This document shows, piece by piece, positions 1-36,210 of a stretch of 36,210 bases of DNA; position 1 is the first letter of the stretch, and every line of letters begins with the position of its first letter. A program made the position numbers and the translations under genes. This stretch comes from Acidimicrobiaceae bacterium (GTDB taxonomy: Bacteria > Actinomycetota > Acidimicrobiia > Acidimicrobiales > Aldehydirespiratoraceae). Below the pieces are notes generated by a model. It saw only the letters and a program-made list of their open reading frames with translations, was not told where the DNA came from and made no database searches. The stretch is taken from contig JAPPLH010000086.1 of NCBI GenBank assembly GCA_028819505.1, positions 1-36,210 on the forward strand. Reading direction: 5' to 3'.

Positions 1-355
1 ACCCCAGACAACCGAAGCGAGCCGCCCCAAACCGAACCCCGCCCCGCGCGCCGGCCCCCCCCCCCGCGGGCGCGCAGAACCGCGCCGGCCAGCCCGTTCC
101 CGGCTCGCGGGAGCGCCGCCCCCGCGGGCGCGCAGAACCGCACGAGCCCCAGCGTGAGCGCGCTCGGGTCCACGTTGGCCGCCCCCGCGGGCGCGCAGAA
201 CCGCCGCTCACCCCGACAGCCTCCCGCCGCCGGCCGGCCCGCCCAGAACCACCGCCACCACGCCCACAGGACACACACCAGACCCCAACAGCGCCCGCGG
301 CGCTGGAGGTCGGTGCGCTTGGAGGGAGGTCGGGCTGCGCTTCAGGGGTCTGCCT
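1..355. other. Gene-free, C-rich left edge
   Basis: No convincing gene was found here. The plus strand is strongly C-rich, with an 11-base C run at 55-65. Stop codons are rare simply because of the composition, so the short open frames are not persuasive. On the minus strand this is the region downstream of the solute-binding protein gene that ends at 356. I saw no clear hairpin-plus-T-run terminator. The only recognisable structure is the 23-bp direct repeat described separately. The tract could continue into a gene outside the window. Confidence 0.6.
61..204. repeat. Three 23-bp direct repeats
   Basis: Three identical 23-bp copies lie at 61-83, 119-141 and 182-204. Each contains the 8-bp palindrome CCCGCGGG followed by CGCGCAGAACCGC. 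Copies start 58 and 63 bases apart, so the reading frame is not kept and coding is unlikely. The intervening sequences are unrelated. A degenerate trace (CGCCCAGAACC) follows near 239. Function is unknown. Protein-binding sites or repeat expansion downstream of the lipoprotein gene are both possible. Confidence 0.7.
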
Positions 356-2197
356 CTAGCTCATCCAGATCTGGTTCGGCCAGATCCTGCCCTGGTTGTT
401 GCAGAACAGCCCGTCTCCGGTGGGCCCGGTCTGCCCGCAGATGTTGTGCACGTTGTCGCGCGCCCCGATGGTGAAGTTGGAGTGGGTCAGGAAGATCATC
501 GTGTAGGAGTCCCGGTTTATCTCCTCGATGCGGTGCCAGATCTCCACCCGGCGGTCGAGGTCGTCGATGGCGCGCTGCTCGTACATCAGTTCGTCGCGCT
601 CGTGATCGCAGTGGCGGGTGAAGTTCAGCGAGATGAAGCTGATCGCCCCGCACTCCATGAAGAGCACGTCGTTGTCGGGGTCGACCGACCCGAACGCGTC
701 GGCCAGGGCCACGTCGTAGTTGCCTAGCGCCACATCGATGATCATCTCGTCGAGGGGCTTCACGCTCGTGTCGAGGTTGAAGAACTCACCCCAGGTGGCG
801 GCCATCAGGTCGAGGGTGCGGTCGCTCTCCACCGACGGGCCCGGAACGGCGAAACGCATGTTGATCCTGCCGTCGGAGCAGTTCTCGGGGTAGTCGGCGC
901 AGTACCCGGCGACCAGCGGCCCGGCCCGCTCCGGCATGTTCGTCTCCTGCACTATGTCGGGGTTGCGCCAGATCAGGTCGGGATGGAACATTGTGTCGGC
1001 CGCCTCGGTCGTGCCCTCGCCCAGCAGCTCCACGTACAGGTCCTGGTCGGTGGCGAAGGTGAGAGCCTGCCGGGCCCGGATGTCGGAGAACGCCGCGCTC
1101 TGCGCGTTGATGAGCAGCATCGACTCGTCGGAGCGATGGTTCTCGAAGGTGACCACCCCCCGGTCGGCGGCGTCGCGCAGGGTCAGTATGGCCCCCGTCT
1201 CGGAGACGACTATCAGGTCGAGTTCTCCCGCGATCAGCCGCTGCGCGGCCACGGCGGAGTCCGGGATGGGGTACACCTCGATGCGGTCGAGGTATATGTC
1301 GATCAAGTCGGCGGCCCAGTAGTCGGGGTTGCGCACCAGCACCGTCACCTCGTCCTGGATGCGGCTCTCCACCATGAACGGGCCGGTGCCGACCGGCATC
1401 TGGTTGAGGCTCGGGTCGGCTGCGGCCCGTTCGAGCCACTCAGACGGCAGGATCATCCCCAACTGGCTCGTGAACGCGTTCGGCAGGTGGGCGGAGGGAC
1501 GGACGCCGACGAACTCGACGGTGTGGTCGTCGACCTTGCGCACGGGCTCGGTGGGATGGAACCCGGGCCTGAACGCGATCGAGATCAGCGGGTCGGCCAG
1601 CTGTGCCTGGAACGTCGCCACGACGTCGTCGGCGTCGAGTTCGGTCCCGTCGTGGAAGCGCACCCCCTCGCGCACCTTCATCTGCCAGGACGTGCCGTCG
1701 CCGACCTTGGTCCACGACTCGGCCAGGAACGGGACCCAGTTGCCCCCGGTGTCGTAGTAGGCCAGCGGGTCGAAGACCGGGTGGGCCATGAGGTACACGG
1801 GCGTCGAGAAGGCGTTCGACGCAGGGTTGAGGCCGTCGCCCTCGGCGAAGGCCCCCACTCTCAGCGTGCCGCCGTACTGGGGCTCGGGCTCGGCCGGGGC
1901 CTCGACGACCTCTTCGCCGTCGGCGGGCGGCGCAGTGGTCGTGGTGGTGTCCACTGGAGCGACCAGGAGCTCCTCCTCCTGCTCCTCGGTGGCATCCGGC
2001 TCAGCGACGGTGGGGGCGGTCTCATCCTCGCCGGAGTCGGCCGGTTCCGAGGGAGCGGCTGTCTCGGTGGTTTCGGCGGCCGTCGGTGCCGGAGGCTCCC
2101 CGCCGTCGCCGCCTCCGCACGCCGCCGCTACCAGCGCGAGCGTCAGGAGCCCCGCCAGCAGGCGCGCCGACGGGTTGCGCGTCGATCGAGACGGCAC
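356..2197 (-). CDS. ABC transporter substrate-binding lipoprotein, family 5 (peptide/nickel type), copy 2
   Basis: This is a 613-aa extracytoplasmic solute-binding protein of the SBP_bac_5 (DppA/OppA) family. These proteins deliver peptides or other solutes to an ABC importer. The N-terminus has a lipoprotein signal with lipobox LVAAAC and the lipidated Cys at residue 27. An acidic/Thr-rich linker follows, and the mature domain starts around YGGTLRVG. The family motif region WQMKVREGVRFHDGTELDADDV is split here into WQMKVREGVRFHDG and the following residues. The C-terminus has paired cysteines (NICGQT, LFCNNQGR). The GTG start at 2197 shares one base with the TAG stop of the upstream paralogue (TAGTG), which suggests translational coupling. 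Longer readings of this frame run into the neighbour and lack a second signal peptide. No permease or ATPase is adjacent, so the substrate is unknown. Confidence 0.9.
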   Translation of the reverse strand: MPSRSTRNPSARLLAGLLTLALVAAACGGGDGGEPPAPTAAETTETAAPSEPADSGEDETAPTVAEPDATEEQEEELLVAPVDTTTTTAPPADGEEVVEAPAEPEPQYGGTLRVGAFAEGDGLNPASNAFSTPVYLMAHPVFDPLAYYDTGGNWVPFLAESWTKVGDGTSWQMKVREGVRFHDGTELDADDVVATFQAQLADPLISIAFRPGFHPTEPVRKVDDHTVEFVGVRPSAHLPNAFTSQLGMILPSEWLERAAADPSLNQMPVGTGPFMVESRIQDEVTVLVRNPDYWAADLIDIYLDRIEVYPIPDSAVAAQRLIAGELDLIVVSETGAILTLRDAADRGVVTFENHRSDESMLLINAQSAAFSDIRARQALTFATDQDLYVELLGEGTTEAADTMFHPDLIWRNPDIVQETNMPERAGPLVAGYCADYPENCSDGRINMRFAVPGPSVESDRTLDLMAATWGEFFNLDTSVKPLDEMIIDVALGNYDVALADAFGSVDPDNDVLFMECGAISFISLNFTRHCDHERDELMYEQRAIDDLDRRVEIWHRIEEINRDSYTMIFLTHSNFTIGARDNVHNICGQTGPTGDGLFCNNQGRIWPNQIWMS

Positions 2198-4032
2198 TAG
2201 CTCAGCCAGACCTGGTGGAGCTGCACCCTGCCCTGGTTGTTGCAGAACAGCTCGACGCCGTCGGGCGAGGTCTGGCCGCAGATGTTCTGCACGTGGTCCC
2301 CCGCGCCGATCGTCCAGTTGGCATGGTTGAAGAAGACGTAGGTGTACGAGTCGCGGAGGTTCTCCTGGATCCAGTGCCATATCTCGACTCGTCGGTCGAG
2401 GTCGTTGGTGGCCCGCTGCTCGTACATGAGCGCATCTCGCTCCTCATCGCAGTCGCGGGGCCAGTTGAGCGAGATGAAGCTGATCGCTCGGCACTCGATC
2501 CAGAGCACGTCGTTGTCCGGGTCGACCGCGCCGAACTGCCGCCAGGTCACCACGTTGTACAAGCCGAGCGCGACCTCGAGGATGTGGTCGTCCTGGAGGA
2601 GTTCCTGCTCGGTCACGTTGAAGTACGGATCCCAGCTGTCGACCAGCAGGTCCGCGATACGGGTCTGAGCCACCGACGGCCCCGAGTACTGCAGCTCCAT
2701 GTTGATCTTGCCGCCGGAGCAGTTCGCCGGGAAGTCCGCGCAGTATGCGGCCACCAGCGGGCCGGCCAGCTCGGGCATGTTCGACTCCTGCTTGACGTCG
2801 GGGTTGTGCCAGATCAGGTCGGGATGGAACATCGTGTCGGCCGGCGGGGACACGCCCTGTCGGATGAGTGCCACGTAGGCGTCCCGGTCGGTGGCGTGAG
2901 TGAGGGCCTGCCGGGCCCGGATGTCGTCGAAGGGCGCCATCTGCGTGTTCATCATCGCGAAGTCCTCGCTGGAGCGGACGTTCTCGATGGTCTGGACCCC
3001 CTCGGAGTCGCGCAGCGTCAATATGGCGTCGGAGTTGCTGGTCACCATGAGGTCGATGTCGCCGGCCGCGACACGCTCCGCGGCGATGACGGTGTCGGTG
3101 ATGGGATAGACCTCGATGCGGTCGAGGTAGATGTCGGTCATGTCGGCGGCCCAGTAGTCGGGATTGCGCACCAGCACGGTCACCTCGTCCTGGGTGCGGC
3201 TCTCGATCATGAACGGGCCGGTGCCGACCGGGTGCTGGTTCAGCTGCGGATCCTCCGCGGCGGCGGCCAGCCACTCCGACGGGGCGATCATCCCGAGCTG
3301 GCTGGTTATGAACTGCGGGAAGAAGCCGAACTTGTCGACGGGATTGAACTGCACCGTCAGGTCGTCGATCCTGACGAGGGCCACAGACAGGTCCTCGGGA
3401 TAGTAGGGGCGCACCGCCAGCGAGACGATGGGATCGGCCAGCTGGGCGTTGAAGGTGGCGATCACGTCGTCGGCGCCTAGCGGGGTGCCGTCATGGAAGC
3501 GCACGCCGTCCCGCAGCTTCATCTGCCAGGACTGCCCGTCGTCGATCGGGGTGAACGACTCGGCCAGGTACGGGATCCACTGTCCCTGCGTGTTCCAGTA
3601 GGCCACCGGATCGAACACCGGGTAGGTCATCACGTAGGCCGACACCGCGAAGTTGTTGGCCGCCGGGTTCAGGCCGTCGCTCTCGGCCTCGACCGCCACC
3701 CTCAACGTGCCGCCGAACTGGGGCTCGGGCTCGGCCGGGGCCTCGACGGCCGCTTCCCCGTCATCTGGCGGCGTCGTCGTGGTGGTCGTGTCCACCGGAG
3801 CGACCAGGGGCTCGTCGTCCGGCTCGGCCGGCGCGGGCGATTCCTCTCCGCCACCGTCGACGGGCGCCTGGTCCGGTGCGGCGGGCGCGGCCGTCTCGGT
3901 GGTCTCGACCGCCTGGGCCGGCTGCGTCTCGCCGTCGTCGCCTCCGCCGCCGCATGCTGCGGCGACCAGAGTGAACGCCAGCAGCGCCGCCAACCAAGAC
4001 GCGCAACGCTTGTGAATCGGTCGAGCAGTCAT
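2197..4032 (-). CDS. ABC transporter substrate-binding lipoprotein, family 5, copy 1
   Basis: This 611-aa protein is a tandem paralogue of the gene that follows it. It has the same architecture: lipobox LVAAAC with Cys at residue 27, a low-complexity linker rich in Glu, Ala, Pro and Thr (including a run of six Thr), and then an SBP_bac_5 domain beginning near FGGTLRVA. Shared blocks include PVGTGPFM, VRNPDYWAAD, IYLDRIEVYPI, DIRARQALT and TMFHPDLIW. The C-terminal cysteines (NICGQT, LFCNNQGR) are conserved. The ATG at 4032 is preceded by the purine-rich stretch AGAAGGGCAAG. The 96-bp gap to the upstream SDR gene could hold a promoter. The pair probably arose by duplication and then diverged, perhaps to bind different ligands of one transporter. 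Confidence 0.92.
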   Translation of the reverse strand: MTARPIHKRCASWLAALLAFTLVAAACGGGGDDGETQPAQAVETTETAAPAAPDQAPVDGGGEESPAPAEPDDEPLVAPVDTTTTTTPPDDGEAAVEAPAEPEPQFGGTLRVAVEAESDGLNPAANNFAVSAYVMTYPVFDPVAYWNTQGQWIPYLAESFTPIDDGQSWQMKLRDGVRFHDGTPLGADDVIATFNAQLADPIVSLAVRPYYPEDLSVALVRIDDLTVQFNPVDKFGFFPQFITSQLGMIAPSEWLAAAAEDPQLNQHPVGTGPFMIESRTQDEVTVLVRNPDYWAADMTDIYLDRIEVYPITDTVIAAERVAAGDIDLMVTSNSDAILTLRDSEGVQTIENVRSSEDFAMMNTQMAPFDDIRARQALTHATDRDAYVALIRQGVSPPADTMFHPDLIWHNPDVKQESNMPELAGPLVAAYCADFPANCSGGKINMELQYSGPSVAQTRIADLLVDSWDPYFNVTEQELLQDDHILEVALGLYNVVTWRQFGAVDPDNDVLWIECRAISFISLNWPRDCDEERDALMYEQRATNDLDRRVEIWHWIQENLRDSYTYVFFNHANWTIGAGDHVQNICGQTSPDGVELFCNNQGRVQLHQVWLS

Positions 4033-4128
4033 TCCACTTGCCCTTCTGTGTAGGCCGGCATGCCGGCGGCTATTCGAGACATCTTGCCAGACGGCGCCAT
4101 GGCACCGCCAGTGATGCGAAGCTCCTGC

Positions 4129-4938
4129 TCACGGGTGCTGGCTGCTGACCGAGACCACCTCGCCGGTCATGTAGCCGGAGAGGTCGCTGGCGAGGAACAC
4201 CATCACGTTGGCCACCTCCCACGGCTCGGCCGGTCGGCCGAACGCCTCCTTGCGGGCGAGTTCGGCCAGCGACTGCTCGTCGGTGGTCTTGGCGAGGAAC
4301 GGGTGCCAGGCCAGGCTGGGCGCAACGCAGTTCACCCTGATCCCGTGATCGGCCGCCTCCAGCGCCGCACACCGGGTGAGGGCCATCACCCCCGCTTTGG
4401 CCGCGGCGTAGTGGGCCTGCTCGGCCTGGGCCCGCCAGCCTGAGACCGAGGCGTTGTTGACGATGGCGCCGCCTGCGCCCTGGCCGATCATGAGCCGGAG
4501 CGCGGCCCGGGTGCAGCGCATGGTGCCGTCGAGGGTCACGCCGAGCACCGCCGACCACTGCTCGTCGGTCATGTCCACCAGCCGTGCCGAGCCGCCGAGT
4601 CCGGCGTTGTTCATCATGGCGTCGATGCCGCCCAGGTCGTCGACGGCCGCCTCCATCAGCGCCTGCACGTCGGCCTCGGCGGTCACGTCGCAGCGCACCG
4701 CCCCGGGGCGCGAGCCGGTCTCGGCCTCCAGGCGGTCGCGGGTGGCGGACATGCGCCGCTCGTGGACGTCGGAGATCAGGACCCTCGCCCCCTCGATGAG
4801 GGCGCGGCGAGCCACCGCCGACCCGATCCCGGCGCCGGCCGCGGCGGTCACCACCACCCGCCTGCCTGCGAGCAGTCCCCGCCCGGGCGGCTCGGCGGGA
4901 GGCGCCGGCCAGGGCAGGCCGCCCGGCTCAGCGGCCAC
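4129..4938 (-). CDS. Short-chain dehydrogenase/reductase (IpdF-like variant)
   Basis: This 269-aa cytoplasmic NAD(P)-dependent oxidoreductase belongs to the classical SDR family. The cofactor loop reads TAAAGAGIG, with Ala replacing the usual first Gly of TGxxxGxG. I recall the same variant in mycobacterial steroid-ring SDRs such as IpdF, but cannot confirm it here. NNAG is present around residue 111. The catalytic Ser lies in NNASVSGW, and Tyr and Lys lie in YAAAK. The C-terminal cofactor region reads GRPAEPWEVANVMVFLASD. The first about 20 residues (Pro/Ala-rich) form an extra N-terminal tail, so an internal start cannot be excluded. The GTG start at 4938 lies 3 bases after the stop of the upstream SDR, so the two are likely cotranscribed. 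The substrate is probably a 3-hydroxyacyl-CoA or hydroxysteroid-like alcohol (inference). Confidence 0.88.
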   Translation of the reverse strand: MAAEPGGLPWPAPPAEPPGRGLLAGRRVVVTAAAGAGIGSAVARRALIEGARVLISDVHERRMSATRDRLEAETGSRPGAVRCDVTAEADVQALMEAAVDDLGGIDAMMNNAGLGGSARLVDMTDEQWSAVLGVTLDGTMRCTRAALRLMIGQGAGGAIVNNASVSGWRAQAEQAHYAAAKAGVMALTRCAALEAADHGIRVNCVAPSLAWHPFLAKTTDEQSLAELARKEAFGRPAEPWEVANVMVFLASDLSGYMTGEVVSVSSQHP

Positions 4939-4941
4939 GGC

Positions 4942-5853
4942 TCAACCGCCGGCCATCTCGGCCATGCGCCGCTCCAGGTCGGCGATCACCCAGTTGGGCT
5001 CCTGCCCTATGGTCCGGGGAAGCTGCGCGGCGATCTCCTCCGGAGTCCACTGCCCGCCGGCCGACCACATCGAGCGCAGCTCCCGGGGCTGGTTCCAGAC
5101 CGAGATCCGGCGCCCCACCACGGTGTAGGTCTGTGCGTTGACGTCCCGGCCGGCGTCGCTGAGCAGGTAGACGGCCATGGGGGCCACTGCGGAGGGATCC
5201 CCCGTCTCCATCTCGAACGGCACATTGTCGCTCATCCGGGTGCGGGCCACCGGTGCGATGCAGTTGGCGTTGATGGCCGGCCCGCCCCGCATCCGTATGG
5301 AGGCTGCGGTCATGGCCGCCGACCGGGTGAGGCTCATGACGCCGCCCTTGGCGGCCGAGTAGTTGGCTTGAGCGGTGGAGGCGACGGCCGCACCGGAGGT
5401 GAACCCCACCAGCGAGCCCCCCGACGGCTGTCTGCGCATCCGTGCCAGCGCGGCCCGGTACACGTTGAAGTGGCCCTTGAGATGGACGGCCACCACCTGG
5501 TCCCACTCCGGCTCGACCATGTTGAACAGCATCCGCTCCCGCAGCACGCCGGCGGCGCACACCACGCCGTCGATGCTCCCCCACCGGTCGCAGGCCGCTT
5601 CCACGATCCCGGCGCCCACGTCGAAGAGCGACACGTCGCCGGCCACGGCGAGCGCCTCGCCGCCGGCGGCGCGGATCTCCTCCACCGCCGCGTCGGCCAC
5701 CTCGCTCGACGGGGCGGATCCGTCCAGGGCGACGCCGTAGTCGGCCACCACCACGTTGGCGCCCTCCGCCGCGCAGGCCAGCGACACCTCCCGGCCGATC
5801 CCGCCCCCGCCGCCGGTGACGGCGATGCTCTTGCCGTCGAGGTGACCGCTCAC
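4942..5853 (-). CDS. Short-chain dehydrogenase, hydroxyacyl-CoA dehydrogenase type
   Basis: This is a 303-aa SDR. It has a standard TGGGGGIG cofactor loop near residue 14. An insertion between beta-2 and alpha-C (ADYGVALDGSAPSSEVAD) is typical of the multifunctional-protein-2/17beta-HSD4-like group, as in actinobacterial SDRs of about 300 aa. CAAG stands at the NNAG position. The catalytic Tyr and Lys lie in YSAAK, and CIAPVARTRM follows. The C-terminal extension (ISVWNQPREL to the end) also fits acyl-CoA-type SDRs. The start is GTG at 5853. The gene sits 39 bases downstream of the flotillin stop and 3 bases upstream of the second SDR. A 3-hydroxyacyl-CoA dehydrogenase role is inferred, and the pathway is not shown by the neighbours. 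Confidence 0.9.
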   Translation of the reverse strand: MSGHLDGKSIAVTGGGGGIGREVSLACAAEGANVVVADYGVALDGSAPSSEVADAAVEEIRAAGGEALAVAGDVSLFDVGAGIVEAACDRWGSIDGVVCAAGVLRERMLFNMVEPEWDQVVAVHLKGHFNVYRAALARMRRQPSGGSLVGFTSGAAVASTAQANYSAAKGGVMSLTRSAAMTAASIRMRGGPAINANCIAPVARTRMSDNVPFEMETGDPSAVAPMAVYLLSDAGRDVNAQTYTVVGRRISVWNQPRELRSMWSAGGQWTPEEIAAQLPRTIGQEPNWVIADLERRMAEMAGG

Positions 5854-5892
5854 ACGCCGTCTCCTGATGTCACTGGGGACCGGGCTCGGATG

Positions 5893-7200
5893 TCAGCCTT
5901 CGCCGCCGTGGTCGGCGTCGCGGCGGCGCAGCGACGCCAGGATGTCTACTCCGGTGGCAGCCTCGATCTGCTCGGTCATGGCCACCAGCGACGCCGGCAG
6001 CTGGCTCATGAGGCCCGGGATCCCGCCCCGCGAGCCGCCGTCGCCGTTTCCGTCGCCGTTGCCGCCCCCGCCGCCGGTGTCCACCACCGCGACCCGGTCG
6101 ATGCTGACGTTCTGCACGGTGGCGACGATCTTGTCGATCAGGTCGGGCAGCATGTTGAGCACCAGCACGTCGTGGCCGTCGGCGCCGGCCGCCTGGTACT
6201 GGTCGGTGAGCCGCTTGAACACCTCGACCTGGGCCTTGCCGTCCTCGACGATCGTGGCCGCCTCGGCCTGGGCCTGGAGCTGGCGGGCCTCCAGGTCGGC
6301 TCGGGCGGGAACCACCACGTCGGCCTCCACCCGGCGCTTCTCCAGCTCGATGCGCTCGCTCTCCAGCTCCTGGCTGGCCACCGCCTTGGCCGTCTCCCCG
6401 GCCACCAGCGCCTCCTCCTCGCGGGCCCTGGAGATGGCTTCGAGCTCCGCTGTGCGCACCCGCAGCGCGTTCTGCTCCTCGACGATCTTCTTGTCGGCCT
6501 CGATCTGGGCGACCTGCGCGGCGCGGCGGGCGGCCGCCTCGGCCTGTTCGGACTCCGCCTCGCGGTCGGCCTCGGCCACCCGGGCGTCCTTCTTCACCTG
6601 GGCGGTGAGGCGCCGGCCCACCGACTCGAGGTAGTTCACGTCGTCGGTGACGTTCTGGATCTTGAGCACGTCGAGTTCCAGCCCCAGTGTCTTGATGTCG
6701 TCGTCGGCCTCGTCGATGAGCTGGTGGCTGAACTTGAGCCGGTCCTCGTTGACCTCCTCGGGCGACATGGTGGCCAGCACACCCCGCAGGTTGGCCTCGA
6801 GAGTCTCCTTGGCGATCTTGCCGATGTGCATGTGGTCGACGTGGAGGAAGCGCTCGGCGGCGTTCTCCAGCAGGCCCTCGCCGCTCGACACCTTCACGTT
6901 GGCTATGCCCTGCACATTGAGGGGGATCGCGCCCTTCGAGTAGGCGTTGGTGACCGACACCTCCAGCGGGATGGTGTTGAGGTCCATCCAGGCGACCCTC
7001 TCGATGAGCGGGATCCGCAGCGTGCGACCGCCCTTGAGGATGCGGTATCCCACCGTGCGCCCGTCGGACAGGGTCCGCTTGCGGCCCGATATGACCGCCA
7101 CCCGGTTGGGCGGGCAGATCACGATCAGCGACCGGACGATGAGTATGACGAAGAGCACGGCCAGCGCCAGAGCGATACCGGCCACCATTGCTGAGGACAT
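5893..7200 (-). CDS. Flotillin-like SPFH/band-7 membrane protein
   Basis: This 435-aa membrane scaffold protein belongs to the flotillin/SPFH family, whose members organise membrane microdomains. One N-terminal membrane segment (about residues 5-27, hydrophobic through LAVLFVILIV) is followed by an SPFH domain (about 30-200). A long Glu/Ala/Arg-rich coiled coil comes next (about 200-330; EADKKIVEEQNALRVRTAEL and similar heptads). The C-terminal tail has a Gly/Asn/Asp-rich linker (GGGGGNGDGNGDGG) and a final helix. ATG 7200 is preferred over an upstream in-frame GTG at 7218 because GGGAGGGG lies 8 bases before it. Its usual partner NfeD lies further upstream on the same strand, separated by an opposing ATPase gene. 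Confidence 0.93.
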   Translation of the reverse strand: MSSAMVAGIALALAVLFVILIVRSLIVICPPNRVAVISGRKRTLSDGRTVGYRILKGGRTLRIPLIERVAWMDLNTIPLEVSVTNAYSKGAIPLNVQGIANVKVSSGEGLLENAAERFLHVDHMHIGKIAKETLEANLRGVLATMSPEEVNEDRLKFSHQLIDEADDDIKTLGLELDVLKIQNVTDDVNYLESVGRRLTAQVKKDARVAEADREAESEQAEAAARRAAQVAQIEADKKIVEEQNALRVRTAELEAISRAREEEALVAGETAKAVASQELESERIELEKRRVEADVVVPARADLEARQLQAQAEAATIVEDGKAQVEVFKRLTDQYQAAGADGHDVLVLNMLPDLIDKIVATVQNVSIDRVAVVDTGGGGGNGDGNGDGGSRGGIPGLMSQLPASLVAMTEQIEAATGVDILASLRRRDADHGGEG

Positions 7201-7208
7201 TGCGCTTT

Positions 7209-7216
7209 CCCCTCCC
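7209..7216 (-). promoter_or_regulatory. Ribosome binding site that fixes the flotillin start
   Basis: On the minus strand this reads GGGAGGGG, 8 bases before ATG 7200. It overlaps the in-frame GTG at 7218-7216, which therefore cannot be the start that uses it. Confidence 0.8.
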
Positions 7217-7266
7217 ACGCGCCTCGCGCGTCTCGGAAGCCCACTGCCCTGCCGAGCGTACCAGCC

Positions 7267-7278
7267 CCTTCCGGAAGG
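7267..7278. promoter_or_regulatory. Perfect 12-bp palindrome upstream of flotillin
   Basis: CCTTCCGGAAGG is a perfect palindrome lying 67 bases upstream of the flotillin ATG and about 100 bases before the iteron array. Its position suits an operator for the minus-strand transcript. No regulator is encoded next to it, and a 12-bp GC-rich palindrome can occur by chance. Confidence 0.35.
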
Positions 7279-7380
7279 CAGCTAGGGGGAGACCCGAGCG
7301 CCGTGAGATGAGCGCCGCCCGCGGGGCTGGCCGGTTTGGGCGGCGTCGTGGAGCCTGGCCGCCAAGACGGCCGTTCCGGA

Positions 7381-7518
7381 TGCGAGACTCCAACTAGTGT
7401 CTGTGCAATTCTCGAACTAGTGCGGCTGCAAAACTCTAACTAGAGTCTGTGCAATTATCGAAGTAGTGCGGCTGCAAAACTCTAACTAAAGCCTGTGCAA
7501 TTATCGAAGTAGTGCTAG
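7381..7518. repeat. Iteron array: six 23-bp units in perfect register
   Basis: Six units begin at 7381, 7404, 7427, 7450, 7473 and 7496, exactly 23 bases apart. Two subtypes alternate. Type A is TGCAAAACTCTAACTAG (units 1, 3, 5; unit 1 is diverged). Type B is TGCAATTATCGAAGTAGTG (units 2, 4, 6). The higher-order period is therefore 46 bp. The array is clearly AT-richer than its surroundings and ends 9 bases before the ATG of the DUF4143 ATPase gene. There are no spacers, so it is not a CRISPR. It may be a multi-site operator or promoter for the ATPase gene, or the end of a mobile cassette. I know of no described function. Confidence 0.92.
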
Positions 7519-7527
7519 CATGCCGGG

Positions 7528-8808
7528 ATGGATCCGGTTGGTGGGCATCTCCGCAGGCACCTGGGGAACCGTATTCGGGACGCTCTCGGCGGATTCCGCG
7601 TCGTCGTTCTGCACGGAGCGCGCCAGACGGGCAAGACCACCCTGGCCCGGCTCATCTCCGAGGAGTCCGGAGGAACCTACGTCACGCTCGAGGACGAGCC
7701 GACGCTGCGGGCCGCCGTCGACGATCCAGCCGCGTTCCTCACGAGTTGGCCGACGCCGCTGGTCGTGGACGAAGTCCAAGCCGCCGGCGATCGCCTGATC
7801 AGGGTCATCAAGCGGCTGGTGGACGAGGACCAGACCCCGGGCCGGTTCCTGCTCACCGGCTCCACCAACTTCCTCACCGTGCCGACCATCAGCGAGTCCC
7901 TGGCCGGCCGGGCACGAATCCTGCGCCTCGCGCCCCTGTCGCAGGCGGAGATCGCCGGTGCGGAGGCAACACCCATCGACGCCTGGACCGCCCGTGCATG
8001 CCGGCCCGACCGCGGCCGCGGCCCCGAGGCGCCCGAGCCCCTCACGCGACGCGATTACGCCGAACTCATCTGCCGCGGCGGGTATCCCGAAGTGCTCCGC
8101 CTGCCCCCCGGTCTGCGGTCCGGCTGGTTCGAGAGCTACGTCGACACCGTGGTCGGACGCGACATCGTGGCCCTGGCCGACATCCGCCGCTCGACCGCGC
8201 TCGAACCGCTGCTGCGCTGGACCGCCGCGCAGACCTCCCAGGGAGTCAACCTCGCGTCGGCGTCGAGGAGGCTCGGGATCAGCCATCCGACGGTGATCGC
8301 CTACCTCGACTGGCTCCGGACGGTGTTCCTGGTGCGGGAGCTCCCGGCCTGGTCGCGGAACCTCACGTCGAGAGCCGTCCGCCGGCCCAAGCTCCACGTC
8401 ACCGACACCGGCCTCGCAGCCGGCCTGCTGGACATCGATCCCGATGCGCTGGCGCTGACCACATCGCCGGCGATGGGAGCTCTGGCGGAATCGTTCGCGG
8501 TGAACGAGATCGCCCGGCAGGCGACGAGCGCGCGGGCTCGCACGAGCCTGTGGCACTACCGCGACGCCCAACGCGAGGTGGACCTCATACTCGAGCAGCC
8601 CGACGGCTCGGTGGTCGCCGTGGAGGTCAAGGCCAGCAGTTCGCCTTCGCCCGACGGTCTCCGGCACCTACGTTGGCTGCGCGACCGCCTCGACGCCGTC
8701 GCGCCCGGCTGCTTCACGGCCGGCGTGCTGCTGCACATGGGCCGGCACCAGGTGAGCGTGGGCGACCGCCTGCGGATGTGGCCCCTGTCGTCGCTGTGGA
8801 CGCCCTAG
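7528..8808 (+). CDS. AAA_14 ATPase with C-terminal DUF4143 domain
   Basis: This 426-aa protein belongs to the widespread AAA_14/DUF4143 family of ATPases, whose function is not established. Walker A is GARQTGKT (residues 30-37). Walker B is LVVDEVQ (about residue 80). A sensor-1-like GSTNFL follows. A winged-helix-like segment lies in the middle (ASRRLGISHPTVIAYLDWL). The DUF4143 C-terminus contains EVDLIL and VAVEVKAS, a PD-(D/E)xK-like arrangement. The ATG at 7528 lies directly after the six-unit iteron array with no good Shine-Dalgarno. The gene runs against nfeD and flotillin and separates them. Such genes are often acquired accessory genes, and toxin-like or DNA-related roles have been suggested only loosely. 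Confidence 0.93.
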   Translation: MDPVGGHLRRHLGNRIRDALGGFRVVVLHGARQTGKTTLARLISEESGGTYVTLEDEPTLRAAVDDPAAFLTSWPTPLVVDEVQAAGDRLIRVIKRLVDEDQTPGRFLLTGSTNFLTVPTISESLAGRARILRLAPLSQAEIAGAEATPIDAWTARACRPDRGRGPEAPEPLTRRDYAELICRGGYPEVLRLPPGLRSGWFESYVDTVVGRDIVALADIRRSTALEPLLRWTAAQTSQGVNLASASRRLGISHPTVIAYLDWLRTVFLVRELPAWSRNLTSRAVRRPKLHVTDTGLAAGLLDIDPDALALTTSPAMGALAESFAVNEIARQATSARARTSLWHYRDAQREVDLILEQPDGSVVAVEVKASSSPSPDGLRHLRWLRDRLDAVAPGCFTAGVLLHMGRHQVSVGDRLRMWPLSSLWTP

Positions 8809-8826
8809 CAGCCGCCGGGGGTGCGC

Positions 8827-9366
8827 CTATTCCAGTTCGGGGTCCAGGCGGGTGACTAGGGCGACGCCGCCTTCGATGCGCACGATGATGACCCGGGCGC
8901 CGGCCTCGATGGCCTTGCCGTCGTCGAGGGGGTCGATGGGCGCGGCCGTCATCTGGGTGCGGGCGCCGGCCACGCTGAGCACGATGCGGCCGCGCCTCTC
9001 GTTGGACATGGGCAGCGAGACCCGGGCGATGCTGCCCTCGATCTCGCGGTCGCTCACGTCGCTGGAGGCCTCGCTGCGGCGCAGGTAGGCGAAGGCCGCG
9101 CTGTTGAGCACGCCGGCCAGCACCCCGACCACGACGGCCAGCAGCAGCGTGAACACCGCGCCGGTCCCGAGCCATTCCGACACCAGCCCGGTGGCCCCGA
9201 AGAAGGTGGCCACGAAGGCGATGCTGCTCAGCGGCACGACCGAGAACACGTCACCCAGACCGTCCGCCTCCGCGCCCGCGTCCATGTCGGCGTCGCCGCC
9301 GCTGAACACGAACCACAGCAGCACCGGCGCCCCGGCGAACAGCATGAACGCGTACAGCCACGTCAT
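8827..9366 (-). CDS. NfeD-like membrane protein (flotillin partner)
   Basis: This 179-aa membrane protein has three hydrophobic segments (about residues 3-21, 42-62 and 66-92). A C-terminal OB-fold-like soluble domain follows (IEGSIARVSLPM through GGVALVTRLDPELE). This is the short NfeD form (YuaF-like) without a protease domain, whose partner in Bacillus is flotillin. An acidic loop (GGDADMDAGAEADGLGD) lies between the first two membrane segments. The start is taken at ATG 9366. An in-frame GTG 12 bases upstream is an alternative, and neither has a strong Shine-Dalgarno. It lies upstream of the flotillin gene on the same strand, but 1.6 kb away because the ATPase cassette intervenes. It converges on the ATPase gene with an 18-base gap. 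Confidence 0.85.
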   Translation of the reverse strand: MTWLYAFMLFAGAPVLLWFVFSGGDADMDAGAEADGLGDVFSVVPLSSIAFVATFFGATGLVSEWLGTGAVFTLLLAVVVGVLAGVLNSAAFAYLRRSEASSDVSDREIEGSIARVSLPMSNERRGRIVLSVAGARTQMTAAPIDPLDDGKAIEAGARVIIVRIEGGVALVTRLDPELE

Positions 9367-9543
9367 GGCTTGGCCCACGCACCCGACATCGAGCAGAACA
9401 TAGGCCAAAGCTAGTTGTGTGCCGCCGAGATGGCTAGGGCTGCCCGACGGGCCCGAGCCCATGGCGGAGCCACTACGGCGCCCCGACCAATGCCGCGACG
9501 GACCATTAGTATCCCGACCGCGCCGGCCGCACCGAGGTGACCC

Positions 9544-10506
9544 ATGAGCTTCACTGACGCCTTCTTCGCAGTGCGCGACGAAGTCCGCAACTGGGGACGC
9601 TGGGGCGACGACGACCGCCTCGGCACCCTCAACCTGATCACCGACGACGCCGTCGCCCACGCCGCCTCGCTGGTGCGCACCGGGCGGCGGGTGTCGTGCG
9701 CGCTGGACCTCAAACACTCCGGCGGCGTGCAGATCGGCCAGATGCACGGCCGGATCAACCCGCTGCACGCCATGGTCAAGATCCACAGCCCCGACCTCGG
9801 CGACGCCGACGGCAGAGGCATGGTGGCCCACTTCTCCGACGACATCGTGACCATGCCCCTGCAGGCCGCCACCCATTGGGACGGCCTGGCCCACGTGAGC
9901 TACGACAACACCCTCTACAACGGGGTGCCGGTCTCCTCGATCAACCCCACCGGCGGCGCCACCGTGCTCGGCATCGAGAACGTCCGCCACCTCACCGGCC
10001 GGGGCGTGCTGCTCGACGTGTGCGCGGCCAAGGGGCTCGAGCGGCTTGGAAGCGACCACGAGGTCACCGGCGACGACCTCGACGAGGCGGCCGAGCACGG
10101 GCGGGTGGCCATGCGCCCCGGCGACATCGTGCTGCTTCGCACCGGGCGGATCCAGGTGTTCCGCGAGATGGGGGCGCTTCCCTACGTCACCGGGCCCGAC
10201 TCCGACGGAACCAGCCCGGGACCCGGCTTCGACGCGGTGCGCTGGTTCCACCGCCACGATGTGGCCGCGGTGGCCGACGACACCTACATCTTCGAGATCT
10301 TCCCCGGCCCGGACTTCCACGACGCGCTGGGGGTGCACTGCCTCCATGTGGTGGACATGGGCATGACCCAGGGGCAGAACTGGGATCTCGAGGCCCTGGC
10401 TGCCGCCTGCGCCGAGGCCGGACGCTACGAGTTCCTGCTGCAGGCCAACCCCGAGCCCTTCGTGGGCGGCTGCGGCTCCCCCGTCAACCCGGTGGCCGTC
10501 CTGTGA
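9544..10506 (+). CDS. Cyclase-family metal-dependent hydrolase
   Basis: This is a 320-aa protein of the putative cyclase/kynurenine formamidase family (PF04199 type), which hydrolyses amide or ester bonds with a divalent metal. The metal-binding signature appears as ATHWDGLAH (Thr110, His111, Asp113, His117), a variant of HxGTHxDxxxH in which Trp and Gly change the usual pattern. The conserved GRGVLLDV and GDIVLLRTG blocks are present. GAGGTGA precedes ATG 9544. The gene is divergent from nfeD and convergent with the arfB-like gene. The substrate is unknown. Longer members of this family (about 310-330 aa) are common in Actinomycetota and not characterised to my knowledge. Confidence 0.88.
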   Translation: MSFTDAFFAVRDEVRNWGRWGDDDRLGTLNLITDDAVAHAASLVRTGRRVSCALDLKHSGGVQIGQMHGRINPLHAMVKIHSPDLGDADGRGMVAHFSDDIVTMPLQAATHWDGLAHVSYDNTLYNGVPVSSINPTGGATVLGIENVRHLTGRGVLLDVCAAKGLERLGSDHEVTGDDLDEAAEHGRVAMRPGDIVLLRTGRIQVFREMGALPYVTGPDSDGTSPGPGFDAVRWFHRHDVAAVADDTYIFEIFPGPDFHDALGVHCLHVVDMGMTQGQNWDLEALAAACAEAGRYEFLLQANPEPFVGGCGSPVNPVAVL

Positions 10507-10618
10507 GCCTCGTCACCGGGTGCGCTGATCCGGTTGCCCTGAACCGCCGGTCTCCCAATCAAAGAACCGCAGGTCAGAAGGATGCGAATTTCGCCGAACC
10601 CGCATTCTCAGCACCCTG

Positions 10619-11038
10619 CTAAGCGTCGTGGCTAGCTGGATCGATGCGACTGCGGCCGCGCTTGGTGCCCGAGCGACGGCGCTTGTCCTCCAGTCGACGC
10701 CGTCGGGCCGAGCCCGATGGACGGGTCGGCTTCCGCGGCTTGGCGACGACCAGCCCGTCGCACAACAGCGCCTCCAGCCGGTCGAGTGCGATGTCGCGGT
10801 TGCGTGCTTGCGAACGGGTGTCGTCGACCACCACCCGCAACCCGACGCCGTAGCGGTCGACGAGGCGCTGCCGGACGTCGGGGTCCATGTCGCCCGCCGT
10901 GGTCAGGTCGATCGCCGCCTCGACCCGCGTGCTGGCGCGGTTGGCGTGCTGGCCGCCCGGCCCGCCCGAGGGATCGAAGCGCCAGCCGACCGCACTGGCC
11001 GGCACCGTGCCTCCGGGGAGATCGAGCACCCGGTCCAT
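10619..11038 (-). CDS. arfB: ArfB-type peptidyl-tRNA hydrolase (ribosome rescue)
   Basis: This 139-aa protein matches the usual length of ArfB/YaeJ. ArfB enters the A site of ribosomes stalled without a stop codon and hydrolyses peptidyl-tRNA. The catalytic loop is SGGPGGQHANRASTRVE, with GGQ at residues 28-30. The basic C-terminal tail that enters the empty mRNA channel is present: from about residue 105 it is Arg/Lys-rich (RRRRLEDKRRRSGTKRGRSR). The start is set at ATG 11038 because further upstream residues are not family-like. The ending is TAG at 10619, convergent with the cyclase gene across 112 bases. Confidence 0.92.
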   Translation of the reverse strand: MDRVLDLPGGTVPASAVGWRFDPSGGPGGQHANRASTRVEAAIDLTTAGDMDPDVRQRLVDRYGVGLRVVVDDTRSQARNRDIALDRLEALLCDGLVVAKPRKPTRPSGSARRRRLEDKRRRSGTKRGRSRIDPASHDA

Positions 11039-11190
11039 GCCATCAACCGTACAGTTGGTCGACCGGCGCCATCCCGCTGCGATCAAGGAGACAGCTGAGC
11101 GGACTCGCGGAAGGCTCGCACCCTGACCGGTCCATCGGCAGGACGGTCGACCGAGGCTCCTGTGACGTGTGCCGTGGTCCGAGACGCACG

Positions 11191-11574
11191 TCAGCTACTG
11201 CGCTCGCGGGGCACGAAGGCCAAGTACTCGTCACACCAGTCTCCGAAGCCAAGCCGGAGCGACTCGTTGATGATGGGCTCCATCCGCGGTGCGTCGAGCA
11301 GCTTCTCAAGCCGCGCGACCACTTCGGGAAGGTGCCGAAGCCGGAGATCGTCACTTGACGTCTCGGCGTTGCGGAGCAGGTGTGCCAAGAGCTGAGCTGT
11401 GGCCTCAGGATGCTCGATGAGGTGGTCGGGTCGAGACTTGCCGTCCCGGGGCAAGCCGACCCCCGCAAGTCTGCGGAGCAGGCGGGATCCAGTGCCCAAG
11501 CCTGCCTTCGACTGGAGCACGAGGTTCACGGCCTCATGGAAGGAGTGATCCAGAAGGACGGGCCACTCGGCCAT
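11191..11574 (-). CDS. Unknown 127-aa protein
   Basis: I do not recognise this protein. ATG 11574 is chosen because GGAGG lies 8 bases before it; a TTG-started extension to 11604 exists but lacks a site. The product is soluble and mostly helical by composition (MAEWPVLLDHSFHEAVNLVL at the N-terminus, then LLAHLLRNAETSSDDLRLRHL). It ends in WCDEYLAFVPRERSS. No membrane segment or signal peptide is seen. Codon use looks less GC-biased than in the neighbouring genes, and an AT-rich patch lies upstream, which may mean recent acquisition. It could also be a remnant of a larger protein. Confidence 0.6.
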   Translation of the reverse strand: MAEWPVLLDHSFHEAVNLVLQSKAGLGTGSRLLRRLAGVGLPRDGKSRPDHLIEHPEATAQLLAHLLRNAETSSDDLRLRHLPEVVARLEKLLDAPRMEPIINESLRLGFGDWCDEYLAFVPRERSS

Positions 11575-11584
11575 GGCCGAGGCC

Positions 11585-11640
11585 TCCGCGGACGTAAACT
11601 TCAATATTGTTCATATATTTCTGGTATTGGACAGGCGCCG
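11585..11640. promoter_or_regulatory. AT-rich divergent intergenic patch
   Basis: The stretch around TTCAATATTGTTCATATATT stands out as strongly AT-rich against a very GC-rich background. It lies between the unknown protein (minus strand) and the ribokinase gene (plus strand). AATATT and ATATAT offer several minus-10-like hexamers in both directions. A divergent promoter is likely, but exact elements cannot be assigned. Confidence 0.4.
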
Positions 11641-11681
11641 GCTGCCCGGCTCGGCGGCGGCGCCGCAACTACGATCTTGCC

Positions 11682-12623
11682 GTGTCCGATGTCCGGGCGG
11701 CCGCGCCCGAGGTTGCGGTCGTAGGCAGCGCCAACCTCGACTTGGTGGTGGAGGTGGAGACGGTCCCGGTGGCCGGCGAGACCGTGCTGGGCGGCGACCT
11801 GCGCCGCATCCCCGGCGGCAAGGGCGCCAACCAGGCCGTGGCGGCGGCCCGCCTGGGACGGCGGGTGGCCATGGTCGGCAGGGTCGGCGGCGACGACGCG
11901 GGCGCGATGCTTCGCTCGGCGATGGACTCCGCCGGCGTCGATACGACCTGTCTGCTGACGGATGAGGAAACTCCGAGCGGCACCGCCCTGATCGCTGTGG
12001 GCGCCGACGGCGACAATGCCATCGTGGTGAGCCCCGGCGCCAACGGCCGCCTCAGCCCCGCCGACGTGGAGAGCGCGGCCGCCGTTCTGGCCGGCGCGAA
12101 GGTGGTGCTGCTGCAGTTGGAGGTGCCTCTTGAGGCGGTAGCGGCGGCCGTCCGCTGCGCCCGGGGGACGGTCGTGCTCAACCCCGCTCCCGCGCCGGCC
12201 GCCAGGCTGCCGCCCGACCTGCTCGACGGAGTGGACGTGATCGTGCCCAACCAGACCGAGCTGGCCACCATGGCGGGCCACGCCGGGCTGTCCCCCATCG
12301 GCGGCGTCGACCCCGAGACTGCCTTGGCGCTGGCCCGGGGGCTGCCGGTCGCGGCCGCGGTCGTCACGCTCGGAGCGGCCGGCGCGACGGTCGTCACGCC
12401 CGCCGACGCCACCCACGTGCCTGCGCCGGCGGTGGCGCCTGTGGACACCACCGCGGCCGGGGACGCCTTCTGCGGCGCGCTGGCCGACGCCCTGGTCGAC
12501 GGCGCCAGTCTCGTGGAAGCCACCGAGTGGGCAGTGAGGGTGGGCGCGGCTGCCACACTGCGCCACGGCGCCCAGCCGTCCCTGCCGACCCGGGACGACG
12601 TCGAGCACCTGCTCGGTGCGTAG
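11682..12623 (+). CDS. rbsK: Ribokinase (PfkB family)
   Basis: This 313-aa cytoplasmic sugar kinase converts ribose to ribose 5-phosphate with ATP. It shows the N-terminal GSANLDLVVEVETVPVAGET block and PfkB signature 1 (GGKGANQAVAAARLG, residues 45-59). Signature 2 is DTTAAGDAFCGAL around residue 254, with the catalytic Asp in AAGD. The open frame extends upstream to 11607, but those residues are Arg-rich and unlike the family. The GTG at 11682 gives a start matching other ribokinases. Its stop lies 9 bases before the nucleoside hydrolase gene, so the two probably form an operon. The ribose freed by the hydrolase is then the likely substrate. Confidence 0.93.
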   Translation: MSDVRAAAPEVAVVGSANLDLVVEVETVPVAGETVLGGDLRRIPGGKGANQAVAAARLGRRVAMVGRVGGDDAGAMLRSAMDSAGVDTTCLLTDEETPSGTALIAVGADGDNAIVVSPGANGRLSPADVESAAAVLAGAKVVLLQLEVPLEAVAAAVRCARGTVVLNPAPAPAARLPPDLLDGVDVIVPNQTELATMAGHAGLSPIGGVDPETALALARGLPVAAAVVTLGAAGATVVTPADATHVPAPAVAPVDTTAAGDAFCGALADALVDGASLVEATEWAVRVGAAATLRHGAQPSLPTRDDVEHLLGA

Positions 12624-12632
12624 GCTCAGGGG

Positions 12633-13583
12633 ATGACTGCGGAAGCCTGCACCGGCCGGCCGCGGATCGTGCTGGACTGCGACCCGGGCCTCGACGACGC
12701 CATCGCCATCCTCACCGCCGCCCATTTCGGGGAACTTGTCGGGATCACCACCGTCAACGGCAACGTCGGCATCGAGCACACCACCCACAACGCGCTGGTC
12801 ACGGCGCAGGTGGCGGGCCTGGACGTCGAGGTGCACCGGGGTGCGGCCCGCCCGCTGATCGCGCCCACCATGGACGCGGCCCGCATCCACGGGGCCACCG
12901 GACTGGGCGACGTCGCTCTGCCGGAACTGACCCGCTCGGTCGCCTCCGACGACGCCGTGGCCTTCCTGTGCGACGCGGCCCGCTCGGTCGACGACCTGCA
13001 TCTGGTGGCGGTGGGACCATTGACGAACGTGGCCCTCGCGCTGCGGCGCGACCCCGGCCTGCGCAGCCGCCTGGCCGGTCTCACGATCATGGGCGGGGGC
13101 GCCCACGCCGGCAACGTCACGCCGGTGGCCGAGTTCAACGTCTGGGCCGACCCGGAGGCGGCCGCCATCGTGTTCTCCGAGGCCGCCCCGCTGACCATGG
13201 TCGGCCTGGACGTGACCCACAAGGTCCTGCTGGGTGGCAGTGAAGCATCCCGGATGCGCTCAGCCGGCACTCCTGCGGCCCACTTCGCAGCCGGTCTGTT
13301 GGAATACGCCTACGACCGGTGCCGCGAGTTCGGCCTGGAGGCGGCCCCGGTGCATGACGCCACCGCCATCATCGCGGTCACGCACCCCCACCTGTTCCGC
13401 CGCTCGACCCACCCGGTGGCCGTCGAGCTGCACGGCGAGCACACCCGGGGCATGACCGTGACCGACGTGCGCCCGCCGGCCGCCATTGCCGCAGAGCCGG
13501 CCCCGCCCGCCCAAGACGTCGTCTGGGACGCAGACGCCGCCGCCGTCATCGACCTGATCGTGCAGGCTGTCATCAACACCTAG
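12633..13583 (+). CDS. Inosine/uridine-preferring nucleoside hydrolase
   Basis: This 316-aa enzyme of the IUNH family hydrolyses ribonucleosides to a free base and ribose. The calcium-binding signature DCDPGLDDA is at residues 15-23. VNGNVGIEHTTHNAL, VGPLTNVALALRRDP and IMGGGAHAGNVTPVAEFNVWADPEAA are all present in family order (given here as separate blocks). A late catalytic His lies in PVHDATAI. It follows ribokinase by 9 bases, a classic nucleoside salvage pair. The stop TAG (13581-13583) overlaps the TAG of the convergent methylase gene within one CTAG. Confidence 0.94.
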   Translation: MTAEACTGRPRIVLDCDPGLDDAIAILTAAHFGELVGITTVNGNVGIEHTTHNALVTAQVAGLDVEVHRGAARPLIAPTMDAARIHGATGLGDVALPELTRSVASDDAVAFLCDAARSVDDLHLVAVGPLTNVALALRRDPGLRSRLAGLTIMGGGAHAGNVTPVAEFNVWADPEAAAIVFSEAAPLTMVGLDVTHKVLLGGSEASRMRSAGTPAAHFAAGLLEYAYDRCREFGLEAAPVHDATAIIAVTHPHLFRRSTHPVAVELHGEHTRGMTVTDVRPPAAIAAEPAPPAQDVVWDADAAAVIDLIVQAVINT

Positions 13584-16541
13584 CTCGGGCGGGTGGACTT
13601 GCCGCCGTGCACCGACGGCTCCTCGCACCACTGCGTGCGCAGCACGGCCAACGGAATGAGCACATCACCGGGCAGTCCGAGCACCTCGCACAACATCGCC
13701 TCGTCGAGCTCTTGGCGGACGGCGTCGCGGTAGGCCTCGCTGGCCGGCAGCAGCGGCCGCTGCTTGAAGCGTTCGAACACCTCGCCGGCTGAGGCCAGCT
13801 CCTCGTCTGAGAGCAGGCGGGGATCGAGCGAGGCCAGGTCGCCCAGCCTGGTGATGGTCAGGCTGGCCCGGCCCTGCTGCTGGCGGCTCGCTGTGAACCA
13901 GAACCCGATCAGGCCGAGCGTGGTGTTCATCCACAGCGCCACCGCCTCCTCCCAAGCCGGGGACTCGACTGCGAAGGAGGGCCACGCCCGACCGCCGATG
14001 CACGGCTCGGCAGCGACGCAAGGCCGCCAGCGCCTGACTGTTGAGCTGGAAGTCGAGGTTGAGGTGCAGACGGGTCGAGGTCGCCCACACCTCCAGCGCC
14101 CTCTCCGCCATGCCGGCCCGGACCCGCCCCTGGGTGTCGGGTCGAACCTCGATCTGCGACTCCCGGCCCGAGCCCGCGTCGTGGGCCCACAGCACGGGGT
14201 AGGAGGGCGTGTGGCCCGCCAGCAGGGGCTTGACGTCGAAGGGGCCGCGGTAGGCGCCGGTCGCCCTGTCCGTGCCGCTGACGTCTCGATGCACCGGTCC
14301 GGGCGCGCCCGTCTCCCCCAGCAGCGCCACCGGGACCGGCAGGTCCCCGGCCCGGGGCAGTCGCGGGCGGCGCCGGCTCAACGCCAGTCCGCAGGCGGCC
14401 ACCTCAGGCTCGACCACGGCGGCGAGCCCTCCGTCGGAGACGGCGCCCGGAAGCACGCAGCCGGCGCGGGCGTCTCCGACGTCGATGGAGTCCGGCCCCT
14501 CCGACCCGTCGCGGCCATCGACTACTCGGGCCACCTGCACGGCCTCGGTGATGCTTGCCGGGCGCCTGTACAGGCTGATCCAGTCCACCTGCGAGCCTCC
14601 GGCCGCGGCCGCCGTCGCCGGGCGCTTGACCGCAACCAGCGCTATCTCGGCCATGCCGGTGTCGGCCGAGAACGCTCGCGCCGTGCTGCCGTGGGTCGCG
14701 ATGGACGTCACGGCGACGTCGCGGTAGTGGCTGCCCAGGAGCCGGCGCAGGCCTGCCCAAGAGCCGCCGGTGACGGCCGCGAACGGCAGGATGAGCGCCA
14801 GCACGCCGCCGGGACGCAGCTTTGCGTGAGCGAGATCCACGAAGTTGGAGGCCAGGCCGGCGTTGCCGTGGCCGGCGCGTGCCCAGTCGGCGGTCGGGCT
14901 CAAGCCGGCAAGCCGGGCGGACATGGCCCGCTGATCGTCGTCGGTGGTGCCGAACCCCGCGAACGACGGCACCGGCACACCCGCGGCCCGGGCGGTCTCG
15001 TGGTTCGTGGGACGGGTGAACGGAGGGTTCATGATGCACAGATCGAGGGTGCCGTCGCCGACGTTGCATGCCGCGAGTTCGCCGTCGGGCTCGTCGTCGT
15101 CGAACCGCCCGGCCAACCGGGTGCCCGGCCGTCCGAGCAGCGACAGGGTCCCGGCGTCGCCGAGCAGGTCCAGCGAACCCACCGCCACCCCGCCGTCCGG
15201 GGTACGGCCGAAGGGGAGCACGTGTATTCCGCATCTGCCGAACCCGACGCCGGGGTGGGACGCGCAGAGCATCGTCGTGGTCAGGTGCGCGGCGGCGGGC
15301 ATGATGTCGGCGCCGATGAGCGCCTCTTGCATCATGGCGGCGTGTATGGCCGCGTCGTCGCGGCCGGACCGCCGCACGCGGGCCGCCACCCGCCGGTACA
15401 CCGCCGACAGCAGGGCCCCGGTCCCGCAAGCCAGATCGGCGATCCTCAGGTCGGTGACTGCTACCTCGTCGGACCAGTCGACCCGGTCGTCGAGGCGGGC
15501 CACGGCCAGTTCGGCCAGCAGGGCCGCCGACTCCGGCAGCGTGTAGAAGGTCGCCAGGAACTTGCGATCGGCGATCAGGCGCCCGAACATCTGACCGGCA
15601 AGGTCTTGCACCTCGACCGCGCCCGCCGCGGCCAGGTTGGAGGCGGCCAGGGCCAGCCGGTCGCACAACTCCTCGGCGCGGGCCTGCTCGATCGGCAGGA
15701 GCAAGCGCCGTGCGATGTCGAACACGGGCCAGTAGTCGACTGCGAGGATGCGGTCCCAGGCTTCGAGCACGTCCGCCTTCAGCAGATGTCGAGGATCGCC
15801 GGAGGCAGCCGCAGTCTCTTCGATGGTCGGAGTGCCATGGCTCGATGCCACCGCGACCTGGAAAAGGAAGGCGTTGACGATGATGGACGCCGCCATCCTC
15901 GTCGTCTGCTCGCCGGACTCCTGGTGGAGACACTCGGCCACGTGCGTCTGGGTGGTGCCGCCGACGGCGGCGATCATCGACGCTCCCACCCCGACAGCAT
16001 GCTGGAGCCGGTCGGCCGCCTCGTCGATGCGCCGGGGCGAGACCGCGAGGGTCTCCAACATTCCGGCGAGGTCCGCGAGGCCGCCGGTGATCCACCCCTC
16101 GGACGGGAACCTGACGTTGTCCGCCCCCTCGCTCCAAACGCACCACGCGAGGTCGTCGCAAGCGGCGAGTTTCTCGATCAGCCTGGTCTCAGGCACTTCT
16201 CGCAGCCGGCGAGGGTAGCGCAGGGCCACGACGGTCTCGACTGGCCTGAGCCGGTGGCTCGTCTCGGCGCCGACCCGGCCCAGTGCGTCGTCTTCGAGGC
16301 TGCGGGCCGGGTGGAATTCAGCCTCGATGACCAGCGGGGCCGCTCCGGGCACTCCGACCAGGATGTCGGGCTGCTTGCCCTTCAGACCCGTCAGCACGCC
16401 GGTCGCTTGCGACACTACAGCGCCGTTCTCGGCCCAGCGCGGGTGCATCGCCCGCAGTGCCTGCGCCACATAGGTGTTCACGGTCGGCTCGGTCGTCGCC
16501 ACGATGCAACCGTATCCTATCTCCATGCCAATGCATGGCAT
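13580..16541 (-). pseudogene. N-6 adenine DNA methylase (restriction-modification type), frameshifted near the 3' end
   Basis: A large protein (about 985 aa if repaired) has an AdoMet motif I, LACGTGALL (about residues 370-378), and motif IV, NPPF (Asn505), as in gamma-class N6-adenine methylases. The N-terminal 130 residues include KQPDILVG and VIEAEFHPA, a nuclease-like PD...ExE pattern. This could make it a nuclease-methylase fusion of type IIG style (inference). The frame is intact to about 14013 (LDFQLNSQALAALR). It then must shift by one base to read EPCIGGRAWPSF, WMNTTLGLIGFWF and onward to the stop at 13580. The unshifted frame continues as low-complexity Arg/Gly sequence to 13665. 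A sequencing error, a programmed shift or real decay are all possible. ATG 16541 or 16526 may be the start. Confidence 0.85.
16525..16541. promoter_or_regulatory. Inverted repeat over the methylase start
   Basis: ATGCCA and TGGCAT form 6-bp inverted arms around a 5-base centre (ATGCA), overlapping both candidate ATG codons (16541 and 16526) of the methylase. Restriction-modification genes are often autoregulated through such sites. The arms are short, so this is suggestive only. Confidence 0.35.
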
Positions 16542-16585
16542 TTCAATCCCATCGAGCCGCCAGGGTGAGCCCGACCGGTCGGGGC

Positions 16586-17077
16586 CTAACTGGGACGGTG
16601 GACCTCGGCCAGCCAGTGGTCCTCTATGTCGATGGGGCACAACGCCCAGCACGCCGACAGCAGCCAGCCCAGCACCTCGTCGTGGGACGCCCCCGCGGCG
16701 GGCTGCACGACGATCCCGTTCTTGGCGTGGTCCTGAACCTTGTGCCAGCCCGCCGGCAGCGGCGCCCCGGCGTCCCCGAGCCGGTCCAGCGCCTTGGGTC
16801 CCGCACCGTGCTCCACGCCGACCGTCGGCTGCGAGGAGCCCCGGCCTTCCCGCGGCGGGGTCCAGGTCGCCATCGGCACCGCCGGCCCCCTTCCGGAGAA
16901 CCACCGGCCCAGCACCGTAGGCGCCGGCAGTCGATCGATCTGGTCGTCCCGCAGGCCGGGACCGATGTTGATCCAGCCCAGGCCGTCGCCCCGATGCGCC
17001 AGGGCCTGCATGGCCTGCACCACCGCCGACGTGTCAGACGACTCGAAAGCCACCGTCTCGCTACTGAACGAGCCCAC
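16586..17077 (-). CDS. Unknown 163-aa protein upstream of the methylase
   Basis: I do not recognise this protein. The GTG at 17077 gives VVGSFSSETVAFESSD as a plausible N-terminus; the open frame extends to 17284, but those residues are Arg/Pro-rich. The central part has GLGWINIGPGLRDDQIDRLP and ATWTPPREGRGSSQPTVGVE. The C-terminus is KNGIVVQPAAGASHDEVLGW, followed by LLSACWALCPIDIEDHW. It appears soluble. The stop is 44 bases before the methylase start on the same strand, so cotranscription is likely. Nothing in it looks like a specificity subunit or nuclease. A link to the methylase is inferred from position only. Confidence 0.65.
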   Translation of the reverse strand: MGSFSSETVAFESSDTSAVVQAMQALAHRGDGLGWINIGPGLRDDQIDRLPAPTVLGRWFSGRGPAVPMATWTPPREGRGSSQPTVGVEHGAGPKALDRLGDAGAPLPAGWHKVQDHAKNGIVVQPAAGASHDEVLGWLLSACWALCPIDIEDHWLAEVHRPS

Positions 17078-17242
17078 GACTCCGGACCGTAGCGCGGCGC
17101 ATCCAGTCCCCTGGGCCACGAGAGTGCGCGGTGCGCCAGCCGGGGGGCGACGAGTCGGACGACCGGCGAATGGGGCGGCGCCCGTGCCGGTCTTCTCCGC
17201 TCGGCGACAGGACCCGCCGGCCGGGATGAGTATCGTCAAGGC

Positions 17243-18541
17243 ATGGACGACCGCCAATGGGGGTTCCGCACCCGGGCCCTGCACGCGGGCGGCCGGCCCG
17301 ACCCCACCACGGGGGCCAGGGCGGTGCCCATCTACCAGTCGACGAGCTTCGTGTTCGAGGACACCGCCGACGCCGCCGACCTGTTCGCCCTCCAGAAGTA
17401 CGGCACCTTCTACACCCGCATCTCCAACCCGACGAACGCGGCCTTCGAGGAGCGCATGGCCAGCCTCGAGGGGGGCATCGGGGCGGTGGCCACCGCCAGC
17501 GGCCAGGCCGCCGAGTTCCTCACCGTCACCGCGCTGGCCTCAGCCGGCGAGCACATCGTGGCCGCGGCCGGCCTCTACGGCGGCACCTACACGCTGCTCG
17601 ACGTGACGCTGCGACGCCTCGGCATCGACACCACGTTCGTGGACGGGACCGACCCCGACGCCTTCGCCGCGGCCGTGCGCGACGACACCAGACTGCTGTA
17701 CACCGAGATCATCGCCAATCCCTCCGGAGCGGTGGCCGACCTCGCCGCCCTGGCCGACGTCGCCCAGGATCACAGGCTCCCGCTGGCGGTCGACTCGACC
17801 TTCGCGACGCCGTACCTGTGCCGCCCGATGGACCACGGCGCCGACATCGCCCTGCACTCGGCCACCAAGTTCCTGGGCGGCCACGGCACCTCCATCGGCG
17901 GAGTGATCGTGGAGGCGGGCCGCTTCGACTGGGACTCGGGCCGGTTCCCGCACATGGTCGACCGGATACCCAGCTACAACGAGCTGCGCTGGTGGGACAA
18001 CTTCGGCGAGTACGCCTTCTGCACGAAGGTGAGGGCCGAGCAACTGCGCGACGTGGGCGCCTGCCTGTCGCCGTTCAACGCCTTCCTGCTGCTGCAGGGG
18101 ATCGAGACGCTGCCACTGCGCATGGAGGCCCACGTCGCCAACGCCCGGGCCGTGGCCGAGTGGCTCGATGCCGACGACCGGGTGGCGTGGGTGCTGTGGG
18201 CGGGCCTCCCCGACCATCCCCAGCACCATCTGGCCAACCGCTACCTGCCGAAGGGGCCGGGCGCCATCTTCACTTTCGGCGTGGTGGGCGGGCGTGCCGC
18301 CGGTGCCCGGTTCATCGAGTCGCTGCAGATGGTCTCGCATCTGGCCAACGTGGGCGACGCCAAGACGCTGGTGATCCACCCGGCCTCCACCACACATCAG
18401 CAGCTCTCCGACGAAGAGCTGGAGGCGGGGGGCGTGTCGCCGGACATGGTGCGCATATCGGTCGGGCTGGAGGACGTCGACGACATCATCTGGGACCTCG
18501 ACCAGGCCCTGACCGCGGCCACCAAGGACACCGATGGCTGA
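17243..18541 (+). CDS. metY: O-acetylhomoserine sulfhydrylase (MetY)
   Basis: This 432-aa PLP enzyme of the Cys/Met metabolism family makes homocysteine from O-acetyl-L-homoserine and sulfide. The N-terminal block has [20 protein letters not shown] and [32 protein letters not shown] marks the substrate/PLP region. The PLP lysine is in [16 protein letters not shown] (about Lys209). [15 protein letters not shown] and [13 protein letters not shown] complete the fold. The length fits MetY rather than the shorter cystathionine gamma-synthases. ATG 17243 has only a weak AAGG site. The last 8 bases overlap the next gene. I saw no recognisable SAM riboswitch in the 165-base upstream gap. Confidence 0.94.
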
Positions 18542-19049
18542 GGCTGATCATCCGCCCGTCGAGGGCTGGACGCCGCCGACCGCGCTCGAGCGTCAGCGCA
18601 TCCTGAACCGGTCCCGCTCGGTGGCGGTCGTGGGCGCCTCGGCCAATCTGGCCCGGGCCAGCTACTTCGTCCTCACCTACCTGCTCTCGTCGTCGACCGA
18701 CTTCGAGGTGTACCCGGTGAACCCCCGCTCCGCCGGGAGCGAGATCCTCGGCCGCCCGGTCTACGCGTCGCTCGCGGACCTGCCGGTCACGCCCGACATC
18801 GTCGACGTGTTCCGCCGCGCCGAGGATCTGCCCTCCGCCGCGGACGAGGCCGTCGCGGTGGGCGCGCCGGTCTTCTGGGCTCAACTCGGGCTGTGGAGCC
18901 CCCAGGCCGCTGAGCGCTGCGTCGCGGCCGGGCTCGAAGTGGTGATGGACCGGTGCCTGAAGATCGAGCACGCCCGCTTCCACGGCGGTCTGCACCTGTC
19001 CGGCTTCGACACCGGAGTCATCTCCTCGCGCCGCAGCTTTCGGCATTGA
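18534..19049 (+). CDS. CoA-binding (YccU-like) Rossmann protein
   Basis: This 171-aa protein is of the CoA_binding_2 family. The nucleotide loop is VAVVGASANLARASYFVLTY (about residue 30). VYPVNPRSAGSEILGRPVY and LADLPVTPDIVDVFRR follow, then VFWAQLGLWS and VVMDRCLKIEH. These are typical of the single-domain CoA-binding proteins whose enzymatic role is not settled. The gene overlaps metY by 8 bases (ATG 18534, metY stop 18541), indicating translational coupling. A role in sulfur-amino-acid or CoA-thiol metabolism is inferred from that coupling. Confidence 0.92.
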   Translation: MAEADHPPVEGWTPPTALERQRILNRSRSVAVVGASANLARASYFVLTYLLSSSTDFEVYPVNPRSAGSEILGRPVYASLADLPVTPDIVDVFRRAEDLPSAADEAVAVGAPVFWAQLGLWSPQAAERCVAAGLEVVMDRCLKIEHARFHGGLHLSGFDTGVISSRRSFRH

Positions 19050-19127
19050 CGGAGGCGGGAGGTCCGCTAAGATCGCTTTTTCTCTCGGGGGCCGGACGGG
19101 CATCCGACGGGGTCAGGGAGGGCACAC

Positions 19128-19970
19128 ATGGCACGTACGGTCACTTCGGCAATTGTCCAGGTGGCCTGGACCGGCGACAAGGAGTCGATGATCGAGCTCC
19201 ACGAGAAGTACGTGGCGGAGGCGGCGTCGGCCGGCGCCCAAGTCATGTGCTTCCAGGAGCTGTTCTACGGCCCCTACTTCTGCCAGGTTCAGGACACCGA
19301 GTTCTACTCCTACGCCGAGGCCATTCCCGACGGCCCGACCACCAAGCGGTTCCAGGAGCTGGCGGCCAAGCACGAGATGGTGCTGGTGCTGCCCATGTAC
19401 GAGAACGAGCAGGCCGGGTTCCTGTACAACACCGCGGCCGTGATCGACGCCGACGGCACCTACCTGGGCAAGTACCGCAAGACCCACATCCCCCAGGTGA
19501 AGGGCTTCTGGGAGAAGTTCTACTTCCGTCCCGGCAACCTGGGATACCCGGTGTTCGAGACGGCCGTCGGCACCGTCGGGGTGTACATCTGCTACGACCG
19601 CCACTTCCCCGAGGGCTGGCGAGCCCTGGGGCTGGCCGGCGCTGAGATCGTGTTCAACCCGTCGGCGACCAGCCGGGGGCTCTCCGCGTACCTCTGGCAG
19701 CTGGAGCAGACCTCGGCCGCGGTGGCCAACATGTACTTCGTCGGGGCCATCAACCGGGTAGGGATCGAGCCGCTGGGCGACAACGACTTCTACGGCACGT
19801 CCTACTTCGCCGGCCCCAGAGGCCAGTTCGTGGACGGAACCGCCTCGGACCAGACCGAGGAGCTGGTGGTGCGCGACCTCGACCTCGACCAGATCGAGGA
19901 GGTCAGGGGCCAGTGGGCCTTCTACCGGGACCGCCGGCCCGACCTCTACGACTCGCTGACCGTCCCCTGA
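19128..19970 (+). CDS. Nitrilase-superfamily amidohydrolase, N-carbamoyl-beta-alanine type
   Basis: This 280-aa C-N hydrolase has the catalytic triad Glu44 (CFQELFYGPYFC), Lys118 (YRKTHIP) and Cys155 (YICYDRHFPE). The YDRHFPEGWR block, ATSRGLSAYLW and the FYGTSYFAGP block resemble beta-ureidopropionase and related carbamoylases, which release ammonia, CO2 and a beta-amino acid. The length fits the bacterial form. A strong AGGGAGGG site lies 5 bases before ATG 19128. It opens a plus-strand run that continues with dihydropyrimidinase, so it is likely the third step of reductive pyrimidine or hydantoin breakdown. The exact substrate (N-carbamoyl-beta-alanine, carbamoyl-amino acid or another amide) is not fixed by sequence. 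Confidence 0.88.
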   Translation: MARTVTSAIVQVAWTGDKESMIELHEKYVAEAASAGAQVMCFQELFYGPYFCQVQDTEFYSYAEAIPDGPTTKRFQELAAKHEMVLVLPMYENEQAGFLYNTAAVIDADGTYLGKYRKTHIPQVKGFWEKFYFRPGNLGYPVFETAVGTVGVYICYDRHFPEGWRALGLAGAEIVFNPSATSRGLSAYLWQLEQTSAAVANMYFVGAINRVGIEPLGDNDFYGTSYFAGPRGQFVDGTASDQTEELVVRDLDLDQIEEVRGQWAFYRDRRPDLYDSLTVP

Positions 19971-20098
19971 CCCCGACTACCGAGCCCCGCCACGATTCTC
20001 GACGTAGTTGACCTCATAGGGTGCGAACAACTGCATCAAGAATCACGACAGGAGCGCCCGCGAACCCAAGCGCCGACCATTCCCGGAAGGAGACGAAG

Positions 20099-21508
20099 AT
20101 GACAACGCTGATCAAGGGAGGCACCGTCGTCAGCGCGACCGGCGCGGATCCGGCCGAGGTGCTGATCGACGGCGAGCAGATTGAGGCGGTGCTGCGCCCC
20201 GGCAGCGACATCGCGGCCGCGGCCGAGCAGGGGGCCGAGGTCGTCGACGCCACCGGCCGGCTGGTCGTTCCCGGCGGCGTGGACGTCCACACCCACATGG
20301 AGCTGCCCTTCGGCGGCACGTTCGCCTCCGACACCTTCGAGACCGGCACCCGGGCCGCGGCCTGGGGCGGGACCACCACGATCGTCGACTTCGCGGTGCA
20401 GACGTACGGCGAGAACGTGCGCGAGTGCCTCGACGCCTGGATGGCCAAGGCCGAGGGCAACTGCGCCATCGACTACGGCTTCCACATGATCATCGGCGGT
20501 GTCGACAACGACGCGCTCAAGGAGATGGACCTGCTGGTCAACGAGGGGATCACCAGCTTCAAGCTGTTCATGGCCTACCCGGGGGTGATGCTCTCCGACG
20601 ACGGCCAGATCCTGAGGGCCATGCAGCAGGCCGCCGGCAACGGCGGGCTCATCATGATGCACGCCGAGAACGGGCTGGCCATCGACGTGCTCGCCGAGCA
20701 GGCCTTCGAGCGGGGCGAGATCAGCCCCGTCAACCACGGCTACGTCCGCCGCAAGGAGCTGGAGTCGGAGGCCACCCACCGGGCCGTCCAGCTGGCCAAG
20801 GTGGGCGCCGCCCCGCTGTACATCGTGCACCTGTCGGCCTCCGAGGCCCTCGAGCAGGTGGCCATCGCCCGCGACGGCGGCATGAACGTGTTCGCCGAGA
20901 CGTGCCCGCAGTACCTGCACTTCAGCCTGGAGGAGCACCTGGACCGGCCCGGCTTCGAGGGCGCCGGCTACGTGTGCTCCACGCCGCTGCGGTCCCGGGC
21001 CGAGGGCCATCAGGACGACCTCTGGCGGGGCCTGCGCACCAACGACCTGGCCGTGGTGTCCACCGACCACTGCCCGTTCTGCATGAAGGAGCAGAAGGAG
21101 CTGGGCCTCAACGACTTCCGGGCCATCCCCAACGGCATCGGCGGCGTCGAGCACCGCATGGACATGATCTACCAGGGCGTGGTCACCGGCGAGATCGGCC
21201 TGGCCCGCTGGGTCGAGCTGTGCGCCACCACCCCGGCCCGCATGATGGGCCTGTACCCCCGCAAGGGGATCATCGCCCCCGGGTCCGACGCCGACGTCGT
21301 CATCTACGACCCCGACAAGCAGTGGACCATCAGCGTCGACAACCACCACATGAACATGGACTACTCCGCCTACGAGGGCGTCGGGGTCACCGGCCACGTC
21401 GACACGGTGTTCTCTCGGGGCCGCAAGGTCATCGACGGCGGCCGGTACCTGGGCCGGGCCGGCGACGGCCGGTACCTGCCGAGAGGCTTGAGCCAGTACC
21501 TGATGTAG
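20099..21508 (+). CDS. hydA: Dihydropyrimidinase/hydantoinase
   Basis: This 469-aa cyclic amidohydrolase opens dihydrouracil, dihydrothymine or hydantoin rings. Metal ligands are visible: His64 and His66 in DVHTHMEL, the carboxylated Lys155 in FKLFMAYPGV, and later His residues in MMHAENG and YIVHLSA. The Asp of STDHCPF is also present. GSDADVVIYDP and the C-terminal RKVIDGGRYLG match the family. ATG 20099 is preferred over an upstream open frame (20021) because GGAAGGAGA lies 5 bases before it. The start and the site are followed by MTTLIKGGTVV. It sits between the carbamoylase and the semialdehyde dehydrogenase genes. Confidence 0.95.
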   Translation: MTTLIKGGTVVSATGADPAEVLIDGEQIEAVLRPGSDIAAAAEQGAEVVDATGRLVVPGGVDVHTHMELPFGGTFASDTFETGTRAAAWGGTTTIVDFAVQTYGENVRECLDAWMAKAEGNCAIDYGFHMIIGGVDNDALKEMDLLVNEGITSFKLFMAYPGVMLSDDGQILRAMQQAAGNGGLIMMHAENGLAIDVLAEQAFERGEISPVNHGYVRRKELESEATHRAVQLAKVGAAPLYIVHLSASEALEQVAIARDGGMNVFAETCPQYLHFSLEEHLDRPGFEGAGYVCSTPLRSRAEGHQDDLWRGLRTNDLAVVSTDHCPFCMKEQKELGLNDFRAIPNGIGGVEHRMDMIYQGVVTGEIGLARWVELCATTPARMMGLYPRKGIIAPGSDADVVIYDPDKQWTISVDNHHMNMDYSAYEGVGVTGHVDTVFSRGRKVIDGGRYLGRAGDGRYLPRGLSQYLM

Positions 21509-21539
21509 CCGGAGGGGAGATCGACCCGCAGCCCTCCGC

Positions 21540-21563
21540 GACAGGAGACGAGACAGGAGACGC
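21540..21563 (+). promoter_or_regulatory. Duplicated Shine-Dalgarno before the semialdehyde dehydrogenase
   Basis: Two 12-base units, GACAGGAGACGA and GACAGGAGACGC, lie head to tail just before ATG 21567. The second places AGGAGA about 8 bases from the start. The first supplies a second, upstream copy of the same site. Confidence 0.6.
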
Positions 21564-21566
21564 CAC

Positions 21567-23054
<1,488 letters not shown>

Positions 23055-23063
23055 GGCGCGGCC

Positions 23064-24065
23064 ATGGACTTCGGCGTCGTGCTCCAGACCGATCCGCCGG
23101 CATGGCGGGTGGTGGACCTGGCCCGGCAAGCCGAGACGCACGGCTTCTCCCACGGATGGACCTTCGACAGCCATGTTCTCTGGCAGGAGCCGTTCGTGAT
23201 CTACAGCCAGATGCTGTCGGCCACGAACCGCATGACGGTCGGGCCGATGGTCACCAACCCCGGCACCCGCAACTGGACGGTCACCGCCTCGCTGTTCGCC
23301 ACCCTCAACGACATGTTCGGGAACCGCACCGTCTGCGGCATCGGCCGGGGCGACTCCGCCATGCGGGTGCTGGGCCACACTCCCACCAGCCTCGCCACGC
23401 TGGGCGAATCGATGAAGGTCATCAAGGGCCTGGTCGAAGGCCGGGAGGTCGACTACAACGGCACCCGCCAGCAGTTCCCGTGGTCGGCGGGCGGCCGGCT
23501 CGACATCTGGATGGCCGCCTACGGACCCCGGGCTTTGAGGCTCTGCGGCGAGCAGGCCGACGGGTTCATCCTCCAGCTCGCCGATCCTCAGATCACCGAG
23601 TGGACCATCGCGGCGGTGCGCCAGGCCGCGGCCGAGGCGGGACGCGATCCCGACGAGCTGTACATGTGCGTGGCCGCGCCGGCCTATGTGGGAGACGACC
23701 TGGCCCACCAGCGCGACCAGGTCCGCTGGTTCGGCGGCATGGTCGGCAACCATGTGGCCGACCTGGTGGACCGCTACGGCGACACCGGCGCCGGCGTGCC
23801 CCAGGCGCTCACCGACTACATCTCCGGCCGGGAGGGCTACGACTACTCGGGGCACGGCAAGGCAGGACACGTTCACACCGACTTCGTGCCCGACGAGGTG
23901 ATCGACCGCTTCTGCATCCTCGGCGACGCCGGCAACCACATTGCCCGCCTTCAGGAGCTGCGCGACCTGGGTGTCGACCAGTTCGCCATCTACCTGATGC
24001 ACGACCAGAAGGACGAGACGCTCAACGCCTACGGCCAGCGGATCATCCCAGCCCTCAGGGACTGA
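23064..24065 (+). CDS. LLM-class F420-dependent oxidoreductase
   Basis: This 333-aa TIM-barrel protein is of the luciferase-like family. It is probably coenzyme F420-dependent, as is usual for Actinomycetota; I associate it with the TIGR03842 group. It starts MDFGVVLQTDPPAWRVVDLA. Family blocks are GFSHGWTFDSHVLWQEPFV, RMTVGPMVTNPGTRNWTV and VCGIGRGDSAMRVLG, and later GYVGDD-like APAYVGDDLA and LGDAGNHIARLQEL. The ATG lies 9 bases after the dehydrogenase stop without a clear Shine-Dalgarno, so coupling is likely. It could reduce or oxygenate the pyrimidine ring, since no PydA-type dihydropyrimidine dehydrogenase is nearby. That role is inference. Confidence 0.9.
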   Translation: MDFGVVLQTDPPAWRVVDLARQAETHGFSHGWTFDSHVLWQEPFVIYSQMLSATNRMTVGPMVTNPGTRNWTVTASLFATLNDMFGNRTVCGIGRGDSAMRVLGHTPTSLATLGESMKVIKGLVEGREVDYNGTRQQFPWSAGGRLDIWMAAYGPRALRLCGEQADGFILQLADPQITEWTIAAVRQAAAEAGRDPDELYMCVAAPAYVGDDLAHQRDQVRWFGGMVGNHVADLVDRYGDTGAGVPQALTDYISGREGYDYSGHGKAGHVHTDFVPDEVIDRFCILGDAGNHIARLQELRDLGVDQFAIYLMHDQKDETLNAYGQRIIPALRD

Positions 24066-24221
24066 CACCCAGAGGCCGAGCGGAGTGGCAGGCGACCCTG
24101 AGGTGCGATGTGGGGATCGAAGCGAGGCCGTGGCCCGAGCGGCCCGTGAGCGAAGCGAACACGAGCGGGGAGTGCCACGCCGCACCGCGAGGCACCCGCA
24201 CCCGTGCGCGCGGCATGTGAA

Positions 24222-25238
24222 ATGAACTCCGAACCTGGTCAGCCCGTCGATTCCATGATCGACACGGCTGGCGGGGCTCCGGCGGCCGTCGACGATCCGA
24301 TCGTCTTCGAGCAGCTGCTGCGCCTGCAGGCCGCCCGGGAGCAGCGGCGGGCCCGCATGCGCCGCACCGGCCGGCAGGTGGTCGTGCTGGCCGTGTTCAT
24401 ATGCCTGCTGGGCGTGGCCTACAGCGCCTACAAGGCGGTGGGCGCGTCCATCGACGACGCCCAGTCCGGCTGGCCCGTCATCGGCTCGATCCTGCCCGAG
24501 TCCGACGACCTCAAGATGCCCCCCGTTCTCGACATCGTGTCAGGGGTCTTCGAGGAGCCGAGGGGCACCGATGAGCCCTTCTGGTCGATCGTCGGCAAGG
24601 AGGCCGCCTTCACCCTGCGGGAGGCAGCGGTGGGGTTCGCCATCGGCGTGATGGTGGGCCTCAGCATCGCCATCGTGCTCACCACGTCGGGGCGCTTGGA
24701 GCGGGCTCTGGTCCCCCACGTGATCGCCAGCCAGACCATCCCGCTGATCGCCATCGCGCCCATCATCGTGATCTGGGGCCGCAAGAGCTTCGACTTCCTG
24801 CCCTTCGAGTGGCAGGACTGGATGTCGGTGTCGATAATCGCCACCTACCTGACGTTCTTTCCTGTCACGATCAACGGATTGAGGGGCCTGCAGTCGCCCC
24901 GCCCCGAGAACCTCGAGCTGATGGACTCCTACGCGGCCCGCTGGGTCCAGACCCTGTGGCGCCTGCGGCTGCCGGCCTCGCTGCCGTACCTGTTCGCGGC
25001 GTTCAAGATCGCAGCCACCGCCAGCGTGGTGGGCGCCATCGTGGGCGAGATCTCCGCCGGGGTCAAGGGAGGCCTGGGCCGCCGGGTGCTGCTGGAGGCG
25101 CAGCGCTACACCACCGGCCCGGAGCGCCTGTACGTGGCGGTGCTGGGCGCGGCCGCGCTGGGGATCTTCGTGTTCGCGGTGATCTCGACGATCGAGTACG
25201 GCCTCGTCGGCCGCAAGGGTCGCGAGACCGTGACATGA
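24222..25238 (+). CDS. ABC importer permease 1 (SsuC/ThiX type)
   Basis: This is a 338-aa BPD_transp_1 inner-membrane permease. A hydrophilic N-terminal part of about 45 residues precedes the first membrane helix (VVVLAVFICLLGVAYSAYKA). After a periplasmic region come five more helices. The EAA loop that contacts the ATPase reads LMDSYAARWVQTLWRLRLPA and continues SLPYLFAAFKIA. The start is uncertain: ATG 24222 is used, with GTG 24204 and ATG 24255 possible. The stop overlaps the ATPase start as ATGA. The 156-base gap before it contains GC-rich repeats but no gene, so a separate promoter is possible. Confidence 0.9.
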   Translation: MNSEPGQPVDSMIDTAGGAPAAVDDPIVFEQLLRLQAAREQRRARMRRTGRQVVVLAVFICLLGVAYSAYKAVGASIDDAQSGWPVIGSILPESDDLKMPPVLDIVSGVFEEPRGTDEPFWSIVGKEAAFTLREAAVGFAIGVMVGLSIAIVLTTSGRLERALVPHVIASQTIPLIAIAPIIVIWGRKSFDFLPFEWQDWMSVSIIATYLTFFPVTINGLRGLQSPRPENLELMDSYAARWVQTLWRLRLPASLPYLFAAFKIAATASVVGAIVGEISAGVKGGLGRRVLLEAQRYTTGPERLYVAVLGAAALGIFVFAVISTIEYGLVGRKGRETVT

Positions 25239-26065
25239 GCGACGCAGGACCCGACATGAACGACGACATGAGCGACACAGGCGCAGTCGACGGCGTCCAG
25301 CCTCCGGCCGTCGAGATCCGGGGCGCGTCCAAGATCTTCAATCCCGGGCGCCACAACGAGGTGAAGGCCCTCGAAGACATCGACCTTCACATCGACCAGG
25401 GCGACTTCGTCACCCTCATCGGCCCCTCCGGCTGCGGGAAGAGCACGCTGCTGCGGCTCATCGCGGCGCTCGTCGATGCCAGCGACGGCACCGTCCTCGT
25501 CAACGGCAAGACCGCGGACGCGGCCCGCCTCGACCGGGACTATTCGATGGTGTTCCAGCGGGCGGGCCTGTTCGACTGGCGCAACGTCTCGCGCAACATC
25601 GAGCTGCCGCTCGAGCTGATGGGCTGGAAGGCCGCCGACCGGCGCCGCCGGTCCGCGGAGATGCTCGAGCTGGTGAAGCTCACCGAGTTCGCCCGCCATC
25701 ACCCCGCCGAGCTCTCCGGGGGCATGCAGCAGCGCATCGCCATCGCCCGGGCCATGTCGTTCCACCCGCAGCTGCTGCTGATGGACGAGCCGTTCGGCGC
25801 GCTCGACGAGATGACCCGGGAGCACATGCAGAACGAGCTCCTGCGCATCTGGTCGGAGACCCAGATCACCGTTGTGTTCGTCACCCACTCCATACCCGAG
25901 GCGGTGTTCCTGTCGACCAAGGTGGCCGTCATGTCGCCCCGTCCGGGAAGGATCGCAGCCGTCATCGACAACGGTCTGGGCCCGCGCACCGACGCCACTC
26001 GGGACGATCCCGCCTTCTTCAGCAACGTCACCGCAGTGCGCGACGCGTTGCGGGGAGGTCACTAG
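25235..26065 (+). CDS. ABC importer ATPase (SsuB/TauB type)
   Basis: This 276-aa nucleotide-binding protein energises the importer. Walker A is GPSGCGKST (63-71). The Q loop is in YSMVFQRAGLFDWRNV. The signature is LSGGMQQR and Walker B is LLLMDEPFGALDE. The H-loop His is in VFVTHSIPEAVFL. ATG 25235 overlaps the upstream stop by 4 bases (ATGA), which fixes the start better than the longer open frame beginning at 24809. The two permeases on either side make a heteromeric channel likely. Confidence 0.95.
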   Translation: MSDAGPDMNDDMSDTGAVDGVQPPAVEIRGASKIFNPGRHNEVKALEDIDLHIDQGDFVTLIGPSGCGKSTLLRLIAALVDASDGTVLVNGKTADAARLDRDYSMVFQRAGLFDWRNVSRNIELPLELMGWKAADRRRRSAEMLELVKLTEFARHHPAELSGGMQQRIAIARAMSFHPQLLLMDEPFGALDEMTREHMQNELLRIWSETQITVVFVTHSIPEAVFLSTKVAVMSPRPGRIAAVIDNGLGPRTDATRDDPAFFSNVTAVRDALRGGH

Positions 26066-26113
26066 CAGCGTGACCAAGGCCGTTCCCGCCTCGAACAGAG
26101 ATCCGGTGCAGCC

Positions 26114-26896
26114 GTGACCGCGGCGAGGACGCTGCTGCGCTCCTGGCTGCCTCCGGTGGTGGCTGCGGTGGTCATCTTCGGCGGCTGGGAGGCGGTCCTG
26201 GCGGCACTGCGCCCCGACGGCTTCGTGCTTCCGCCGCCCTCGGAGATCGGGAGCGCGGTGGCAGAGAACTTCGACGCCATCGTCACCGCCACCGGGGTCA
26301 CCGGCTTCATCATCGTCACCGGCCTGCTGGCCGGCGTGGCGGTGGGAGCGGCCTTCGCTCTGCTGGTCACCGCCTCCCGGGCCGCCAACGAGACGCTCAC
26401 CCCTCTGGCGGTGGCCGTCAATGCCGTGCCGATCATCGCGCTGGCCCCGATCTTCAACGCCTGGTTCGGGCTCCTGTCGCCCCGCTCCAACCAGGCCGTG
26501 GTGGTGGTGCTGGTGTTCTTCCCGATCTTCATCAACACGGCACGGGGCCTCACCCAGGTGGAGCCGAGCCAGATCGAGCTGATGGAGTCCTACGGAGCCG
26601 GCAGGTGGCGCATCATGCGGGAGGTGCGCATCCCCAACGCCATGCCGTTCTTCTTCACCGCGCTGAAGCTGGCCACCTCGCTGGCCGTGATCGCGGCCAT
26701 CGTGGCCGAGTACTTCGGCGGCCGCCAGGACGCCCTGGGCAACCTCATCACCAACTCGGCCGGACTGACCCGCTACGACGACGCCTGGGCCGCGGTCCTG
26801 GCCGGCTCGCTGGTGGGCATCGGCCTCTACGCGCTGGCGGTCCTCGCCGAACGCCTCGTCATGCCCTGGTACTTCACGGCCAGGAGGTCGGCGTGA
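26114..26896 (+). CDS. ABC importer permease 2
   Basis: This 260-aa permease pairs with the first one. About six hydrophobic segments are visible (for example WLPPVVAAVVIFGGW, GFIIVTGLLAGVAVGAAFAL, VVVVLVFFPIFINTARGL, and the last one, LVGIGLYALAVLAERLVM). The EAA loop is LMESYGAGRWRIMREVRIPN. The start is GTG 26114, 48 bases after the ATPase stop. The N-terminal topology is shorter than in permease 1, which carries an extra hydrophilic tail. Confidence 0.94.
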   Translation: MTAARTLLRSWLPPVVAAVVIFGGWEAVLAALRPDGFVLPPPSEIGSAVAENFDAIVTATGVTGFIIVTGLLAGVAVGAAFALLVTASRAANETLTPLAVAVNAVPIIALAPIFNAWFGLLSPRSNQAVVVVLVFFPIFINTARGLTQVEPSQIELMESYGAGRWRIMREVRIPNAMPFFFTALKLATSLAVIAAIVAEYFGGRQDALGNLITNSAGLTRYDDAWAAVLAGSLVGIGLYALAVLAERLVMPWYFTARRSA

Positions 26897-26972
26897 CGCG
26901 TGCAACGGCGGCGCTCGGCCGCGCCGGCATCGAGTCTCATCAGAGAAGACCCAATTGGGAGGGAAACAAACC

Positions 26973-28442
26973 ATGAGAACAAGAATCACGTTGGTACGTC
27001 TACTGGCGCCGCTTCTGGCCTTAGGCCTGATAGCCGCCGCCTGCGGCGACGACGACGAGCCGGCCCCGGACACCAGCGCGGCGGATGCCGCCGCCGCGGA
27101 TGCCGCGGCCGCTCAAGCCGCGGCCGAGGCCGAAGCGGCCGCGGCCCAGGCCGAGGCTGACGCGGCCGCGGCCGAGGCGCAAGCGGCTGGCGACAGGGCA
27201 GCCGAGGCCGAAGCGGCGCTCGAGGCTGCCATGGCCGAGGCCGAGGGAGCAGTCGACCCCGAGGTCGTCGCTGCGCTCGAGGCGGAACGGGATGCCGCCC
27301 AGGCTGAGGCCGAGGCGGCCGCGGCCGCGCAGGCGGATGCGGAGGCAGCCGCGGCCGCTGCCGAAGCAACCGCGGCCGAGGCTGAGGCGGCCATGGAGGA
27401 AGCCATGGCCGAGCCGGAGCCCGCGGCGCCGGTCGACGTCACCCTGCAGCTGCAGTGGTTCACCCAGTCGCAGTTCGCGGGCTACTACGCGGCCGTGGCC
27501 ACCGGCATCTACGAGGACTACGGACTGAACGTGGAGATCCTCGAGGGCGGCGTGGAGATCGTGCCCGCCTCGGTGCTGGACTCCGGCGCCGCCGACTTCG
27601 CGGTGTCGTGGGTGCCCCGCGGCCTGGTGCCACGCGAGGAGGGCGCCAACATCACCAACATCGCCCAGGTGTTCCAGCGCAGCGCCACCCTCCAGGTGGC
27701 CTTCGCCGACTCCGGCATCACCACCGTCACCGACCTGGAGGGCCGCACCGTCGGCAACTGGGGCTTCGGCAACGAGTTCGAGCTGCTCGCCGGCCTCCGC
27801 CGCAACGGGCTCGACCCCGCTAGCGACGTTCAGCTGGTCCAGCAGAACTTCGACATGCTGGCGCTGATCAGCGGCGAGATCGACGCCGCCCAGGCCATGA
27901 TCTACAACGAGTACGCCCAGGTGCTCGAGACGGTCAACCCCGACACCGGCGAGCTCTACCGGCCCGAGGACCTCAACATCATCAACTGGAACGACGTGGG
28001 CACGGCCATGCTCCAGGACGCCCTGTGGGCCGACGCCGACCGGCTGGACGACGACCCCGCCTACCACGCGACCGCGGTCAAGTTCGTCGAGGCGTCGCTC
28101 CAAGGCTGGATCTACTGCCGCGACAACCCCACCGAGTGCGTGGACATCGTCCTCGACAACGCGCCCACTCTGGGCCGGTCGCACCAGACCTGGCAGCTCA
28201 ACGAGATCAACGCCCTGATCTGGCCGTCGCCGCAGGGCGTGGGCGTGATGGACACCGACCTGTGGGACCAGACCGTCGCGGTGGCCACCAGCGAGGGGAT
28301 CCTCGCCTCGGCCCCCGACGACGACGCCTACCGCCCCGAGATCGCATGGGAGGCGGTCACCAACCTGCGCAACGCCGGCGTCGACGTAATCGGCAACAGC
28401 TGGCAGCGCGTCCCGGTCACGCTGCTCCCCGGCGGCGAGTAG
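26973..28442 (+). CDS. NMT1/THI5-like substrate-binding lipoprotein with a long Ala-rich coiled-coil linker
   Basis: This 489-aa lipoprotein has lipobox LIAAAC with the lipidated Cys at residue 24. It is followed by about 119 residues of Ala/Glu/Gln/Asp-rich sequence (34-152, dominated by AAAEAEAAAAQAEADAAAAE-like repeats), predicted as a long helix or coiled coil. The NMT1/THI5-like domain then begins near VDVTLQLQWFTQSQFAGYYA, a motif seen in binders of pyrimidine precursors and related compounds. GTVGNWGFGNEFEL-like ligand blocks follow. GGGAGGG lies 8 bases before ATG 26973. It is the binding protein of the importer encoded just upstream. The ligand could be a pyrimidine or a hydantoin (inference). 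Confidence 0.93.
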   Translation: MRTRITLVRLLAPLLALGLIAAACGDDDEPAPDTSAADAAAADAAAAQAAAEAEAAAAQAEADAAAAEAQAAGDRAAEAEAALEAAMAEAEGAVDPEVVAALEAERDAAQAEAEAAAAAQADAEAAAAAAEATAAEAEAAMEEAMAEPEPAAPVDVTLQLQWFTQSQFAGYYAAVATGIYEDYGLNVEILEGGVEIVPASVLDSGAADFAVSWVPRGLVPREEGANITNIAQVFQRSATLQVAFADSGITTVTDLEGRTVGNWGFGNEFELLAGLRRNGLDPASDVQLVQQNFDMLALISGEIDAAQAMIYNEYAQVLETVNPDTGELYRPEDLNIINWNDVGTAMLQDALWADADRLDDDPAYHATAVKFVEASLQGWIYCRDNPTECVDIVLDNAPTLGRSHQTWQLNEINALIWPSPQGVGVMDTDLWDQTVAVATSEGILASAPDDDAYRPEIAWEAVTNLRNAGVDVIGNSWQRVPVTLLPGGE

Positions 28443-28464
28443 CCACCAACTAGACACCCGGCTC

Positions 28465-28496
28465 GGCCGGCGGCGGCCCTTCAGCCGTCGCCGGCC
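28465..28496 (+). terminator. GC-rich hairpin after the ABC operon
   Basis: The arms GGCCGGCGGCGGC (28465-28477) and GCCGTCGCCGGCC (28484-28496) pair over 13 positions, with one G-U pair and a 6-base loop. No T run follows. It lies between the binding-protein stop and the MMPL gene, so it may terminate or stabilise the transcript. Confidence 0.6.
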
Positions 28497-28540
28497 CGGC
28501 CGCGCCAACCCGAGGTCGGGCCAATAGCCTGCCGCGCGCT

Positions 28541-30850
28541 GTGTACTCATCTCTCGGCCGGTGGTGCTACCGGCACCCGTGGCGGGTTCTGATCGCCTGG
28601 CTGCTGGTCATCGTGATCGCGGGCGGGGCGGCCCGCGGCCTGGGCTCTTCCTACGGCGGCACGCCGGCCGCACCCGACGCCGAGAGCAGCCTCGGCGCCG
28701 ACATCCTCGACGAGCACTTCGGCCGGCTCGGCGCGGTGGTCGGCGGCCGCATCGTGTTCCGGGCCGAGCAGGGCGTGGACGACCCTGCCGTGCGGGCGGC
28801 CATGACCGAGCTGTTCGAGAGGGTCGAGGCCCTCGAAGGGGTCACCGTCGGATCGCCCTACGCCCCCAACGGCGGCCACCGCATGGCCGCTCGGGGCCCG
28901 GAGGCCGGCCGGATCGCCTACGCCGACGTCGACCCCGGCGCCGACACCACCGCCTTCGAGGCGGAGGACATCGGCCACGACATCGGGCACCTCATCGATC
29001 TGCTCGGACTGCGCTCGATGGACGGCGTCCAGGTGGAAGTGGGGGGCGCCTGGCTCTCCGACCGGGAGCCGCCCGAGTCCGAGACCATCGGGCTCGCCTT
29101 CGCGGTGTTCGTGCTGATCATGGCGGTCGGCTCGGTCGTGGCCATGGGAATGACCGTCGGGACGGCTCTCATCGGTGTCGGAGTCGGCGCGGCCGGCGTC
29201 GTGATGCTGAGCAACGTGGCGACCGTCCCCGAGTTCGCCCCCACCATCGGCGTCATGATCGGCATCGGGGTGGGCATCGACTACGCGCTGTTCATCATCA
29301 CCCGCTACCGGGAGTGGGTCGCCCACGGCTTGAACGATGAGGAGGCCACCGCGGCCGCCCTCGACTCGGCCGGTCGGGCGGTGGTCTTCGCGGGAGCCAC
29401 CGTGGTGGTGTCGCTGCTGGGCCTGCTGCTCATCGGACTGCCCTTCGTGGCCGGACTGGGGCTGGCCGCAGCCATCACCGTTGCTGTCGTCATGGCCGGG
29501 TCCATAACGCTTCTGCCGGCTGTCGTCGGCCTGCTCGGTGACCGGATCCGCACCACCAGGGTCCGAGGCATGGTTGCCGCCGCGCTGATCGCCATGGCCC
29601 TGCTCGGCGTCGGCACGGGCTTCAGGCTGCTGCTGGCGGGCATACCGGCGGCGGTGATTGTGCTGGTGGTCGGGGCGTTCCGAATCCCGGCCAACCCGTT
29701 GCGGCGAGTCGTACGCCACAGGGAGGCCAAGCCGTTGCGGGAGACCGGCTGGTACCGGCTCAGCCGGATGGTCCAGTCCCGGCCGTGGCAGTTCGCCATC
29801 GGCGGCACCGCCGTTCTCCTGGTGCTCGCCGCTCCCGTGCTGGGACTTCGGCTCGGGTTCTCCGACGAGGGCAACTTCGCGGAGGAGACCACCACCCGCA
29901 AGGCCTACGACCTGATCTCCGAGGGCTTCGGACCGGGGGCCAACGGCCCGCTGATCGTCGTCGCAGAAGCGTCTCCCGACCCTGCCGAGATTGAGGCGCT
30001 CAGGGCCCTCTCGGCAGCCCTGAACCGAACTGAGGGCGTCGCCTTCGCTTCCCAACCCATCGCCAACCTCACCGTCGACGCCTTCCTGATCCGGGTGCAG
30101 CCGGCCACCGGCCCCCAGGATGCGGCCACCGAGGATCTCGTGCACCGGATCCGGGACGAGGTCATCCCGCTAGCCCTCGTCGGCACCGACCTGGATGCGC
30201 TCGTTGCCGGCCAGGTGGCCTTCAACATCGACATCTCCGACTATCTGGCCGGCCGGATCCCGATCTTCTTCGCGGCCGTGCTCGGCGCGTCGTTCCTGCT
30301 GCTGATGGCCGTGTTCCGGTCGCTGGTGGTCCCGCTCAAGGCGGTGGTCATGAACATGCTGTCGATCGGTGCGGCCTACGGGGTGGTGGTGGCCGTGTTC
30401 CAGTGGGGATGGCTGGGCGATATCACCGGGGTCGAGCCCGCGCCGATCGAGCCGTTCATCCCCATGATGCTGTTCGCCATCCTGTTCGGGCTGTCCATGG
30501 ACTACGAGGTGTTCCTGCTGTCGCGCATGAAGGAGGAGTACGAGCGCACCGGCGACGCCGTCAACTCGGTTGCCGACGGGCTGGCCGCCACCGCCCGGGT
30601 CATCACCGCAGCCGCCGCCATCATGGTCGTCGTCTTCGGCAGCTTCGTGCTCGAGGACAGCCGGCCGGTCAAGCTCTTCGGCCTCGGCCTGGCCACCGCC
30701 ATCGCCATCGACGCCACCCTCGTGCGGATGCTCATCGTGCCCTCCACCATGGAGCTGCTCGGCGCCCGCAACTGGTGGCTCCCCCGCTGGCTCGACCGCC
30801 TGATCCCCAACCTGCGGGTCGAGGGCGAACTGGCCGGCCGCGAGCCCTAA
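28541..30850 (+). CDS. MMPL-family (RND-type) membrane transporter
   Basis: This 769-aa multi-pass transporter shows the two-fold repeat of MMPL/RND proteins. The first helix is VLIAWLLVIVIAGGAARGLG, followed by a periplasmic domain (about 45-180). Five helices come next, including IGVMIGIGVGIDYALFIITR with the family Asp-Tyr. A middle segment and second periplasmic domain (about 430-580) follow. The second helix bundle includes LFAILFGLSMDYEVFLLSRM. Asp-Tyr pairs occur in both halves and fit proton-coupled transport. Substrates in the family are lipids, siderophores or drugs. The start is GTG 28541 with no strong site. The stop TAA overlaps the convergent paaX stop by 2 bases. Confidence 0.93.
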   Translation: MYSSLGRWCYRHPWRVLIAWLLVIVIAGGAARGLGSSYGGTPAAPDAESSLGADILDEHFGRLGAVVGGRIVFRAEQGVDDPAVRAAMTELFERVEALEGVTVGSPYAPNGGHRMAARGPEAGRIAYADVDPGADTTAFEAEDIGHDIGHLIDLLGLRSMDGVQVEVGGAWLSDREPPESETIGLAFAVFVLIMAVGSVVAMGMTVGTALIGVGVGAAGVVMLSNVATVPEFAPTIGVMIGIGVGIDYALFIITRYREWVAHGLNDEEATAAALDSAGRAVVFAGATVVVSLLGLLLIGLPFVAGLGLAAAITVAVVMAGSITLLPAVVGLLGDRIRTTRVRGMVAAALIAMALLGVGTGFRLLLAGIPAAVIVLVVGAFRIPANPLRRVVRHREAKPLRETGWYRLSRMVQSRPWQFAIGGTAVLLVLAAPVLGLRLGFSDEGNFAEETTTRKAYDLISEGFGPGANGPLIVVAEASPDPAEIEALRALSAALNRTEGVAFASQPIANLTVDAFLIRVQPATGPQDAATEDLVHRIRDEVIPLALVGTDLDALVAGQVAFNIDISDYLAGRIPIFFAAVLGASFLLLMAVFRSLVVPLKAVVMNMLSIGAAYGVVVAVFQWGWLGDITGVEPAPIEPFIPMMLFAILFGLSMDYEVFLLSRMKEEYERTGDAVNSVADGLAATARVITAAAAIMVVVFGSFVLEDSRPVKLFGLGLATAIAIDATLVRMLIVPSTMELLGARNWWLPRWLDRLIPNLRVEGELAGREP

Positions 30851-31749
30851 CTCACGAACCGGTTTGGCATGGTCGCCGGGTAGTCGACCTCGAGGATCTC
30901 GCCGAGGGCTCGGGCGGCACTCAGGCTGAGCCGGCCGTAGAGGTCGGCGGCGAGGTGGTGGGCGAGGTCCCCGATCCACTCGGGCGGCAGCAGCTCTGCC
31001 GGAATGTCGGGGGTCCGCAGACGGATCCGGCGCAGCTCATGCACGAGCATGGTGCGCAGCGCGTACGCCTCCAGCGACGGCGCAGTCTCGATGTCGCGGC
31101 TCGACCAGGGCTCGTAGCGGGACAGGAACCGGCCGTACGCCGCCTCGGTGTCGGCCGTGCGGAAGACGTCCGCGAAGTACCCCTCCCCCACCAGTTTGTC
31201 GAGCCCGTCGAACTCCGACGTTCCGATCGGCACCGCGGCCGCCGGCTGCACCAGGTGCAGGAGCTCGCGCAGGCTCGCCACCCCGGCCGACGGCGAGGCC
31301 ATCAGTCCGCGGCCCAGGGCCACGAAGCCGTGCCAGCGCAGGTGCTTGACGATCCGGTCGCGCTCACTGGTGGAGATCGACGGCGTGTCGACCACCGCGA
31401 ACGTCCATGAGCCGTCCCAGTCGCCCGTCTCCCTGCAGTAGATGCGACGGTCGGCGTCCTCGGACTCCCGCACGGCCAGCAGCGTCATCGAGTAGCGGCT
31501 CCGGCGCCCGATCCGCTCGTTGGACATCCAGCCCTCGGCGACCAGGCGGAACATCGACGTGCGGACCAGCCGCTCGCTGAAGCCGAACGGTTCGGCCAGC
31601 TCGAAGAGGCTCGACAGCCACAGCGTCTTGGTGACCGGCAGCACCGAGTCCCCCAGCACCGTCACCAGCATCGACCGGGCCGAGATGTCAGGCTCCGTGC
31701 AGCGCTGCCGGACCGCGGCGGCGATGTCGCTCATCGCGTGGCCGCCCAT
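30847..31749 (-). CDS. paaX: PaaX-family transcriptional repressor
   Basis: This 300-aa protein is of the PaaX family, GntR-like repressors that respond to phenylacetyl-CoA. The N-terminal winged helix is ARSMLVTVLGDSVLPVTKTL with FGFSERLVRTSMFRLVAEGW. The central domain has GSWTFAVVDTPSIS and RDRIVKHLRWHGFVALGRGL. The C-terminal part (RFLSRYEPWS, LVHELRRIRLRTPDIPAELL) matches the family. ATG 31749 follows the paaC stop by 2 bases; ATG 31734 is an alternative. As the last gene of the operon it probably feeds back on the promoter upstream of paaZ. Confidence 0.93.
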   Translation of the reverse strand: MGGHAMSDIAAAVRQRCTEPDISARSMLVTVLGDSVLPVTKTLWLSSLFELAEPFGFSERLVRTSMFRLVAEGWMSNERIGRRSRYSMTLLAVRESEDADRRIYCRETGDWDGSWTFAVVDTPSISTSERDRIVKHLRWHGFVALGRGLMASPSAGVASLRELLHLVQPAAAVPIGTSEFDGLDKLVGEGYFADVFRTADTEAAYGRFLSRYEPWSSRDIETAPSLEAYALRTMLVHELRRIRLRTPDIPAELLPPEWIGDLAHHLAADLYGRLSLSAARALGEILEVDYPATMPNRFVS

Positions 31750-31751
31750 GG

Positions 31752-32531
31752 TCACCACACCGCCTCCGGGTCGTAGTCGAGAACCTCGCGCATCCGCTTC
31801 ATGAGCGGCTCGAAGTCTGTGGATCGGACGGTGCGCAGGAACTGGCCGTCGGCGGTCGAGTGGGAGCCGGAGCGGGAGCCGGAGCCGGAGACCTCGACCA
31901 GGAAGCGCTCGGCGATGGCCTTCTCCAGCGGTCCGAGCAGATCGGGTGTCGGAGCGGAGGCCACACCGCGGCGGACGGCCTCGGCCTCTCCCGCCACCGC
32001 CCCGCACAGGCCGGGAACCATCGGGAGGATCGCTTCGAGAGCTCCGAGCATCCTCGTCCGGGCCTCGGGCGACGCGAGGAGCTTGTCCAGCAGGGCGTCG
32101 GCGTGACGGCGGTGGAACGCCTCCTCCTGCAGCGCCTTGCCGGCGACGGCCGCCAGCCTGGTCAGCGACGAGTCCGCGACCAGCCGCCAGCGGGCCGCCT
32201 CGAAGGTGTCGTAGACCCAGTGCCGCGCCAGGGCCTCGGCCCAGTCGCGGGTGGTGTACTCGACCAGACGGCAGCACCGGTACTCGCGGCTCGGCCGCCC
32301 GTAGGCGAGCCGGTCGACGGCGGTGTCGGTGGGCTCGATCCCGTCGAGTTCGAGCACCAGCTCGTAGAGCAGCGCGGCATGGCCCAGTTCGTCCTGGCCG
32401 ATGCTGGAGAAGGCCAGATCCTCCTCCAGGAACGGGGCCACGCCGATCCACTCGGTGTGCTGCTGGCCCATCAGGTGCTCGTCGTCGGCGAATGCCAGCA
32501 GGTACTCCCGGATCGCCCCCTGTCCGCTCAC
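31752..32531 (-). CDS. paaC: 1,2-phenylacetyl-CoA epoxidase, structural subunit PaaC
   Basis: This 259-aa protein is the structural partner of PaaA in the phenylacetyl-CoA epoxidase. It has the ferritin-like fold of PaaC: EYLLAFADDEHLMGQQHTEW at the N-terminus, then FSSIGQDELGHAALLYELVL and EEAFHRRHADALL. The GTG at 32531 is chosen because the family begins here and AGGG lies about 9 bases upstream. The longer open frame to 32603 would translate the hairpin repeat and is rejected. The C-terminus has an unusual Gly/Ser/Arg run (SGSGSRSGSHST). Confidence 0.94.
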   Translation of the reverse strand: MSGQGAIREYLLAFADDEHLMGQQHTEWIGVAPFLEEDLAFSSIGQDELGHAALLYELVLELDGIEPTDTAVDRLAYGRPSREYRCCRLVEYTTRDWAEALARHWVYDTFEAARWRLVADSSLTRLAAVAGKALQEEAFHRRHADALLDKLLASPEARTRMLGALEAILPMVPGLCGAVAGEAEAVRRGVASAPTPDLLGPLEKAIAERFLVEVSGSGSRSGSHSTADGQFLRTVRSTDFEPLMKRMREVLDYDPEAVW

Positions 32532-32547
32532 GCCCAAACCCTCACCG

Positions 32548-32673
32548 CGAATTGGCAGCAGAATGCACGTATAGCGGGCAAAACGCTGCCAATTCGGACG
32601 CAAGGACTGACCACCCTCTCGAATTGGCAGCAGAATGCACGTATAGCGGGCAAAACGCTGCCAATTCGGACGC
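32548..32673. repeat. Two identical 54-bp palindromic repeats between paaB and paaC
   Basis: Copies lie at 32548-32601 and 32620-32673 and are identical over all 54 bases. In each, CGAATTGGCAGC pairs perfectly with GCTGCCAATTCG, 12 bp around a 25-base loop containing TGCACGTATAGCGGGC. Copies are 72 bases apart with an 18-base spacer. They fill almost all of the 148-base paaB-paaC gap in an operon whose other joints are tight or overlapping. They resemble a REP/BIME-type or MITE-like element. An RNA hairpin role in transcript stability is another reading. Confidence 0.93.
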
Positions 32674-32679
32674 GAGGAG

Positions 32680-32955
32680 TCACTGGCGCGACTGCCGGGC
32701 GGCCTTGCGACGGGCTGCCACGGCCGCGCCGTCGTGGTGCCGGTGCGGCTTGTCGGCGTTGGGCGCCACGAAGTCGTCGTCGGCGGCGACTACATGGTCG
32801 CGGCGCACCACCCACAGGCGGTCGCCCTCGGCGCGGCGCACATATCCCTCACGGGCCAGCACCAGGGCCAGCTCGTCGGTGGCCGCCTCCAGTGCGCCGG
32901 CATGGCGGAACTCGTCGCGGCCGTCCTTCTTGACGAACACCTCGTAGACGTGCAT
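32680..32955 (-). CDS. paaB: 1,2-phenylacetyl-CoA epoxidase subunit PaaB
   Basis: This 91-aa protein starts with MHVYEVFVKKDGRDEFRHAG, the standard PaaB opening, and has GALEAATDELALVLAREGYV and RRDHVVAADDDFVAPNADKP. PaaB bridges the PaaAC complex. ATG 32955 follows the paaA stop by 2 bases. The Arg/His-rich tail (HRHHDGAAVAARRKAARQSR) ends next to the hairpin repeat pair. Confidence 0.95.
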   Translation of the reverse strand: MHVYEVFVKKDGRDEFRHAGALEAATDELALVLAREGYVRRAEGDRLWVVRRDHVVAADDDFVAPNADKPHRHHDGAAVAARRKAARQSRQ

Positions 32956-32957
32956 CC

Positions 32958-33875
32958 CTACGAACCGCTGCCGTCGGACAGGGCAGTCCGCACCCAGGCG
33001 GTGCGGGACCAATTGTCGGCAGCCTCGCCGATGCGCCGGGCCGAGTCCGGGCCGCCCTGAGCGAGCGTGCGCTCGAGCGGCGCCCAGTCGATCGGCCCGA
33101 CGTCCCAGCGGCGGGCCTCGGCCTCCCAGCGCAGGTCGGGTGCGGGGATGGTGAACCCGTAGCCCTGGAGCATGGGCACGAACTTCTGCACCCACCGGTC
33201 GCGCAGCACCTCGTTGCGCTCGGACTTGATGTTCCAGCGAAGCAGCACGTCGTCGGGCTTGGAGTCGGGCCCGAACAGCTGCAGCGCGGGCCAGAACCAC
33301 CGGTCGAGCGACTCCTGGAACATCTGGCGCTGGCGGGCGGTGCCCCCGGCGATGCGCATCATGCGGTCCTCGCCCAGACGCATGTGGAAGCCCTCCTCGG
33401 CGATGATGCGGCGCAGGATCCGCTTGTAGGGGCCGTAGGAGCAGTTCTTGAACACGGCCTGCTGGCTGATGAGCGCGGCGGCGTCGACCAGGAAGGCGAT
33501 GGCCACCTGGTCTCCCCAGGTGACCGCCCGGTAGTGGAACACGTTGTGGAAGCGGCTGCGCCCTGCGAACAGGTCCTCGAGCATCTCGGCCCGGGTCTTG
33601 ACGCCCAGGTCGGCGGCCACCATGTACAGCAGGTGGCCGTGGCCGATCTCGTCCTGGGTCTTGGCCAGCACCGCCATCTTGTGGCGCAGTCCGGGGGTCT
33701 TGGGGATCCAGTCCCGCTCGGTGAGCCCTCCCATCAGCTCGCTGTTGGCGTGCATCTCGATGAAGGCGAACACCGCCCGCCGGTAGGCGTCGGGCATGCC
33801 GTCGCCGGCCTCGACGAGGCCTCCGCCGTCGAGGAATGCCTCGAAGTCCTCCATCGTGGCCCAGGACCTAGCCAT
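32958..33875 (-). CDS. paaA: 1,2-phenylacetyl-CoA epoxidase catalytic subunit PaaA
   Basis: This 305-aa protein is the di-iron catalytic subunit that epoxidises the phenylacetyl-CoA ring. Iron ligand motifs are LAKTQDEIGHGHLLYMVA (DEIGH) and IIAEEGFHMRLGE (EEGFH), with further conserved Glu residues upstream (IEMHANSELMGG). GRSRFHNVFHYRAVTWGD and SYGPYKRILRR are family blocks. ATG 33875 overlaps the end of paaZ by 8 bases (ATGGCTAG). Confidence 0.96.
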   Translation of the reverse strand: MARSWATMEDFEAFLDGGGLVEAGDGMPDAYRRAVFAFIEMHANSELMGGLTERDWIPKTPGLRHKMAVLAKTQDEIGHGHLLYMVAADLGVKTRAEMLEDLFAGRSRFHNVFHYRAVTWGDQVAIAFLVDAAALISQQAVFKNCSYGPYKRILRRIIAEEGFHMRLGEDRMMRIAGGTARQRQMFQESLDRWFWPALQLFGPDSKPDDVLLRWNIKSERNEVLRDRWVQKFVPMLQGYGFTIPAPDLRWEAEARRWDVGPIDWAPLERTLAQGGPDSARRIGEAADNWSRTAWVRTALSDGSGS

Positions 33876-35940
33876 CGCTTCTCGCCTCGGGGGCGCCGTC
33901 GACGCCGGGGGCGTTGGCCACCATGGTCAGCACGTCGTAGGCCGCGTTGACCTCGCCGTGCTGGTTGACGACCTTGGTGTCCCAGGCCACCTCGCCGTAG
34001 CCGCGCCCGTCGACCTTCCTCTTTCGCTTGCAGGTGAGCACGACGTGGATCTCGTCGCCGGGGTAGGTGGGCTTGGCGAAGCGCAGCCGGTCGATGCCGT
34101 AGTTGGCCAGCACCGGGCCCTCGTCGGGCCACACGAACAGCCCCGCCGCGAACGACAGCACCAGGTACCCGTGGGCCACCAGCCCGTTGAAGATCGGGCT
34201 GCGGGCCGCGGCCTCGTCGTCCATGTGGGCGTAGAACCGGTCGCCGGTGCTCTCCGCGAAGGCGGCGATGTCGGCCCGGGTGACAGTGCGCGACCCGGTG
34301 GTTATCGAATCGCCCACCTCGAGGTCGTCGAAGGTCAGCTTGAACGGGTGCCCCTTGTGCTCCCGGGTCGAGGATCCTGCGATGTGCTCGCCGGTCACCG
34401 CGGTGAGCGCGTCGGGCGAGCCCTGCACCGCGGTGCGCTGCATGTGGGCGTACACGCCGCGCATGCCGCCCATCTCCTCGCCGCCGCCGGCCCGGCCGGG
34501 TCCGCCGTGCGCGAGCGGCGGCAGGGGCGACCCGTGGCCGGTGCTGGCCGCGGCCATGGACGAGTCCATGATCAGCACCCGGCCGTGATGGGAGGCGATC
34601 CCCAGCGCGAGGTCGGCGATCTCGCCCTGGTCGGCGCCGTAGAGCGAGGCGACCAGGCTTCCGCCGCCGGCCGCCACGAGCTCGACCGCCTCTGCGATGC
34701 TGCCGTAGGGCATGAGGGTTGCGACCGGCCCGAAGGCCTCGGTCTCGTGGATCACCGAGGAGTGAGGGTCGGTGGCTCGCAGCAGGGTGGGTGCCATGAA
34801 CGCGCCGGCCGCGACATCGACGCGGGACAGGTCGCAGGAGTCGACGATGAGGTCCGCCGCCTCCCGCAGCGCCAGGACCGAGGCTGAGACCTCGTCGCGC
34901 TGCGCCAGTCCCACCAGCGGTCCCATCGCGGTGGCGTCATCCCGCGGATCGCCCACAGCCACTCCGCCCAGCCCGGACGCCAGCGCTTCGGCGGCGGCGT
35001 CGAGGCATCCCGCGGGAACGAGCGCACGGCGGATGGCGGTGCATTTCTGGCCGGCCTTGACCGTCATCTCCTTGACAACCTCGGCCGTGAACAGGTCGAA
35101 CTCGGCGGTGCCGGGGGCGGCGGCCGGCGCCAGCACCGCCGCGTTGAGCGAGTCGGCCTCGACGTTGAGTCGTGCGGCCCTGGCAGTCACGGCGGGATGG
35201 GCCCTGAGCGCGGCCGCGGTGGCGGCCGAGCCGGTGAAGGCAATGCTGTCCTGACCGCCGAGGCAGTCGAGCAGGCTGTCGAGTTCGGCGGGCTCGGCAC
35301 ACACCAACTGCAGCGACCCCTCGGGCAGCAGGCCCGACTCGGCGATGATCCGCACCGCGGCCTCGGCCAGGTAGGCGGCGGGCGACGCCGGCTTGACGAT
35401 GGAGGGCACGCCCGCGATGAAGGCGGGAGCGAACTTCGCCAGCATCCCCCACACCGGGAGGTTGAAGGCGTTGATCTGCACTTCCACGCCCTTGCGCTGG
35501 GTGAGGATGTGCACGGCCGAGAACGATCCGTCACGCGACAGGGCCTCGGTGGCGCCGTCGACGGCCACGGTGGAGTTGGGCAGCTCGCGCCTGGCCTTGT
35601 CGGCGTATGACAGCAGCACGCCGGCACCGCCCTCGATGTCGATCCATGAGTCGGCCCGGGTGGCCCCGGTGCAGTACGACAGGCTGTAGAGATGTTCCTT
35701 GGTGTCGTCAGCCAGCAGCAGCTTCCCGACGTTGCGCAGGATGGCCGCCCGCTGGTGGAAGGTCAGCTCCCGCAGCGCAGGCCCGCCCACGGCGCGCCCG
35801 TGCTCGGCCGCGGCGGCGAGGTCCAGGCCGGCGGGCGCAAGCTCGGCCACCGTCCGGCCGGTGGCCGCATCGAGCACTGGCCGCCCGTCGCCCGGCGGCC
35901 GGTGCCAGGCACCCGCCACATAGCTCTCCACCCGGTGCAT
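33868..35940 (-). CDS. paaZ: PaaZ: oxepin-CoA hydrolase / 3-oxo-5,6-dehydrosuberyl-CoA semialdehyde dehydrogenase
   Basis: This 690-aa bifunctional enzyme is close to the 681 aa of E. coli PaaZ. The aldehyde dehydrogenase half (1-about 525) has TGATRADSWIDIEGG and INAFNLPVWGMLAKFAPAF. The Glu is in NVEADSLNAAVL and the catalytic Cys about residue 300 is in VKAGQKCTAIRR. The MaoC hydratase half (about 545-690) keeps Asp and His in TGDRFYAHMD (about 567) and VAHGYLVLS. Both active sites look intact. ATG 35940 is preceded by GGGAG. It is the first gene of the operon, and its end overlaps paaA by 8 bases. Confidence 0.96.
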   Translation of the reverse strand: MHRVESYVAGAWHRPPGDGRPVLDAATGRTVAELAPAGLDLAAAAEHGRAVGGPALRELTFHQRAAILRNVGKLLLADDTKEHLYSLSYCTGATRADSWIDIEGGAGVLLSYADKARRELPNSTVAVDGATEALSRDGSFSAVHILTQRKGVEVQINAFNLPVWGMLAKFAPAFIAGVPSIVKPASPAAYLAEAAVRIIAESGLLPEGSLQLVCAEPAELDSLLDCLGGQDSIAFTGSAATAAALRAHPAVTARAARLNVEADSLNAAVLAPAAAPGTAEFDLFTAEVVKEMTVKAGQKCTAIRRALVPAGCLDAAAEALASGLGGVAVGDPRDDATAMGPLVGLAQRDEVSASVLALREAADLIVDSCDLSRVDVAAGAFMAPTLLRATDPHSSVIHETEAFGPVATLMPYGSIAEAVELVAAGGGSLVASLYGADQGEIADLALGIASHHGRVLIMDSSMAAASTGHGSPLPPLAHGGPGRAGGGEEMGGMRGVYAHMQRTAVQGSPDALTAVTGEHIAGSSTREHKGHPFKLTFDDLEVGDSITTGSRTVTRADIAAFAESTGDRFYAHMDDEAAARSPIFNGLVAHGYLVLSFAAGLFVWPDEGPVLANYGIDRLRFAKPTYPGDEIHVVLTCKRKRKVDGRGYGEVAWDTKVVNQHGEVNAAYDVLTMVANAPGVDGAPEARSDG

Positions 35941-35955
35941 GGACACTCCCTGATG

Positions 35956-35995
35956 TGATAAGGCACAAGGCCGCATACTGGCCTTGAGCGTATCA
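35956..35995. promoter_or_regulatory. Palindromic operator candidate upstream of paaZ
   Basis: An inverted repeat has inner 7-bp arms CAAGGCC (35966-35972) and GGCCTTG (35980-35986) around GCATACT. Outer 5-bp arms TGATA (35956-35960) and TATCA (35991-35995) sit on nearly the same centre. It ends 16 bases before the paaZ ATG. Because paaX is in the operon, this is a natural PaaX site. A transcript-leader hairpin is the alternative. Confidence 0.55.
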
Positions 35996-36030
35996 TGAAC
36001 TCCGGGTCGATGCTGGCCGACCCCCACAGC

Positions 36031-36039
36031 ACAATAGCA
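36031..36039 (-). promoter_or_regulatory. Possible extended minus-10 element for paaZ
   Basis: On the minus strand this reads TGCTATTGT, an extended minus-10 form (TGnTATnnT). Transcription would begin near 36024 and place the palindrome inside an 84-base leader, where a bound repressor could block elongation. No good minus-35 is at the right distance. Confidence 0.3.
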
Positions 36040-36210
36040 TCTGAAACGTCACTCAAGAATCTGTCAGAACAGGTTGAGGCATGTCAATGCCCGTGATTGT
36101 GGCCCTGCCGACGGGCTTGATCCGCCGTCTCCGGGACCGAAGGCCCCATGGTCAACCAGCGATGTCACCGTTCTCTCCTACTCTTGGGTCTCCGTCCACC
36201 GCCGCCGCAC

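Follow-up and report, generated by a model that had tools for sequence, protein, structure and literature searches.

The AAA_14/DUF4143 gene of the window, the 36,210-nucleotide stretch of DNA from an Acidimicrobiaceae bacterium that was analyzed here, is preceded by an array of six 23-bp units, which exemplifies a feature found across the family. The array is probably a private cooperative operator of the gene that follows it, bound by the protein that this gene encodes.

The array at positions 7377–7514 contains six units at a spacing of exactly 23 bp, in which types A and B alternate.

A units: starts at 7377, 7423 and 7469, + strand, 23 bp each
B units: starts at 7400, 7446 and 7492, + strand, 23 bp each

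Units of the same type agree at 17–22 of 23 positions, and A and B units agree with each other at 12–15 of 23. Tandem Repeats Finder (TRF) assigns the array a period of 46 bp (92% matches, score 216) and a period of 23 bp (score 101). The unit comparison and TRF confirm the six exactly spaced 23-bp units of two alternating types that had been described in a sequence-only reading of this DNA, whose starts (7381, 7404 and so on) define the identical array in a register shifted 4 bp in. The periodicity score for periods of 22, 23, 44 and 46 bp is 73.2 in the array, whereas the maximum among 357 further 200-bp segments of the window is 12.6, and the complete array occurs once in its own genome. 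The array is also AT-richer than its flanks, as previously noted, with a GC content of 0.457 versus 0.74 in the preceding 150 bp and 0.712 in the gene. Its location next to the gene start holds, but the reported distance of 9 bases from the ATG results from an end at 7518; with the last unit ending at 7514, the array lies 13 bases upstream of the ATG at 7528. A2 differs from A3 by one base, and B2 from B3 by one base. The 46-bp pair was therefore probably amplified recently, which agrees with the recent amplification suggested in that reading. An RNA element was rejected, as no Rfam match was obtained at E values up to 1 in positions 7200–7700.

The gene downstream of the array encodes a 426-residue protein with three predicted modules.

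7528..8808, + strand: AAA_14 and DUF4143 gene, 426 amino acids, PADLOC PDC-S01 type (Pfam, PADLOC)
7561..8097, + strand: AAA+ ATPase module, approximately residues 12–190 (AlphaFold2 model)
8191..8400, + strand: winged-helix region, residues 222–291 (AlphaFold2 model)
8470..8784, + strand: PD-(D/E)XK nuclease module, residues 315–419 (model and invariant residues)

The start codon at 7528 is consistent with the protein alignment. In Pfam, the window protein matches DUF4143 (E 5.2e-39) and AAA_14 (E 7.4e-22) over the cut-offs and AAA_22 weakly below the cut-off, and no Rep family is among its matches. PADLOC models identify the protein as PDC-S01 (E 1.4e-142), and all six family proteins scanned match PDC-S01 models; none of six proteins matched NCBIfam. 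An AlphaFold2 model of the window protein was generated from 50 sequences with a mean pLDDT of 93.2 and a pTM of 0.93. We read this model as an AAA+ module, a winged helix and a PD-(D/E)XK module, the domain names being our own assignment. In the AAA+ module, residues G30, R32, G35, K36, D81 and E82 are invariant in alignment A4. The modeled winged helix comprises three helices (residues 222–234, 242–249 and 253–265) and two strands (residues 269–272 and 288–291), between which a wing extends over approximately residues 273–287. Residues E350, D352, E366 and K368 are invariant across the 50 sequences; the modeled fold and these putative catalytic residues are those of a PD-(D/E)XK nuclease, and nuclease activity is predicted. 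A Foldseek search against the PDB ranks the Pyrococcus abyssi Walker ATPase 2qen first; RuvB, clamp loaders, DnaA, Cdc6/Orc1 on origin DNA, MalT and Apaf-1 are among the further matches, and the TM-scores are low throughout. 2qen, MalT and Apaf-1 are ATPases of the STAND/MNS type, a class to which the window protein may be related, at TM-scores by query length of 0.25–0.41. Card1 and Can2 are listed as well but superpose poorly, with low TM-scores over the whole chain. A sequence search of solved structures gave nine matches to short P-loop stretches, with Orc1/Cdc6 not among them, and no named homolog was confirmed in searches with the window protein alone.

The gene and the array reside together in an insert between an SPFH gene and an nfeD-like gene.

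7272..8823 (ends approximate), no strand assigned: insert without a match in the close relative L079, comprising the gene, the array and approximately 100 bp before the array
5893..7218, - strand: SPFH/Band_7 gene next to one end of the insert (family search)
8827..9366 (upper end approximate), - strand: putative NfeD-like gene next to the other end of the insert

SPFH homologs are found in 48 of the 51 genomes of the family (own genome included). Thirty SPFH loci, one of which is the window, were fetched with approximately 1.5 kb on each side. An nfeD gene adjoins SPFH in 27 of the 29 other loci and lies within 201 bp in 24; the fetched stretches of L080 and L083 end before nfeD, and a DUF4143 gene may lie further out in these two. 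None of the 29 stretches contains a DUF4143 gene, and the gene and array are absent in all 27 relatives that show both nfeD and SPFH. The insert is approximately 1.55 kb long with a single plausible gene. Given these empty sites in relatives, the gene and the array most likely arrived together, without another plausible gene. The array had also been considered as an integration end, a role that inspection did not support: the repeats are present on one side only, and visual comparison with the empty sites, made with approximate insert ends, revealed no clear target duplication. A transposon or integrative element end was rejected for lack of a second repeat and of a clear target duplication. 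The nfeD–SPFH gap contains extra sequence in L080, L083, L088, L089 and L091 that differs from relative to relative, and the gap may therefore be an insertion hot spot. The 35 bp preceding the array (7338–7372) resemble sequence that the relative L080 carries at the same site, in what we read as the 3'-terminal part of an S-layer-type gene; this likeness may stem from an earlier insert.

Arrays of the same architecture precede most members of the family. A search with the window protein gave matches in 45 of 100 genomes (own genome included), and the own genome contains 36 DUF4143 matches, including three short ones. Among the upstream DNA listed, differing repeats lie before many of the paralogous and homologous genes. 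Upstream regions were scored by the best ungapped self-match per period, with gene-body segments as controls. In a first set, the best period was 22, 23, 45 or 46 bp in 42 of 55 regions versus 1 to 6 of 43–55 controls. The second set comprised the best 80 of 543 confirmed homologs in named genomes, and 70 of the 79 that were scored exhibited a best period of 22, 23, 44, 45 or 46 bp (controls, 2 to 7 of 77–79). When 212 AAA_14/DUF4143 loci were pooled, leaving out the window and its duplicates, 208 were usable; the best self-match occurred at 22, 23, 44, 45 or 46 bp in 168 of these and in 43 of 623 control segments, and a score of at least 9 was reached by 153 of 208 regions and by 6 of 623 control segments. 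The regions with such scores were 20 of 27 in the own genome, 62 of 87 in relatives, 8 of 16 on plasmids and 63 of 78 in named genomes. The 55 loci below the threshold were subjected to a second test, in which two units of a near relative's motif had to lie exactly one period apart. For 41 of them, a sufficiently close array-bearing relative was available, and weaker arrays were detected in 30 of the 41 versus 1 of 123 control segments. By the two criteria combined, 183 of 208 upstream regions contain arrays; the other 25 genes have none by either test, and 14 of those are outside the reach of the relative-motif test. Best periods of 44 or 46 bp occur in 34 of 208 loci, and pairing into super-units thus recurs. 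An absence of the repeats upstream of all other DUF4143 genes had been named as evidence against the claim; arrays instead stand before most of the homologous genes examined.

By score, named hosts with arrays belong to 13 phyla, a distribution in which metagenome assemblies are subject to binning errors. A distant gene on a Bacteroides uniformis plasmid (24.5% identity) has a 23-bp array with a score of 24.6. Deep branches of the tree are mostly without arrays, and arrays are also lacking before all but one of the six plasmid genes that joined the set last and before the single gene that makes up the archaeal sampling. The array of L031, a DUF4143 paralog, has a period of 19 bp and about six copies, and the best period is 24 bp in seven loci.

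Some array-less members (L074, L219, L218, L255, L259 and L258) contain long dyads close to the start codon, which fit an operator there. The best dyads score 19.5 (L074) and 15.0 (L219). A score of 9, the threshold at which controls were counted, is reached in 4 of 55 array-less genes versus 2 of 165 class controls and in 3 of 623 controls over all classes. In view of this small excess, the idea that dyad operators generally replace the array where it is missing was rejected.

The repeat unit, averaged over five clades, consists of 15–17 mostly conserved columns and 6–8 variable ones. At the variable columns, neighboring copies agree at a level of 0.2–0.7, yet the spacer length is fixed. The median GC content is 0.444 in the arrays and 0.627 in the genes, with the array lower in 142 of 146 cases. 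The distance from the array end to the approximate start codon has a median of 28 bp, and its middle half spans 17–43 bp.

The spacing and the sequence of the sites change with the protein. A FastTree tree was built from 210 proteins, and 144 loci were labeled by a period of 22 or 23 bp. The label changes 7 times on the tree, versus 40.5 times on average and no fewer than 29 times in 500 shuffles, and the 22- or 23-bp spacing follows the protein phylogeny. In Mantel tests, site similarity correlates negatively with protein distance, both for period 22 (rho -0.55, n=48, p 0.001) and for period 23 (rho -0.24, n=96, p 0.001); reverse-complement site similarity changes little with protein distance and is near background. 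At tree distances of 0.3–0.5, similarity is 16.7 for array pairs, 15.7 for the first 50 bp of the gene and 5.7 for flank pairs (background about 6). These sequence comparisons indicate that the sites co-evolve with the protein and that the flanking DNA does not, a pattern that would fit any cis–trans pair and not specifically repression. With the rest of the protein removed, site similarity is best tracked by 11-residue windows in residues 275–291 of the wing (r 0.33), versus at most 0.247 for random column sets. A second peak is located at residues 337–351, by the nuclease residues, and 15, 4 and 28 of 401 windows outrank the wing within subsets. The correlations are thus suggestive of the wing as the tracker of site sequence.

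Each array has its own core sequence. The window core is found in the own genome in its six units and at three places with three mismatches, and the reversed pattern gives four. In searches of the own genome, the L013 and L022 cores are found in their own arrays only, and the L004 core is found in its own array and at one place with three mismatches, its reversed control giving none. This L004 match is located at C167:23105-23123 of the own genome, approximately 100 bp before the array-less DUF4143 gene L016, and may be due to chance. Apart from rare three-mismatch matches, the cores are nearly confined to their own arrays in all four paralogs searched. The expectation that identical 19-bp cores always precede DUF4143 genes was not borne out in these four, to which the core is not common; what recurs is the architecture, a private 22- or 23-bp repeat before the start codon. 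A scatter of the cores through the genome, which had been named as contrary evidence, was likewise not seen, the window core being confined but for the three-mismatch matches. A shared regulon is unsupported, the cores being private for the four paralogs searched. The most alike pair among the 19 arrays of the own genome has a similarity of 0.52, which exceeds the 95% point of shuffled motifs (0.36), so some resemblance between paralogs remains.

Viral contigs were also searched with core patterns. A DUF4143 gene was present in the fetched stretch for one of seven matches to two-unit patterns (L268), none of 16 matches to the single window core and none of four matches to three-unit patterns. 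About ten two-unit matches are expected by chance, a rough estimate based on an assumed collection size, and a scrambled control pattern gave one stretch. As an array finder in viral contigs, the core patterns proved unspecific, returning mostly stretches without a DUF4143 gene. In the L268 contig, several 22-bp-spaced units precede the DUF4143-like gene. In the L292 contig, three identical 22-bp copies contain a CAATGGGACG core, and the stretch fetched there has no DUF4143-like gene.

A self-operator is suggested by several properties of the array and the protein. The encoded protein is the only factor seen traveling with the array and has a predicted DNA-binding fold, the array changes in spacing and sequence with the protein, and the array sits where a promoter is expected. 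In the proposed mechanism, the winged helix of the encoded protein would bind each 15–17-bp site, and neighboring subunits would touch via their AAA+ modules, giving a centre-to-centre distance of 22 or 23 bp depending on the protein clade. Because the array is AT-rich and its end is separated from the start codon by between a few and some tens of bases, the bound protein chain should cover the promoter, which would keep the nuclease level low. Upon release, for example by infection or by titration of the sites, expression would rise. A cooperative operator and a self-binding site for the ATPase were both among the roles listed in the sequence-only reading and are favored by the evidence, from which we infer binding by the encoded protein, the AAA+ contact, repression and the release trigger. 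Against an operator stand the lack of a sigma-70 consensus promoter in a scan of 7200–7600, the 25 of 208 genes without an array, the 19-bp period of L031, the seven loci with a 24-bp period, the windows that outrank the wing within subsets and the viral-contig matches that mostly have no DUF4143 gene.

Across the family, the promoter-like score is 8.36 in array regions versus 7.78 in shuffles (t 7.8), and the best -10 element is inside the array in 98 of 146 cases. This slightly raised promoter-like content fits promoter cover by a bound protein, and it also speaks for units that are tandem promoter parts or sites of a general host regulator rather than of the encoded protein, as does the usual 23-bp distance between the starts of the -35 and -10 boxes, which equals the array period. 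One host factor does not fit, however, because the array sequences differ between genes of one cell; the co-evolution of the sites with the encoded protein and the missing consensus promoter in 7200–7600 further make this explanation rather improbable. The previously suggested repeated promoter thus finds some backing in the family but not in the window itself. Neutral tandem duplication without function would account for the one-base differences within the A2/A3 and B2/B3 pairs as recent amplification of the 46-bp pair, but it is extremely unlikely given the family-wide period, the conserved sites with free spacers and conservation far above that of the flanks. A neutral repeat is also contradicted by the match between period and phylogeny and by the conservation controls.

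The array could also serve the predicted nuclease directly. Beyond an operator, it may be a platform, each gene encoding a DNA-reading AAA+ nuclease plus its own address on which a chain with a 22- or 23-bp step forms, and this would confer incompatibility-like immunity against DNA with the same address. We regard this as unlikely; if it were true, a private address would allow many copies per cell to work independently, and the paired protein–site set would be a natural recognition code. Alternatively, the array may be the address of the nuclease, which would assemble there or on matching incoming DNA and cut or exclude it, again as incompatibility-like immunity. The intact nuclease residues, the private sites of each of the four genes searched and the many paralogs in one genome (36 DUF4143 matches) are compatible with such targeting, but the gene adjoins its own uncut array, and the window core has no second genomic site beyond chance-level three-mismatch matches. 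We consider targeting quite unlikely, and the 16 viral-contig core matches without a nearby DUF4143 gene prove nothing about it. An origin-like element, in which the protein acts as an iteron initiator of the Rep or Orc1/Cdc6 kind and the array is or was the origin of a small replicon, is very unlikely. DnaA and Cdc6/Orc1 on origin DNA appear in the Foldseek list and some plasmid copies adjoin rep genes, but the window gene lies in a chromosomal insert of 1.55 kb that has no further replicon gene, its Pfam families are AAA_14 and DUF4143 with no Rep family, and a Walker ATPase from an archaeon leads the structural matches. A DUF4143 gene is found beside repA or repC in L066, L255 and L256, which are plasmid loci of Shinella, Dinoroseobacter and Paracoccus.

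The probable self-operator resembles several known systems in part. In archaea, origin boxes adjoin orc1/cdc6 genes, whose products combine AAA+ and winged-helix domains and have repeated sites beside their own gene; the window protein differs in its predicted nuclease domain, and the sequence search of structures did not return Orc1/Cdc6. Autoregulated toxin–antitoxin and controller-protein operators keep a potentially harmful effector low through an operator at its own gene. In the window, by comparison, a single gene would combine effector and DNA binding in one chain behind a long direct-repeat array, and the two-gene organization of toxin–antitoxin systems is not found, with one plausible gene in the insert. 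Plasmid iterons share tandem sites, a winged-helix protein and cooperativity, the binding here being proposed, and both spacing and site length are similar (iterons, 17–22 bp in a passage of PMC4980987), a likeness that also counts for an origin; the window protein, however, is an AAA+ protein with a predicted nuclease and no Rep family, and the array is located at its own start codon.

As a PDC-S01 type, the window gene is a candidate defense member. It shares a single gene and an ATPase with PD-(D/E)XK with the system outlined in PMC12988326, where the passages describing PDC-S01 mention no upstream array. The same passages rank PDC-S01 fourth among prokaryotic defenses by abundance, count 29,494 systems in bacteria and 9,986 in archaea, and state that most candidates of this kind still await experimental validation (PMC12988326). 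According to an excerpt of PMC13356809, no other individual locus in rumen genomes is as frequent as PDC-S01, and one of PMC4406477 gives a fold change of 6.6 with a plasmid present for TT_P0211, an AAA_14/DUF4143 gene of Thermus thermophilus. In excerpts of the open-licence literature on AAA_14, DUF4143 and PDC-S01, no description of such arrays was found. Should most members be accompanied by binding sites of their own, sequence would suffice to read their DNA specificity, and a single protein with a single short DNA would allow direct tests of regulation, assembly and trigger.

Two other repeat features are present in the window. At 32540–32680, two copies of an element with the dyad GAATTGGCAGC ... 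GCTGCCAATTC are located approximately 80 bp apart, near genes that we take to be a phenylacetate-type cluster. At 27077–27378, short-period repeats occur within an alanine- and glutamate-rich coding region.
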